From NCBI RefSeq assembly GCF_900230285.1, contig NZ_OCNK01000006.1, forward strand, positions 124,001 through 188,000: a stretch of DNA of 64,000 bases. The letters run 5' to 3'. Every line of letters starts with the position of its first letter. Positions within the stretch are counted from its first letter, which is position 1. Below, piece by piece: positions 1-64,000 of this stretch. Below the pieces are notes generated by a model. It saw only the letters and a program-made list of their open reading frames with translations. It was not told the origin of the DNA and ran no database searches. Source of the DNA: Blastococcus haudaquaticus. GTDB lineage: Bacteria > Actinomycetota > Actinomycetes > Mycobacteriales > Geodermatophilaceae. Position numbers and translations under genes: made by a program.

Positions 1-54
1 GTCCAGCCAGCTGGCGTCGATGCCCCACTCGTCGGTGGTCGGTGTCGGTGTCAC
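1..54 (-). CDS. 5' end of an unidentified gene, cut by the window edge
   Basis: On the minus strand a GTG at 54 follows a GAGGA ribosome-binding site with 7 nt spacing. It opens a frame reading V-T-P-T-P-T-T-D-E-W-G-I-D-A-S-W-L-D before the sequence ends. It lies 37 bp downstream of the helicase gene on the same strand, so the two are probably co-transcribed. Eighteen residues are too few to name the product. A sugar-active enzyme of the 4-alpha-glucanotransferase type is a guess only. Confidence 0.5.
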   Translation of the reverse strand, partial: MTPTPTTDEWGIDASWLD

Positions 55-91
55 CGTGCGATCCTCGCCGGGCAGCCGGTAGCCCGCAGTC

Positions 92-2581
92 TCAGTCCCG
101 GAACCGGGACCGTGACGTCGCTCGCTTCGTCGCGGGTGCGGCCGCCGGGTCCTCCGGCCAGGGGTGGCGGGGATAGCGGCCACGGAGCTCGCTGCGCACC
201 GCCGGGTAGCCGGTCCCCCAGAACCCGGCGAGGTCCGCCGTGGTCGCGACGACACGCTGGGCGGGGGAGAGCAGCTGCAGCCGCAGCGGACGGCCGGCGA
301 CGAGCGGGGCCTGCCCCCACCCGAACACCTCCTGCACGCGGACCGACAGCGTGGGCACGGCCGGGTCGGTGTAGTCGATCCGGATCCGCGAGCCGGTGGG
401 GACGACGACGTGTTCGGGCACCAGGGTGTCGAGGTCGCCGGCCACCTGCCACGGCACCAGCGCGCGCAGGGCCGCGACGACGTCCACCCGGGACAGGTCG
501 GCGCGGCTGCGGGCACCGGAGACGTCGATCGCGGCGAGCAGCGCGCCGTCGTCGACCGCAGGCCACGGCTGCCCGAGTCCCAGGTGCGCCGCCGCCAGGC
601 GGGACCGCAGCCGATGGGCGGCAGGGGTCCAGCGGAGCAGCCCGAGCCCCTCGAGACGCAGCCCCTCGGCGACCGCGGCGGCCACCGCGCCGGGATCCGG
701 CGACCGCGCCGGCCGCTCGGCCAGCACGATCGCGCCGAGCCGCTCCACGCGCGCGCTGCGCACGTCGCCGTCGCGCCAGGACACCTCGTCGCCGTCGCGG
801 TGCAGCGGACCGCCGGCCTCCAGGGCGGTCGCCTCGTCGATCGCGACGGCCGACCGCACGCGGGCGTCCCGGCGTCCGGGCGACCGGTCGGCGACGGCCA
901 CCGCCAGCCAGGGTGCACCGGTGAGTGACGTGCCGGGGGCGAGCTCGGCCCCGGTGCCGGCGGCCATGAGGTACGTGCCGGTGCCGCCTGGCCGGCGCCG
1001 GGCGAGCCGCTCCGGGTGCGCGAGGCCCACCACCAGCCCGGCCGCGGTGTCGTCGGGCAGGCGCGGAGGGGGCATGTCGGCCACCGACCGCTCGAGGCGG
1101 GTGACCTCGTCCCGCCAGCGCGCGGTGGCGCCGCGGTCGGCACCCGAGCGCAGGTCGCGCCAGGTCGCGGCCAGGTCGTCGCTGCGCAAGGAGACGTCCG
1201 CCGACAGCAGCGCCACCACCTCGGCCGCCCGGCGACGGCCGACCAGCGGGGCGCCGTCGAGCAGCGCGCGGGCCAGCCGCGGGTGGACCCCGACCGCGGT
1301 GAGCGCACGACCACGGGCGTTCACCCGGCCGTCGTCGTCCACCGCGCCGAGCGTGCGCAGGGTCTGCCCGGCGACGAGCAGGGCGGCCGGCGGGGGAGCG
1401 TCGAGCAGGCCGAGACCGGCGCCCCCCGGCGCGCCCCAGCAGGCCAGCTCGAGGACGAAGGCGGTGAGGTCGGCCATGGCGACCTCGGGCTCGTCGTGGG
1501 CGGCGAGCCGGTCCTGCTCGGCCGGCGTCCAGCACCGGTACACGGCACCGGGCTCCTCGCGGCCGGCCCGGCCGGCGCGCTGCGTGACCGAGGCCCGCGA
1601 CGCCCGGACGGTGACCAGCGAGCCCAGGCCGCGGGACAGGTCGGCCCGCGGCACCCGGGAGAGCCCGGCGTCCACGACCACACGGACCCCGGGCACCGTC
1701 AGGCTGCTCTCCGCCAGCGCGGTGGCGAGGACGACGCGGCGGCGGGGTCCGGGCTGCAACGCCGCGTCCTGGGCCGCAGCCGGCAGCCGGCCGTGCAACG
1801 GCAGGACGTCGGCGTCGACGCCGCGCAGCTGACCGGTCACCGTGCCGATCTCACCGCCGCCGGGCAGGAAGACGAGCAGGTCGCCCGCCTGCTCGGCCAG
1901 CGCCCGGCGGACGGTCGCGGCGACGTGCCCGAGCAGCCGTGGATCGACGCGCAGCCCGTGCGGCGGGTCGACCGGGCCGGTCGGCGGGGCCCAGACGACG
2001 TCGACGTCGTGGAGTGCGCCGGCGGTCTCGACCACGGGGACCGGCGCGCCGTCCCCGCCGAGCAGCGCGGCCAGCCGCTCCGCCTGCGCCGTCGCCGACA
2101 TGGCCAGCAGGCGGAGGTCGGGGCGCAGCGCGCCGCGCACGTCGAGGCAGAAGGCGAGCGCCAGGTCGGTGTCCAGGTGCCGCTCGTGGCACTCGTCGAG
2201 GATCACCGCGTCGACCCCGGGCAGCTCCGGATCGGCCTGCAGCCGGCGGACCAGCAGCCCCGTGGTGACCACCTCGACGCGCGTCGCGGCGCTGCGCCGG
2301 CTGTCCCCGCGCACGCTGTAGCCGACCCGGCCGCCGACGGCCTCGCCGAGCAGCGCCGCCATCCGGCGGGCGGCGGCCCGCGCGGCCACTCGGCGCGGTT
2401 CGGCCACCAGGATGCGGCCGGGCAGGGTGCCGGCCAGGGCGAGCGGGACGAGCGTCGTCTTCCCGGTGCCCGGCGGCGCCACGAGCACCGCGGAGCCGGC
2501 CGACGCGAGGGCCTCGGCCAGTGCGGGCAGCGCGGAGCGCACCGGCAGGTCGGTGCCGGGCGTCCCCGGCGGTGGCAGCAC
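92..2581 (-). CDS. hrpB: ATP-dependent helicase HrpB
   Basis: A DEAH-type superfamily 2 RNA helicase of about 829 residues, the usual HrpB length (around 820). Visible motifs are Walker A (APPGTGKTT, residues 35-43), the DExH box DECHE (129-133), the SAT motif, and motif VI QRAGRAGRE, followed by a long C-terminal region typical of HrpB. The frame stays open far upstream, but homology begins just after the GTG at 2581 (VLPPPGTPGTDLP), so that start was chosen. It runs divergently from the LysE-type gene at 2642 with only 60 bp between them. HrpB proteins are not essential in most bacteria and their RNA substrates are poorly known. Confidence 0.88.
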   Translation of the reverse strand: MLPPPGTPGTDLPVRSALPALAEALASAGSAVLVAPPGTGKTTLVPLALAGTLPGRILVAEPRRVAARAAARRMAALLGEAVGGRVGYSVRGDSRRSAATRVEVVTTGLLVRRLQADPELPGVDAVILDECHERHLDTDLALAFCLDVRGALRPDLRLLAMSATAQAERLAALLGGDGAPVPVVETAGALHDVDVVWAPPTGPVDPPHGLRVDPRLLGHVAATVRRALAEQAGDLLVFLPGGGEIGTVTGQLRGVDADVLPLHGRLPAAAQDAALQPGPRRRVVLATALAESSLTVPGVRVVVDAGLSRVPRADLSRGLGSLVTVRASRASVTQRAGRAGREEPGAVYRCWTPAEQDRLAAHDEPEVAMADLTAFVLELACWGAPGGAGLGLLDAPPPAALLVAGQTLRTLGAVDDDGRVNARGRALTAVGVHPRLARALLDGAPLVGRRRAAEVVALLSADVSLRSDDLAATWRDLRSGADRGATARWRDEVTRLERSVADMPPPRLPDDTAAGLVVGLAHPERLARRRPGGTGTYLMAAGTGAELAPGTSLTGAPWLAVAVADRSPGRRDARVRSAVAIDEATALEAGGPLHRDGDEVSWRDGDVRSARVERLGAIVLAERPARSPDPGAVAAAVAEGLRLEGLGLLRWTPAAHRLRSRLAAAHLGLGQPWPAVDDGALLAAIDVSGARSRADLSRVDVVAALRALVPWQVAGDLDTLVPEHVVVPTGSRIRIDYTDPAVPTLSVRVQEVFGWGQAPLVAGRPLRLQLLSPAQRVVATTADLAGFWGTGYPAVRSELRGRYPRHPWPEDPAAAPATKRATSRSRFRD

Positions 2582-2641
2582 GCGACCAGTGTCGCCGCAG
2601 GGCCCTGGCCGCTCCGAGCCCCGGGGCGCGAGGATGGCCGG

Positions 2642-3274
2642 GTGACGCTCGGTCCCGCCGTCCTCGCCTTCGCCCTCGTGGCCGCGGCCCTGACGGTGAC
2701 GCCCGGCCTGGACACCGCCCTGGTGCTCCGTGCGGCCCTCACCCGCAGCCGCACCGAGGCCGCCGCCACCGCGGCGGGGATCGTCGCCGGGCTCTTCGTG
2801 TGGGGCGCGGCCGCGGCCGTGGGCGTCTCCGCCCTGCTGACGGCGTCCCAGCTCGCCTACGACCTGCTGCGGTGGGCCGGCGCGGCGTACCTGGTGTGGT
2901 TCGGCCTCCGCCTGCTGCTCCGCGCGATCCGCCCGGAGGGCCCGCGCGACGTTCCGCACGGCGGGGGCGGCGGGTCGGCATGGCGGGCGGCGCGAACCGG
3001 CTTGGCGACGAACCTGCTCAACCCCAAGGTCGGCGTCTTCTACGCGGCGCTGCTCCCGCAGTTCGTGCCGGCCGGCAGCGACCCGCTGCTCGTGGGCCTG
3101 CTGCTCGCCGGTGTCCACGCGGCGCTCTCCGTGGGGTGGTTCGCGCTGCTGATCGCCCTGGCCGGGGTGTTCGGCCGGTGGCTGCGGCGGCCCGGCACGG
3201 TGCGGGCGGTCGACGGGCTGACGGGCGCCACCCTGCTCGGCTTCGGCGTCCGGCTCGCCCTCGCGGCACGCTGA
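2642..3274 (+). CDS. LysE/RhtB family amino-acid exporter
   Basis: A 210-residue hydrophobic protein with about six membrane segments. It has the family pattern of an N-terminal TPGLDTALVLRAAL segment (the LysE/RhtB PGP region) and an internal LNPKVGVFYAALLPQFV block, highly typical of LysE/RhtB exporters. It probably exports an amino acid or related metabolite from the cytoplasm; the substrate cannot be read from sequence. The GTG at 2642 is chosen because it directly precedes the first membrane segment; the open frame further upstream is antisense to the helicase gene. It is transcribed divergently from hrpB. Confidence 0.85.
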   Translation: MTLGPAVLAFALVAAALTVTPGLDTALVLRAALTRSRTEAAATAAGIVAGLFVWGAAAAVGVSALLTASQLAYDLLRWAGAAYLVWFGLRLLLRAIRPEGPRDVPHGGGGGSAWRAARTGLATNLLNPKVGVFYAALLPQFVPAGSDPLLVGLLLAGVHAALSVGWFALLIALAGVFGRWLRRPGTVRAVDGLTGATLLGFGVRLALAAR

Positions 3275-3387
3275 CCCCGGTAGGGGACCCCTCGTTGCCT
3301 GCACGGCGGCACCGGCACGCCCGGGTGGTGGGCCGCGCGGCTGGGCCGGCTGGTGGTTCCGGCTGAACCCTGAATCGGCCCCGGCCT

Positions 3388-3442
3388 CACCCCGAGGGGG
3401 TGGGAAGCCTGCCCGCGCTCCAGCACCGGCCGCCTGCGGCCG
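3388..3442 (+). other. paired hairpins upstream of the diguanylate cyclase gene
   Basis: The 205 bp between the exporter and the GGDEF-EAL gene contain two clear hairpins. One is CACCCC/GGGGTG (3388-3402, 3-nt loop). The other is CGGCCGC/GCGGCCG (3427-3442, 2-nt loop), which ends about 37 nt before the ATG. They could fold in a 5' leader or end transcription of the exporter. No known riboswitch signature, including the cyclic-di-GMP aptamers, was recognised. Confidence 0.35.
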
Positions 3443-3479
3443 AGATCTCCGGGGACGAACACCAACGGGGACGGTGACC

Positions 3480-6167
3480 ATGGGCGACGACGCCCGACGA
3501 CTCGGCCGGCGCGCCCGCACGGGCGGCTGGCTCGCCGCCGCGGCCGCGCTCATCGCGGCCACGGTCGCGCTGGACGGCACCCTCGCGTCCCAGGTCCTGT
3601 ACCTGGTGGTGGTCCTCGGCTGCGCCGTCGCGGCGTGGGTCGGCCTCCGGGGGCGCCCCGCACGCCCCGGTGTCGTCCTGATCGCGCTCGGTCTGTCGCT
3701 GTCGAGCCTGGGCGACCTGGTGTGGCAGCTGCTGACCTGGCTCGGGCTCGAGCCGGACGTGTCGGTCGCCGACGCGGCCTACCTGAGCGGCTACGTCGCC
3801 CTCGCGCTCGGGCTGACCCGCATGGCGGGATGCTCGGCCGGTGAGGCACGCGCGCGGGTGGACGGGTGGATCGACACCGTCGTCGTCCTCGTGGCCGCTC
3901 TCCTGGTGATGTGGCAGTTCTCGATCGCGGCCACGGTCGTCGACGAGTCGGTGCCCATCCTCACCCGTCTGGTCTGGGCGTCCTACCCGGCCCTCGACGC
4001 GGCGCTGGTGGCGTTGGTGTTCCGCGTCGTCGTCGCCGGTCACCGGAGGGACGGGGGCGCGCTGGCGGTCGCCGTCGGCGCCGGCTGCTGGCTGGCGTCG
4101 GACCTCGCGTACCTGATGAGGCCCGACCCCGGCGACGCCGGAGCCATGCTGTCCGCAGGCTGGATGCTCGGCGCCGTCCTGCTCGTGCTGGCGACCCGGG
4201 CCACCACGTCGGCCGGTGCGAAGGTGGCCCGCGAGGGTGACGCGGGGCTCGGCCGGCTGGCGGTGTCCCTGGGAGCGCTCCTCGTGCCGGGCTCCATCGA
4301 GCTGGTCAACGATCTCACCGACGGGCCGGAGAGCCCCCTCGCGCTCTACGGCGCCACGTTGGCGCTGGTCCTCCTGGTCTTCGCCCGTGCCGCCCGGCTC
4401 ATGACGGCCGAGGCCCGTGCCCGCGAGCTGGTGGGGTCCCGGGCGCGGTACAGCGCTGCGCTCGCGGCGCACTCGTCCGACGCGGTCGTCGTGGTCGACC
4501 GCTCGGGCCGGCTGCGCAGCGACGTCTCCCAGCTCGCCGTCCTGCTGGGGGCGGACCCGGGCCCGGACCTGCCCGTGTCCGACCTCATGCGGCACGCCGG
4601 GCTGGACCCCGCCGAGGCCCGCACCGTGTTCGAGCGGGCCCTGGCCGCGGGCGGCGCCGTCGTCAGCGCCGAGCTGGCCCGTCAGGTGGCGGGGGAGGAG
4701 CGCTGGCTGGGGGTGCGGCTGGTCGACCTGTCCGACGACCCCGACGTGAACGGCGTCGTCGTCCACGCCACGGACGTCACCGAGCGCAAGCGGGCGGAGC
4801 AGACCCTCGCCCACCAGGCGTTCCACGACGGGCTGACCGGTCTGGCCAACCGCGCCCTCTTCACCGACCGGGTCGAGCAGGCGCTGCGGCACGACGCGCG
4901 ACACGGCGACACCTCCGCCGTCGTCTACGTGGACCTCGACGGCTTCAAGGCCGTCAACGACAACCTGGGCCACCAGGCCGGGGACGAGTTGCTGCGGCAG
5001 GTCGCCGAGCGGCTGGCCGCCACGGTGCGGGGCGGCGACACCCTGGCCCGGCTCGGCGGCGACGAGTTCGCGATCCTCGTCGGGCAGGCCGGCACCGCCG
5101 AGGAGGCGACCGCTGCCGGCGAGCGCGTCCTGGTCGCGCTGGGCCGACCGGTCCGGATCGGGAACCAGGTCGTGACCGTGTCGGGGAGCGTCGGCGTCGC
5201 CGTCAGCGACCCGGACGCGACGAGCGACTCCCTGGTGCGGGACGCCGACATCGCCATGTACGCCGCCAAGGCGGCCGGTCGCGGCCGGGTCGTCGTCTTC
5301 GACCCCGGGATGCGGGCGGCGGTCGTCGAGCGTCGCGAGCTGGAGCGGGAGCTGCAGGGAGCGCTGGCCGGGGGAGAGCTGCGACTGGTCTACCAGCCGG
5401 TCGTCGAGCTCTCCGGTTCCACCGTCGTCGGCTTCGAGGCACTGCTGCGCTGGCACTCGCCGACGCTGGGTCCCATCGCTCCGGACCGCTTCGTGCCCGT
5501 CGCCGAGGACCTCGACCTGATCGGCGAGATCGGTGCGTGGGTGCTCCGCGAGGCGTGCGCCACCGCCGCCGAGTGGCGCCGCCGGCCGGGCATGCGCGAC
5601 CTCACCATGGCCGTGAACGTGTCCGCGGTCCAGCTGGCCTCACCCGACCTCGTCGGGCAGATCGTCGAGGCGCTGGCGTCCAGCGGGCTCCCGGCCTCGG
5701 CGCTGGTCCTCGAGGTCACCGAGACCGCCCTGGTGCGCGACCCCGACGCCGCCGCCGATCGGCTGGCCGCGCTGCGGGCGCTGGGCGTGCGCCTGGCCCT
5801 CGACGACTTCGGCACGGGCTACTCGTCCCTGAGCTACCTGCGGCAGTTCACCGTCGACATCCTCAAGATCGACCGGTCGTTCATCTCGACGATCGCCGGC
5901 GCCGAGCTGCCGCCGATCGTGCGCGGTCTGATCGAGCTCGGCCGGACCCTCGACCTGGAGATCGTGGCGGAGGGCATCGAGCTGGAGGTGCAGCGCGACC
6001 AGCTGCGTGCCGCCCGCTGCGACCTCGCCCAGGGCTACCTGTTCGCCGCGCCGCTGGAGCAGGACGAGGCGGAGCGGTTCCTGCTCGGCTCCGCACCGAC
6101 GGCCCTCGGCTCCGCACCGACGACCCTCGGCTCCGCACCGACGACCCTCGTCGACGCCGGCGCCTGA
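3480..6167 (+). CDS. membrane GGDEF-EAL cyclic-di-GMP turnover protein
   Basis: An 895-residue protein. The first roughly 300 residues form a membrane sensor of about nine hydrophobic segments. A PAS-like stretch follows (near 325-435), ending in the DVTERKRAEQTL linker. Next come a GGDEF domain with an intact GGDEF signature (526-530) and an EAL domain (EAL at 653-655, EVTETAL, DDFGTGYSSL, LKIDRSF, AEGIE). Both catalytic halves look active, so it may make and degrade cyclic di-GMP. The ATG at 3480 is preferred over the GTG at 3474 because a GGGGA sequence lies 8 nt before it. The C-terminus carries a triple LGSAPT(T/A) repeat. Confidence 0.9.
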   Translation: MGDDARRLGRRARTGGWLAAAAALIAATVALDGTLASQVLYLVVVLGCAVAAWVGLRGRPARPGVVLIALGLSLSSLGDLVWQLLTWLGLEPDVSVADAAYLSGYVALALGLTRMAGCSAGEARARVDGWIDTVVVLVAALLVMWQFSIAATVVDESVPILTRLVWASYPALDAALVALVFRVVVAGHRRDGGALAVAVGAGCWLASDLAYLMRPDPGDAGAMLSAGWMLGAVLLVLATRATTSAGAKVAREGDAGLGRLAVSLGALLVPGSIELVNDLTDGPESPLALYGATLALVLLVFARAARLMTAEARARELVGSRARYSAALAAHSSDAVVVVDRSGRLRSDVSQLAVLLGADPGPDLPVSDLMRHAGLDPAEARTVFERALAAGGAVVSAELARQVAGEERWLGVRLVDLSDDPDVNGVVVHATDVTERKRAEQTLAHQAFHDGLTGLANRALFTDRVEQALRHDARHGDTSAVVYVDLDGFKAVNDNLGHQAGDELLRQVAERLAATVRGGDTLARLGGDEFAILVGQAGTAEEATAAGERVLVALGRPVRIGNQVVTVSGSVGVAVSDPDATSDSLVRDADIAMYAAKAAGRGRVVVFDPGMRAAVVERRELERELQGALAGGELRLVYQPVVELSGSTVVGFEALLRWHSPTLGPIAPDRFVPVAEDLDLIGEIGAWVLREACATAAEWRRRPGMRDLTMAVNVSAVQLASPDLVGQIVEALASSGLPASALVLEVTETALVRDPDAAADRLAALRALGVRLALDDFGTGYSSLSYLRQFTVDILKIDRSFISTIAGAELPPIVRGLIELGRTLDLEIVAEGIELEVQRDQLRAARCDLAQGYLFAAPLEQDEAERFLLGSAPTALGSAPTTLGSAPTTLVDAGA
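6084..6146 (+). repeat. three tandem 21-bp repeats inside the GGDEF-EAL gene
   Basis: Three copies of a 21-bp unit beginning CTCGGCTCCGCACCGACG sit in frame just before the stop codon. They encode LGSAPTA, LGSAPTT, LGSAPTT. The copies differ by single bases only, which suggests recent slippage or recombination. They lie outside the EAL fold. Confidence 0.9.
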
Positions 6168-6235
6168 ACGCCCGCCGCGGTGCCGGGGTGGCGCACCGCA
6201 TGGCCGGGGAGCCGGCACTTCGGTAGGCATGTCCC

Positions 6236-7222
6236 ATGCCGGTGATCGGATTCCACAACTCCCACGAGCAGATCCACCCCGCGCACCTGCTGCAGGCGGT
6301 GCAGCACGCGGAAGAGGTGGGCTTCAGCGCGGCCATGTGCTCGGACCACTTCGCGCCCTGGAACCTCGAACAGGGGCACTCGGGCTTCGCGTGGTCCTGG
6401 CTGGGCGCAGCCATGGCGACGACGTCGCTGCCGTTCGGCGCGGTGAACGCGCCGGGACAGCGGTACCACCCGGCGATCGTCGCCCAGGCCGTGGCCACGC
6501 TGGGGGCCATGTTCCCCGGTCGGTTCTGGGTCGCGCTCGGCAGCGGCGAGGCGATGAACGAGCACATCACCGGCGACCGGTGGCCGCGCAAGGACGTCCG
6601 CGACGCCCGGCTCCGCGAGTGCGTGGACATCATCCGCGCGCTGCTTGCGGGGGAGGAGGTCACGCACGACGGACTGGTCACCGTCGACCGGGCGCGGATC
6701 TGGTCGCTGCCCGAGCAGCCACCGGCGCTGATCGCCCCCGCCGTCACCGTGGCGACGGCCCGCCGGGGCGCCGAGTGGGCCGACGGCATGGTCACGATCA
6801 ACCAGCCGCACGACACCCTGCGCGAGATGGTGGCGGCCTACCGCGACGCCGGCGGGCGCGGCAAGCTCGTCCTCCAGCTGCACGTCTCCTACGACCCCGA
6901 CCCGGACCGGGCGCTGGCGATCGCGCACGAGGAGTGGCACAGCAACGTCTTCCCGCCGCCGCTGTGCTGGGACCTCGACACCCCCGAGGCGTTCGAGCAG
7001 GCCAGCAAGCACGTGACCCCGGCGGACGTCGCCGAGGTGGTGCGGGTGTCCTCCGACCTCGGCCAGCACGCCGCCTGGATCGACGAGTACGCGGCGCTGG
7101 GCTTCGACGAGATCTACCTCCACCACGTCGGCCAGGAGCAGCGCGGCTTCCTCGACGCGTTCGGCGAGCACGTCCTGCCGCAGGTGGGAGTCACCGCCCC
7201 GGAACCCGCGGTGGCCCTGTGA
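6236..7222 (+). CDS. LLM-class flavin-dependent oxidoreductase (TIGR03885-like)
   Basis: A 328-residue luciferase-like TIM-barrel protein. The N-terminus (IGFHNSHEQIHPAHLLQAVQHAEE), the AMCSDHFAPW segment and the FWVALGSGEAMNEHI stretch fit the LLM subfamily described as probable non-F420 flavin oxidoreductases. The cofactor (FMN or F420) and substrate are not shown by sequence. Its stop overlaps the GTG of the next gene by 4 nt, so it is translationally coupled to a GH13 alpha-glucosidase-like enzyme. This hints at a shared sugar or osmolyte pathway, which is inference. Confidence 0.8.
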   Translation: MPVIGFHNSHEQIHPAHLLQAVQHAEEVGFSAAMCSDHFAPWNLEQGHSGFAWSWLGAAMATTSLPFGAVNAPGQRYHPAIVAQAVATLGAMFPGRFWVALGSGEAMNEHITGDRWPRKDVRDARLRECVDIIRALLAGEEVTHDGLVTVDRARIWSLPEQPPALIAPAVTVATARRGAEWADGMVTINQPHDTLREMVAAYRDAGGRGKLVLQLHVSYDPDPDRALAIAHEEWHSNVFPPPLCWDLDTPEAFEQASKHVTPADVAEVVRVSSDLGQHAAWIDEYAALGFDEIYLHHVGQEQRGFLDAFGEHVLPQVGVTAPEPAVAL

Positions 7223-8889
7223 GGATCACCGACACCGCGGACCTGTGGTGGAAGAACGCGGTCGTCTACTGCCTGGACGTCGAGACGTTCATGGACTGGG
7301 ACGGCGACGGCATCGGCGACTTCGCGGGCCTCGCCCAGCGGATCGACCACCTGGCCGATCTCGGCGTCACGTGCCTGTGGCTCATGCCGTTCTATCCGAC
7401 GGCGGAACGGGACGACGGCTACGACATCACCGACTTCTACGGCGTCGATCCGCGGCTGGGCACGCACGGCGACCTGGTCGAGGTCATCCGGACGGCGAAC
7501 GACCGGGGCATGCGAGTCATCGCCGACCTCGTCGTCAACCACACCTCGCGCAAGCACCCGTGGTTCCGCTCGGCGGAGTCGTCGAAGGACTCGCCGTTCC
7601 GCGACTTCTACGTGTGGCGCTCCGACCCGCCGCCGGACACGTCCGATCAGGTTGTCTTCCCCGACCAGGAGGACAGCATCTGGACGCTGTCGGAGAAGAC
7701 GGGGGAGTGGTACCTGCACAAGTTCTACAAGGAGCAGCCCGACCTGAACGTGACCAACCCGCGGGTGCGGGACGAGGTCGCCAAGATCATGGGCTTCTGG
7801 CTGCAGCTGGGGCTGTCGGGCTTCCGCGTCGACGCCGTCCCGTTCTTCCTGGAGACCGAGGGGGCCGACGGCGGTGCCCTCCCGGACCCGCACCACTACC
7901 TGCGTGCGCTGCGCTCGCTGGTCGGCCGGCGGTCGGGCAGCGGCGTCCTGCTGGGCGAGGTCAACCTGCCCTTCGAGCAGCAGCTGGAGTTCTTCGGCGG
8001 CGCCGACGGCGACGAGCTGACGATGCAGTTCGACTTCATCGGCATGCAGGCGCTGTACCTGTCGCTGGCCCGCGAGGACGCGGGTCCGCTGGCCGCCGCG
8101 CTGAGCGGCCGGCCGACGCTGAACCCCGACTCGCAGTGGGCCACCTTCGTCCGCAACCACGACGAGCTGACGCTCGACAAGCTCGGCGACGACGAGCGCG
8201 AGGAGGTGTTCGCGGCCTTCGGGCCGGAGGAGCGGATGCAGGTCTACGGGCGCGGCCTCCGGCGCCGTCTCCCCCCGATGCTCGACGGCGACCCTCGGCG
8301 GGTGCGCATGGTCTACAGCCTGCTGTTCTCGCTGCCCGGTACTCCCGTCCTCTTCTACGGGGAGGAGATCGGGATGGGGGAGGACCTCGACGCAGAGGGG
8401 CGGCTGGCCGTGCGAACCCCGATGCAGTGGACGCCGGGCCGCAACGGCGGGTTCTCGTCCGCGGAGCCGCGGAGGTTGCCCGGCCCGGTGGTCTCCGGTG
8501 GCTTCGCGCCGGAGTACGTGAACGTGGCCGACCAGCGCAACGACCCCGACTCGCTGCTGTCGTTCATGAAGCTGCTCATCCGCCGGTACCGCGAGTCGCC
8601 CGAGCTCGGCTGGGGCGGGTTCCAGATCCTGGAGCAGCCCTGCCGCGAGGTGCTGGCCCACCTGTGCAGCTGGGACGACGGTGCGCTGGTGGCCCTGCAC
8701 AACCTCGGTCCCGAGCCGCGGACGGTGCCGCTCGCGCTGGAGGGCTGCGACTCCTCGCACCGCCTGGTCGACCTGCTGGAGACCGGCAGCACGACGGTCT
8801 CCGACGCGGGCACGGTGGAGATCACGCTGGGCGGCTACGGCTACCGGTGGCTGCGGATCGTCGCCCAGGACAGCCGCCGCCTCGTCTGA
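7219..8889 (+). CDS. GH13 alpha-amylase family protein (trehalose synthase-like)
   Basis: A 556-residue glycoside hydrolase family 13 enzyme. It has the four conserved blocks: DLVVNHTS, GFRVDAVPF with the nucleophile Asp, LLGEVNLP with the acid/base Glu, and FVRNHDELTLD with the transition-state Asp. The NHDELTLD block and the WKNAVVYCLDVETFMDWDGDGIGD opening are close to trehalose synthases (maltose to trehalose isomerisation), but it is slightly shorter than typical TreS and has no maltokinase domain. Another transglucosidase or amylase activity is possible. The GTG at 7219 overlaps the upstream stop by 4 nt. Confidence 0.85.
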   Translation: MRITDTADLWWKNAVVYCLDVETFMDWDGDGIGDFAGLAQRIDHLADLGVTCLWLMPFYPTAERDDGYDITDFYGVDPRLGTHGDLVEVIRTANDRGMRVIADLVVNHTSRKHPWFRSAESSKDSPFRDFYVWRSDPPPDTSDQVVFPDQEDSIWTLSEKTGEWYLHKFYKEQPDLNVTNPRVRDEVAKIMGFWLQLGLSGFRVDAVPFFLETEGADGGALPDPHHYLRALRSLVGRRSGSGVLLGEVNLPFEQQLEFFGGADGDELTMQFDFIGMQALYLSLAREDAGPLAAALSGRPTLNPDSQWATFVRNHDELTLDKLGDDEREEVFAAFGPEERMQVYGRGLRRRLPPMLDGDPRRVRMVYSLLFSLPGTPVLFYGEEIGMGEDLDAEGRLAVRTPMQWTPGRNGGFSSAEPRRLPGPVVSGGFAPEYVNVADQRNDPDSLLSFMKLLIRRYRESPELGWGGFQILEQPCREVLAHLCSWDDGALVALHNLGPEPRTVPLALEGCDSSHRLVDLLETGSTTVSDAGTVEITLGGYGYRWLRIVAQDSRRLV

Positions 8890-8913
8890 GGGCCTTCGTG
8901 GCCACAAAGGCCC
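8890..8913 (+). terminator. hairpin terminator after the GH13 gene, GTGGCCA-loop type
   Basis: GGGCCTT pairs with AAGGCCC around the 10-nt loop CGTGGCCACA, starting on the base after the stop codon. There is no U-tract. The loop closely resembles that of the hairpin at 16545 (AGTGGCCATG), suggesting a shared terminator type. Confidence 0.6.
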
Positions 8914-8968
8914 CCCGGGGCGCCTGTCGGTCCGGGAAACCATGGGCGGGCGCTCGTAGCGTCCGGGG

Positions 8969-9685
8969 GTGCCCCGCTCCGCCGTCGCCGTGCTGCTCGC
9001 CGTCCTCGTCGCACTCACCGGGTGCACGTTCGAGTGGGAGATCGCGCCCGCTCCGGCCGGGCCGTCGCCGGCCGCCTCGGTCGGGCAGGGCGATGTTCCC
9101 GCGGGAACGCTCGAACCCGCCGCGGCCGTCGCCGCGCTCGCGGCGCTGCCGGTCGCGGAGAAGACCTCGCTGGACGGCTACGAGCGGGGCTGCGGCGCGG
9201 GGGAGGGCTGCGTCTTCGGGCCGGCGTGGTCCGACGTCGACCGCAACGGCTGCGACCAGCGCAACGACGTGCTGCACCGCGACCTCACCGAGGTGCAGGT
9301 GCGCGAGGGCACGCACGGCTGCGTGGTGATCGCCGGGCTCCTCGACGACCCCTACACCGGGGAGTCGGTGCTCTTCGAGAAGGCGACCGCCGCTGAGGTG
9401 CCGATCGACCACGTCGTCCCGCTGGCCGCCGCGTGGGTGCAGGGCGCGGCGGAATGGAGCGACGACCAGCGCGCGGCCTTCGCCAACGACCTGGCCAACC
9501 TGATGGCGACCACCCGGTCCGAGAACTCCTCGAAGGGCGACTCCACGGCCGACGAGTGGGTGCCCTCGAACGCCGCCTACGGCTGCTCGTACGCGACCGT
9601 GGTGGTGACCGTGAAGTCGACCTACGCGCTGTCGGTGACGCCGGCGGAGTCGCAGGCGCTGCAGGGCCTGCTCGCCACTTGTTGA
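8969..9685 (+). CDS. secreted HNH-type lipoprotein (DUF1524 / GmrSD C-terminal-like)
   Basis: A 238-residue protein with a lipoprotein signal (VLLAVLVALTGC, lipid-attachment Cys19), so it is expected on the outer face of the membrane. The body matches the DUF1524 fold: two Cys pairs (near CGAGEGC and NGCDQRNDV), the HNH-like core IDHVVPLAAAW, and the NDLANLMATTRSENSSKGD block. Such proteins are presumed metal-dependent nucleases, perhaps for nutrient DNA or competition, but no substrate is shown. The GTG at 8969 gives a complete signal peptide. Confidence 0.8.
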   Translation: MPRSAVAVLLAVLVALTGCTFEWEIAPAPAGPSPAASVGQGDVPAGTLEPAAAVAALAALPVAEKTSLDGYERGCGAGEGCVFGPAWSDVDRNGCDQRNDVLHRDLTEVQVREGTHGCVVIAGLLDDPYTGESVLFEKATAAEVPIDHVVPLAAAWVQGAAEWSDDQRAAFANDLANLMATTRSENSSKGDSTADEWVPSNAAYGCSYATVVVTVKSTYALSVTPAESQALQGLLATC

Positions 9686-9798
9686 GTCGCCCGGCGGCCT
9701 TCGGCGGCGTGGCATCACGCTGCGTGTGCGGGCCGCCGGAGCGGCCTGCCGGATCCCCGGGACGGGTGCGCCTAGCGTGTCGGATGAGGTGATCAGTC

Positions 9799-10356
9799 AT
9801 GAGTGAACGCAACGGAAGTACGTCCGTCGGGACGGGGACGGCCGAGATCCCGATCGTCCGCCCCGCCGCACAGGCCGAGGCGGCACCGGCGTCGGCCCCG
9901 GAGCCCGCCGCTGCGCCGGTGGACGAGGCCAACATCGCCGTCGACCGGGAGATGGTGCCGGGCATGCAGCCCACCGCGCCGGTGACCGTGCGTCCCCGGC
10001 CGCGCATGCCCCGCCGGGGACCGCTGACCGTGATGGGCCCGTGGGCGCCGGTTGCCGGCGGTCTGCTCGGCCTGCTGCTGGGCGGGATCACCGTGCTTGT
10101 CCTGGGCGGGACCGCGGAGAGCTTCGAGGACCGGCTGGCCCTCGTCTTCGTCGTGCTGGGCCTGGGGATGCTCGGCAGCGCCGGGGTCCTGCTGGCCGAC
10201 GAGGTGCGCATGATGCGCCAGCGCTCGCGGGACGCCGTCGTCCGGCCGCAGTGGGTGGAGGCGACCGCCGGTCTGCTCAACGGCCTCACGCCGGCCCGCC
10301 TGCTGCTCGCCCTCGCCGGGTTCGTGCTCTTCCTCGCGGCGTACGTCAGCCGCTGA
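9799..10356 (+). CDS. hypothetical membrane protein
   Basis: A 185-residue protein not recognised as any family. The first 70 residues are rich in Ala and Pro and look disordered. About three hydrophobic segments follow (WAPVAGGLLGLLLGGITVLVL, LVFVVLGLGMLGSAGVLL and a C-terminal LLLALAGFVLFLAAYV). The ATG is preceded by AGGTGAT with 5-nt spacing. It converges on the TauE pair. Confidence 0.7.
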   Translation: MSERNGSTSVGTGTAEIPIVRPAAQAEAAPASAPEPAAAPVDEANIAVDREMVPGMQPTAPVTVRPRPRMPRRGPLTVMGPWAPVAGGLLGLLLGGITVLVLGGTAESFEDRLALVFVVLGLGMLGSAGVLLADEVRMMRQRSRDAVVRPQWVEATAGLLNGLTPARLLLALAGFVLFLAAYVSR

Positions 10357-10379
10357 CCCTCCGCCCGCCGGCCCGGGTC

Positions 10380-11141
10380 TCAGCCGTACGCCTCGACCCC
10401 GAGGTAGACGGCGAGGCCCAGGCCGGCGAGGGCGATGACCCGGCGCAGCGCGGTCTGCGGCGCCCGGCGGACGATCCGCGGGCCGAGGAGCGAACCGAGG
10501 AACAGCCCGATCGCCAGCGGCAGCGCGGCCGACCAGGCGATCGAGGCGAACAGGACGAAGCCGATCGCGGCGACCGTGTTGGCCACCCCGAGGATGACGT
10601 TGCGCATCGCGTTGCTGCGGGGGAGTCCCTCGCCCGTGGTGAGCAGGAACGTGGCCAGCATGAGAACCCCGGCCGCGGCGCCGAAGTAGCCGCCGTAGAT
10701 CGAGATGAGGAAGATCGCGCCGGGCAGCCACCACTGGTCCCGGTGCGGCCGGCCCACGTGGGCCTCGGCGAGCTCGCGCGGTGGCCGGACGACGAGGATG
10801 GCCAGCGAGGCGCCGCCGATCAGCCACGGGACGATCCGCTCGAAGGCCTCCGACGGGGTGAGCAGGAGCAGGACGGCGCCGGTCACCCCGCCGAGGACGG
10901 CGGCCGCCGCCAGCGGCACCAGCCGCCGGCCCTGGCCCCGCAGCTCCGGCCGGGAGGCGCTCACCGAGCCGATCCCCACCGTGACCAGGGCGGCCGTGTT
11001 GGTGACGTTGGCGGTCACCGGCGGGATGCCCGTCGCGAGCAGAGCCGGGTAGCTGATCAGCGAGGCCAGCCCGGCGATGCTGCCGGTGAGTCCCGCGCCG
11101 ATCCCGGCCAGCACGAGGAAGCCGAACTCCCAGGGGCTCAC
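10380..11141 (-). CDS. TauE/SafE family permease, second of a pair
   Basis: A 253-residue protein with about eight membrane segments of the TauE/SafE family, which exports or imports sulfonates, sulfite or other anions. The duplicated motif is visible as GLTGSIAGLASLISYPALL near the N-terminus and ISIYGGYFGAAAGVLMLA in the second half, followed by NAMRNVILGVANTVA. The GTG at 11141 overlaps the stop of the upstream permease gene by 4 nt, so the two are translationally coupled. They look like an old tandem duplication. Confidence 0.85.
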   Translation of the reverse strand: MSPWEFGFLVLAGIGAGLTGSIAGLASLISYPALLATGIPPVTANVTNTAALVTVGIGSVSASRPELRGQGRRLVPLAAAAVLGGVTGAVLLLLTPSEAFERIVPWLIGGASLAILVVRPPRELAEAHVGRPHRDQWWLPGAIFLISIYGGYFGAAAGVLMLATFLLTTGEGLPRSNAMRNVILGVANTVAAIGFVLFASIAWSAALPLAIGLFLGSLLGPRIVRRAPQTALRRVIALAGLGLAVYLGVEAYG

Positions 11142-11914
11142 CGGGACACCAGCACCAGGATGGCCACGATGCCCAGCACGACGATCGCGGCCCGCAGGAC
11201 CCCTGACGGCAGGCGTCGGCCGTACCGGCTGCTGATGGCCCCGCCCACCAGGGAGCCCGCCGCGAGCAGTCCCGCGGCCGCCCAGTCGATCCGGTCGGTG
11301 GCCACGACCACGTAGGCCCCGGCGGCGACGGTGTTGACCGCGAGGGTGAGCACGTTCTTGATCGCGTTGAGCCGCTGCAGGGACTCGCGCAGGAGGAACC
11401 CGAAGATGCCGATCTGCAGGACGCCCTGGCTGGCGGCGAAGTAGCCCCCGTACGTCCCCGTGGCGTAGGCGCCGGCGAACAGCGCGGCCAGCCGCCGGCC
11501 GTCGACCGGGGGAGCCGTCCCGTCGTCGGGCCGGGCGGGCAGCCGTCGCTGCACGAGCGGCTGGACGGCGACGAGCACGACGGCGACGCCGACGAGCACC
11601 GGGACGACCGCCTCGAACGTCGACGCGGGCAGGTGCAGGAGCAGGAAGGCGCCGGTGAGCGCGCCGAGGACCGAGGCGGGCAGCAGCCGCAACAGCAGGC
11701 GCCGCTGGCCGCGCAGCTCGCGCCGGTAGCCGATCGAGCCGCTCAGGTTGCCGGCGATGAGGCCCAGGGAGTTGCTGATGGTGGCGGGCACCGGCGGCAG
11801 TCCGACGGCCAGCAGCACCGGGAAGCTGACGAGGGTGCCGGAGCCGACCACGGCGTTGATGCCGCCCGCGGCGAACCCGGCCGCGGCCACCGCCACCATC
11901 TCCCACCCCGTCAT
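11138..11914 (-). CDS. TauE/SafE family permease, first of a pair
   Basis: A 258-residue membrane protein of the same family as its downstream neighbour. It has the motif GGINAVVGSGTLVSFPVLL in the first half and YATGTYGGYFAASQGVLQ plus NAIKNVLTLAVNTVAAGAY in the second. The two genes may encode a heteromeric transporter or two paralogues with different substrates. The substrate is unknown; no sulfur-metabolism gene lies next to them. Confidence 0.85.
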   Translation of the reverse strand: MTGWEMVAVAAAGFAAGGINAVVGSGTLVSFPVLLAVGLPPVPATISNSLGLIAGNLSGSIGYRRELRGQRRLLLRLLPASVLGALTGAFLLLHLPASTFEAVVPVLVGVAVVLVAVQPLVQRRLPARPDDGTAPPVDGRRLAALFAGAYATGTYGGYFAASQGVLQIGIFGFLLRESLQRLNAIKNVLTLAVNTVAAGAYVVVATDRIDWAAAGLLAAGSLVGGAISSRYGRRLPSGVLRAAIVVLGIVAILVLVSR

Positions 11915-11985
11915 GCGGACATCGCCGTCGAGCCTGACACGGTGCCGGCCCGGTGCGCCGCAGAGCAGGGGTCGATCACGTCACA

Positions 11986-12005
11986 GTCCGACCGCGCGGC
12001 CGGAC
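11986..12005 (-). terminator. small hairpin after the membrane-protein gene
   Basis: GTCCG pairs with CGGAC around a 10-nt loop, 6 bp beyond the stop codon of the minus-strand gene that ends at 12011. The stem is short and no U-tract follows, so it is only a candidate terminator. Confidence 0.3.
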
Positions 12006-12010
12006 GCCGG

Positions 12011-12628
12011 TCAGCGGGAGTCGAGGGTGACGAGCGGGGCCGTGAGCATCGCCTTCAGCGAGCCGAGCACCCCGAGGACGGGAACGGCGACGGCGCACCA
12101 CATCCCCGGGCCGAAGCCCACGCTGAGCAGGCCGCCGTCGACCAGCAGCAGGGCGACCGCGGCGGCGGCGGTCAGCGAGACGGCCAGCGCCAGCACGCCG
12201 ATCAGCCGGTGCCCGCGGGCCGGGACCAGCAGGAGGAAGCCCAGGAGGACCAGGAGACCGCCGCACGCCACCACGGCCAGTGGCTGCCAGACGACGGCGC
12301 GGACAGCGTGGTCGACGCCGGCGTCCAGGGCCTCGGCCCCCTGCCGGACCAGCGACAGGCCGGGTGGTCCCTCGCCCGGCCACCAGGACAGGGACAGGCT
12401 CACGTTCGCGGCGACCCCGGCGAGCACGAGCGCAGCAGCGCCCGCGACGTCGGCGCGCTTCACGACCGCCAGGCGGGGGGACGCATCGGAGGGCGTGCGG
12501 CCGGCCGGCAGCCGGTCCCCGTCGCTCTCCTCCGGGAACTCGGCGGGCAGGCCGAACAGGGTCGGTCCTCCCTCGGGCCCCACGTCCACGGGTCGGTCGG
12601 CACCGCTGGGCTGGAGACGTTCGGTCAT
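12011..12628 (-). CDS. hypothetical membrane protein
   Basis: A 205-residue protein with a polar, probably cytoplasmic N-terminus of about 58 residues and then four hydrophobic segments (AGAAALVLAGVAANVSLSLSWW, VVACGGLLVLLGFLLLV, LIGVLALAVSLTAAAAVALLLV, CAVAVPVLGVLGSL). No family was recognised. The ATG follows GGAGGA with good spacing. It is separate from the helicase gene behind it by 122 bp containing a terminator hairpin. Confidence 0.7.
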   Translation of the reverse strand: MTERLQPSGADRPVDVGPEGGPTLFGLPAEFPEESDGDRLPAGRTPSDASPRLAVVKRADVAGAAALVLAGVAANVSLSLSWWPGEGPPGLSLVRQGAEALDAGVDHAVRAVVWQPLAVVACGGLLVLLGFLLLVPARGHRLIGVLALAVSLTAAAAVALLLVDGGLLSVGFGPGMWCAVAVPVLGVLGSLKAMLTAPLVTLDSR

Positions 12629-12717
12629 CGGGTCCTCCGACGGTGCGGGCGAGGGGAGGCGTCCGCAGTGCTCCGAGGGTAGGACCGCTCCGCCGGCCGG
12701 GACAGCCGAAACGGCTC

Positions 12718-12740
12718 GTCATCGGACACAATCCGATGAC
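12718..12740 (-). terminator. terminator hairpin after the DUF3516 helicase gene
   Basis: GTCATCGG pairs perfectly with CCGATGAC around the 7-nt loop ACACAAT, about 10 bp past the stop of the helicase gene. It is the clearest simple terminator-like hairpin in this part, though without a U-rich tail. Confidence 0.55.
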
Positions 12741-12750
12741 GCCTCCGGCG

Positions 12751-15300
12751 TCAGTCCTTGCGGCCCGCGTCGACCACGCGCAGCACGGCCGCGCCGTCCT
12801 CGTCGGAGGCCTCCAGGTCCACCTCGACGTCGATGCCCCAGTCGTGGTCCTCCTCGGGGTCGTCCAGGATCTGGCGCACCCGCCACAGTCCCGGCTCGCC
12901 CCTGTCGATGATCAGCAGCGCCGGACCCCGGGCGTCGGCGCCGGTCCGCACCTCCTCGTGCTCCGCGAAGTACGCCCGCACCACCTGCTCCCACCGGTCG
13001 GCGTCCCAACCCGACCCGGAGTCCAGCTCGCCGAGGTCGTACCAGCGGCGCCGGGCGAACAGCTCGACCCGGCGGAACAGCGCGTTGCGCACCATCGCCG
13101 TGAACGCGCGCTCGTTGCCGGTGAGCGGACGCGGCCGGGCGGGGACGGCCACCGGGGCGTCGAGCGGCTGGTCGGGAGAGGTGAGCTGCTCCCACTCGTC
13201 GAGCAGTGACGAGTCGACCTGACGGACGAGCTCGCCGAGCCACTCGACGATGTCGGTGACCTCCTCGGTGCGGGCCGCGGCCGGGACGCCCGAGCGCAGT
13301 GCCTTGAACGCATCGGACAGGTAGCGCAGCACGGCGCCCTCGGACCGGGTCAGCCCGTAGGTGTTCACGAACTCGCGGAAGGTGAAGGCCCGCTCCCACA
13401 TCTCGCGGACGACCGACTTCGGCGACAGCAGCCCGTCCGCGGCCCACGGGTTGGTCTGCCGGTACACGTCGAAGGCGTGCCCGAGCAGCTCCTCGAGCGG
13501 CTTCGGGTAGCTGACCTCCTCGAGCAGCTCCATCCGCTCGTCGTACTCGATGCCCTCGGCCTTCATCTGCGCGACGGCCTCGCCCTTGGCCTTGTTCAGC
13601 TGCGCCGCGAGGATCTGCCGCGGGTCGTCGAGCGTCGCCTCGATGACGCTCACGACGTCGAGCGGATACGTCTCGGACTCCGGGTCCAGCACGTCGATGG
13701 CGGCCAGCGCGAACGTGGACAGCGGCTGGTTGAGCGCGAAGTCCGGCGGCAGGTCGATCTTGAGGTCGTAGCGCCGGCCGTCCGGCTCGGGCTCCGGCAG
13801 CCGCTCCAGCACGCCGGCCTGCAGCAGCGAGCGGGCGATGCCGATCGCGTCCCGGATGTGCTGGAGCTGCTTCTTGCGCGGCTCGTGGTTGTCGGTGAGC
13901 AGCCGGCGCATCGCGGCGAACGGGTCGCCCGGCCGGTCGACGACGTCGAGGATCATCGACGTCGAGACCCGCATGTTGCTGGTCAGCTTCTCCGGTTCAC
14001 CCTCGACCAGCCGCTTCATCGTCGACTCGCTCCACGGCACCATGCCGTCGGGCACCTTCTTGCGGACCAGCTTGCGGCGCTTCTTCGGGTCGTCGGACAC
14101 CTTGGCGAACTGCTTGAGGTTCTCGACCTCGTGCTCCGGCGCCTGGACGACGACGGTGCCCGCGGTGTCGTAGCCCGCGCGCCCCGCCCGCCCGGCGATC
14201 TGGTGGAACTCGCGCACCTGCAGCAGCCGGGTGCGGGTGCCGTCGTACTTGCTCAGCGCGGAGAAGACGACGGTCCGGATGGGGACGTTGATGCCGACGC
14301 CGAGGGTGTCGGTCCCGCAGATGACCTTGAGCAGCCCGGCCTGCGCCAGCTGTTCGACCAGCCGCCGGTACTTCGGCAGCATCCCCGCGTGGTGCACGCC
14401 GATGCCGTGGCGGACCAGCCGGCTGAGCGTGGTGCCGAACGCCGAGGAGAACCGGAACCCGCCGATCATCTCGGCGATCGCGGCCTTCTGCTCCTTGGTC
14501 GAGACGTTGACGCTCATCAACGCCTGGGCCCTCTCCAGCGCCGAGGCCTGGGTGAAGTGGACGACGTAGACGGGCGCCTGCTGGGTGTCCAGGAGGTCCT
14601 GGATCGTCTCGTGCATCGGCGTCGTCGCGTAGTAGTGGTGCAGCGGGACCGGGCGTTCGGCGTTGGCCACCAGGGCCGTGGGGCGGCCGGTGCGCCGGGT
14701 GAGGTCCTCGCGCAGCGAGGTGACGTCGCCGAGGGTGGCGCTCATCAGCAGGAACTGCGCCTTCGGCAGCTCGAGGAGCGGCACCTGCCAGGCCCAGCCC
14801 CGGTCGGGGTCGCCGTAGTAGTGGAACTCGTCCATGACCACGAGCACGTCGCCCAGGCCGTCGTCCTGACCTCCCTCGCGCAGCGCGATGTTGGCCAGCA
14901 CCTCGGCGGTGCACGCGATGATCGGCGCCCCGGCGTTGACGCTGGCGTCGCCGGTCAGCATGCCGACGTTGGCCGCGCCGAAGACACCGCAGAGGGCGAA
15001 GAACTTCTCGCTGACCAGAGCCTTGATCGGGGCGGTGTAGTAGCTGCGCCGGCCGGCTGCCAGGGCCGCGTACTGGGCGCCGGTGGCGACCAGCGACTTG
15101 CCGGACCCCGTCGGGGTGGCCAGGACGACGTTCGCGCCGCTGACCAGCTCGATCAGCGCCTCCTCCTGCGCCGGGTACAGCGTCGTCCCGCCGTTCTCGG
15201 CCCATGCGGCGAAGGAGGCGAACAGCTCGTCGGCGTCGTCGCCACGTGCGCGCAGGGCGGAGAGGTCGGCGGCGTCGTCGAGCAGCGGGGGAGCAGACAT
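12751..15300 (-). CDS. DEAD/DEAH-box helicase with DUF3516 domain
   Basis: An 849-residue Ski2-like superfamily 2 helicase found widely in actinobacteria. The N-terminal half holds Walker A (ATPTGSGKS), the DExH box variant DEFH (VVMDEFHYYGD), SAT (LLMSATLGD), GVHHAGMLPKYR and motif VI (QIAGRAGRAGYD). The C-terminal half matches the DUF3516 extension. It is probably an RNA helicase, but its substrate is unknown. The ATG at 15300 is chosen because homology begins immediately there. Confidence 0.88.
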   Translation of the reverse strand: MSAPPLLDDAADLSALRARGDDADELFASFAAWAENGGTTLYPAQEEALIELVSGANVVLATPTGSGKSLVATGAQYAALAAGRRSYYTAPIKALVSEKFFALCGVFGAANVGMLTGDASVNAGAPIIACTAEVLANIALREGGQDDGLGDVLVVMDEFHYYGDPDRGWAWQVPLLELPKAQFLLMSATLGDVTSLREDLTRRTGRPTALVANAERPVPLHHYYATTPMHETIQDLLDTQQAPVYVVHFTQASALERAQALMSVNVSTKEQKAAIAEMIGGFRFSSAFGTTLSRLVRHGIGVHHAGMLPKYRRLVEQLAQAGLLKVICGTDTLGVGINVPIRTVVFSALSKYDGTRTRLLQVREFHQIAGRAGRAGYDTAGTVVVQAPEHEVENLKQFAKVSDDPKKRRKLVRKKVPDGMVPWSESTMKRLVEGEPEKLTSNMRVSTSMILDVVDRPGDPFAAMRRLLTDNHEPRKKQLQHIRDAIGIARSLLQAGVLERLPEPEPDGRRYDLKIDLPPDFALNQPLSTFALAAIDVLDPESETYPLDVVSVIEATLDDPRQILAAQLNKAKGEAVAQMKAEGIEYDERMELLEEVSYPKPLEELLGHAFDVYRQTNPWAADGLLSPKSVVREMWERAFTFREFVNTYGLTRSEGAVLRYLSDAFKALRSGVPAAARTEEVTDIVEWLGELVRQVDSSLLDEWEQLTSPDQPLDAPVAVPARPRPLTGNERAFTAMVRNALFRRVELFARRRWYDLGELDSGSGWDADRWEQVVRAYFAEHEEVRTGADARGPALLIIDRGEPGLWRVRQILDDPEEDHDWGIDVEVDLEASDEDGAAVLRVVDAGRKD

Positions 15301-15397
15301 CGTGGACGACAGCGTGCCTGACGGCCCAGACCTTCCCGGACCCGCCACCGGCCGACGAGCACGCACTCACGGTCACGATCCGGTAACGACCGCTCCG

Positions 15398-15409
15398 TCG
15401 ATGCATCGA
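15398..15409. other. 12-bp perfect palindrome upstream of a small ORF
   Basis: TCGATGCATCGA is a perfect palindrome in the 161-bp gap between the divergent helicase gene and the small CxxC ORF. It could be a regulator site. Nothing else supports a function. Confidence 0.3.
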
Positions 15410-15461
15410 ATGAACCGATGGGGCCTAGAAAGTGAACGGAAGGTAAACGAGAGGTGGCGTG

Positions 15462-15596
15462 ATGAGGTCGAACGTGGAGTGCCCGGCGTGCCGTTGGGTC
15501 CCGGTGGTGGACGGCTCGGGCCGTCGCCGGCTCGAGATGCGCTGGCAGCTGCCGGTCGCGGCCCCCGCGGCGAGCACCCTGGCCCGGGCCGCCTGA
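15462..15596 (+). CDS. small 44-residue CxxC protein, candidate
   Basis: An ATG at 15462 preceded by GAGAGGTGG opens a 44-codon frame: MRSNVECPACRW, then a basic stretch GRRRLEMRW and an Ala-rich tail. One CPAC pair could bind zinc or act in redox, but the second pair of a zinc ribbon is missing. No family is recognised. Support is the ribosome-binding site and the placement 84 bp before the dehydrogenase gene; chance remains possible at this GC content. Confidence 0.4.
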   Translation: MRSNVECPACRWVPVVDGSGRRRLEMRWQLPVAAPAASTLARAA

Positions 15597-15602
15597 CCGT
15601 CG

Positions 15603-15627
15603 GGTTCCGCGGGGGTCGGCGCGGGTA
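15603..15627 (+). promoter_or_regulatory. SigB/SigF-like promoter candidate for the SDR gene
   Basis: GGTT (15603-15606) and GGGTA (15623-15627) are separated by 16 bp. This resembles the stress sigma factor SigB/SigF promoter pattern of actinobacteria (GGTTT, 15-17 bp, GGGTA). It lies about 50 bp before the GTG of the dehydrogenase gene. The match is short and could be chance. Confidence 0.35.
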
Positions 15628-15679
15628 GGGCGGCACGGCGTCGAACAGTGGCGCCGCCGTGCGCACCGCAGGAGGACCC

Positions 15680-16537
15680 GTGTCAGAGCCCCGCCCCGAG
15701 AGCCAGCCCGAGCAGCAGCAGGACGTCCCCGGCGTCCTCGGCAAGATGGACCCCAAGCCCGACCACGGCGAGGAGAGCTACCGCGGCTCCGGGAAGCTGA
15801 CCGGCAAGGCAGCCGTGATCACCGGCGGGGACAGCGGCATCGGCCGCGCCGTCGCCATCGCGTTCGCGAGGGAAGGCGCCGACGTCCTGATCTCGTACCT
15901 CAACGAGCACGAGGACGCGAAGGACACCGCCAAGTACGTCGAGGAGGCCGGGCGCCGGTGCGTCCTGGTGGCGGGTGACCTGGCCGACCGGGCCCACGCC
16001 AAATCCATCATCCCCAAGGCCGTCGAGGAGTTCGGCAAGGTCGACATCCTCGTCAACAACGCCGCCTTCCAGATGAGCCACCCGACGCTGGAGGAGGTTT
16101 CGGACGAGGAGTGGGACCACACGGTCGCCGTGAACCTCAGCGCCATGTTCACCCTCACCAAGGACGCGATCCCGCACATGCCCCCCGGCGGGGCCATCAT
16201 CAACTCGTCGTCGGTGAACTCCGACATGCCGAGCCCCGACCTGGCGCCCTACGCGATGACGAAGTCCGGCATCGCCAACTTCACCGCGAGCATGGCGCAG
16301 ATGTACGCGGACAAGGGCATCCGGGCCAACAGCGTGGCCCCCGGGCCGGTCTGGACGCCGCTGATCCCGGCCACCATGCCGGCGGAGAAGGTCGGCAGCT
16401 TCGGCAAGCAGGTGCCGATGGGCCGCGCCGGTCAGCCCGCCGAGCTCGCCCCGGTCTACGTGCTGCTGGCCAGCGACGAGGCCTCCTACGTGTCCGGCGC
16501 CCGGGTCGCCGTCACCGGCGGCAACCCCATCCTGTAA
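15680..16537 (+). CDS. SDR family oxidoreductase (YghA/YhdF-like)
   Basis: A 285-residue short-chain dehydrogenase. It has an N-terminal extension of about 40 residues rich in Gln, Glu and Pro (QPEQQQDVPG...MDPKPDHGE), typical of the YghA/YhdF branch. The Rossmann motif is TGGDSGIG (48-55), with NNAA, the catalytic Tyr and Lys in YAMTK, and a C-terminal VSGARVAVTGG. These enzymes use NAD(P) and are often stress-linked; the substrate is not known. The GTG at 15680 follows a perfect AGGAGG sequence. Confidence 0.88.
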   Translation: MSEPRPESQPEQQQDVPGVLGKMDPKPDHGEESYRGSGKLTGKAAVITGGDSGIGRAVAIAFAREGADVLISYLNEHEDAKDTAKYVEEAGRRCVLVAGDLADRAHAKSIIPKAVEEFGKVDILVNNAAFQMSHPTLEEVSDEEWDHTVAVNLSAMFTLTKDAIPHMPPGGAIINSSSVNSDMPSPDLAPYAMTKSGIANFTASMAQMYADKGIRANSVAPGPVWTPLIPATMPAEKVGSFGKQVPMGRAGQPAELAPVYVLLASDEASYVSGARVAVTGGNPIL

Positions 16538-16544
16538 CGCCAGG

Positions 16545-16572
16545 AGGGGCCGAAGTGGCCATGTCGGCCCCT
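16545..16572. terminator. bidirectional terminator between convergent SDR and mmuM genes
   Basis: AGGGGCCGA pairs perfectly with TCGGCCCCT around the 10-nt loop AGTGGCCATG. It sits between the stop of the SDR gene and the stop of mmuM, so it can serve both. Its loop matches that of the hairpin at 8890 in the GTGGCCA core. Confidence 0.65.
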
Positions 16573-17480
16573 CAGGGGAGGGCTGAGACGACGGCCGCGA
16601 TGTCGGCCGGGCGGACGCGGCAGCAACCGCCCACCAGCCGGGCGCCGTTCCCGACCCAGGTCGGGACGGCGTCCGGCGACACCCCGGGTGGCCCGCTCCA
16701 GCGCCGCCCCGCGGCGTCCCACGCCTCCCCGCTGTTCGGGTAGACGACGACCGGCTTCCCGGCGGCGGCCGCTGCGGTGAGCGCGGGCCCGACCGCGGCG
16801 GGCGCGGTGCAGTTGACCCCGACGGCGACCACCTCGTCGACCCCGGCCGCCATCGCGAAGACGTCGGCCGCGCGCTCGCCGCGGCGGGTGCGCGGGACGT
16901 CGTCGTCGTCGACCACCGTGGTGAGCGAGAGCCAGACCGGGACGCCCAGCGCCTGGGCCTCGGCGAGCAGTGCCTCGGCCTCCGCGGCCGCGGGCACGGT
17001 CTCGCAGGCCAGCACGTCCGCGCCCGCCTCGGCGAGCAGTTCCATCCGCGGTCGGTGGAAGGCCCGCAGGGCCGCGACGCCGATCGCGTCGACGTAGTCG
17101 CCGGTGTACTCCGACCCGTCGGCCAGCATCGCGCCGTACGGACCGACCGAGCCGGCGACCCATCCCTCGCCCTGTCCCGCGTCCTGCCCCTCGCGGGCCA
17201 GCACCACCGACGACGCGATCAGGCGGCGGGCCTCGTCCGCGTCGACACCCGCCGCCGCGAAGCCCTCGACGGTCGCCTGGTAGCTGGCTGTCGTCGCCAC
17301 CTGCGCGCCCGCCGCGGCGAAGGCCGCGTGCGCCTCGACGATCGCCCCGGGTGCGTCGCGCAGGAGGCGGGCCGACCACAGCGCCGAGGAGACGTCGTGC
17401 CCACGCGCCTCGAGCTCGGTGGAGAGACCGCCGTCCAGGACGACCGGTCCCGCGGCCAGCGCGTCGGCGAGGGAAGGCAT
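16572..17480 (-). CDS. mmuM: homocysteine S-methyltransferase
   Basis: A roughly 302-residue member of the homocysteine S-methyltransferase family, which methylates homocysteine to methionine using S-methylmethionine or S-adenosylmethionine. Features are VVLDGGLSTELEARGHD at the N-terminus, the zinc ligand Cys in VAVGVNCTAP and the paired zinc ligands in LVGGCCRV near the C-terminus. The start was set at the ATG at 17480 (MPSLADAL); ATGs at 17492 and 17522 are alternatives. The gene runs divergently from the YidD-like gene with almost no space between them. Confidence 0.85.
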   Translation of the reverse strand: MPSLADALAAGPVVLDGGLSTELEARGHDVSSALWSARLLRDAPGAIVEAHAAFAAAGAQVATTASYQATVEGFAAAGVDADEARRLIASSVVLAREGQDAGQGEGWVAGSVGPYGAMLADGSEYTGDYVDAIGVAALRAFHRPRMELLAEAGADVLACETVPAAAEAEALLAEAQALGVPVWLSLTTVVDDDDVPRTRRGERAADVFAMAAGVDEVVAVGVNCTAPAAVGPALTAAAAAGKPVVVYPNSGEAWDAAGRRWSGPPGVSPDAVPTWVGNGARLVGGCCRVRPADIAAVVSALP

Positions 17481-17511
17481 GCCGACGATCATCCCGCGGT
17501 ACTGGCAGTCC

Positions 17512-18003
17512 ATGGTGTTCATCTGGAGCAGTGGCTGGGGTCCCCGCCGTCGTCGCCCACGCAGGGGTTATGGCCGTCCCCCGGGCTACGGCTACGGCCC
17601 GCCCCCCGGCTACGGCTACGGGCACGGCTACGGACGGCGCAACGACAGCTGCCTGCGCGATCTGCTGTTCCTCAACACCGGCTGCTGCCTCGCGAACGCC
17701 GTCGGCTGCGGAATGGACTCGATGCTGCTGGCCCCGACGACCCTGCGCGAGGTTCGGAGCGCGGGCACCGGCGCGCGCGGTACGCGCCTGGCCGACCGCA
17801 TGGTCGCCGCCGTCCGCGTCTACCAGCAGCGGATCAGCCCCACGCGCCCGCCGTGCTGCCAGTTCTCGCCCACCTGCTCCGCCTACGCCGTCGAGGCGCT
17901 GGAACGGCACGGTGCACGGCGCGGCGCCTGGCTCACCGCGCGACGCCTCGTCCGCTGCCGTCCTGGTGCGACCGGTGGCGCCGACCCGGTGCCGGCCTCG
18001 TGA
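17512..18003 (+). CDS. yidD: YidD-family membrane protein insertion efficiency factor with GY-rich N-terminus
   Basis: A 163-residue protein. The C-terminal half is the YidD domain: VYQQRISPTRPPCCQFSPTCSAYAVEALERHG and then WLTARRLVRCRP with the family Cys pattern. YidD is thought to assist YidC/Sec insertion of membrane proteins. The N-terminal part is unusual: a basic RRRRPRRG run, a GYG/PPGYGYG repeat stretch, then CLRDLLFLNTGCCLANAVGCG with four cysteines. Typical YidD proteins are 70-110 residues. The gene is away from rnpA-yidC, so it is probably a second copy. The start is uncertain, since ATG 17512 has no strong ribosome-binding site. Confidence 0.75.
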   Translation: MVFIWSSGWGPRRRRPRRGYGRPPGYGYGPPPGYGYGHGYGRRNDSCLRDLLFLNTGCCLANAVGCGMDSMLLAPTTLREVRSAGTGARGTRLADRMVAAVRVYQQRISPTRPPCCQFSPTCSAYAVEALERHGARRGAWLTARRLVRCRPGATGGADPVPAS

Positions 18004-18053
18004 CCGCCCGAAACCACGTGCGCGCGGCCCCGCACGCCGCCTAGCGTCGCGGG

Positions 18054-19070
18054 GTGAGCAGCGGGGAGACGACCGGGATCGCCACCTGGCGCGACCCCCG
18101 CTGGCGCGCCGAGGCGCTGGAGTGGGCGACGGCGGAACTGGCCCGCGCGGGGCTGGAGCTCGACGGTGAACCGGAGCAGCCGCACGTACGCACCTGGTCG
18201 ACGGCCTTCCGCCTGCCGCTGCGCGGGGGCGGCGTGGCGTGGCTCAAATCGGTCGGTCCTGGTTCGGCGCAGGAGCCCGTGCTCGCCGGCGCGCTGGGCC
18301 GCTGGGTGCCCGACCGGGTATTGGTGCCGCTGGCGGTCGAGCCGGCCCGGCGTCTGCTGCTGCTCCCGGACGGCGGCCGGACCCTGCGCGATGGCGGGGC
18401 CGACCCCGCCGCTTGGGCGGCGATGCTCCAGGCGTACGCACGGCTCCAGCTGGCGCTCGTCCCGCACGCCGACGCGATCCTCGGGCTCGGGGTCCCGGAC
18501 ACCCGGCCCGGGCGTCTGCCCGCCCTCGTCGACGACCTGCTCGCCGACGACGACGCGCAGTTGGTGGGCCGGCCTGGCGGGCTGGCCCCCGAGGTGCACG
18601 GGCGGTTGCTCGCCGGGCGCGACGACGTCGTCCGGGCCTGCGCGGAACTGGCCGGCGGCGGGCTGCCGGCCACGCTGCAGCACGACGACGTGCACGGCGC
18701 CAACGTCTTCGCGAGCGACGGCCGCCACCGGTTCTTCGACTGGGGCGACGCCTCGGTCTCGCACCCCTTCCTGAGCCTGCGGGTCGCGCTCCGCATGGCG
18801 GGGCGGGCGCTGGACCTGCCGGACGGCGGCCCCGCACTGGTCCGGCTCCGCGACGCCTACCTCGAGCCGTGGAGCGACTACGGCGACCCCCGGGCGCTGC
18901 GGCAGCAGTGCGACCTCGCGCTGCGCGTGGCACCGCTGGCCCGGGCCCTCACGTGGCGTCGGATCCTGCGCGGCGTGCACGCGGACGAGCGGGCGGAGTG
19001 GGCCGACAGCGTGCCGGGCTGGACGGCGGAGTACCTGCAGCCGGGCCCGTTGTCGGCGGTGTCCGCGTGA
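18054..19070 (+). CDS. aminoglycoside phosphotransferase (APH) family protein
   Basis: A 338-residue protein kinase-like fold enzyme. The catalytic loop LQHDDVHGANVF (near residues 208-219) and the metal-binding Asp in RFFDWGDAS are intact, as in APH/choline kinase family members. These phosphorylate small molecules; resistance to an antibiotic is not implied by the sequence. Its stop overlaps a possible GTG start of the next gene by 4 nt. Confidence 0.8.
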   Translation: MSSGETTGIATWRDPRWRAEALEWATAELARAGLELDGEPEQPHVRTWSTAFRLPLRGGGVAWLKSVGPGSAQEPVLAGALGRWVPDRVLVPLAVEPARRLLLLPDGGRTLRDGGADPAAWAAMLQAYARLQLALVPHADAILGLGVPDTRPGRLPALVDDLLADDDAQLVGRPGGLAPEVHGRLLAGRDDVVRACAELAGGGLPATLQHDDVHGANVFASDGRHRFFDWGDASVSHPFLSLRVALRMAGRALDLPDGGPALVRLRDAYLEPWSDYGDPRALRQQCDLALRVAPLARALTWRRILRGVHADERAEWADSVPGWTAEYLQPGPLSAVSA

Positions 19071-19090
19071 GCGTCGGACACACTGTGCGC

Positions 19091-19531
19091 ATGCCGGCCG
19101 TGGACGACGCCTCCGGTGACCTCGCCGTCACCGGCTCCGTCGTCGTCCCCGCCGGGGCGCTGAACTGGCGGTTCTCCCGTTCCTCGGGGCCTGGTGGGCA
19201 GGGCGTGAACACCGCCGACTCGCGGGTGGAGCTGTCGGTCGCCCCGCTCGACCTCCCGGGGCTCAGCGACTCCCAGCGCAATCGGCTGGCCGCGCGGCTG
19301 GGCGCCCGGCTCGTCGACGGCGTCCTGACCATCGCTGCGAGCGAGCACCGGCAGCAGCTGCGCAACCGGCAGGCGGCGCGGGAGCGGCTGGCGGCGGTCC
19401 TGCGCGCCGCGCTGGCACCGCCGCCACCGAGCCGGCGGCGGACCAAGCCCACCCGTGGCTCGCAGGAGCGTCGGATCGAGGCGAAGAAGCAGCGCGGCCA
19501 GCTGAAGAAGCAGCGCCGCGCCTGGGACTAG
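19091..19531 (+). CDS. arfB: ArfB-like peptidyl-tRNA hydrolase (release factor GGQ domain)
   Basis: A 146-residue protein carrying the class I release factor catalytic loop [10 protein letters not shown] (GGQ at 35-37) and a basic Lys/Arg-rich C-terminal tail ([23 protein letters not shown]). That is the layout of ArfB (YaeJ), which rescues stalled ribosomes by hydrolysing peptidyl-tRNA with the tail in the mRNA channel. The ATG at 19091 is used. The GTG at 19067, overlapping the upstream stop by 4 nt, is a good alternative and would add eight residues. Its stop codon overlaps that of the convergent sigma gene. Confidence 0.85.
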
Positions 19532-20745
19532 CGCAGCGACTCCAGCCGTCGGCGCAGGAAGTCCCGCTCCGGCTGGTTCCCCGCACGGCCGATCGCGGCG
19601 CGGTAGGCCTCCGCGGCCTCCGCCGTCCGGCCCAGCCGCCGCAGCAGGTCCGCCCGCACGGCGTGGAAGACGTCGAGCTGCCCGAGGTCGAGATCGTCGA
19701 CGACGGCCAGGGCCGCCGCGGGACCTCGCACCTCGGCCAGCGCGACCGCCCGGTTCAGCGCCACCACGGGGCTCGGTGCCATGGCGATCAGCTGGTCGTA
19801 GAGCGCCAGGATCTGCCGCCAGTCGGTGTCGCGGGCGGCCGCCGCGTCGCTGTGCACGGCGTTGATGGCGGCCTGGAGCTGGTACGGGCCCGGGGCGTTC
19901 CGCCGCAGGCAGGCGCGGACCAGGTCCTGCCCCTCGGCGATCAGCGCTCGATCCCACCGGTCGCGGTCCTGGTCGGCGAGCAGCACGAGCCCGCCGGCCG
20001 GGGTCGTGCGGGCCGGACGCCGGGCCTCGGTGAGCAGCATCAGCGACAGCAGACCGAGGACCTCCGGCTCGTCGGGCATCAGCTCGGCGAGCAGACGGCC
20101 CAGCCGGACCGCCTCCGCGCACAGGTCCTCGCGCACCAGGCGCGCGCCGCTGGAGGCGGTGTGCCCCTCCGTAAAGACCAGGTAGACGACGGCGAGCACC
20201 GGCCGCAGGCGGTCCGGGAGCTCCGCCTCGCTCGGGACCCGGTAGGGGATGCCGGCGTCGCGGATCTTGCCCTTGGCGCGGACCAGCCGCTGCGCCATGG
20301 TCGGCTCCGGCACCAGGAACGCCGCGGCGATCTCGGCGGTGGTGAGGCCGCCCAGCAGCCGCAGCGTGAGGGCCACCTGGGCGGCCGGCGCGAGCGCCGG
20401 GTGGCAGCAGGTGAAGATCAGCCGGAGCCGGTCGTCCTGCACGGGACCCACCTCCGGGGGTGCGTCGTCCGCCTGGAGCAGCGCGGCCTGGCGGTACCGG
20501 TCGACACGGGTGCTCTCCCGGCGGAACCGGTCGATCGCCCGGTTGCGGGCGGTCGTGACGATCCAGCCCGCGGGGCTGGGCGGGACGCCGTCCTCGGGCC
20601 ACCGCCGGACGGCGGTCAGGAAGGCGTCCTGGACCGCCTCCTCGGCGGCGTCCATGTCGCCGAGGAGGCGGGTGAGGACCGCGACGGCCTTGCCGTAGTG
20701 CTCGCGGAAGGCGCGCTCGATCTCCGTCCGGGCGGGAGCGGTCAC
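19528..20745 (-). CDS. ECF42-type RNA polymerase sigma factor with C-terminal TPR-like region
   Basis: A 405-residue extracytoplasmic-function sigma factor. Region 2 is [19 protein letters not shown]...[17 protein letters not shown], with the [10 protein letters not shown] block behind it. Region 4 is [30 protein letters not shown] long C-terminal helical domain follows (DUF6596/TPR-like), typical of the ECF42 group. ECF42 genes are linked to DGPF/YCII proteins and lack a classical anti-sigma factor. Here the GTG at 20745 overlaps the stop of the YCII gene by 4 nt, exactly that arrangement. Confidence 0.88.
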
Positions 20746-21095
20746 CCGGTGGTGTCGTAGAACGGCCGGACCTCGATCGGGATCGTGGTCGCGGCGACCA
20801 GCTTGCGACCCCACTCCAGTGCGACGTCGAGGTCGGGGACGTCGACGATCGAGAACCCCCCAACGTGCTCCTTGCCCTCGGCGAACGGTCCGTCCACCAC
20901 GAGGACGTCGTCGTCGGCCGAGCGGAGGGTGGTCGCGGTGTGCGGGGGGCGCAGTCCACCGCCGAACACCCAGATGCCGGCGTCCTGCATCTCGTGGTGG
21001 AGGGCGTCGACGTCCTTCATGATCTGCTCGAGCTGTCCCGGTGCGAGGCCGGTGCCGGTGCTCGGCTCGACCACGGTCATCAGGTACTTCGGCAT
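20742..21095 (-). CDS. YCII/DGPF domain protein
   Basis: A 117-residue YCII-fold protein containing the DGPF motif ([16 protein letters not shown]) and the [11 protein letters not shown] opening common to this group. These proteins are encoded next to ECF42 sigma factors. Their biochemical role is not established; a regulatory or ligand-sensing role for the sigma factor has been suggested. The gene is first of the two-gene operon, coupled to the sigma gene by a 4-nt overlap. Confidence 0.85.
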
Positions 21096-21175
21096 GTCGT
21101 CCTCCTCGGGTCGGCGCCGGCCTCCTGCCGGTCACTCACCCTCTGTACGAGCGGCCCCGCCGCGGATCGACAGGC

Positions 21176-21841
21176 TCAGCCGGGAAATCTCGGCTGAGGC
21201 TGCCATACGAGCACCCACAGCGGGAGGTCGTCGTCCGCCGTGCGCAGCTCGGCGGTGACCTCGAAGCCGAACCCCCGCAGGAAGCGGACGTTGGCCCAGG
21301 AGAAGACCGCCGCCGCGGCGGGGACCCCGTCGTCGTCGCAGCGCACGAGCGCCGGGGCGAGCACCGCGGCCGCCAGCCCCCGCCGACGGGAGGAGGGTCG
21401 CACTCCGAGGTGCAGCAGCCACCAGTGCGGCTGCTCGGGCCGTGCGGCGGCGATCAGCGCCGCGGTGTCCCGGACGGCGCTGATCCGGTGGGCGGAGAGG
21501 TAGGGGAGCTCGCCCGCCAGGGCCGCCCGGACGTCGGAGGGCAGGGGAGTGGTGCCCTCAGCGCCGGGCGGGGGCTCCCAGACGGCGACCGCGTCGACGT
21601 CCTCGGTCACCCACGCGGTGCCGGTGCCCACGCCGCGGTGCCCCGCGTCGAGCTCGTGCAGGCGGGTGAGCCGCTGCATCCGCCCGTCGTCGGGGAGGGC
21701 CCAGCGGGTCCAGCGCGAGTCGGCGAGTGCGACGGTCAGCGTGGCCGCGATGCGCGGGACGTCGCGCTGCTCGGCCCGGCGGACGTCGGGCCCTTCCTCG
21801 TCCGGGGAGTCGATCCGCCGGATGGTGGGGCCCTGGGTCAC
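21176..21841 (-). CDS. GNAT family N-acetyltransferase
   Basis: A 221-residue acetyltransferase. The acetyl-CoA binding motif is visible as LHLGVRPSSRRRGLAAAVLAPAL, followed by SWANVRFLRGFGFEV, the usual GNAT C-terminal part. The substrate is unknown. The GTG at 21841 was chosen as the first reasonable start before VRRAEQRDVPRIAATL; a start about 16 residues later is possible. Confidence 0.8.
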   Translation of the reverse strand: MTQGPTIRRIDSPDEEGPDVRRAEQRDVPRIAATLTVALADSRWTRWALPDDGRMQRLTRLHELDAGHRGVGTGTAWVTEDVDAVAVWEPPPGAEGTTPLPSDVRAALAGELPYLSAHRISAVRDTAALIAAARPEQPHWWLLHLGVRPSSRRRGLAAAVLAPALVRCDDDGVPAAAAVFSWANVRFLRGFGFEVTAELRTADDDLPLWVLVWQPQPRFPG

Positions 21842-21903
21842 CCGCGCATTCGACCACGGCCGGAGACGCAGGGCGGGGGCCGCCCCGGATGGGACGGCCC
21901 CCG

Positions 21904-21964
21904 CAGGCCCCCTGCAGGGTCCCGGCACGAGCGTGCGAGTGTCGGGGGGGCAGGGGGTCCTTTT
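21904..21964 (-). terminator. structured repeat element, copy E
   Basis: Read on the minus strand, the element begins right after the stop codon at 21965. Outer stem CCCCCTGC/GCAGGGGG; inner stem CCCGaCAC/GTGcCGGG with an A-C mismatch; 10-nt loop TCGCACGCTC; right-hand bulge ACCCT. It is the only minus-strand member of a family of five in the window, and it follows a minus-strand gene. It probably acts as a terminator or 3' end element. Confidence 0.65.
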
Positions 21965-22564
21965 TCAGGCGTCGAAGCCTGCGCGGTCGACCTTGCGGTG
22001 GTACTTGTCGCCCATCTTGCCGCCCAGGATCGCCCCGAGCAGCGTGACGAGCAGGATGGCCACGAGCGCGATGATGCCGCCGGTGGTCGCGGTGCCCTCG
22101 TCGATCGGGATGCGCGGCAGGTTCAGCTGCTGGAGCACGTTGTACTCCGAGCCGAAGACCAGCCCCAGCACCGCGAGCGCGATGACGACGATCAGGCCGA
22201 TGACCCAGACGGCGATGCCCTGGCGGACACCGTCGAAGCGGGCCATGCGACCGGCGACGTAGCCGCCGGCCAGGTAGGCCAGGAACAGGATCACCAGCAG
22301 GACGATGCCGCCGACGATGCCGATCGTGCTGGCCTCCTCGGCTGCCGCGTCGGTGGACGGCACGCCCTGGGTCAGGCCGATCGCCACCCCGCCCGCGCTG
22401 AGCAGCGCGACCAGCAGCACGGCCAGCCCGTTGGCGGACAGCCAGCCGAAGAAGGCCGCGCCCCACTTGATCCCGCCGTAGCGGGAGCGCTGCGCGTCGA
22501 CGGCGTCGCGTGCGGCGCCCTTCGTGGAGTGCGCGCCTTCCCCGGAGTACGCGGGCTCTGCCAT
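21965..22564 (-). CDS. hypothetical four-segment membrane protein
   Basis: A 199-residue protein with four strongly hydrophobic segments (ANGLAVLLVALLSAGGVAIGL, IGIVGGIVLLVILFLAYLAGGYVAG, VWVIGLIVVIALAVLGLVFG, GGIIALVAILLVTLLGAILGG) and a polar N-terminus. The alternation of Gly-rich helices resembles YrzE-like stress membrane proteins, but the function is unknown. Its ATG overlaps the stop of the PRC-barrel gene (TGATG), so it is translated from the same stress-type transcript. Confidence 0.75.
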   Translation of the reverse strand: MAEPAYSGEGAHSTKGAARDAVDAQRSRYGGIKWGAAFFGWLSANGLAVLLVALLSAGGVAIGLTQGVPSTDAAAEEASTIGIVGGIVLLVILFLAYLAGGYVAGRMARFDGVRQGIAVWVIGLIVVIALAVLGLVFGSEYNVLQQLNLPRIPIDEGTATTGGIIALVAILLVTLLGAILGGKMGDKYHRKVDRAGFDA

Positions 22565-23334
22565 CACGAGCGGCGGACGTCGGCGTCGGCGTCGAGCTCG
22601 ATCTGCTCCTTGCGGACCGTGTCGGTCACCGTCTGCTGCTCGGTGACCGTCTCGGTGTCGAGCCGGACCCGCTCGACCGGCACGGCCTCCTTGGCGACGA
22701 CGGGCCGCTCGGCGTGCAGGACGACCTCGTGCTCCTCCTCGGAGATGGCCGGGCCGTCGAGGGCGTTGCCGACGTTGGCGTCGGTGATCGGCTCGCGCTC
22801 GAGGACGACCTCCTCGTGGGAGACCGGCACGGTCTGGGTGACGTTCTCCGTGACGACGTACTTGCGCAGGCGGGCGCGACCGGCCTCGACCCGCTGGGTG
22901 CCGACGGTGAGGTGCTCCTCGGAGCGGGTCATGGCGTCGTCGGTCGTCGGACCGGACGTGTCGTGGCCGACGGTGCCGTGGGTGTTCGCGCTACCGGTGG
23001 TGTCGGCGACCGGCGCAGCGGCCTGGTTGCCCACGCCGTAGTAGCGGTAGAGCTCCGTCTCCTCGTCGGGGGAGAGGTGGCCGTCCGTGCCGATGTGCGG
23101 GGCGTTCTTGACCTTGTCCTTGTCGTAGGGGATGCGGAGGTCCTCGCCGGACAGGTCCGCGTCGGCCAGCGGGACGAAGGCCTCCTTCGTGCCGAACATG
23201 CCGGTGCGGACGGTGGCCCACTCCGGACGGCCGGTCTCGTCGTCGAGGTACACCTCGCCGACGGTGCCGATCTTGCCGTCGGTTCCGACGGCGTTGCTGC
23301 CGATGACTGCGGACAGGTTCTGCTCGGTGATCAC
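22564..23334 (-). CDS. PRC-barrel and DUF2382 domain protein
   Basis: A 256-residue protein. The N-terminal PRC-barrel spans about residues 1-95 (AVIGSNAVGTDGKIGTVGEVYLDDETGRPEWATV). The C-terminal DUF2382 domain starts at SEEHLTVGTQRVEAGRARLRKYV and contains the repeated R-V-x-L-E-R-E-P type strands. Such proteins are common in radiation- and desiccation-tolerant actinobacteria and are thought to be stress proteins. The GTG at 23334 is fixed by GAGGAG six nt before it. A SigB/SigF-like promoter lies about 80 bp upstream. Confidence 0.85.
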   Translation of the reverse strand: MITEQNLSAVIGSNAVGTDGKIGTVGEVYLDDETGRPEWATVRTGMFGTKEAFVPLADADLSGEDLRIPYDKDKVKNAPHIGTDGHLSPDEETELYRYYGVGNQAAAPVADTTGSANTHGTVGHDTSGPTTDDAMTRSEEHLTVGTQRVEAGRARLRKYVVTENVTQTVPVSHEEVVLEREPITDANVGNALDGPAISEEEHEVVLHAERPVVAKEAVPVERVRLDTETVTEQQTVTDTVRKEQIELDADADVRRS

Positions 23335-23416
23335 GTAGTGCTCCTCGCGGGGTCTGGGCTGAGTCGGCGGTCGCCGCACCGGAGCGGTTCTCACGGGTAG
23401 CGCGCCGTCGTCAGCC

Positions 23417-23441
23417 ATGCCCGGCGATTTACGACGTAAAC
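23417..23441 (-). promoter_or_regulatory. SigB/SigF-like stress promoter of the PRC-barrel operon
   Basis: On the minus strand GTTT (23441-23438) and GGGCAT (23422-23417) are separated by 15 bp, close to the actinobacterial SigB/SigF pattern (GTTT, 14-17 bp, GGGTAT). It would start RNA about 75 nt before the GTG of the PRC-barrel gene. The 13-bp palindrome TTTACGACGTAAA (23428-23440) overlaps the -35 side. Confidence 0.45.
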
Positions 23442-23455
23442 AGAGCCTTCCGTGT

Positions 23456-24274
23456 TTAGCCGCGCGTGTCCCCGCGCCGCGGGGTCCGCCCCTCGCGGAG
23501 GACGACCTCCAGGCGTCCGAGCAGGTTCTCCAGCGCCTCCTCGAACTCCGCCGCCGACTCGTCCAGCGAGAGCAGCGCCTCGAGCCGGACGACGGTGGGG
23601 TACTCGCTCAGGTCCGTCGTGGCGACCGCCCCCGGCACGCCTTCGGGCTGGTCCTCCGGGCTGATCTTCACGCCCTTCTGCGACACCTCGAGGAGCAGGT
23701 GCCCGAGCAGGAAGCTGGAGTACGCCCGGTAGGCAGCGACCGCGGAGGCCTCGCTGAACCCGCTGTCGATGAGCGCGTCCAGGAAGGACTCCACCCAGCG
23801 CAGGCTGCGCAGCGGCGGCCGCACCCACGGCGCCGCCGGGGGGCGGGTCGCGACGAGCGGGAACACCTCCGGGTGGGCCAGGGCGATGCGCCGCACGCCG
23901 TGCGCGAGCCGCTGGAGGTAGTCCTGCCATCCGTGGGAGGCGGCCAGGTGCACGTCGGGGTCGCCGTAGAGCTCGTCGATCACCGACTCGACGACGCCGT
24001 CGAGCAGCTGCTCCCGCCCCGGCACGTACCGGTAGAGCGCCATGGCCTCGACGCCGAGGTAGGCGCCCAGCCGGCGCATGGTCAGCGCGTTGAGCCCCTC
24101 GGCGTCGATGAACTCGATGGCCGCGCCCAGCACCCGCCGGCGGTCCAGCCCGGTCCGGCCGCTCCCGGGAGGGGCCGCCGGGATGACGACGGCGGCTCCG
24201 CCGCGGCCCTCGGGGCTGTCGGGGTCGGCGTCCTCGTCCGGCCTCGTGTCCGGCCTCGTGTCCGGCCCGGTCAT
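23456..24274 (-). CDS. TetR family regulator with TetR-type C-terminal domain
   Basis: A 272-residue repressor. After a polar N-terminus of about 45 residues (including the repeat DTRPDTRPDE), the helix-turn-helix lies near 48-90 (AAIEFIDAEGLNALTMRRLGAYLGVEAMALYRYV). The rest resembles the tetracycline-repressor C-terminal domain. The ATG at 24274 has AAGGAG six nt upstream. It is divergent from the nitrate reductase gene with 154 bp between, so it may control that operon or itself. The ligand is unknown. Confidence 0.85.
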   Translation of the reverse strand: MTGPDTRPDTRPDEDADPDSPEGRGGAAVVIPAAPPGSGRTGLDRRRVLGAAIEFIDAEGLNALTMRRLGAYLGVEAMALYRYVPGREQLLDGVVESVIDELYGDPDVHLAASHGWQDYLQRLAHGVRRIALAHPEVFPLVATRPPAAPWVRPPLRSLRWVESFLDALIDSGFSEASAVAAYRAYSSFLLGHLLLEVSQKGVKISPEDQPEGVPGAVATTDLSEYPTVVRLEALLSLDESAAEFEEALENLLGRLEVVLREGRTPRRGDTRG

Positions 24275-24428
24275 GACCTGCTCCTTCGCCCCGCGTGCGG
24301 CCCCCTGGCCCCCCATCCTGCGCCGACGGCCGCCGCACAGCAGCGGCCACCCCCCTGTGAGGTCCTCGGAACCCAGCGTTGACGCCGGTGCCCACCCGGG
24401 GAAACGACGGTCCCCGAGGCTCGGACGC

Positions 24429-27029
24429 GTGCCCGCCGCCGTGTCGCCCGAGTCCCCGGCCCGCCGTGCCGGGACGACGCGGACGACGCTGACGCACTGC
24501 CCGTACTGCTCGCTGCAGTGCGGGATGGAGGTGACCGCCGGGGACCGGCCGGCGACCCTCGTCCCCGCCGACTTCCCGACCAACAGGGGCGGGTTGTGCT
24601 CCAAGGGCTGGTCCTCGACCGAGCTGCTCGACCATCCCGAGCGGCTGCTCCGCCCGCTCGTCCGGAGCATCCCGGGTGACCGCACCAGTCCGCTGGTCGA
24701 GGCCACGTGGGACGACGCACTGGGCCGGCTGGTCGACGCCATCGAGCGCACCCAGCGCGTGCACGGGCGCGACGCCGTCGGCTGCTTCGGCGGCGGGTCG
24801 CTGACCAACGAGCAGGCCTACCAGTTCGGGAAGTTCGCCCGGGTCGCGCTGCGCACCAGCGCCATCGACTACAACGGCCGCTTCTGCATGTCCTCGGCCG
24901 CGGGCGCCGCCAACCGGGCGTTCGGGCTGGACCGGGGGATGCCCTTCCCGCTCGCCGACATCGCCGCGGCCGACGTCGTCGTGCTGGTGGGCAGCAACCC
25001 GGCGGACACCATGCCGCCGGCGATGCAGTACTTCGACGCCGGCCGGGAGCGCGGAGCCCAGCACGTCGTCGTCGACCCCCGGCGCACGGCCACCGCCCGG
25101 AGCGCGGCCCTGCACCTGCAGCCGCTGCCGGGCACCGACCTCGCCCTGGCCAACGGACTGCTGCACATCGCCCTCGCGGAGGGGCTGGTCGACGAGGCGT
25201 ACGTCGCCGCCCGCACCAGCGGTTTCGACGAGGTCCGCGCCGGGGTGGCGGCCTACTGGCCCGACCGGGTCGAACGACTCACCGGCGTACCCGTCGCCGA
25301 CCAGCGGCGCACGGTCTTCGCCCTCGCCCGGGCGGAGCGAGCGATCGTGCTGACCGCGCGTGGCGCCGAGCAGCACCGCAGCGGCACCGACACCGCCCAG
25401 GCGTACATCAACCTGGCCCTCGCGCTGGGACTGCCGGGCCGGCCGGGCAGCGGCTGGGGCACCGTCACCGGGCAGGGCAACGGGCAGGGCGGCCGCGAGC
25501 ACGGCCAGAAGGCCGACCAGCTGCCCGGTTACCGCTCCCTGCGCGACCCGGCCGCACGGGCGCACGTCGCCGCCGTCTGGGGGATCGATCCCGACGACCT
25601 GCCCGCACCCGGGAGGTCGGCCTTCGAGCTGCTCGACGCGCTCGGCACCGACGGCGGTGTTCGGACCCTGCTGGTGCTCGCCTCCAACGTCGCGGTCAGC
25701 GCACCCGACGCCCGGCGGGTCATCCGCCGGCTGGGCGACCTGGACTTCCTGGCCGTCAGCGACTTCTTCCTCTCCGAGACCGCCGAGCTCGCCGACGTCG
25801 TCCTGCCCAGCGCCATGTGGGCGGAGGAGGACGGGACGATGACGAACGTCGAGGGCCGGGTCATCCGCCGGCGGCGGTCGCTCGACCCGCCCCCGGGCGT
25901 GCCCGACGACCTGCAGCTGCTGGCCACCCTGGCCGACCGGCTCGGAGCGGGGCAGCACTTCAGCGGCGACCCGGAGACGGTGTTCGAGGAGCTCCGCCGG
26001 GCCAGCGCCGGGGGAGTGGCCGACTACTCCGGCATCAGCTACCGGCGCATCGACGACGAGCAGGGCGTGTTCTGGCCCTGCCCGGACACTCCGGACGGCA
26101 CGGCGCACCCCGGGACGCCGAGGCTGTTCGCCGAGCGGTTCGCCACCCCTGACGGCCGGGCGCGGTTCGTCCGCGTGGAGCACGTGGACGCCCACGAGCG
26201 CCCCGACGACGAGTACCCCTACGTCCTCACCACCGGGCGGGTCCTGGCCCAGTACCAGTCCGGCACGCAGACACGGCGCACCCGAAGCCTGCAGATGGTG
26301 GCGCCCACGCCGCGCGCCGAGCTGCACCCGGACCTCGCCCGCCGACTGGGCATCGGGCCGGACGACGTCGTCGAGCTAACCACCCGCCGCGGACGGGCCC
26401 GCTTCCACGCGCTGGTCACCGACGCGATCCGCCCCGACGTCGTCTTCGTGCCCTTCCACTGGGGCGGGGGCTCCAGCGCCAACGCCCTCACCGACGCCGA
26501 CGCGCTGGACCCCACGTCGAAGATGCCGGCGTTCAAGGTCTGCGCGGTCGCCGTCGCCCGCGTCGAGGGCCCCGCCGAGCTCATCGCACCGCCACCGGCC
26601 GCGCTCCAGCCGCAGCCGCGAGACCACCACCTGCCGATTACCCCCGAACCGCGCCATCCCACCCGGAAGAGGAGCACCCGCGTGAAGAGCACCCCACGCT
26701 TCCTGCAAGGCGTCTTCCCGATCACCGGCGAGGGCCTCTCCAAGCCCGGCCCGGTCGACGCCGCGCTGCGCTACACCGTCCCGCAGGGGCAGTCGGCGCA
26801 GGCCCTGTACTTCCGGGGCGGCAACTCCACCGGCGAGCTGGTCTACGTCCTGCTCGTGCGCGACGGCGAGCCGATGCGCTGGTTCCCCATCGGCGCCAAG
26901 GGCGACGTGCACGTGCCCCTGCGGGTGGTCGAGGACCTGACCGGCGGCACGGTGGTCGAGCTGCACGCGGCGGCGCCCGAGGGCGTCACCGGCGAGCTCG
27001 TGGTCGACCTCGGGCTGGTGGAGGTCTGA
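24429..27029 (+). CDS. nasA: assimilatory nitrate reductase, molybdopterin subunit, with C-terminal extension
   Basis: An 866-residue molybdopterin oxidoreductase, reducing nitrate to nitrite in the cytoplasm. The N-terminal [4Fe-4S] site is Cys24, Cys27, Cys31 and Cys57 (CPYCSLQC...GLCSKG). The likely Mo-ligand Cys153 is in NGRFCMSSAAGAA. The C-terminal molydop-binding domain is near 590-725 (YVLTTGRVLAQYQSGTQTRRT). Residues 752-866 form an extra domain not usual in NasA and may be a separately translated protein. The GTG at 24429 is chosen with GAGG upstream; GTG 24441 is an alternative. The stop overlaps the ATG of nirB, so the two form one operon. Confidence 0.88.
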   Translation: MPAAVSPESPARRAGTTRTTLTHCPYCSLQCGMEVTAGDRPATLVPADFPTNRGGLCSKGWSSTELLDHPERLLRPLVRSIPGDRTSPLVEATWDDALGRLVDAIERTQRVHGRDAVGCFGGGSLTNEQAYQFGKFARVALRTSAIDYNGRFCMSSAAGAANRAFGLDRGMPFPLADIAAADVVVLVGSNPADTMPPAMQYFDAGRERGAQHVVVDPRRTATARSAALHLQPLPGTDLALANGLLHIALAEGLVDEAYVAARTSGFDEVRAGVAAYWPDRVERLTGVPVADQRRTVFALARAERAIVLTARGAEQHRSGTDTAQAYINLALALGLPGRPGSGWGTVTGQGNGQGGREHGQKADQLPGYRSLRDPAARAHVAAVWGIDPDDLPAPGRSAFELLDALGTDGGVRTLLVLASNVAVSAPDARRVIRRLGDLDFLAVSDFFLSETAELADVVLPSAMWAEEDGTMTNVEGRVIRRRRSLDPPPGVPDDLQLLATLADRLGAGQHFSGDPETVFEELRRASAGGVADYSGISYRRIDDEQGVFWPCPDTPDGTAHPGTPRLFAERFATPDGRARFVRVEHVDAHERPDDEYPYVLTTGRVLAQYQSGTQTRRTRSLQMVAPTPRAELHPDLARRLGIGPDDVVELTTRRGRARFHALVTDAIRPDVVFVPFHWGGGSSANALTDADALDPTSKMPAFKVCAVAVARVEGPAELIAPPPAALQPQPRDHHLPITPEPRHPTRKRSTRVKSTPRFLQGVFPITGEGLSKPGPVDAALRYTVPQGQSAQALYFRGGNSTGELVYVLLVRDGEPMRWFPIGAKGDVHVPLRVVEDLTGGTVVELHAAAPEGVTGELVVDLGLVEV
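26682..27029 (+). other. possible internal translation start for the NasA tail domain
   Basis: In the same frame as nasA, a GTG at 26682 is preceded by GAAGAGGAG with 7-nt spacing, which looks like a genuine gene start. It would yield a 115-residue product (VKSTPRFLQGVFPITGEG and onward, beta-rich, ending VVDLGLVEV). The upstream 40 residues are Pro/Arg-rich and look like translated spacer. Either a stop codon has been lost and two genes are fused, or both forms are made. Confidence 0.5.
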
Positions 27030-29557
27030 TGACGGCCATCCTCGGCGGGCGCCCGCAGGGCCTCACCGTCCTGCACATGGACGACGAACTGGACACCCGG
27101 GGCCGCGTGGTGGTGGTTGGCAACGGCATGGCCGGCGCCCGTTTCGTCGAGGAGCTGCTCGAGCGCGGCGGCGGGGAGCAGTTCCGGATCACCGTCTTCG
27201 GCGACGAGCCGCACGGCAACTACAACCGGATCATGCTCTCGCCCGTCCTGGCGGGGGAGGAGCACGAGGACGACATCGTCCTCAACAGCCACGACTGGTA
27301 CGCCGACAACGGCGTGCACCTCCGGGCCGGCGTCCGGGTCGAGCGCATCGACACCGCCGCCAAGGTCGTCTACTCCGGCGACGGCACCGCCACTCCGTAC
27401 GACCACCTCGTCCTGGCCACCGGCAGCTACTCCTTCATCCCACCGATGAAGGGCGTACGTGCCGACGACGGCGGACTGCTGCCAGGCGTCTACGGGTTCC
27501 GCACCATCGACGAGACCCGGGCCATGCTGGCCGCGACCGGCAGCTGCACCCGGGCCGTCGTCATGGGTGGCGGCCTGCTCGGGTTGGAGGCAGCTCGGGC
27601 GCTGCACGGCCACGGCCTGCACGTCGAGCTCGTGCACGCCGCGCCCTACCTGATGAACGCGCAGCTCGATCCCGAGGCCGGGGCGATCCTGAAGAAGAGC
27701 GTGGAGTCCCTCGGGATCACCGTCCATCTCGACGTCTTCGCCAGCGAGGTCATCGGCGACGACCGCGTCCGCGGCGTCCTCCTCGCCGACGGCCGGCAGA
27801 TCGAGGCGGACCTGCTGGTCGTCGCCGCCGGCGTGCGCCCGCACACCGACGTCGCCGTCCGGTCCGGGCTCGAGGTCGAGCGGGCGATCATCGTCGACGA
27901 CCAGCTGCGGACCGACGACCCCGACATCTACGCCATCGGCGAGTGCGCCCAGCACCGCGGCGAGGTGTACGGCCTGGTCGCCCCGGCGTGGGAGCACGCC
28001 AAGGTGCTGGCCGACGTCCTCACCGGCACCGACCCCGACGCCGAGTACCACGGCAGCCGGACGGCGACGAAGCTCAAGGTCGCCGGGGTCGACGTCGCCG
28101 TCATGGGCATCAACACGCCGGAACGGGACGACGACGAGTTCCTGGTGATCTCCGAGCCCAAGCGCGGCGTGCACCTCTCGGTGGTCATCCGCGACGACAA
28201 GCTCGTCGGCGCGACGCTGCTGGGCGACACCCGCAAGGTCGCGTTCCTGACCCAGGCCTTCGACCGCGGCGCGCCGCTGCCCGAGGAGCGCATCCGGCTG
28301 CTCGTCGACCTCTCCGACGGCGCCGAGGAGGTCGGCGTCGCCGAGATGCCGGCCGACAGCCAGGTCTGCAACTGCAACGGCGTCTCCAAGGGCGACCTCT
28401 GCGGCGCCGTGGCCGACGGCTGCACCAGCGTCGGCGCCGTCATGGACCGGACCCGCGCCGGCAAGGGCTGCGGCTCCTGCAAGTCGCTGGTCAAGCAGAT
28501 CGTCGAGTGGGCCGCCGACGGCGACGTCACCGAGGACGAGTCCGCGTCCTGGTACGTGCCGGGCATCCCGATGGCCAAGCCGCAGCTCATGACGGCGATC
28601 CGCGAGCAGGACCTGCGCAGCGTCTCCGCCGTGTTCGCCGCGCTGGCACCGGGCGGGCAGGAGGACGCGAAGTCGAAGATGGGCCTGACGTCGCTGCTGC
28701 GGATGGTCTGGGGCAGCGACTACGAGCAGGAGAACGACGCCAAGTTCATCAACGACCGGGTGCACGGCAACATCCAGCGGGACGGCACGTTCTCCGTCGT
28801 CCCGCAGATGAAGGGCGGCGTCACCACGCCGGCCCAGCTGCGGAAGATCGCCGACGTCGCCGAGAAGTACGAGGTGCCGATGGTGAAGGTGACCGGCGGC
28901 CAGCGGATCGACCTGCTCGGCGTCCGCAAGGAGGACCTGCCCGCGATGTGGGACGACCTCGGCATGCCGTCGGGCTACGCGTACGGCAAGAGCTTCCGCA
29001 CGGTGAAGACCTGCGTGGGCAGCGACTTCTGCCGGTTCGGGCTGGGCGACTCCACCCAGCTCGGCATCGACCTCGAGACCCGGTTCCAGGGCATCGAGAG
29101 CCCGGCGAAGATGAAGCTCGCCGTCGTCGGCTGCCCGCGCAACTGCGCCGAGGCCTACGTGAAGGACGTCGGGGTCGTCGCGGTCGGCAACGGCAAGTGG
29201 GAGGTGTACGTCGGCGGCGCCGCCGGGGCGACGATCCGCAAGGGCGATCTGCTGGCCACCGTCGACTCACCGGAGGCCGTGATCACCCTGGCCGGTCGGT
29301 TCATGCAGTACTACCGCGAGAACGCGAACTGGCTGGAACGAACCTACGACTTCGTGCCCCGCATCGGGCTGGAGACGATCAAGGCGGTGCTCCTGGAGGA
29401 CAGTGAGGGCATCGTCGCCGACCTCGACGAAGGCATGCAGAGGTCCATCGACGCCTACGTCGACCCCTGGGGCCAGGACGGCAAGCAGCCGGCCACGCCC
29501 GGCCAGTTCCGCCCCGCGCTGCCCCTGATCCCCCTGCCGAAGGTGCCGGTCCGATGA
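27029..29557 (+). CDS. nirB: nitrite reductase (NADH) large subunit
   Basis: An 842-residue siroheme nitrite reductase subunit that reduces nitrite to ammonium with NAD(P)H, with NirD. It has an N-terminal FAD/NAD-binding half (VVVVGNGMAGARF, VVMGGGLLGLEAARAL). A [2Fe-2S] BFD-type domain follows (VCNCNGVSKGDLC...GKGCGSC). The siroheme/[4Fe-4S] region is CVGSDFCRFG with CPRNCAEAYVKD. The length equals that of the E. coli protein. ATG 27029 overlaps the nasA stop; an ATG at 27077 is a possible alternative. The end overlaps nirD by 4 nt. Confidence 0.95.
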   Translation: MTAILGGRPQGLTVLHMDDELDTRGRVVVVGNGMAGARFVEELLERGGGEQFRITVFGDEPHGNYNRIMLSPVLAGEEHEDDIVLNSHDWYADNGVHLRAGVRVERIDTAAKVVYSGDGTATPYDHLVLATGSYSFIPPMKGVRADDGGLLPGVYGFRTIDETRAMLAATGSCTRAVVMGGGLLGLEAARALHGHGLHVELVHAAPYLMNAQLDPEAGAILKKSVESLGITVHLDVFASEVIGDDRVRGVLLADGRQIEADLLVVAAGVRPHTDVAVRSGLEVERAIIVDDQLRTDDPDIYAIGECAQHRGEVYGLVAPAWEHAKVLADVLTGTDPDAEYHGSRTATKLKVAGVDVAVMGINTPERDDDEFLVISEPKRGVHLSVVIRDDKLVGATLLGDTRKVAFLTQAFDRGAPLPEERIRLLVDLSDGAEEVGVAEMPADSQVCNCNGVSKGDLCGAVADGCTSVGAVMDRTRAGKGCGSCKSLVKQIVEWAADGDVTEDESASWYVPGIPMAKPQLMTAIREQDLRSVSAVFAALAPGGQEDAKSKMGLTSLLRMVWGSDYEQENDAKFINDRVHGNIQRDGTFSVVPQMKGGVTTPAQLRKIADVAEKYEVPMVKVTGGQRIDLLGVRKEDLPAMWDDLGMPSGYAYGKSFRTVKTCVGSDFCRFGLGDSTQLGIDLETRFQGIESPAKMKLAVVGCPRNCAEAYVKDVGVVAVGNGKWEVYVGGAAGATIRKGDLLATVDSPEAVITLAGRFMQYYRENANWLERTYDFVPRIGLETIKAVLLEDSEGIVADLDEGMQRSIDAYVDPWGQDGKQPATPGQFRPALPLIPLPKVPVR

Positions 29558-29970
29558 GCGTCACGCATGCCGACAGCACCTACGACACGGCACACCCGAC
29601 GACCGAGGGGACCGAGCTCGGCACCCCGGCGACCGAGACGGCTCCGAACACCGCAGCGCCCGGCCGGGGCGTCGAGCACGTCGTCGGCCGGGTCAGCGAG
29701 ATCCCGCCGGGGGAGGGGCGGGCGTTCGTCGCCGGTGGCACGCAGATCGCCGTCTTCCGACTGCGGGACGGGTCCCTGCACGCCACGCAGGCGGCCTGCC
29801 CACACGCCGGCGGACCGCTGGCGGACGGGCAGACCGACCTGAACGTGCTGGTGTGCCCACTGCACCTCTACGCCTACAAGTGGTCCGACGGCGCCTCGAC
29901 CAACGGGGCCCCGCCGATCCGGCTCTTCCCGGTGCGGGAGGTCGACGGGGCCCTGCTGGTCGAGGTCTAG
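29554..29970 (+). CDS. nirD: nitrite reductase (NADH) small subunit
   Basis: A 138-residue Rieske-fold subunit of the assimilatory nitrite reductase. The Rieske pattern C-x-H (Cys82, His84; ACPHAGGPL) and C-x2-H (Cys101, His104; VCPLHLYAY) is fully present, whereas many NirD proteins have lost these ligands, so a [2Fe-2S] cluster is plausible. The N-terminal 38 residues are Thr/Pro-rich and variable. It is the last gene of the nasA-nirB-nirD operon, with a 4-nt overlap to nirB. Confidence 0.9.
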   Translation: MSVTHADSTYDTAHPTTEGTELGTPATETAPNTAAPGRGVEHVVGRVSEIPPGEGRAFVAGGTQIAVFRLRDGSLHATQAACPHAGGPLADGQTDLNVLVCPLHLYAYKWSDGASTNGAPPIRLFPVREVDGALLVEV

Positions 29971-29977
29971 TCGGCGG

Positions 29978-30616
29978 TCACGCCAGGTCGTAGGACACCG
30001 CGCCGCTCTCGTCGACCGTCGCGACGACCTCGATGGTGTCCGTCGCGTCCGCGGCGTTGTCGACGAAGCAGGGGATCGGCGTGCCGACGGCGTCCACGAG
30101 GACGGAGTGCCCGCCGGTGTCGCAGGTGCTGATGACCGGGACGCCGGCCAGCTCTCCCAGCTGCTCGTCCAGCGACGCCTCGACGACGTCCACGTGGACG
30201 AAGGTGTTGTCGCTGTCGACCTGCACGTTGCCCTCGTCGTCGGTCTGCGTGACGGTGAAGGAGATCGGCTGGTGCTCCAGGGCCGCGGTGCAGGTGAACG
30301 TCGCCCCCGCCTCGGCCTCGACGTCCGCCGGGCAGGAGACGTCGGTCGGTGCGACGCCGGTCTGCTCCGCCGTCAGCCGCCCGATCTGCCGCTCGGCCTC
30401 GGCGATGTCCAGGGAGCTGCCGCCGAACCAGACGAGGGCACCGACGACGAGTCCACCGAGCACCACCACCGCGGCGATGATGCCGCCGACGACGGCACCC
30501 GTGCGCCTGCGCCGCACCGGCGCCGGCGCGTAGCCGCCGGCCGGCGGGCCGTACTGCGGGGCGTACTGCGGGGCGGACGGGCCGGAAGGCGGGGTGGGGT
30601 GGGTCTGGTGGGCCAT
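29978..30616 (-). CDS. membrane-anchored protein with two DUF4333-like domains
   Basis: A 212-residue protein with a Pro/Gln/Tyr-rich cytoplasmic N-terminus, one membrane segment (VVGGIIAAVVVLGGLVVGALVWF) and an extracellular part. That part holds two similar modules, each with a pair of cysteines (VSCPADVEAEAGATFTCTA and VISTCDTGGHSVLVDAVGTPIPCFV). This is typical of DUF4333 proteins of actinobacteria, whose role is unknown. It converges on nirD with only 7 bp between them. Confidence 0.8.
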   Translation of the reverse strand: MAHQTHPTPPSGPSAPQYAPQYGPPAGGYAPAPVRRRRTGAVVGGIIAAVVVLGGLVVGALVWFGGSSLDIAEAERQIGRLTAEQTGVAPTDVSCPADVEAEAGATFTCTAALEHQPISFTVTQTDDEGNVQVDSDNTFVHVDVVEASLDEQLGELAGVPVISTCDTGGHSVLVDAVGTPIPCFVDNAADATDTIEVVATVDESGAVSYDLA

Positions 30617-30710
30617 CGGGGTTCTCCTCGTCGAGTGCGGTCGGGGACGACCATGACGGGAGGCGCTTACGGACGGCTTGGATGCACTTGGGGCGCACTT
30701 GAGCCCGCGC

Positions 30711-31142
30711 TCAGGGGTGCATCACCGCGCCCTTCATCACCTTGTCGACGGCGTTCTTCGGACCGTGCACGGCCAGCCCGACCAGGTCCAGCTCGGCGCC
30801 CGCGACCGCGCGGACCGCGGCCCGGTTCTGCATGTCACCGGGGGTCGCGAACAGTTCGGCGGTGAAGACAGCAGGCCGCAGCCCACGGTCGAGGGCCCGG
30901 GTGCGGGCGGTGCCGAGCAGCTCGGCCGGGCCGGTGAGCACGAGCACCGGCTGGCGCAGCATCGGCAGGTAGCCGGTGCCGTCGGCGTCCTCGTACGGCT
31001 CGCCGACCAGCTCCGGTCCGGACGCGGTGATCCCGCTGACCAGGAACGCGGTGACGTTCAGCGCCTGCCACGGGGCGAGATCGGAGCGGAGGAGGACGGC
31101 GATCTTGGTGGCCCAGCGGGGCGGCTCGTCAGGGGTGTCCAT
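30711..31142 (-). CDS. DUF2000 family protein
   Basis: A 143-residue protein with the DUF2000 pattern: KIAVLLRSDLAPWQALNVTAFLVSG at the N-terminus and LDLVGLAVHGPKNAVDKVMKGAVMHP at the C-terminus. The fold resembles peptidyl-tRNA hydrolase II, but activity is unproven. It is divergent from an AraC regulator with 51 bp between them, a pairing that suggests the regulator controls it. Confidence 0.85.
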   Translation of the reverse strand: MDTPDEPPRWATKIAVLLRSDLAPWQALNVTAFLVSGITASGPELVGEPYEDADGTGYLPMLRQPVLVLTGPAELLGTARTRALDRGLRPAVFTAELFATPGDMQNRAAVRAVAGAELDLVGLAVHGPKNAVDKVMKGAVMHP

Positions 31143-31193
31143 GCCGGTCAGCGTGGGAGCCGCAGTGCCCCCAGGTCTTGTACGTTCCTGACC

Positions 31194-31982
31194 GTGAGCG
31201 AGGTGGTGGCCTGGCATCCGGCCGTCCCCGGTCTGACCGAGGTCTTCCACGCCTCGTTCACCGACCACGTCTACCCGCCGCACACCCACGACGCGTGGAC
31301 GCTGCTCCTCGTCGACGACGGTGCCGTGCACTACGAGCTCGACCGGCACGCCCACGGCGCCTCCCCGGCCGCGGTGACGCTGCTCCCGCCGGGTGTCCCG
31401 CACGACGGCCGCTCGCGGTTCCCCGGCGGCTTCCGGAAGCGGGTGCTGTACCTGGAGCCGGGGACGCTCGGCACGGGACGGGTCGGCCCCGCGGTGGATC
31501 GGCCCGCGATCGCCGACCGGCTGCTGCGCGATCGCATCTCCGGGCTGCATGCCGCGCTGCGCCCGCACACCGAGGACCTCGAGGCGCAGAGCCGGCTCGC
31601 CCTCGTGCTCGAGCGGCTGGCCCAGCACCTGGACCGCACGGTCGACCGGCCCGCGGTCGTGCGGGACGACGTGCTGGCCGACCGGGTGCGGGAGCTGCTG
31701 GACGCCCGGGTGGTCGACGGGCTGCGGCTCGACGACACCGCCGCTCTGTTCGGGGTGCACCCGACCCACGTCGTCCGGGCGTTCACCCGCCGGCACGGGC
31801 TGCCGCCGCACCGGTACCTCACCGGCCGGCGCATCGACCTGGCCAGGCGGCTGCTCCTCGACGGGATGCCGGCCGCCGAGGTGGCGGTCGCTGCGGGGTT
31901 CGTCGACCAGCCGCACCTGACCCGCCACTTCCGCCGGATGCTCGGCACCACACCGGTGGCCTACGCCCGCTCGGCCGGCTGA
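31194..31982 (+). CDS. AraC family transcriptional regulator
   Basis: A 262-residue regulator. The N-terminal cupin sensor is visible as FTDHVYPPHTHDAWTLLLVDDGAVHYELD. The C-terminal double helix-turn-helix ends with the family signature AAEVAVAAGFVDQPHLTRHFRRMLGTTPVAYAR. The inducer is unknown. The GTG at 31194 directly precedes the conserved start. It is divergent from the DUF2000 gene and probably its regulator. Confidence 0.88.
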   Translation: MSEVVAWHPAVPGLTEVFHASFTDHVYPPHTHDAWTLLLVDDGAVHYELDRHAHGASPAAVTLLPPGVPHDGRSRFPGGFRKRVLYLEPGTLGTGRVGPAVDRPAIADRLLRDRISGLHAALRPHTEDLEAQSRLALVLERLAQHLDRTVDRPAVVRDDVLADRVRELLDARVVDGLRLDDTAALFGVHPTHVVRAFTRRHGLPPHRYLTGRRIDLARRLLLDGMPAAEVAVAAGFVDQPHLTRHFRRMLGTTPVAYARSAG

Positions 31983-31997
31983 CGGTCCGCGGTCAGG

Positions 31998-32168
31998 TCA
32001 TTCGGGTGCGGTCTCGTGCCGCGCGGCGGGGAGCGGAGGAACGACCAGGGGCCGGCGGCGGCGGCGCTTCAGGTCGGCGGGCAACCGCCGCCGGTGCGCA
32101 TCCTCGGCCAGCTGTCGGGCAGCGATCACCGATGCGGTGTCGGCGGACGTGCCGTGGCTCTCGACCAA
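31998..32168 (-). CDS. small 56-residue Arg-rich protein, candidate
   Basis: In a 285-bp gap, a TTG at 32168 (minus strand) follows AGGGGAG with 6-nt spacing. It opens MVESHGTSADTASVIAARQL, then AEDAHRRRLPADLKRRRRRP and a Pro-rich tail. The helix plus poly-Arg plus proline layout looks protein-like, but no family is recognised. It is 99 bp downstream of, and on the same strand as, the hypothetical gene ending at 32268. Confidence 0.45.
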   Translation of the reverse strand: MVESHGTSADTASVIAARQLAEDAHRRRLPADLKRRRRRPLVVPPLPAARHETAPE

Positions 32169-32241
32169 TGCTGGCTCCCCTCGCTGGCCCCCTGCAGGTA
32201 AGACGCTCCGGAGGGGCGGAAAGGATGACAGTCCGCGGCAA

Positions 32242-32259
32242 CGAATCCGTAACGATTCG
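32242..32259 (-). terminator. hairpin downstream of the gene ending at 32268
   Basis: CGAATC pairs with GATTCG around the 6-nt loop CGTAAC, beginning 9 bp beyond the stop codon of the minus-strand gene. It may end that transcript before the small Arg-rich ORF. The stem is short and no U-tract is present. Confidence 0.4.
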
Positions 32260-32267
32260 GAGCGGGG

Positions 32268-33056
32268 TCAGCTGCGGGGCAGACCCAGGTCCCGCAGCGC
32301 CGCGACGACCGCGTCCTCGTGCAGCAGGTCCAGCACCAGGAGCCGGTGCACGAGCACGCCGCGGCGGGTGAGCCGCAGGTCCGCGGTCCGGAGCCTCGGC
32401 AGCGTGGCGCCCGGACGTGCGGCGCCCACCGGCGGGGCCAGCAGGCCGGCAACCTGCAGGTCGGTGACGTCCTCCCGGGCGCCCCAGGCCGTCCAGGCGC
32501 GCGGCTCGTCCTCCAGCGGAGCCATCGGCAGCGGCACCCGCTCCCGGCGGCCGACCGCCGCCAGGATCGCGAGCTGTCGCCAGCTCGAGACCTCCGCCAG
32601 CCGCAGCGCCCGGCCGGCCAGGTCCAGGTCGACGTCGGGGGAGACTGCCACCTCGGCGAGCAGGTAGCCCAGGTGCCGGACCCGCCGCTCCTCGGTGGAC
32701 CTGCGGGCGGCGGCGAGGACCGCCTCCGCCAGTTCGTGGGCAGCGGGGCGGTTGCCGGGCCGCTCGTCGAACCAACCGTCGGTGCGGGCCGGCCGCCCGT
32801 TGCGGTGCAGCGTCGCCGCGTACTCCACGGCGAAGGCCAGGACGGCGCCGGCGCGGACCCGCTCGCGAGGGATCCGCAGGCCGGCGGCCTCGTCGGCGGC
32901 CGCGGACAGGCAGGCCGCGAACCGGTGGTCCACCTTCACCATGGCCGCCGCCGGGTCGAACACCACGGTGGCGGCGGCGCGGCTCATGGATCCGGCGACG
33001 GGGGTGCCGGCCTCGATGAGGTCGCGGCCCGTCGACGTCTGCTCGGATGCGGTCAC
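32268..33056 (-). CDS. hypothetical protein
   Basis: A 262-residue, soluble, largely helical and Ala/Arg-rich protein that I do not recognise. The middle region has repeated amphipathic helices (ELAEAVLAAARRSTEERRVRHLGYLLAEVAV), and the C-terminus (RLRTADLRLTRRGVLVHRLLVLDLLHED) looks like a winged-helix or other small domain. The GTG at 33056 (VTASEQTSTGRD) was chosen as start. It is divergent from the nitrate transporter gene with 146 bp between them. Confidence 0.65.
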   Translation of the reverse strand: MTASEQTSTGRDLIEAGTPVAGSMSRAAATVVFDPAAAMVKVDHRFAACLSAAADEAAGLRIPRERVRAGAVLAFAVEYAATLHRNGRPARTDGWFDERPGNRPAAHELAEAVLAAARRSTEERRVRHLGYLLAEVAVSPDVDLDLAGRALRLAEVSSWRQLAILAAVGRRERVPLPMAPLEDEPRAWTAWGAREDVTDLQVAGLLAPPVGAARPGATLPRLRTADLRLTRRGVLVHRLLVLDLLHEDAVVAALRDLGLPRS

Positions 33057-33202
33057 CGGGTGATCTTCGTCCGTCCGGGCGGCCACCTGCACGCCGGGAA
33101 CCGGGTCCCTCACCACACCGGGGCACCTGCGGTGAGCAGAACGGAACACGAGTTCAGCGTGCGAGCGACGCCGGCGAAACCGTCCGTTGCGACCGTCCTC
33201 GC

Positions 33203-34609
33203 ATGGCCGCACCCACCCGCCCCGACCAGACGATGCCGACCGACACCACGGTCGCCGCGCCACCAGCGCCGCCGTCGGGGCGCAGGGGCAAGTGGATCGA
33301 CGACTGGCGCCCCGAGGAGCCGGAGTTCTGGGAATCGACCGGCAAGCCGGTCGCGCGCCGGAACCTGTTCTTCTCGATCTTCTCCGAGCACATCGGCTTC
33401 TCGATCTGGAGCCTGTGGTCGGTGCTGGTGCTGTTCCTGCCCGAGGCGGTCTTCGGCATCGACCCGGCCGGGAAGTTCCTGCTCACCACGCTGCCCACGG
33501 CGCTCGGGGCCTTCGTGCGGCTGCCCTACACGTTCGCCGTCGCGAAGTTCGGCGGCCGGAACTGGACGATCATCAGCGCCGCGTTGCTGCTGATCCCGAC
33601 GATCGCCACCGCCGTCGTGCTGGAGCCGGGGGTGTCCTTCACGACGCTGCTCGTCGTCTCGTGCCTCGCCGGCGTCGGGGGCGGCAACTTCGCCAGCTCG
33701 ATGGCCAACATCAACGCGTTCTACCCCGACCGGCTGAAGGGCTGGGCGCTCGGCCTCAACGCCGGCGGGGGCAACCTCGGCGTCCCCGTCGTGCAGCTCG
33801 TGGGCCTGCTGGTGCTGGCCACCGTGGGCGTGGATCACCCACGGGTGATCCTCTTCGCCTACATCCCGCTGATCGTGGTCGCCGCCGTCGGTGCGGCGCT
33901 GGTCATGGACAACCTGACGACGGCGCGCAACCAGCCCCGCGCCATGCGGGAGGCGACCCGCGAGTCGCACACCTGGATCATGTCCTTCCTCTACATCGGG
34001 ACCTTCGGCTCGTTCATCGGCTTCGGCTTCGCCTTCGGGCAGGTGCTGCAGAACCAGTTTGCCGAGTCGTTCGCCACGCCCCTGGCCGCCGCGTCGCTCA
34101 CCTGGCTGGGGCCGCTGCTGGGCTCGCTGATCCGGCCGATCGGCGGCTCGCTGGCCGACCGGTTCGGCGGCGCGCGGATCACCTGCTGGAACTTCGTCGC
34201 GATGGCGCTGGGCGCCGGGGTCGTCTGGACGGCGAGCCAGCTGGAGTCCCTGCCACTGTTCGTCGTCGGCTTCGTCCTGCTGTTCGTACTCAGCGGCATC
34301 GGGAACGGCTCGACCTACAAGATGATCCCGGCGATCTTCCGGTCGCAGGCGCTGCAGGCGGTGGCCGCCGGTGGCGACCCGGTCGCCGCGGACCGCAGGG
34401 CGCTGCGGATGTCCGGGGCGCTGATCGGCATCGCGGGCGCCGTCGGAGCGTTCGGCGGGGTGCTGGTCAACCTGGCCTTCCGGCAGTCCTTCATGACCAC
34501 CGGCACCGGCGACTCCGCCTACCTCGTGTTCATCGCCTTCTACGTCGTCTGCGTCGTCGTCACCTGGGTCGTCTACCTCCGGCCGCGGGCGCTGCACGGC
34601 GCCGTCTGA
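33203..34609 (+). CDS. narK: NarK/NasA-type nitrate/nitrite MFS transporter
   Basis: A 468-residue major facilitator with about 12 membrane segments. The nitrate signature motifs are present: CLAGVGGGNFASSMANINAFYP in the first half and LFVLSGIGNGSTYKMIPAIF in the second, with the conserved Arg in the first helix pair. A polar N-terminus of about 50 residues precedes the first helix. It imports nitrate and/or exports nitrite for the reductase encoded 4 kb upstream. It is followed immediately by a structured repeat element. Confidence 0.93.
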   Translation: MAAPTRPDQTMPTDTTVAAPPAPPSGRRGKWIDDWRPEEPEFWESTGKPVARRNLFFSIFSEHIGFSIWSLWSVLVLFLPEAVFGIDPAGKFLLTTLPTALGAFVRLPYTFAVAKFGGRNWTIISAALLLIPTIATAVVLEPGVSFTTLLVVSCLAGVGGGNFASSMANINAFYPDRLKGWALGLNAGGGNLGVPVVQLVGLLVLATVGVDHPRVILFAYIPLIVVAAVGAALVMDNLTTARNQPRAMREATRESHTWIMSFLYIGTFGSFIGFGFAFGQVLQNQFAESFATPLAAASLTWLGPLLGSLIRPIGGSLADRFGGARITCWNFVAMALGAGVVWTASQLESLPLFVVGFVLLFVLSGIGNGSTYKMIPAIFRSQALQAVAAGGDPVAADRRALRMSGALIGIAGAVGAFGGVLVNLAFRQSFMTTGTGDSAYLVFIAFYVVCVVVTWVVYLRPRALHGAV

Positions 34610-34610
34610 G

Positions 34611-34665
34611 AGGACCCCGTCCTCCTCACCGCTCGCACGCTCGCGGCGAGCCTCTGGACGGGGCC
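34611..34665 (+). terminator. structured repeat element, copy A
   Basis: This element starts two bases after the narK stop codon. Outer stem CCCCGTCC (34615-34622) with GGACGGGG (34656-34663); inner stem CTCaCCGC with GCGGcGAG carrying an A-C mismatch; 10-nt loop TCGCACGCTC (34633-34642); right-hand bulge CCTCT. The shape is shared with four other elements in the window. Confidence 0.7.
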
Positions 34666-34686
34666 GAACGCTGCCAGGATGCCGGC

Positions 34687-35280
34687 ATGGCGATCGAGGT
34701 GCGGCCGGCCACCAGCTTCGACGACGTCGCGACCATGGTCGGACCCAAGCGACCGGACGCCAACGTGTGCTGGTGCCTCAGCTACCGGGTCCCGTCGAAG
34801 GAGAACCTCGCGCTGCAGGGGCCGGCGCGGGGTGAGCGCGTGCGGCAGCTGGTGCGGGAGGACCCGCCCCCGGGCGTGCTGGCCTACGACCGCGACGAGG
34901 TCGTGGGCTGGGCGGCGATCCACCCGCGCGCCGACACCTCCTTCGCGCGCAACCGGCGGATCCCGCACGTCGACGACCTCGATGTCTGGTCGCTGTGGTG
35001 CGTCCGCGTGCGTCCGGGGCACCGCGGACAGGGCATCGCGCACTCCCTGGTCGAGGGGGCCGTGGCCTTCGCCCGGGGCCGGGGGGCACCGGCGGTGGAG
35101 GGCTATCCGGTCGACAACGAGGGACGGAAGGTCGACCTGACGATGGCCTACGTCGGGACGCGGGCGCTGTTCGAGCGGGCGGGCTTCACCAAGGCGGCCG
35201 ACACCGGGTCGGTGATCAACGGATTCCCCCGTGTCCTGATGCGGCTCGACCTCAGAGCGCCAACCGGTAGCCGCGCTTGA
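34687..35280 (+). CDS. GNAT family N-acetyltransferase
   Basis: A 197-residue acetyltransferase. The acetyl-CoA motif is LWCVRVRPGHRGQGIAHSLVEGAVAFA, and the C-terminal FERAGFTKAADTGSV is typical. The CWCLSYR segment near the N-terminus occurs in a subgroup of actinobacterial GNATs. The substrate is unknown. Its last 29 bp overlap the 3' end of the convergent nnaR gene. Confidence 0.83.
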   Translation: MAIEVRPATSFDDVATMVGPKRPDANVCWCLSYRVPSKENLALQGPARGERVRQLVREDPPPGVLAYDRDEVVGWAAIHPRADTSFARNRRIPHVDDLDVWSLWCVRVRPGHRGQGIAHSLVEGAVAFARGRGAPAVEGYPVDNEGRKVDLTMAYVGTRALFERAGFTKAADTGSVINGFPRVLMRLDLRAPTGSRA

Positions 35281-36379
35281 CCACGGTCTCCACGACCGGT
35301 GCGCCGAGGGCGGCGCGCAGACGGGTCACCGCCATCTCGACGGCGTGCCCGTCGCCGCCACCGGGCAGCGAGGCGACCAGATCGGTGCGCGGTACCACGT
35401 GGCCGGGGCGCCGGGCCAGCTCGCGGAGCACCGCCATCGCCCCGGGAGCGAGCTCGATCAACCGGCCGTCCAGCACGGCGGCGTGGCCCCGCACCTGCAG
35501 CGTGTGCGCGCCGAGCTGGAGCACGGGGTCCCGCTCGGGCAACCGCGCCACCACCTCGCGCGCCAGGGCGCCGAGGCGGGCCCGCTCGGGCTGGGCGGAC
35601 GGGATCCCGGCGGCGTCGAGCGGCCCGGCGGTCACCGGCCCGACGGCGACGGCCAGCACCCGCCCGTTCATCGCCGTGACGACGTCGTCCCTCCGGCCGA
35701 GCTCCGCGGCGACGCCGAGGAGGCTCGCCGCCGCCGGCGCGCTGGTGAAGGTGACCGCGTCGACCCCGCCGGCAGCGATGGTGGCCACCAGCCGGCGCAC
35801 CGGGGTCACGTCCTCGGGCAGCACCCAGCGGTAGACCGGGACGGTGAGGACGTCCGCGCCCGCCGCCCGGAGGCCGGCGACCAGATCGGGCAGCGGGTCG
35901 CCGTGCAGCTGGACGGCGACCCGCCTTCCCGCGAGCGGTCCCTCGGCGCCCGACAGCAGGTGCGAGAGCACCTCCGCCGACGACTCGGACTCCGGTGACC
36001 AGGCGTCCACCAGCCCGCCGCCGCGGATCGCGCCGCGGGCCTTGGGCCCCCGGGCCAGCACGCGCGCGGTCCGCAGGTGCTCGACCAGCGGCAGGTCCCA
36101 GGCGTCGGCCGCCTCCAGCCAGCCGCGGAACCCGACGCCGGTGGTCGCGACGACGAGGTCGACGGGCCGGTCGAGCACCTCGCGCGTGGCGGCGACCAGC
36201 TCGGCGTCGTCGGCGAGCGGCACGATCCTGATGGCCGGCGCGTAGAGGACCCGCGCACCCCGGCGGTCGAGGAGGGCGCCGAGCTCCTCCTTGCGGCGGG
36301 CGGCCGTGACCGCGACCGTGTAGCCGGCCAACGGCACGGGATCGGCGTCCGCCTCGGACCTCGTCGCGGTGTCGGTCAC
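35252..36379 (-). CDS. nnaR: NnaR-type nitrate/nitrite assimilation regulator (HemD-like plus winged helix)
   Basis: A 375-residue protein. Residues about 15-270 are a uroporphyrinogen-III synthase (HemD) fold (AVTAARRKEELGALLDRRGA, DAVTFTSAPAAASLLG). The last 95 residues are an OmpR-type winged helix (ALRELARRPGHVVPRTDLVASL, AVTRLRAAL, VKRGYRLAL). This architecture is that of NnaR, known in Streptomyces and Mycobacterium as an activator of nitrate and nitrite assimilation genes. Position next to narK and near nasA-nirBD supports it. The GTG at 36379 is used although its SD is very close. Confidence 0.85.
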   Translation of the reverse strand: MTDTATRSEADADPVPLAGYTVAVTAARRKEELGALLDRRGARVLYAPAIRIVPLADDAELVAATREVLDRPVDLVVATTGVGFRGWLEAADAWDLPLVEHLRTARVLARGPKARGAIRGGGLVDAWSPESESSAEVLSHLLSGAEGPLAGRRVAVQLHGDPLPDLVAGLRAAGADVLTVPVYRWVLPEDVTPVRRLVATIAAGGVDAVTFTSAPAAASLLGVAAELGRRDDVVTAMNGRVLAVAVGPVTAGPLDAAGIPSAQPERARLGALAREVVARLPERDPVLQLGAHTLQVRGHAAVLDGRLIELAPGAMAVLRELARRPGHVVPRTDLVASLPGGGDGHAVEMAVTRLRAALGAPVVETVVKRGYRLAL

Positions 36380-36449
36380 CTCTCCATGGTGGGGCGTCCG
36401 CGTTGCGATCGTGTGTCGGGGCGGACACGGGCCGCGCACCGCCGGTGGG

Positions 36450-37913
36450 CTACCCCGGCGCGTCGGCGTGGGTCCAGCGGGCCAGGAGGACCGTCGCGTC
36501 GTCCTGGAGGAGCCCGCCCTGGTGCCGCAGCACCGCCTCGGTGAGCCGTCGCACCGTCTCGGGCGCCGTCTGGCCCGAGGCGATCTCCCGCGTCAGGAAG
36601 TCCAGCAGCCGTGCCTCGCCGAACCACGCGCCGGCCGCGTCCCGGGCCTCCGCGATCCCGTCGGTGTAGAGGCACAGCCAGTCGCCGGGCTCGAGCGGCT
36701 CCTCGGCGACGGTCAGCCCGGACGCCTCCAGCCCGAAGGGCACCCGCCGCCCCCCGGTCAGCTCCTTGACCACCCTGCCGCCCCGCAGCAGCAGCGGCGG
36801 AGGATGGCCGGCATTGATGTAGCGCAGCCGGCCCGACGAGACGTCCACCTCGGCCAGCACGCCCGTGACGAAGGCGCTGCCCGGGAAGCTGGCGGCGATC
36901 ACGTCGTCGATGGCTCGCGCCTGGTCGAAGACGCCCCGGGCGTCGCGTCGGGCGCTGCGGTACCCCGCCAGGGCGCCGGCGGCCATGAGCGCGGCGGGCA
37001 TGCCGTGCCCCACGGCGTCGAAGATGCCCAGGGACACCGTGGTCGCGGAGAGGGCGTAGTCGAACGCGTCGCCGCCCGTGTCGTAGCTCGGCTCGAGCAT
37101 CCCGGCCAGCTGGAATGCGTCGGTGGCCGCCGTCAGGGGCGGTAGCTGCTGCCACAGGAGTTCGGCGGAGGGAGTCATGGGGCGGTTGCGCCGCGGGCGT
37201 CCGAGCTCGTCGCCGTACGGCTCCATCGACGCGACCAGGTGGCCGAGCATGCTGGCCAGCCAGGAGCAGTGCTGGCGCAGGGCGGGGTCGTACAGGTCGG
37301 ACGGGTCGGCGAGGTCCACCCCCAGGACTCCGAGCCGGTCGGCGCCGTCGAGCACCGGCACCCACAGCCGGGGACGGGTGTCGCGGTCGGAGGCGACGAT
37401 CTGGGTGGTGCGGAACGCGCGCCCCGCCATGCTGTTGTCCAGAGCCGACCGTGCCGGCCCGCCGCCCTCGGCACCGGGCAGCTGCACCAGGGCGTGCTGC
37501 TCGTGGTCGACGAGGTGCACGGTCACCTCCACGCCGAGGGCCCGCCCCGCCGCAGCGGCGAGTGCGGGCAGCTGCTCCGGAGGTGCGGAGCCGGCGGCCA
37601 GGAGGAGGCTCACGAGGGCCGTGAGCGGGCCGGTCGGCCGGCTCCCCTGGCTGGACCGGTGGTAGGGGACCCGGTGCTGGGCGACCAGTTCGTCCAGGTA
37701 CTCGTTGATGGCGTGGGCCAGCACGTCCGCCTGGGCCGGAGGCAGCGACAGCAGGCCGGTGATGTGGGCGTCCAGGTCCACCAGGTCCGCGTGGCCGCCC
37801 AGACCGAAGTAACGCATCCAGAGCTGCTCCGGCGACAGGCCGGCGAAGTCCATCGCGGCGCGGAGCGCCGACCGCCGGAGCCCCTCGGGCGGGATCCGTT
37901 CGGGCCTGGCCAT
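36450..37913 (-). CDS. GAF-PP2C (SpoIIE-type) serine phosphatase
   Basis: A 487-residue protein. A helical N-terminal part is followed by a GAF-like sensor (about 100-240) and a PP2C SpoIIE/RsbU phosphatase domain. The metal-binding motifs are YDTGGDAFDY, GIFDAVGHGMPAA, LYTDGIAEARD and LLQDDATVLLA. Such phosphatases usually dephosphorylate anti-anti-sigma factors. Its ATG overlaps the stop of the ANTAR gene (TGATG), so both are one operon. Confidence 0.88.
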   Translation of the reverse strand: MARPERIPPEGLRRSALRAAMDFAGLSPEQLWMRYFGLGGHADLVDLDAHITGLLSLPPAQADVLAHAINEYLDELVAQHRVPYHRSSQGSRPTGPLTALVSLLLAAGSAPPEQLPALAAAAGRALGVEVTVHLVDHEQHALVQLPGAEGGGPARSALDNSMAGRAFRTTQIVASDRDTRPRLWVPVLDGADRLGVLGVDLADPSDLYDPALRQHCSWLASMLGHLVASMEPYGDELGRPRRNRPMTPSAELLWQQLPPLTAATDAFQLAGMLEPSYDTGGDAFDYALSATTVSLGIFDAVGHGMPAALMAAGALAGYRSARRDARGVFDQARAIDDVIAASFPGSAFVTGVLAEVDVSSGRLRYINAGHPPPLLLRGGRVVKELTGGRRVPFGLEASGLTVAEEPLEPGDWLCLYTDGIAEARDAAGAWFGEARLLDFLTREIASGQTAPETVRRLTEAVLRHQGGLLQDDATVLLARWTHADAPG

Positions 37914-38650
37914 CACCGTCGGCGTCGAGCGGTGGACTCGACGACGGCCTCGGCGGCGGCGGCGACCGTGGTCCCGTCCCGCTGGGCGTTCCTGATCAGC
38001 ACCGTCACGGCGGCGTCCTCGTCGAGGTTGCTGCGCCCCATGAGCACGCCCTTCGCCATGTTGACGACGTCCCTGCCCCGCACCGCCTCGCGCAGGCCGT
38101 CGCTGAGCCGCTTCGCGCGGTCGTAGGCCTGGACGTTCGCCACGAGGACGGCGGCCTGGGCGGAGAACAGGCTCAGGAGCTGCTCGCTGCGCGGGTCGAA
38201 GGCGCCCGGCGTGTCGGCGTAGACCTTGATGGCGCCCAACGACGTGTCGCCGGCGACGAGGGGGGCGCTGAGCGTGGCGCGGAAGCCCAACGGCACCGTC
38301 GCCTCCGCCCAACGGGGCCAGCGCCGGTCCCGGGTCAGGTCGTCGACGCGCACCACCTCGCGCCCCGAGAAGGCGGCCAGGCAGGGGCCCTCGTCCAGCT
38401 CGTACTGGAGGGCGTCGGCCTGGCGCACCCGGTCGTCGGTGGAGCCCGACGACACCCGGCGCCCGCCGACCATCGTGGAGACACCGGCGCCGGAGGCGCC
38501 GTGGACGGTCTCGTGGGCCAGTGCGCTGAGCAGGCCGAGGGCGGTCTCCACCGTCTCGTGGGTCAGGAGCAGGCCCGACATGCGGGCGACGACACCGGCG
38601 AGCTCGTCGGTCAGGGGGAGGTGCTGGTCGGAGAGACGCTTCCCGGTCAC
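37913..38650 (-). CDS. GAF-ANTAR domain protein
   Basis: A 245-residue protein with a GAF sensor (about 40-180, TLSAPLVAGDTSLGAIKVYADTPGAF) and a C-terminal ANTAR RNA-binding domain (RDVVNMAKGVLMGRSNLDEDAAVTVLIRNAQ). ANTAR proteins bind paired hexaloop hairpins in leader RNAs and prevent transcription termination. The target RNA is not visible here. It is coupled to the phosphatase gene downstream. Confidence 0.88.
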   Translation of the reverse strand: MTGKRLSDQHLPLTDELAGVVARMSGLLLTHETVETALGLLSALAHETVHGASGAGVSTMVGGRRVSSGSTDDRVRQADALQYELDEGPCLAAFSGREVVRVDDLTRDRRWPRWAEATVPLGFRATLSAPLVAGDTSLGAIKVYADTPGAFDPRSEQLLSLFSAQAAVLVANVQAYDRAKRLSDGLREAVRGRDVVNMAKGVLMGRSNLDEDAAVTVLIRNAQRDGTTVAAAAEAVVESTARRRR

Positions 38651-38759
38651 GGCGGGTCCTGTTCGGCACGAGGGCGCCGCTCCACCGTGTCTTCGATCGA
38701 CGCGCCCCTCAGCTGCCTGCGCATCCCGGGGTCTCGGTAAACATCGCCGAGCGGGCGGG

Positions 38760-39365
38760 TCAGGGCAGGAGTGCGACGCCGGTCCCCGCGCCGACGCTTC
38801 TGCCGTCCACGTGCAGGTCGGCGCGGGCGCGGGTGCCCTCGCGCGCGAACTCCGCGGCCTCGGTGCCCTGCCACCGGCGCCACTCGGGGGTGAGGTGGAC
38901 GCCGTCCCGGGCCAGACCCCGGGCCAGGCGCAGGTCCGCGGGCGCCTCGACCCAGATCCGCAGCGTCGTCCACGCGTCCAGCGCGCGGGGACTGCTGCCA
39001 CATCCCTCGATCAGCAGCACCCGGGGGACGGGGACCACTGTCGCCTCGGGCCGGAACCAGCGGGTGGACCAGTCGAAGGCGTGGAAGGCGCCCGGCCGGC
39101 CCTCGGCCAGCGGCCGCAGCACACCGGCCTGGAGCCGGGCGACGGCACCGGTCAGCGTCCAGCCGGCGTAGAGGTCGTCGACGTGCACCAGGGCGGCGTC
39201 CTCACCGAACGCGGACGCGAGCCGCCCGGCCAGGGTGGTCTTGCCGGAGCCGGCGGGGCCGTCGACGGACACCAGCCGCACCCCGCCCAGGCGTGCCGGC
39301 CCGGTCCGGACCCGGGCGACGACGTCGGCGAGGTCGACGGTCCTCAGCGGAGGGCGAGGGTCCAT
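38760..39365 (-). CDS. P-loop nucleoside/uridine kinase-like protein
   Basis: A 201-residue P-loop NTPase. Walker A is SVDGPAGSGKTTLAGRLA near residue 35, followed by VHVDDLYAGW and VPRVLLIEGCGSSPRAL, the layout of uridine kinase and related small kinases. The substrate is unproven. The ATG at 39365 lies inside the last 22 bp of the metallo-hydrolase gene, so the two are co-transcribed. Confidence 0.8.
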   Translation of the reverse strand: MDPRPPLRTVDLADVVARVRTGPARLGGVRLVSVDGPAGSGKTTLAGRLASAFGEDAALVHVDDLYAGWTLTGAVARLQAGVLRPLAEGRPGAFHAFDWSTRWFRPEATVVPVPRVLLIEGCGSSPRALDAWTTLRIWVEAPADLRLARGLARDGVHLTPEWRRWQGTEAAEFAREGTRARADLHVDGRSVGAGTGVALLP

Positions 39366-40393
39366 GCCGGCACCGGACCGCCGCTGCTGACGACGAGCCC
39401 CCGGCTGGCGAGCAGCCGCAGGTGGGCGTCGGTCTCCGTGACCGCGAAGATCCGCATCCGCCGCTCGTACTGCTCCCAGGGGCGCGACCAGGTCAGGTGG
39501 GCGGCCAGGTCCCACGGGGTGGAGCCGGGATGGGCGCGGATGGCGCCGAGCAGCTCGGCCAGCCGCTGCTCGTGGTGCGCGGTCAGCGCGTCCACCCGGG
39601 CGTCCAGGCCGCGGAAGCGCCACTCGTGCGCGGGCAGCACCTCGGCGGGGTCGAGGTCACGGACGGCGGCCAGGGAGTCCAGGTAGTCCCGGAGCGGATC
39701 GGGCAGACCGCCAGGGCTCGTCGAGATGTTGGGGCTGATCCGCGGCAGGACGTGGTCGCCGGAGAAGAACAGCCGGCTCCGCTCCTCGGCGAAGCAGAGG
39801 TGACCGGGGGTGTGTCCCGGTGTGTGGACGGCCCGCATGCGCCACCCCGGGAAGTCGGCGTGCTCCCCGTCCTCCAGGAGGCGGTCGGCCACGGCCATCT
39901 GCGTGAAGGCCCTCAGGTTCTCGGGCGGACCGACGTCGGAGACGGCCTCGTCGCGGCCCGCACCCAGCCCGACCAGGAACTCCACCTCCGCGGTGACCAT
40001 GGCCTGCGCACCGGCCGCGGTCAGGCGTGCGACGGCTGCCGCGTCCGCCGGGTGCATGGCGATCCAGGCGCCCGAGGCGTCCCGGACGCGCGCCGCGAGA
40101 CCGAGGTGGTCGAAGTGCAGGTGGGTCACCAGCACGCCGCGCACCTCCTCGACGCCGGCCCCGATCGCGGCGAGGCCGGCGGTGAGCGCGGCCCAGCTCT
40201 CGTCGCTTCCCCAGCCGGCGTCGAGCAGTCCCAGCCCGCCGCCGTCGAGCGCGAAGGCGTGCACGCTGACGTAGCGCAGCGGATTGTGGGGGATCGGCAC
40301 CGGGATCGACCACAGGTCGGGGCGCAGCCGCTCGACCGGCGGCAGCGCCTTCTGCTGCCATGCGTCGTGCTGGGCGGTGCCGGTGATCTCCAC
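39344..40393 (-). CDS. MBL-fold metallo-hydrolase
   Basis: A 349-residue metallo-beta-lactamase-fold enzyme. The metal-binding motif is HLHFDH (residues 91-96), with the later His and Asp ligands in AVHTPGHTPGHLCF and LFFSGDHVLP. A C-terminal winged-helix-like tail (LGAIRAHPGSTPWDLAAHL) is typical of the group with a BLACT_WH domain. The substrate is unknown, perhaps a thioester or lactone. Confidence 0.87.
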   Translation of the reverse strand: MEITGTAQHDAWQQKALPPVERLRPDLWSIPVPIPHNPLRYVSVHAFALDGGGLGLLDAGWGSDESWAALTAGLAAIGAGVEEVRGVLVTHLHFDHLGLAARVRDASGAWIAMHPADAAAVARLTAAGAQAMVTAEVEFLVGLGAGRDEAVSDVGPPENLRAFTQMAVADRLLEDGEHADFPGWRMRAVHTPGHTPGHLCFAEERSRLFFSGDHVLPRISPNISTSPGGLPDPLRDYLDSLAAVRDLDPAEVLPAHEWRFRGLDARVDALTAHHEQRLAELLGAIRAHPGSTPWDLAAHLTWSRPWEQYERRMRIFAVTETDAHLRLLASRGLVVSSGGPVPAWTLALR

Positions 40394-40457
40394 GGCCTCG
40401 CACTCTGCCAGTCACGCTGCCGGTCACTCGGCGGCGAGGTGCTGGGACCATGGTGGC

Positions 40458-40955
40458 GTGACGGGAACTCCACCGGGCGGCGACCACGTGACGGTGTCGG
40501 CCGTACCCCGCCGGATGCGGCTGCTCCTCGCTCTGCTGGGAGCGGTCGTGGTCGCCGTGATGGTCGTCGTGGCCCTCGGGCTGAAGGACACGACGAACAC
40601 CGTCGTCAGCTACCGGACGTCGGACCAGGTCGCCCTCGCCGGCATCGGCATCGTGCTCGCCGCCGGGGTCATGTTCCTCGGCCGCTCCCGGGTCGACGCC
40701 GACGCCGCCGGCGTGCGGGTGCGGAACGTCGTCGTCCACCACGAGCTGCCCTGGCAGGCGGTGCGGGCCGTGCGCTTCGATCCGAAGTCGCCGTGGGCCT
40801 CGCTGCTGCTGGAGAACGGCGACGAGGTGTCGCTCCTGGCCCTGCAGGCGGTCGACGGCGAGCACGCGGTGCGGGCGGTCGAGGGCCTGCGGGCGCTCCA
40901 TGCCTCGGCACGGGCGAGCGACCCGGTGCGCCCGCCGCTCCTCTACGACGACTGA
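40458..40955 (+). CDS. PH-domain membrane protein
   Basis: A 165-residue protein with two membrane segments (LLLALLGAVVVAVMVVVALGL and VALAGIGIVLAAGVMFLG) followed by a bacterial PH-like domain (VDADAAGVRVRNVVVHHELPWQAVRAVRFDPKSPWASLLLENGDEVSLLA). Function is unknown in this common actinobacterial family. The GTG at 40458 is chosen. A structured repeat element follows its stop codon, isolating it from the infC leader. Confidence 0.8.
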   Translation: MTGTPPGGDHVTVSAVPRRMRLLLALLGAVVVAVMVVVALGLKDTTNTVVSYRTSDQVALAGIGIVLAAGVMFLGRSRVDADAAGVRVRNVVVHHELPWQAVRAVRFDPKSPWASLLLENGDEVSLLALQAVDGEHAVRAVEGLRALHASARASDPVRPPLLYDD

Positions 40956-40958
40956 TGA

Positions 40959-41012
40959 AGGACCCCTCCTCCCGCACCTCGCAGGCTCGGCGAGGGTCCC
41001 TGAGGGGTGGCC
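40959..41012 (+). terminator. structured repeat element, copy B
   Basis: Starts 4 bases after the stop codon. Outer stem ACCCCTC (40962-40968) with GAGGGGT (41002-41008); inner stem CCCgCACC with GGCGaGGG; 10-nt loop TCGCAGGCTC (40979-40988); right bulge TCCCT. The same architecture is seen in copies A, C, D and E. Confidence 0.68.
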
Positions 41013-41036
41013 CCTCCAGCACGGTGCGAGGGGGGA

Positions 41037-41066
41037 ATGACCGGAGCGGCGTGGGCGCTGTAGGGT
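41037..41066 (+). promoter_or_regulatory. housekeeping promoter of the infC operon
   Basis: A -10 element TAGGGT (41061-41066), matching the actinobacterial HrdB/SigA consensus TAnnnT, lies 18 bp after ATGACC (41037-41042) as a weak -35. It would start the RNA near 41073, giving a leader of about 270 nt before infC. Confidence 0.5.
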
Positions 41067-41087
41067 GGGCGTGCCTCCCCCCGCTAC

Positions 41088-41267
41088 ATGAGGCGCGCGA
41101 ACCAACCAGCGGCCCCGCCCCGGGCCGCTGATCCAAGAGGAGCCCGCTCCCACCTGACGCCGTCCAGGCGTCCAGGTCCCCGGATCGCGAGAACCGGCCC
41201 CGGTCGGTTGTCGCGTCGCGCACGCGCTCGCGCGTGCCGCACCGGAGAAGTGGGCCCCGTGAGCTGA
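41088..41267 (+). CDS. possible 59-codon leader peptide in the infC leader
   Basis: An ATG at 41088, about 15 nt after the predicted RNA start, opens 59 codons reading [20 protein letters not shown] and on to an ending [10 protein letters not shown], with about 15 arginines. Its TGA falls in the loop of the terminator hairpin at 41253-41280. A ribosome on this ORF would therefore cover the terminator's left arm. No ribosome-binding site is seen, and long open frames are common at this GC content, so it may be chance. Confidence 0.3.
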
Positions 41268-41288
41268 TGCTCCCGGGGCCTTCGTCTT
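41253..41288 (+). terminator. intrinsic terminator (attenuator) in the infC leader
   Basis: GGCCCCG-t-GAGC pairs with GCTC-c-CGGGGCC around the loop TGAT (11 base pairs with one mismatch). The pyrimidine-rich TTCGTCTT follows. It ends 56 nt before the infC start codon, so it must be bypassed for infC expression. An upstream 8-bp hairpin (AGCGGCCC/GGGCCGCT, 41108-41129) and a 7-bp one (GCACGCG/CGCGTGC, near 41219-41236) are candidate alternative structures. In Bacillus the same operon is attenuated by L20; no direct homology is claimed here. Confidence 0.65.
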
Positions 41289-41343
41289 CCCGGTGCCCGG
41301 GACGGGCCAGCGACTCCTCCCAGGCAAGAGCAGAGGAGAGGCC

Positions 41344-41946
41344 ATCACCGAGCCCCGCATCAACGACCGTATCCGCGTCCCCGAGGTCCGCCTGGTCGGA
41401 CCCGAGGGTGAGCAGGTCGGCGTCGTGTCCATCGGCGAAGCACTGCGCCTGGCACAGGACGCCGAGCTCGACCTGGTCGAGGTCGCGCCGATGGCGCGTC
41501 CCCCGGTCTGCAAGCTCATGGACTACGGGAAGTTCAAGTACGAGTCCGCCCAGAAGGCCCGCGAGGCCCGGCGGAACCAGGCGCTCACCGTCATCAAGGA
41601 GATGCGGCTGCGCCTCAAGATCGACCCGCACGACTACGAGACCAAGAAGGGCCACGTCGAGCGCTTCCTCAAGGGCGGCGACAAGGTCAAGATCACCGTG
41701 ATGTTCCGCGGTCGCGAGCAGTCGCGCCCGGAGATGGGCTACCGCCTTCTGCAGCGGCTGGCCGCCGACGTCCAGGAACTGGGCGTCGTCGAGTCCAACC
41801 CGAAGCAGGACGGCCGCAACATGGTCATGGTGATCGCCCCGCACCGGAACCAGGCGGCCACCGACGCCGCCCGCCGGACCGCCAAGGCGGAGAAGGCGAC
41901 GGCTTCCGGGACCCCAGCGGCCGAGGAGCAGGCGCCCAGCGCCTGA
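41344..41946 (+). CDS. infC: translation initiation factor IF-3
   Basis: A 200-residue IF-3, which binds the 30S subunit and checks start codon pairing. The N-domain begins [28 protein letters not shown]. The linker ([19 protein letters not shown]) and C-domain ([31 protein letters not shown]) are typical. The start is the rare codon ATC at 41344, preceded by AGGAGAG; no ATG or GTG fits, and non-standard starts are usual for infC. The Ala-rich C-terminal tail is an actinobacterial feature. It heads infC-rpmI-rplT-tsnR. Confidence 0.95.
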
Positions 41947-41979
41947 GCGGCCGCACACCGCACCACCGAGACGGCCGGG

Positions 41980-42007
41980 CCCGTCCGGCAGCCCAGCTGC
42001 CGACGGG
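41980..42007 (+). other. hairpin between infC and rpmI
   Basis: CCCGTCCGGCAG pairs with CTGCCGACGGG with one bulged base and a 5-nt loop. It ends about 30 nt before the rpmI ATG. It may be an RNA processing or ribosomal-protein binding site, or a partial terminator. This is inference from position only. Confidence 0.4.
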
Positions 42008-42037
42008 CACCGACGACAGACGAACAGGACGAGGGAC

Positions 42038-42232
42038 ATGCCGAAGCAGAAGACCCACAAGGGGACCGCGAAGCGGATCCGTGTCACGGGCACCGGGAAG
42101 TTGGTGCGCGAGCACACCAACAACCAGCACAAGTTCGAGCACAAGTCCTCCTCGCGCAAGCGGCGGATCAAGGGCATCGGGGTGCTGTCCCCGGCCGACA
42201 CCAGCCGGATGAAGAAGCTGCTCGGTCTCTGA
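42038..42232 (+). CDS. rpmI: 50S ribosomal protein L35
   Basis: A 64-residue basic protein with the L35 pattern (MPKQKTHKGTAKRIRVTGTGK, HKSSSRKRRIKGIGVLSPADTSRMKKLLGL). It is a component of the large ribosomal subunit, in the conserved order infC-rpmI-rplT, and the length is standard. Confidence 0.97.
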   Translation: MPKQKTHKGTAKRIRVTGTGKLVREHTNNQHKFEHKSSSRKRRIKGIGVLSPADTSRMKKLLGL

Positions 42233-42268
42233 CCGCCCTTTTCCCCACTTACAGACAGGAGCTCTCAC

Positions 42269-42658
42269 GTGGCACGCGTGAAGCGGGCGGTCAACGCCCA
42301 GAAGAAGCGTCGGACGACCCTCGAGGCGGCAGCCGGTTACCGCGGCCAGCGGTCGCGGCTGTACCGCAAGGCCAAGGAGCAGCTGCTCCACTCGGCGACG
42401 TACTCCTACCGTGACCGCAAGGCGCGCAAGGGCGACTTCCGCAAGCTGTGGATCACCCGGATCAACGCCGCGGCCCGGCTCAACGACATGACCTACAACC
42501 GGTTCATGCAGGGCCTCAAGCTGGCCGGCATCGAGCTGGACCGCCGCGTCCTGGCCGAGCTCGCCGTGAACGAGCCGGCCGCCTTCGCCGCGCTGGTCGA
42601 GTCCGCCCGGGCCGCGCTCGCCGCGAACCCCCAGGCGACCGGCGCCCAGGCAGCCTGA
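42269..42658 (+). CDS. rplT: 50S ribosomal protein L20
   Basis: A 129-residue large-subunit protein needed early in 50S assembly. It starts with GTG at 42269 ([21 protein letters not shown]) and shows the conserved [24 protein letters not shown] block. In several bacteria L20 represses its own operon through the leader RNA, relevant to the attenuator before infC. Confidence 0.97.
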
Positions 42659-42660
42659 CG

Positions 42661-42717
42661 AGGAGCCACCCTGCCCCACGCCTCGCGAACTCGGCGCGGG
42701 ACCCTGCAGGGTGGCCG
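42661..42717 (+). terminator. structured repeat element, copy C
   Basis: Starts 3 bases after the rplT stop codon. Outer stem GCCACCCTGC (42665-42674) with GCAGGGTGGC (42706-42715); inner stem CCCaCGCC with GGCGcGGG with the A-C mismatch; loop TCGCGAACTC (42683-42692); right bulge ACCCT. It probably ends or trims the ribosomal-protein transcript. Confidence 0.7.
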
Positions 42718-42803
42718 TTCCAGCACGTCACCTGACGCCGTCGGTGTCCGTCCTCCGGGGCGGGCACCGGCGGCGTCGCCGTCTGCCCGGCGTCACCCCC
42801 GGG

Positions 42804-42861
42804 CGAGATCGGCGATCTCGCCGCCATCGGGACGCTGAACGGGACGAGATCGCCGATCTCG
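42804..42861 (+). repeat. long inverted repeat of the CGAGATC family upstream of tsnR
   Basis: A perfect 17-bp inverted repeat: CGAGATCGGCGATCTCG (42804-42820) and CGAGATCGCCGATCTCG (42845-42861), with a 24-nt spacer. Each arm is itself a 7-bp hairpin. It ends about 6 nt before the SD of tsnR. The outline, including the spacer (CGCCGCCATC, CGCTGA, CGAG, CGCCGC), is shared with the repeat before pheS. Confidence 0.8.
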
Positions 42862-42883
42862 CCGCACGGAGGAAGGGAGTCCC

Positions 42884-43672
42884 GTGGCCGAGCTGCTCAC
42901 CGAGCGCTCCGCGCGCATCGTGGCGGCGCGCAAGCTGACCCGGCGGGCCGGCCGCGACGCCGCCGGCCTCTTCCTCGCCGAGGGGCGGCAGGCCGTCGTG
43001 GAGGCGCTGGCCGAACCGGACGGCCTCCGGGAGGTCTACGCCACCGAGTCCGCGGCCGCCGCGCACCGCGACCTGCTGGCGGGCACCCGCGTGCCGGTCC
43101 GGCTCCTCACCGACAAGGCCGCTGCCGACCTGTCGGAGACGGTGACCCCTCAGGGTCTCCTGGCCGTCTGCGAGCTCCGGGACGTCGACCCCGCGGCGCT
43201 GGTCGCGGAGCCACCCCGGCTGTCCGTCGCCCTGGCGGAGCTGGCCGATCCGGGCAACGCGGGCACGGTCTTGCGGACGGCGGACGCGTGCGGCGCCGGC
43301 ACGGTGGTCTTCGGCGCGGGATCGGCCGACCCGTACGGGGGCAAGGCGGTCCGGGCCAGCGCGGGAAGCCTCTTCCACGTCGACGTCGTCCGCGGAGCGC
43401 GGCTGGACGAGCTGCTTCCGGCGCTCCGGGCGGCCGGTGTCACGGTGCTCGCCGCGGACGGCGGGGGAGAGGCGGCCCTCGACGAGCTGGGTGACCGGCT
43501 CGCCGGTCCGGTGCTGTGGCTGTTCGGGAACGAGGCCAGAGGGGTGCCCGCGGAGCTCGGGGCCCTGGCCGACGCGCGGGTGCGCATCCCCATGCGTGGG
43601 CGGGCCGAGAGCCTCAACCTCGCCGCCGCCGCGGCGATCTGCCTCTACGCGACCCAGCTGCAGCAACGTTGA
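42884..43672 (+). CDS. tsnR: TrmH/SpoU family RNA 2'-O-methyltransferase (TsnR-like)
   Basis: A 262-residue SPOUT methyltransferase. The three SpoU motifs are ELADPGNAGTVLRTADACGAG, VLWLFGNEARGVP and RIPMRGRAESLNLAAAAAICLY. It probably 2'-O-methylates 23S rRNA using S-adenosylmethionine. In actinobacteria it sits between rplT and pheS, as here apart from an intervening block. The name tsnR is taken from that position; thiostrepton resistance itself is not shown. The start is GTG 42884 with a GGAGGAAGGGAG-like leader. Confidence 0.85.
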   Translation: MAELLTERSARIVAARKLTRRAGRDAAGLFLAEGRQAVVEALAEPDGLREVYATESAAAAHRDLLAGTRVPVRLLTDKAAADLSETVTPQGLLAVCELRDVDPAALVAEPPRLSVALAELADPGNAGTVLRTADACGAGTVVFGAGSADPYGGKAVRASAGSLFHVDVVRGARLDELLPALRAAGVTVLAADGGGEAALDELGDRLAGPVLWLFGNEARGVPAELGALADARVRIPMRGRAESLNLAAAAAICLYATQLQQR

Positions 43673-43673
43673 G

Positions 43674-43728
43674 GTCGGCCCCTGCCCTCCACCACTCACA
43701 GGCTCGTGGCGGGCCCCTGCAGCGGTGC
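43674..43728 (+). terminator. structured repeat element, copy D
   Basis: Follows the tsnR stop and abuts the convergent diiron oxygenase stop. Inner stem CCaCCAC (43689-43695) with GTGGcGG (43706-43712) and the A-C mismatch; loop TCACAGGCTC (43696-43705). The outer stem is degenerate (CTGC/GCAG plus isolated pairs); right bulge CCCCT. It is the weakest member of the family. Confidence 0.55.
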
Positions 43729-43730
43729 CG

Positions 43731-44669
43731 TCAGACGAGCTTCGCGCGTCTCCAGAGCAGCTCGGACGGGCCGCCGACGAGGCCGACGTCCCGCAGGAAC
43801 GCCACCAGGCCCGTCGAGGCGTGCCGCAGCTTGCCCGCGTAGTGCTCGTTCGCCCGGGCCGCGGCCCTGGCCTCCCGCGGGTCCAGCCCGACGGACGCGT
43901 AGACCTCCGGCTGCACCAGGTTCTCGGCCACGATCGCGGCGACCGCGGCGACGACCGTCCGGTGCCTGCGCAGCTGCCACGTCGACAGCGCTGGCGTCCG
44001 GCGGGTGATCTCCTCCCGGGCGAACCGCATGTGCCGGGCCTCCTCGACCACGTGGATCTGGCTCGTGGCGCGGGTGAGCGGCTGGACGCGCTCGTCCTTC
44101 ATCAGGTCGCGCTGGAAGATGTCGAGGATCTCCTCGGCGACCAGGATCGCGGCGTAGACGGCCGGGCCGTCGCCCTTGGCGGCGAAGGCCTTCCCGAGCC
44201 GGAGGATCGACGCCGGCGGCTGGTAGGACGGCGCCCCGAACGTCTCGGCCGTGCGGGCGAACATCACCGAGTGCCGGCACTCGTCGGCGATCTCGGTCAG
44301 CGCCCACTGGACGTGCGGCTGGGCCGGGTCCTCGCCGTAGATGTCACGGAGCACCAGCTGCATGAGCAGGCACTCGAACCAGATGCCCACGCCGGAGATC
44401 GAGCAGTACTCGTGGATGGTCAGCGTGACCCGCTGGTCCTCGCTCAAGCCGTCCCACAACGGCGTGGCGTACAGCGTCGACCATTCGGGTGACAGACCGT
44501 AGAGATGATCAGGGATGGGCGCGGCCCAGTCGATGTCGACCACGGGGTCGTAGGACTTCTTGGCCGCCGACCCGAGGAGGCGGGTGGAGAGGGCCTGTCG
44601 ATCGACCGGGCGCCGGCCCGACTGACCGGTGTCCGTACTGGGCATGGTGGACGGAATGGTGGCGGTCAT
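43731..44669 (-). CDS. AurF-like diiron oxygenase
   Basis: A 312-residue non-haem diiron protein of the p-aminobenzoate N-oxygenase AurF / ferritin-like group. Carboxylate-bridge motifs are visible as LTIHEYCSISGVGIWFE, LTEIADECRHSVMFAR and HVVEEARHMRFAREE. It is probably an oxygenase acting on an aromatic or fatty substrate; the substrate is unknown. The ATG at 44669 has a GGGGGAG ribosome-binding site. It is divergent from a TetR regulator and close to a DUF4873 gene, a recurrent actinobacterial grouping. Confidence 0.83.
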   Translation of the reverse strand: MTATIPSTMPSTDTGQSGRRPVDRQALSTRLLGSAAKKSYDPVVDIDWAAPIPDHLYGLSPEWSTLYATPLWDGLSEDQRVTLTIHEYCSISGVGIWFECLLMQLVLRDIYGEDPAQPHVQWALTEIADECRHSVMFARTAETFGAPSYQPPASILRLGKAFAAKGDGPAVYAAILVAEEILDIFQRDLMKDERVQPLTRATSQIHVVEEARHMRFAREEITRRTPALSTWQLRRHRTVVAAVAAIVAENLVQPEVYASVGLDPREARAAARANEHYAGKLRHASTGLVAFLRDVGLVGGPSELLWRRAKLV

Positions 44670-44710
44670 CGGCGAGCTCCCCCAGGTCGTCGAACGCGGC
44701 TGTGGAGAAA

Positions 44711-44723
44711 GGTAGCTGTTACC
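44711..44723. promoter_or_regulatory. operator-like palindrome between the diiron oxygenase and TetR genes
   Basis: GGTAGCTGTTACC is a 13-bp imperfect palindrome (five of six symmetric pairs) immediately before the GTG start option of the TetR gene. Its position in the 50-60 bp divergent region suits a TetR-type operator controlling both genes. Confidence 0.4.
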
Positions 44724-44732
44724 GTGAAACAC

Positions 44733-45419
44733 ATGCAACAGGTGGCGGAGGGACGGGGCGCGCCACCGCCGGCCGACGTCCCCCCGGCCTCCGAACCGGC
44801 GCCGCAGGACGGCCGCCGCTCCCGGTGGACCGAGCACCGCAGGGCGCGCCGCGAGGACCTTGTCGGGGCGGCCGTGGAGGCGGTCCGGACCACCGGTCCC
44901 GACTTCGCCGTCGACGACGTCGCCCGCAGCGCCGGGGTCTCCAAGACGGTCATCTACCGCTACTTCTCCGACAAGGACGAGCTGGTCGACGCCGTCCTCG
45001 AGCGGATCTCGGACACCGTGCTGCTCCCGCGGCTGCTCGGCGAGATCGTCCGCGAGCACGGGGACGACCGGGCCGCGCTGCGGGCCGTCATCGCCGCCTT
45101 CGTCTCCCTGATCGAGGACGAGCCGGAGCTCTACCGCTTCGCCTACGCCCACACCGGCCGCTCCGGCCGCGCCGACCTCGTGGCCGCGACCGAGCACCGG
45201 ATCGCCGACGCGCTGGCGGCACTGTTCGCCGAGCGGATGGAGGCGGCGGGTCAGCCCTCGGGCGCGGCGGCCACCTGGGCCTACGGGCTCGTGGGCATGG
45301 TGCAGCTGACGTCGCACTGGTGGGCGACGACCCGGTCGGTCCCGTCCACCGAGCTCGTGGAGCAGCTGGTGGCGCTGGCCGACGGCGGGCTCGGCGCACT
45401 CCTGCCCCCGCGCGCCTGA
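44733..45419 (+). CDS. TetR family transcriptional regulator
   Basis: A 228-residue repressor. A Pro/Ala-rich N-terminus of about 30 residues precedes the helix-turn-helix (DLVGAAVEAVRTTGPDFAVDDVARSAGVSKTVIYRYFSDKDELVDAVLERI). The C-terminal domain resembles TetR regulators paired with AurF-like oxygenases. GTG 44724 is an alternative start. Probably controls the divergent oxygenase gene and the downstream DUF4873 gene. Confidence 0.87.
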   Translation: MQQVAEGRGAPPPADVPPASEPAPQDGRRSRWTEHRRARREDLVGAAVEAVRTTGPDFAVDDVARSAGVSKTVIYRYFSDKDELVDAVLERISDTVLLPRLLGEIVREHGDDRAALRAVIAAFVSLIEDEPELYRFAYAHTGRSGRADLVAATEHRIADALAALFAERMEAAGQPSGAAATWAYGLVGMVQLTSHWWATTRSVPSTELVEQLVALADGGLGALLPPRA

Positions 45420-45429
45420 TCGGCCTGGG

Positions 45430-45744
45430 ATGAGCGAGCACGACGAGCCCGAGGGCTACGAGGGCGACGTCACCCTCACGGTCGAGGGGGAGCCGCCACG
45501 CACCGCCGCGGCCGCGCTCGCCGCCCGGTTCGATCCGCTCGCCGGGCACGTCGTCTGGTCCGGCCGGGTGCGCACCGCACTGCCCGCCCGGGCCGTGGTG
45601 GAGCTGACGACGCCGCACGGCAGCGCGCCGGCCGAGGCGACCGAGCGCGACGCGTGGGGCAACACCCGGATCAGCGGCCGGGGCCGCCCGCCGTTCCCGG
45701 TCGAGTTGCTCGACGGCGACCGCGAGGGCGTGCCCCGGAGCTGA
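45430..45744 (+). CDS. DUF4873 domain protein
   Basis: A 104-residue protein with the DUF4873 pattern: GYEGDVTLTVEG, AARFDPLAGHVVWSGRV, and ATERDAWGNTRISGRGRPPFPVE. DUF4873 domains occur alone or fused to flavin monooxygenases and near AurF/TetR genes; their activity is unknown. The gene lies 10 bp after the TetR gene and is probably co-transcribed. Confidence 0.8.
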   Translation: MSEHDEPEGYEGDVTLTVEGEPPRTAAAALAARFDPLAGHVVWSGRVRTALPARAVVELTTPHGSAPAEATERDAWGNTRISGRGRPPFPVELLDGDREGVPRS

Positions 45745-45751
45745 GCCGGGC

Positions 45752-48016
45752 TCAGCGCCGCTGGAGCGCCATGCGGGACGCCGTCTTGCGGGCGTACATG
45801 TCGACGTCGGCGCTGTGCAGCAGGGCGGCGAACTCCTCGCCGTCGCCCGGGTAGACGCCGATCCCGACGCTCGCGCCGATCGCCACCTCCCGGCCGCCCA
45901 CGTCCAGCGGAGCTCCCACCGCGGTCGTCAGCTCGTCGGCCACCCGGCGCGCCTCGGCAGCCGCGGTCTCGGGGGCCAGGCCGGTGAGCGCGACCAGGAA
46001 CTCGTCGCCGCCCAGGCGGGCCAGCAGGTCACCGCGGCGCAGGCGGCCGCGCAGCGTGCGGGCCACGGTCTGCAGCAGCTCGTCGCCGGCCGCGTGACCG
46101 AGCCCGTCGTTGACGCCCTTGAAGCCGTCGAGGTCGAGGAACAGCAGCGCGAGGGTGTCCGAGCCGCTGCGGGCGTTCCAGATCGCGGTCTCCACCTGCT
46201 CCTCCAGCCGGCGCCGGTTCGGCAGGCCGGTCAGGGGGTCGGTGTAGGCCAGTTCCTGGATGCGGGTGAGGCAGGCGCGGTTGCGGTCGCGCTCCTGCAG
46301 CAGGGCGCGCTCGGCCTCGACCCGGGCGGTCACGTCGTGTTGCACGCCGATGTACTGGGCGACCGTGCCGTCGGCGCCCAGGACCGGTGACAGGTGGATC
46401 TCGTTCCACCACGGCTCGCGGTCGGGACCACGGAGGTTCAGGACCGTCTCCCGGCACCCCTCGCCCCGGTCGATCGCCGCGCGGATCCGGGCGACCGCAG
46501 CCTGGTCGGTGTCGGCCGACTGGAGGAACCGGCAGTTGCGTCCGAGCACCTCCCCGCGCGGCAGGCCGGCGAGCTGCTCGAAGGCCTCGTTGACGTAGAC
46601 CAGCGGCTGGTCGGGCAGGCGCATGTCGGCGATGGTCACGCCGCTCGTCGTCGCGGCCATGGCACTGCGCAGCAGCGCGTCGGCGTCGACGCCGATCTGC
46701 GGCAGGGGCGCGGTCGCCGACGAACGCGGCTGCGGTCGGGCGGGCGCCTCCGGCAGGACGCCGCCGCTGCGCGGGGCGACCCGGGTCAGCAGGGCGTGCG
46801 CGGCCCGGACCACCGTGTCCCGGTCGTAGGTGAGCGCGTACTCGAAGCTGCGGTCCAGGTCGGGCCCGTCGTCCCCCAGGTCGCGGGCGAGCAGCGCCGC
46901 GCTGAAGTGCGGGCTGAGGACGACGACGTCCCACTCGCCGCGCACCGGGTCGCTGGGGTGGAGGGTGGCACCGCGGACGCCCCGCAGGGGCTCGACCGGC
47001 AGGTCCTCGCCGAGCGCGCACACGAAGCCGGTGCGGTCGACCAGGTCGCGGTATCTCTGGATGGTCGACGGCGTGAAGTGGCGGGCCTCCTGGAAGGTCG
47101 CGGCGACCACGCAGGTCTCGCCCAGCCGCATCGCCTCGCGCTCCAGCTGCTTGCTGAGCTCGATCAGCAACGACTTGCGCGAGCGGCGCAGCGTTCCGGA
47201 GGCCGGCAGGCAGGCGAAGGGGGAGGCGTCGATCGGCGCCGCCGCGGCGGCACCGGGCAGCTCGAGCTGCCCGGTCGGGAGCCCCGGCGCGGCGCCCGCA
47301 CCGGGACGGCCGAACAGCCAGCCCTGCCCGAGGGTCGCGCCCAGGGCGCGGGCGGTGGCCAGGTGCTCGGCGGTCTCGATGCCCTCGGCGAGGATGACCG
47401 CCCCGGTCCGCTCGGCGTGCGCGTTGACCGCGTTCATGATCTCGGCGACCGCCGGCCCGGGGCGCTCCTGCACCAGGCGCAGGTCCAGCTTGACCACGTC
47501 GGGGGCGAGCAGCGGCAGGAAGGCCAGAGACATGGAGTCCGCGCCGACGTCGTCGACGGCAACGCCCCAGCCCAGGGACCGGACGCGCTCGACGGTGCGC
47601 AGCAGTTCGGCGGGGCGGGCGGCGAGGGCCCGCTCGGTGATCTCGATGACGATGCGCAGGTCCTTCGGCGCACCTTCCGCGATGGCGAGCAGGTCGTCCA
47701 GCGGAGCGCTGTCGAGGATCTCGGGCTCGACGTTGACGAAGACGGTCAGCGGCGCCAGCAGACCCTGCTCGACCGCGCCGCGGAAGGCGGCGGCGCGGCA
47801 GATCTCGTCCAGCTCGGCCAGCCGGCCCGCGGTCCGCGCGGCCGCGAAGAGCAGGTCGGGGCGCTCGAGGGGCCCCTTCGGTCCGCGGGCGAGGGCCTCG
47901 TAGGCGACGACCCGGCCGGTGTCCAGCTCGACGATCGGCTGGAACACGCTGCGCACACCGCCGGGCGCCAGCGCTGCGTCGAGCGCGTCGGCCGGGAATT
48001 CAGGGGAGACGTCCAC
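45752..48016 (-). CDS. EAL-DICT-LOV-GGDEF protein, probable blue-light cyclic-di-GMP enzyme
   Basis: A 754-residue soluble protein with domains in unusual order. An EAL phosphodiesterase domain comes first (EAL at 40-42; EITERAL, VAVDDVG, VKLDLRL and LAEGIET present). A DICT-like sensor follows (about 280-390, FTPSTIQRYRDLVDRTGFVCAL). Next is a PAS/LOV domain with the flavin-adduct signature GRNCRFLQ (Cys495). Last is GGDEF (669-673, RLGGDEF). The LOV motif strongly implies FMN binding and blue-light sensing; the other domains imply cyclic-di-GMP synthesis and hydrolysis. The EAL loop has DDVG in place of DDFG, so activity may be altered. The start is GTG 48016. Confidence 0.9.
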   Translation of the reverse strand: MDVSPEFPADALDAALAPGGVRSVFQPIVELDTGRVVAYEALARGPKGPLERPDLLFAAARTAGRLAELDEICRAAAFRGAVEQGLLAPLTVFVNVEPEILDSAPLDDLLAIAEGAPKDLRIVIEITERALAARPAELLRTVERVRSLGWGVAVDDVGADSMSLAFLPLLAPDVVKLDLRLVQERPGPAVAEIMNAVNAHAERTGAVILAEGIETAEHLATARALGATLGQGWLFGRPGAGAAPGLPTGQLELPGAAAAAPIDASPFACLPASGTLRRSRKSLLIELSKQLEREAMRLGETCVVAATFQEARHFTPSTIQRYRDLVDRTGFVCALGEDLPVEPLRGVRGATLHPSDPVRGEWDVVVLSPHFSAALLARDLGDDGPDLDRSFEYALTYDRDTVVRAAHALLTRVAPRSGGVLPEAPARPQPRSSATAPLPQIGVDADALLRSAMAATTSGVTIADMRLPDQPLVYVNEAFEQLAGLPRGEVLGRNCRFLQSADTDQAAVARIRAAIDRGEGCRETVLNLRGPDREPWWNEIHLSPVLGADGTVAQYIGVQHDVTARVEAERALLQERDRNRACLTRIQELAYTDPLTGLPNRRRLEEQVETAIWNARSGSDTLALLFLDLDGFKGVNDGLGHAAGDELLQTVARTLRGRLRRGDLLARLGGDEFLVALTGLAPETAAAEARRVADELTTAVGAPLDVGGREVAIGASVGIGVYPGDGEEFAALLHSADVDMYARKTASRMALQRR

Positions 48017-48067
48017 GTCTGCCCATCGGCGGCCCGGGGCCGCGGAGTGAGCCGGGATGCGGCGTCT

Positions 48068-48084
48068 CCTCCCCTGGGGGGAGG
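48068..48084 (-). terminator. terminator hairpin after the EamA gene
   Basis: CCTCCCC pairs with GGGGAGG around a 3-nt loop, two bases past the EamA stop codon on the minus strand. It separates that gene from the LOV/GGDEF gene. Confidence 0.6.
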
Positions 48085-48086
48085 TG

Positions 48087-50183
<2,097 letters not shown>

Positions 50184-50184
<1 letters not shown>

Positions 50185-52655
50185 TGCGGGTCCCCATCGG
50201 CTGGCTGGCCGAGTACGTCGACGTCCCCGCGGGGACGTCCGTCGAGGACCTCGACACCGCCTTCGTGCGCCTGGGCCTCGAGGTCGAGGAGATCCACCGC
50301 CCCGAGGAGGTCACCGGCCCGCTCGTCGTCGGCAAGGTCCTCGAGATCGAGGAGCTCACGCAGTTCAAGAAGCCGATCCGGTACTGCCAGGTCGACGTCG
50401 GCGAGGAGTCCCCGAGGGGCATCGTCTGCGGCGCCCGCAACTTCGTCGTCGGCGACACCGTCGTCGTCGCGCTCCCGGGCGCTGTCCTGCCCGGCGGGTT
50501 CGCCATCGCCGCGCGGACGACCTACGACCACGTCTCCGACGGGATGATCTGCTCGGTCCGCGAGCTGGGCGTCGGTGAGGACCACGCCGGGATCCTCGTG
50601 CTCGGGGCCGACGGGTCCGACGTGCCCCCTCCGGGCACGCCGGCCGGGCCGGTCGTCGGACTCGAGGACGTCGTCATCGAGCTGGCCGTGACCCCCGACC
50701 GGGGCTACTGCCTCTCGATGCGTGGCATCGCCCGGGAGATGGGCACCGGTCTGGCCGCCCCGTGGCGCGACCCGGGCGCCCTCACCCCGCCCGCCTGGTC
50801 CGGCGAGCCCGCGTGGCCGGTGACCGTGGCCGACCCCGAGCGTTGCGACCGCTTCTCGATGCTCGCCATGGAGGGTCTCGACCCGACGGCGCCCAGCCCC
50901 TGGTGGATGCGCCGCCGCCTCGCCCAGGCGGGCGTCCGCAGCATCTCCCTGGCCGTCGACGTCACCAACTACGTGATGCTCGAACTGGGCCAGCCGATGC
51001 ACGCCTTCGACCGCGACGCCGTCACCGGGCCCATCGCGGTCCGGCTGGCCCGCGAGGGCGAGAAGCTCACCACCCTCGACGGCAGCGTGCGGAGCCTGTC
51101 GACCGACGACCTGCTCATCACCGACGACACCGGCCCGATCGGCCTCGCCGCCGTCATGGGCGGGGCGTCCACCGAGATCGGGGACGCGACCACGTCGGTG
51201 CTGCTGGAAGCGGCGCACTGGGAGCCGACCGGCGTGGCGCGCACCGCCCGCCGGCATCGGCTGCCCAGCGAGGCCGCGAAGCGGTTCGAGCGCGGCGTGG
51301 ATCCCGAGATGACGGTGGTCGCCCTCGCCCGGGCCGCTGAGCTGCTCGCCGAGTACGGCGGCGCGCAGGTGGTGGGCGGGGTGGTCGACATCGACACCCG
51401 TGCCCCCCGCCCGTCGATCCCGCTCGACGCGGCCAGGCCCGCGCAGGTGTCCGGCGTGGCCTACACGGGCGCCCAGGTCGTCGAGCTGCTCGAGGCGGTG
51501 GGGTGCGACGTCGACGCGACGTCCAGCCCGCTGGCCGTCACCCCGCCCAGCTGGCGCCCCGACCTCACCGATCCCGCGGACCTGGTGGAGGAGGTCGTCC
51601 GCCTCGCCGGCTACGACGACATCCCGTCCGTGCTGCCCACCGCACCTCCCGGCCGGGGCCTGACCGACGTGCAGCGTCGACGCCGGAGCATCGGCCGCAC
51701 GCTCGCCGAGGCCGGCTACGTGGAGGCGCCGTCGTACCCGTTCGTCGGGACGCCGGCCCTGGACGCGCTGAACCTGGCCGAGGACGACGACCGCCGTCAG
51801 GTCGTGCTCGTCCGCAACCCGCTCTCGGAGGAGGAGCCGGCGCTGCGGACGACGCTGCTGCCGGGCCTGCTCGCGTCGCTGGCGCGCAACCTGTCGCGAG
51901 GGCAGCGCGACGTCGCCCTCTTCGAGCACGGCGCCGTGTTCCCGGGCGGGGTGCGGACCTCCGCCCCGCTCCCGGGCGTCGACGGCCGTCCCGACGACGA
52001 GACGCTGGCGGCGCTCCTGGGCGCGGTGCCCGCGCAGCCGTGGCACGTGGCCGTGGCGCTGGCCGGCAACCGCGAGCCGCGCGGCTGGTGGGGGCAGGGA
52101 CGCCCGGCGGTGTGGGCCGATGCCGTCCAGGCCGCGCGCCTGGTCGCCGCCGCCTCCGGCGTCGAGCTGACCGTCCGCGCCGGGGACCGGGCGCCGTGGC
52201 ACCCGGGCCGGTGCGCCGAGCTGCTCGTCGGAGACACCGTGGTCGGGTACGCCGGCGAGCTGCACCCGCGCGTGTGCGCGGCACTGGAGCTGCCGGCCCG
52301 GACGTCGGTCATGGAGCTCGACGTCGACGCTCTGCCCGCCGCCGAGGTGCCGGTCGGTCCGCCGATCTCCGCCTTCCCGCCGGTGCTGCTGGACCTCGCC
52401 TTCCAGGTCGACGAGTCCGTGCCGTCAGCGCTGGTGCAGGAGGCGATCACCGCCGGCGGGGGTGACCTGCTCGAGCGTGTCCGGCTGTTCGACGTCTACG
52501 CCGGCCCGCCGCTGGACGCAGGTACGCGATCGCTGGCCTTCGCGCTGACCCTGCGGGCGCCGGACCGCACGCTGACGGGGGAGGAGGCGGCCGCCGTGCG
52601 GGCCGCCGTCGTCACCGCGGTCGCCGACCGCGGGCTCGGCGTCCTCCGTGGCTGA
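50184..52655 (+). CDS. pheT: phenylalanine-tRNA ligase beta subunit
   Basis: An 823-residue beta subunit. Domains in order: EMAP-II-like tRNA-binding domain (about 40-150, VVGKVLEIEELTQFKKPIRYCQVDVGEE), B3/B4 editing region (about 205-380), B5 domain (about 405-480), catalytic-like core and C-terminal FDX-ACB anticodon-binding domain (FPPVLLDLAFQVDESVPSALVQ). The ATG at 50184 overlaps the pheS stop. GTG 50181 is an alternative. Confidence 0.96.
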
Positions 52656-53454
52656 GCTGACCGGCCAGGTCGCGCTGGTCACCGGCGCGTCCACCGGCAT
52701 CGGGCGGCATCTCGTCGAGGCGCTGGCCGCCCGCGGGATGGCCGTCGCCGGACTGGCGCGGACCGAGGACCGGCTGCGGACGGCGATGGCCGAGGTGGCC
52801 GCCGCGACCGGCGCGCGCACGTTCGCCGTCGCCGCCGACGTCACCGACCGCGCGTCGGTGGAGGCGGCGGTGGAGGCCGTCGTCGGGGAGCTCGGCCAGA
52901 TCGACCTGCTCGTGAACAACGCCGGCGTCATCGACGCGTTGGAGGTGCCGCTCTGGGAGGCCGACCCCGACCAGTGGTGGGACGTCGTGGCCAGCCACAT
53001 CAAGGGCGGCTTCCTGCTGTCGCGGGCGGTCGTGCCGTGGATGGTGCTGCGCAACCGCGGCCGGGTGGTCAACCTCGCCAGCGGCATGAGCGTGCGCGCC
53101 CGCCCGGAGTACTCGGCCTACTCGGTCGCGAAGACCGGGCTCATGCGGATGACCGAGGCGCTCGCCGCGGCGCTCGAGGGCAGTGACGTCCGCGCGTTCG
53201 ACGTCTCGCCGGGCGTGGTGGACACGGCGATGACCCGCTCGATGGCGATCTGGCAGGGCTTCGAGGACTGGACGCCGCCCGAGGCGGTCTCCGAGCTGAT
53301 CACGGCCATCGCGGCGGGCGAGCTGGACGCCTGGTCCGGCCGGCTCCTGCGGGCCGGGGTCGACGACCTGGACACCGCCCGCGCGGTCGCCCTCGGCGAA
53401 GCCGCCCGGCAGCTGCGCCTCCGGCCGTACGGCGAACAGGACCCGCTCGGCTAG
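52648..53454 (+). CDS. SDR family oxidoreductase
   Basis: A 268-residue short-chain dehydrogenase with TGASTGIG near the N-terminus, NNAG, and the catalytic YSVAK (Tyr and Lys). It binds NAD(P); the substrate is unknown. The GTG at 52648 lies 8 nt inside the end of pheT, so it is co-translated with the tRNA ligase genes, although no functional link is evident. Confidence 0.85.
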   Translation: MAELTGQVALVTGASTGIGRHLVEALAARGMAVAGLARTEDRLRTAMAEVAAATGARTFAVAADVTDRASVEAAVEAVVGELGQIDLLVNNAGVIDALEVPLWEADPDQWWDVVASHIKGGFLLSRAVVPWMVLRNRGRVVNLASGMSVRARPEYSAYSVAKTGLMRMTEALAAALEGSDVRAFDVSPGVVDTAMTRSMAIWQGFEDWTPPEAVSELITAIAAGELDAWSGRLLRAGVDDLDTARAVALGEAARQLRLRPYGEQDPLG

Positions 53455-53513
53455 GTTCCCCGGTCCGGCTCCTGGATGCGGAGTGTCGGTGGGTTCCGGC
53501 ATGGTGCCCGGCT

Positions 53514-54920
53514 GTGGGTCCATCGGCCGGGAGTGCGCAGGCGGGGACGCGCGTCGGCAGCGTCGTCGCGGCGCTCTGCCTCGTGCAGTTCGTCGACGTC
53601 CTCGGCGTCACCGTCGTGGTCACCGCGCTGCCGGAGATGCTCACCGACGTCGGTGGCACGGGGGCTGACGGCACCCTCGTCGCCACCGGGTACGCCATGT
53701 TCTTCGGCGGCCTGCTGATGTTCGGTGCGCGGCTCGGTGACCGGCTCGGCCATCGCCGCACCATCCTGGCGAGCCTCGTGGTCTTCGCCGTCGGTTCCCT
53801 GCTGGCAGCGGTGGCGACCTCGGTGGTCGTGCTGACCGCCGCCCGCTGCGTCCAGGGTGCCGCTGCCGCCGCGGCCGTCCCCTCGGCGCTGAAGCTCCTC
53901 ACGACGGTGGCCGACGGCGACCGGGCCCGTGCCCGGGCGGTGGCCGCCTGGAGCGCTGCGGGTGCAGCCGCCGGGGCGTCGGGGTTCGTCGTGGGCGGCG
54001 CGGTCTCCGCCGTCACCACCTGGCGGGTCATCTTCTGGGGGCTCGTGATCATGGCGGCCGTCCAGGCGGTCGCCGTCGCCGGCCTGGTCCCGCACGACCC
54101 GGAGGCCCGAGCCCGGACGCCGCTCAACGCGTTGGGTTCGGTGCTGCTCACCGCGGCGGTGATGCTGCTGGTCGTCGGGACGACGCTGCTCGGGGAGGAC
54201 GGCCACCGGCCCCTGGGTGCGCTGCTGGCCGGGGCCGCCGTCGTCGTGGCCGTCGGATTCGTCCGGGTCGACCGCCGGTCGAGCGCGCCGCTCCTGCCGG
54301 TCCCGTTGCTCCGGACCCCGCAGGTGCTGCGCGGGACGACGGGCTCCTTCGTGAACACCGCGACCACCAGCGGCGTCGCCACCCTGATCACGCTCTACCT
54401 GCAGTCCACCCTGGGGCGCTCGCCGCTGGAGGCCGCGGCGACGCTGCTGCCGTTGAGCGTCGCGGTCATCGCCGGCTCGGCGGCCGCCGCGCGGTTGATC
54501 GTGCGACGGCCACGCGAACGGGTCACCGCGGCCGGGCTCGCCCTCATCGGCGCCGGCATCGCGCTGCCGCTGCTCGCCCCGGCCGCCGCCGTCCTCGTCG
54601 CGGCCGGGATGGCGGTCGCCGGCTTCGGGCTGGGCCTCGCCGCCGTCGCGACGACGTCGCTCGGCACGGACGTCGACGAGCGGCAGCGGGCGACGTCCTC
54701 CGGCGTCATCAACACCAGTGCCCAGCTCGGGACGGCGATCGGCACCGCCCTGGTCCTGCTGACGGCCGCTGCCACCACCGGCGTCCCGGGTCCGGGCACC
54801 GGAACGCCGGTGGTCGCCTGGGCTGCCACGGCGGTGCTGGCCGGCGTCGCCGCGGCGCTCTTCGCCCGTCTGCCGCGGGCGGAGGGGACGCGCGACTCAG
54901 AAGACGGTGGCCAGCGCTGA
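53514..54920 (+). CDS. MFS drug-resistance-type transporter
   Basis: A 468-residue major facilitator, probably of the 14-segment DHA2 type. Motif A is GARLGDRLGHRRTI, and motif C-like Gly-rich segments are [19 protein letters not shown]. It probably exports small hydrophobic compounds with protons. The substrate is unknown. Its 3' end overlaps the convergent lipid kinase gene by 24 bp. Confidence 0.86.
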   Translation: MGPSAGSAQAGTRVGSVVAALCLVQFVDVLGVTVVVTALPEMLTDVGGTGADGTLVATGYAMFFGGLLMFGARLGDRLGHRRTILASLVVFAVGSLLAAVATSVVVLTAARCVQGAAAAAAVPSALKLLTTVADGDRARARAVAAWSAAGAAAGASGFVVGGAVSAVTTWRVIFWGLVIMAAVQAVAVAGLVPHDPEARARTPLNALGSVLLTAAVMLLVVGTTLLGEDGHRPLGALLAGAAVVVAVGFVRVDRRSSAPLLPVPLLRTPQVLRGTTGSFVNTATTSGVATLITLYLQSTLGRSPLEAAATLLPLSVAVIAGSAAAARLIVRRPRERVTAAGLALIGAGIALPLLAPAAAVLVAAGMAVAGFGLGLAAVATTSLGTDVDERQRATSSGVINTSAQLGTAIGTALVLLTAAATTGVPGPGTGTPVVAWAATAVLAGVAAALFARLPRAEGTRDSEDGGQR

Positions 54921-55778
54921 CGGCGCGATGTCGACGGTGACGAGCGTTCCCGCGTCCAGCTCCATCAGCTCCCCGTCCAGTTGGAGCGGCATGGGGGCGA
55001 GGGTCGTGAAGGCGTAGTGGGTGGCGGTGGGCTGCGGGCCGAGTCCGCGGGTCGCCGCCCTGATCGCCATGAACAGCACGCGCAGCTTGCCGGTCCGCTG
55101 CTCGGTGATCACCTCGAAGCGGCCGTCGTCCGGGGTGCCGTCGTCGCTGAGCTTCGCGTACTTGGCCATCTCGGGGATGTTGGCGAACACCAGGCTGTCG
55201 ATCGTCCGGCGTCGTCCGTCCTCGAGCTGGACGGGGTGCGGGCGGAAGCGGGAGAAGCCCCGCACCACCGACACGATCTCCCGCCACGAACCCTTGCCGC
55301 CCTCCTCGAGGTCGACCGCCACGACCGGCGTCAGACCCACGCCGATGTAGGAGTGCGCGTAACGGACCTCCGCGGCGGGACCGCTCCCGACGGTCAGCCG
55401 GAGCAGGTCGATCCGCCGGACGTCGCCGGCCACGATCGCATCCGCGAGCGGCCTCTCCCGGGTCGTGCGGCGGTGGTCGTTGGCGTTCCCGGCGGCCCGC
55501 ACCGCACACACGGCGCGGTCGTTGCCGGCGTCCATGACGCCGTTGACCACCTCGTTGTAGCCGCCGTCGCCGCTCACCGAGACGAGGAGGGGCCGACCGG
55601 TGCCGGCGGCCTCCCGGGCCAGGTCGCGGGCGTGCCCGGCGTGCTGGGTGGGGGAGAGGTCCAGCGACACGGACGGGAGGCGGTGCGCCAGTTCGGCCCG
55701 GAGCTCCTCCGCCGAGTCCGCGGCGTTGCCGGTGCTCTTCGGGTTGAAGATGATGACGATCCGGTCGAACGAGGTCAC
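54897..55778 (-). CDS. diacylglycerol kinase-like lipid kinase
   Basis: A roughly 293-residue member of the DAGK/sphingosine kinase fold: VIIFNPKSTGNA near the start and the nucleotide-binding VSVSGDGGYNEVVNGV. Such enzymes phosphorylate diacylglycerol or make phosphatidylinositol-mannoside precursors; the substrate is unknown. GTG 55778 is used although its SD is adjacent; GTG 55811 would add 11 residues. It is divergent from argC. Confidence 0.83.
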   Translation of the reverse strand: MTSFDRIVIIFNPKSTGNAADSAEELRAELAHRLPSVSLDLSPTQHAGHARDLAREAAGTGRPLLVSVSGDGGYNEVVNGVMDAGNDRAVCAVRAAGNANDHRRTTRERPLADAIVAGDVRRIDLLRLTVGSGPAAEVRYAHSYIGVGLTPVVAVDLEEGGKGSWREIVSVVRGFSRFRPHPVQLEDGRRRTIDSLVFANIPEMAKYAKLSDDGTPDDGRFEVITEQRTGKLRVLFMAIRAATRGLGPQPTATHYAFTTLAPMPLQLDGELMELDAGTLVTVDIAPSALATVF

Positions 55779-55833
55779 CTCCGGCCACTGCCCAGGCGGT
55801 GCCGGGCGCACTCCCGTGACATCCGATAACCCA

Positions 55834-63187
<7,354 letters not shown>

Positions 63188-63198
63188 GTGATGGCGCT

Positions 63199-63846
63199 CT
63201 GACCGCTCCCGGCCCGCTGCTCACGGCGGACGAGCTGCTCGGCCCGGTCGACGTCGTCGCGTCGTCCCTGCTCGGGTGCTGGATGGTCACCCAGCGGCCG
63301 GAGGGCACCGTCGCACTGCGACTGACCGAGGTCGAGGCCTACTCCGGCTCGGGCATGGACCCCGCCGCGCACTCGCACCGTGGACCGACCCCGCGCGCGG
63401 CCATCATGTTCGGCCCGCCCGGCCGGCTCTACGTGTACTTCTCCTACGGCGTGCACTGGTGCGCCAACGTCGTCGTCGGCCGTGACGGGGACGGGGAGGC
63501 GGTGCTCCTGCGCGCCGGCGAGGTGGTGGCGGGGGAGGGGGTCGCCCGCTCCCGGCGACCGGCCGCGCGCACGCCCCGCGACCTGGCGGGTGGCCCCGCC
63601 CGACTGACCCAGACCCTCGCCATCGGACGGGACGACCTCGGTACGGACCTGCTGGATCCCGCCTCGCCCGTCCGGCTGCACCGGGGTCCGGCGCCGGCCG
63701 ACATCTCGGCCGGGCCACGCGTCGGGATCAGCACGGCGACGGAACTCCCGTGGCGGTTCTGGGAGACCGGTGCACCCTCGGTGAGCGCGTTCCGGGCAGG
63801 TGGCACGTCGCGCCGCCCCCGGGCCGGGCAGGATGGGCACCTGTGA
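63199..63846 (+). CDS. 3-methyladenine DNA glycosylase (AAG/Mpg family), probable CTG start
   Basis: A roughly 215-residue alkyl-base DNA glycosylase. [58 protein letters not shown] and the catalytic Glu in EVEAY match the family. No ATG, GTG or TTG is in frame near the start; the CTG at 63199 with AGGTGAT six nt before it is the best start. It overlaps tyrS by 4 nt. Confidence 0.85.
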
Positions 63847-64000
63847 ACGACGTGATCGACGACCTGCACCGCCGGGGCCTCATCGCCCAGAGCACCGACG
63901 AGGCCGCGCTGCGAGCCCACCTCGCCGAGGGACCGGTCGCCTACTACGCCGGCTTCGACCCGACGGCGCAGAGCCTGCACGTCGGGCACCTGCTGCAGTT
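63843..64000 (+). CDS. tyrS: tyrosine-tRNA ligase, 5' part
   Basis: The first 52 codons of a class I tRNA synthetase: [20 protein letters not shown], then [19 protein letters not shown] with the HIGH-type motif HVGH, characteristic of TyrRS. GTG 63843 overlaps the glycosylase stop by 4 nt. The window ends inside the gene. Position after argH and the glycosylase is common in actinobacteria. Confidence 0.93.

What the first reader, a model, noticed from the sequence alone, without database searches (positions are those of the whole stretch)
34611..34665. A five-member family of structured elements directly after stop codons, with compensatory stem changes
Seen directly: elements at 34611 (A), 40959 (B), 42661 (C), 43674 (D) on plus and 21904-21964 (E) on minus, each starting 0-3 bases after a stop codon and always on that gene's strand. 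Each has an outer stem, a 5-nt right bulge ending CT (CCTCT, TCCCT, ACCCT, CCCCT, ACCCT), an inner stem interrupted by one mismatch (usually A-C), and a 10-nt loop: TCGCACGCTC in A and E, TCGCAGGCTC in B, TCGCGAACTC in C, TCACAGGCTC in D. Stem bases differ between copies but remain paired: CTCaCCGC/GCGGcGAG in A, CCCaCGCC/GGCGcGGG in C, CCaCCAC/GTGGcGG in D, CCCGaCAC/GTGcCGGG in E. That is covariation, meaning the RNA fold is selected. None has a U-tract. Inference: a lineage-specific terminator or mRNA 3' end element, or a protein-binding RNA.
Basis: partly seen in the sequence, partly recalled or inferred. Interest (0 to 1): 0.75.

Follow-up and report, generated by a model that had tools for sequence, protein, structure and literature searches.

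The report
Repeated hairpins parked at stop codons
A desert and rock-dwelling family of bacteria carries many copies per genome of one small folded repeat, mostly parked right behind a gene's stop codon, and the strand that folds best is the one opposite to the gene's message, so it looks more like a spreading DNA hairpin than a message-ending signal.

Summary
The five elements are real. A covariance model built from them gives 149 matches in the host genome at E<=1 (150 candidates scored), and matches in 31 of 37 genomes of its family and 0 of 24 others of the order; named hits make the family Geodermatophilaceae. 103 of 145 copies start within 12 nt after a same-strand gene-like stop. Covariation is strong. 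First, the strand complementary to the gene folds better in 236 of 241 copies (mean about 5.8 kcal/mol), and the conserved 'A-C mismatch' is a wobble pair there: 243 of 249 paired versus 49 of 249 on the gene strand. Second, copies come and go between species at orthologous stops, three sit inside other copies by eye, and one congener shows none. This fits a REP-like, non-autonomous dispersed hairpin better than an mRNA 3'-end signal. No Y1 (RAYT-type) transposase was found in the host or 36 relatives, so the mover, if any, is unknown. A terminator for antisense or convergent transcription is the main rival.

The parts
34610..34665 (+). Element A, after the stop of an MFS-family gene (33047-34609); type without tail
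   Evidence: not seen in the 150 nt after the stop in 13 of 13 relatives with a close ortholog (by eye); 98% identical sister copy elsewhere in the genome
40956..41029 (+). Element B, after the stop of a bacterial-PH-domain gene (40284-40955); core 40959-41011 plus a diverged tail
42659..42731 (+). Element C, after the stop of rplT (named by recall from its sequence and gene order, no call); core 42665-42715 plus tail CGTTCCAGCACGTCACC
43673..43728 (+). Element D, after the stop of a SpoU-type methylase gene (42884-43672)
21906..21964 (-). Element E, after the stop of a minus-strand gene of 200 aa (21965-22567) with no Pfam match at E 0.001
21904..21968 (+). Example of the better-folding complement strand (of E): hairpin followed by GGTCCTTTTTCAG; -38.7 kcal/mol against -30.7 for the gene strand

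Best explanation
The five are members of a REP-like family of dispersed, non-autonomous palindromic repeats (core about 53-54 nt; about 72-77 nt where the tail ..GTTCCAGCACGTCAC is kept), at high copy only in Geodermatophilaceae as far as searched. Shown: copy number, position at stops, covariation, better fold on the strand complementary to the gene, presence/absence between species. By eye: nested copies. Inferred: each copy spreads as a single-stranded DNA hairpin formed by the complement (template) strand, read through its conserved tip (on that strand GA-G-CNYG-C-GA: two G/A mismatches able to form a tandem sheared pair, one G-C pair, a four-base cap), its wobble pair and its one-sided bulge; new copies land at or just after the T of a stop codon, where they do least harm, and re-form a stop there. 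Once in place they stay as inert or mildly useful 3'-border hairpins until lost or replaced. What moves them is unknown; a Y1 HUH (RAYT/IS200) enzyme is not found.
For: Copy number jumps between close relatives: with the same settings (E<=0.001, 95 candidates scored each) host 94, G011 93, G012 74, G013 22, G015 0; with 150 scored G011 139, G012 76, G003 39. Of 50 relatives' elements placed on held host DNA, 20 found no host element (I accept 18), 29 a same-strand one, 1 an opposite-strand one. Shared cores split into 12 of 29 at 0.91-0.98 identity and, after a gap, 17 at 0.64-0.84, so many shared stops carry a different subfamily. Site A is empty in 13 of 13 close orthologs and has a 98% sister in the genome. 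One copy inside another's hairpin, by eye: hits 32, 37, 84. In three filled/empty pairs the filled site has T|AG where the empty one has T|GA (L371, L303, L383); 7 of 8 copies at the closest spacing read T|AAGG. Complement folds better in 140 of 145 and 96 of 96 and in 48 of 49 copies with a Watson-Crick pair at the variable place. Loop on the complement: G1 246, A2 240, G3-C 240, G 245, A 237 of 247. Known REPs show the same habits: near 3' ends, convergent and unidirectional spacers, termini that supply stop codons (PMC3733652, section 15).
Against: No mover: Y1_Tnp 0 in the host and 0 of 36 relatives at E 0.01; RVT_1 in 14 of 30 and IS110 in 19 of 30 without relation to copy number, IS110 not in the host; no gene recurs widely between close pairs of elements; no long repeat flanked by elements in the held host DNA. 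No target-site duplication was seen by eye. No two distinct host copies in the 150-row alignment are identical (the one identical pair is a place read from two overlapping stretches), so no recent burst. The stop predicts position far better than any DNA motif around it (C before TGA 74% versus 60% in controls). Close orthologous copies sometimes keep pairing by double changes (9, against 23 single changes that make or break a pair, in 19 comparisons with a crude scheme), so some upkeep after insertion is possible. The strand difference in pairing lies mainly in one inner pair and the two end pairs, the latter partly a register effect; energies are RNA rules; copies share ancestry.
Confidence: 0.55

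Rival explanations
1. Intrinsic terminator or roadblock for transcription on the opposite strand. Read on the complement the element is a strong hairpin followed by CCTTYNNTCA; it would end convergent or antisense transcripts exactly at the gene's 3' border.
For: Better fold on the complement in 236 of 241 copies; mean 3.23 T in the 8 nt after the hairpin on that strand versus 1.29 in 9 nt on the gene strand, element E with TTTTT; convergent gene within 200 nt behind 39 of 103 element-bearing stops versus 170 of 662 control stops within 260 nt.
Against: 64 of 103 stop-adjacent copies have no gene-like convergent stop within 150 nt. Only 10 of 145 have 5 T in the 8 nt, and part of the T comes from TCA, the complement of the stop. 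A terminator does not need a fixed 10-nt loop, and one congener shows no copy. The tool's terminator scan found none of the five, but its loop limit of 3-8 nt means it could not have.
Confidence: 0.22
2. mRNA 3'-end element of the upstream gene (U-less terminator, 3' protection, or ribosome stalling as reported for E. coli REPs within 15 nt of a stop).
For: 103 of 145 copies within 12 nt after a same-strand stop; strong covariation; some pair-keeping double changes in orthologous copies; [quoted passage not shown] U-less hairpins near stops are described as common, e.g. in M. tuberculosis (passages of PMC8355165). A fixed A-C could be a recognition mark on the message.
Against: The gene's message carries the worse-folding strand. 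At rplT a separate downstream hairpin is the conserved feature. Presence is patchy between species.
Confidence: 0.13
3. Binding site for an RNA- or DNA-binding protein (regulon, nucleoid or repair function), spread by recombination among copies rather than by a transposase.
For: Nearly fixed loop and wobble pair with free stem letters; same stop with a different subfamily in relatives.
Against: No candidate protein; a same-genus genome shows none; empty orthologous sites are common.
Confidence: 0.07
4. Chance or plain GC-rich hairpins.
For: High GC (74%) makes hairpins easy.
Against: 149 model matches, 0 of 500 shuffles as high, near-confinement to one family.
Confidence: 0.01

Closest known systems
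REPs / REPINs with RAYT (GTAG-tagged repetitive extragenic palindromes)
   Same: Small imperfect palindromes, over 100 copies, extragenic, next to 3' ends, often in convergent or unidirectional spacers, ends that can supply the stop codon, subfamilies (PMC3733652 abstract, passages and section 15; PMC3116915 and PMC8049555 passages)
   Different: No GTAG foot, larger (core about 53-54 nt with two helices and a 5-nt one-sided bulge), long fixed 10-nt tip, no Y1 transposase in the genomes searched; the word Actinobacteria does not occur in PMC3733652, though it mentions untagged REP-like repeats of M. tuberculosis
CGTC-tagged REPs
   Same: No dedicated transposase known (PMC3733652); the optional tail here ends ..CACGTCAC
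   Different: CGTC here lies in a tail present in about 35 of 145 copies by a loose text test, not at the foot of the hairpin; stems, loop length and listed host phyla differ
IS200/IS605-type ssDNA hairpins (recalled)
   Same: Strand-specific imperfect hairpin as the moved or recognised form
   Different: No Y1 enzyme; no element-bounded transposon seen
Hairpin terminators after stop codons, incl. U-less ones (PMC8355165 passages) and Neisseria uptake-sequence terminators (recalled)
   Same: Hairpin directly behind the stop
   Different: Loop and one A-C place fixed, arms free; better fold on the wrong strand for the upstream gene

Membership tests
REP/REPIN moved by RAYT | High-copy extragenic imperfect palindrome | tested here: met
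   149 matches in 4.5 Mb; 103 of 145 directly behind gene ends
REP/REPIN moved by RAYT | GTAG (or GGAG) tetranucleotide at the hairpin foot | tested here: not met
   5' foot is mostly NRAAGGACC; TAG occurs mainly where it is, or may be, the stop
REP/REPIN moved by RAYT | Y1 HUH transposase (RAYT) in the genome, flanked by the repeat | tested here: not met
   PF01797: 0 in host, 0 of 36 relatives at E 0.01, several of them incomplete; control genomes rang in 6 of 14
REP/REPIN moved by RAYT | Inverted doublets (REPIN) | tested here: inconclusive
   Overlapping inverted pair at C2:881983/882033; doublets were not counted systematically
CGTC REP | CGTC/TGTC/CCTC at the foot of an 8-9 bp stem with a 4-5 nt loop | tested here: not met
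   Foot and loop lengths differ
Intrinsic terminator of the upstream gene | Stable hairpin then U-tract on the gene strand | tested here: not met
   mean 1.29 T in 9 nt over 145 copies
Intrinsic terminator of the opposite strand | Stable hairpin then U-tract on the complement | tested here: inconclusive
   mean 3.23 T in 8 nt, 10 of 145 with 5
Intrinsic terminator (either strand) | RNA 3' ends at the site | not testable with these tools
   no transcriptome data
Rfam families | Score at or above a gathering cut-off | tested here: not met
   0 matches in the window
Integron attC sites | RYYYAAC/GTTRRRY boxes and an IntI | not tested
   considered from memory only

The most novel reading that the evidence does not exclude
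A new kind of mobile hairpin: an element not driven by a Y1 HUH enzyme, whose active form is the folded template strand and whose landing site is defined by the stop codon itself, perhaps through replication or transcription at gene ends, and which doubles as a barrier to antisense transcription across a bacterial family.
Probability: 0.25. Interest if true: 0.85.

Novelty: new variant of a known kind. Interest (0 to 1): 0.62.

Why it matters
It adds a large, well-structured REP-like family in Geodermatophilaceae. Searches of the open library aimed at that family and such repeats showed no description of it in their listings; one search had 172 papers of which I saw 10 titles, so this is no proof of absence. 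REP-like repeats are on record for other actinobacteria (M. tuberculosis in PMC3733652; counts for three Actinomycetota in PMC12306157). The finding comes with a clean handle, which strand folds, that separates 'message-end signal' from 'mobile or antisense-facing hairpin' and makes both testable. A congener without model matches is a natural control, and the lack of a Y1 enzyme reopens how REP-like repeats without a dedicated transposase spread.

Tried and rejected
RAYT/IS200 link: no Y1_Tnp in host or 36 relatives. Reverse transcriptase and IS110 profiles: sporadic, unrelated to copy number. Search for an autonomous parent: no long repeat bounded by elements in 0.80 Mb of held host DNA; 51 close element pairs gave two two-member protein clusters, one a locus held twice, the other a pair of about 390 aa in L256 and L271 that I did not follow up. 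A GA left behind at the 3' side: GA follows GGCC in 17 of 77 stop-adjacent and 7 of 33 other tail-less copies against 6.4% background, alike in both, so it looks like part of the element. Strong DNA target motif around the stop: only a weak C preference. A-C versus G-U decay test: 62 against 20 outside the end pairs and the fixed A-C place, but mixed by position and copies share ancestry, so I lean on energies and on the fixed pair. Promoter/terminator scans found nothing at the five sites; the terminator rule cannot see a 10-nt loop, so that is no evidence. The host count is a lower bound: 150 candidates were scored, and one search found a few more in the held stretches.

Dropped or not seen: 4 of 149 host matches whose stretches I did not fetch (its printout was cut, so hits 73-78 were seen by the script only). 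One search used 17 of the 20 matches and its printout was cut. One search used 96 of the 99 matches, themselves a sample of 254 matches in three genomes; 46 of the 96 could not be placed on held host DNA; of 20 'empty' calls I do not count L305 (flanks 70-76% alike) and L361 (the host stretch shows an element's start). Held host DNA lies around host elements, so filled sites are over-represented. Of the 29 shared cases L308 lies at another point of the same spacer, L323 is nested in the host, and two host elements are met twice. One host copy is counted twice in A3 (overlapping stretches).

Full report
Observation. I made a hand-padded alignment of the five, built a covariance model R1 and searched the window: the five seeds, plus one weak match (E 0.34). 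Rfam gives nothing in the window at its cut-offs.

Scale. In the host genome (4.51 Mb, 11 contigs) R1 has 149 matches at E <= 1 among 150 candidates scored, 144 of them at E <= 0.001, so the number is a lower bound. Of the 61 genomes, 31 of 37 in the same family match and 0 of 24 in other families of the order; congener G015 (100% complete) has none, as do five other family members, some of them incomplete. Of 298 genomes of the order 53 match at 1e-4: 50 in the family and 3 in two other families with 1-2 matches each (stricter filters, 19 candidates scored per genome). Matching coordinates show that AZ43 is the unnamed congener G006 and Blastococcus mobilis DSM 44272 is congener G009, so the host belongs to the genus that holds B. 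mobilis.

Anatomy. 145 of the 149 copies were read. Gene strand, 5' to 3': stop codon, a few nt, RAAGG, outer stem about 10 bp, 0-3 nt, inner stem 8 bp with one A-C, loop TCGCANGCTC, inner stem, a 5-nt bulge usually ending CT, outer stem, GGCC, and in about 35 of 145 a tail like GTTCCAGCACGTCAC. 103 of 145 cores start within 12 nt after a gene-like stop on the same strand. The distance depends on the stop: TGA mostly with NN before AAGG (43 copies), TAG most often with NNN (11 of the 12 at that distance), TAA mostly as T|AAGG. Of the 42 others 21 have an opposite-strand stop within 150 nt on the far side.

Covariation. On 150 aligned host matches 84.9% of pair cells are paired against 69.0% in shuffles, covariation score 0.344 against 0.103, 0 of 500 shuffles as high, slid controls 0.020-0.044; 17 of 18 pairs have double changes. 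The alignment was fitted to the structure and copies are related, so the number is not a probability; but the effect is large.

Which strand. The pair called a mismatch is A-C in 118 of 150 host rows and never G-U. A-C on one strand is G-U or G-T on the other. Over 249 rows from four genomes the complement pairs in 243 of 249 at this place, the gene strand in 49 of 249; over all 4438 cells 97.0% against 86.1%. This difference sits in that pair and in the two end pairs (95.6% against 49.6%, partly a one-base register shift between two types); over the remaining 3693 cells it is 97.1% against 95.5%. RNA folding gives the complement the lower energy in 140 of 145 host copies (mean difference 5.76 kcal/mol) and in 96 of 96 from G003, G011 and G012; 400 random 57-mers show none (mean -0.25, sd 4.94). 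As a control, in the 49 rows whose variable pair is Watson-Crick the complement is still better in 48, by 5.20 kcal/mol on average, against 7.35 in the 194 A-C rows, so loop and bulge contribute too. On the complement the loop is G A G C N Y G C G A with G1 246, A2 240, third-position pair G-C 240 (plus 3 G-T), G 245 and A 237 of 247: a tandem G/A step, a G-C pair and a four-base cap; reading it as sheared G-A pairs is recalled structural knowledge. So the better and more complete fold is that of the strand opposite to the message of the gene it follows.

Turnover. Around the spoU anchor I compared 20 relatives, largely by eye. Site A: 0 of 13 close orthologs. Site B: one same-place element (G033), one rearranged pair (G009) and a possible remnant (G012) among 19. 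Site C: recognisable in G003 (decaying), G007 and G008, a core-less remnant in G011 and a short hairpin of unclear descent in G026, of 20; the next hairpin downstream is clear in 18 of 20 (not G017; altered in G024) whether or not the element is there. Site D: one weak match (G001, E 0.0014) of 20. At infC-rpmI eight relatives have an intact or decayed copy, mostly where the usual spacer is missing, while G009 has both. Of 96 copies of three congeners 50 could be placed on held host DNA: 29 with an element on the same strand, 1 on the opposite strand, 20 empty of which I accept 18. The 29 shared cores fall into 12 at 0.91-0.98 identity and 17 at 0.64-0.84. In the closer ones double changes that keep pairing occur (GTCC/GGAC versus CTTC/GAAG at C6:808292, a compensated base-pair insertion at C2:1234812), but so do changes that break pairs: in 19 comparisons 9 double changes keep a pair, 23 single changes make or break one, by a crude pair scheme. 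Three host copies lie inside the hairpin of another copy by eye (hits 32, 37, 84). Median nearest-neighbour identity among 144 host cores is 0.92; copy A has a 0.98 sister, copy D only 0.83.

Mechanism. Copy-number jumps, empty sites, stops that carry different subfamilies in different species, opposite-strand use of one spacer and nesting speak for a dispersing repeat. Its habits match those reported for REPs (PMC3733652: abstract, passages and section 15 seen): close to 3' ends, convergent and unidirectional spacers, termini that supply stop codons. The strand asymmetry of an imperfect hairpin is what single-strand transposition uses (recalled for IS200/IS605; the IS608 parallel is in passages of PMC3116915). 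I therefore think it most likely a non-autonomous REP-like element recognised as a complement-strand hairpin. The weak point is the mover: no Y1_Tnp in the host or 36 relatives, no link to RVT_1 or IS110, no recurrent flanked gene. The second weak point is the tie to the stop codon, stronger than any motif around it.

Rivals. Read on the complement the element is a strong hairpin followed by CCTTYNNTCA, which suits a terminator of convergent or antisense transcription; convergent spacers are enriched (39 of 103 versus 170 of 662) but are a minority. A role in the sense mRNA is possible, since REPs within 15 nt of a stop are reported to stall ribosomes (PMC12306157 abstract and passages, citing Liang 2015, which I have not read), but then the message carries the poorer fold.

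Membership. It meets the general definition of a REP-like repeat and fails the GTAG tag and RAYT tests; it also fails the CGTC foot. PMC3733652 itself mentions untagged REP-like families in M. tuberculosis and D. radiodurans. I file it as a new variant of a known kind.

Noticed in passing
window 42802-42863: A second palindromic repeat with 19-nt perfect arms (GGCGAGATCGGCGATCTCG) between rplT and spoU; in G002, G006 and G011 similar-looking hairpins with other arms lie in the same spacer, so another dispersed palindrome family seems to share this habitat.
   Followed up: partly
L164, L165, L168, L169, L170 (behind spoU): A different hairpin directly behind the spoU stop in G010, G016, G027 and G029 (arms like GGAGTG..CACTCC); in G015, which lacks the finding's family, CGCTTTCGGTACCGAAAGCG follows that stop instead.
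   Followed up: no
L171, L172, L173, L162, L156, L165, L163 (infC-rpmI spacer): The usual infC-rpmI spacer, with its own hairpins, is mostly missing where a copy of the element sits, but G009 keeps both; possible replacement of a ribosomal-protein leader.
   Followed up: partly
G089, G098, G180: One or two good matches each in genomes of two other families of the order: transfer, contamination or distant members.
   Followed up: no
L210 / G332 / G006: The record named Bacillus sp. AZ43 (marked unverified) has the same match coordinates as a congener of the window's genome, so it is a misnamed Geodermatophilaceae genome.
   Followed up: yes
G000:C4:110828-110857 (L091): A core-less copy: outer stem kept, inner hairpin gone, next to fragments of another copy; same kind of remnant as at rplT in G011.
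   Followed up: no
L256:5126-6304 and L271:5593-6756: Similar proteins of about 390 aa lie between two close elements in two named loci; orthologous neighbourhood or something that travels with the element.
   Followed up: no
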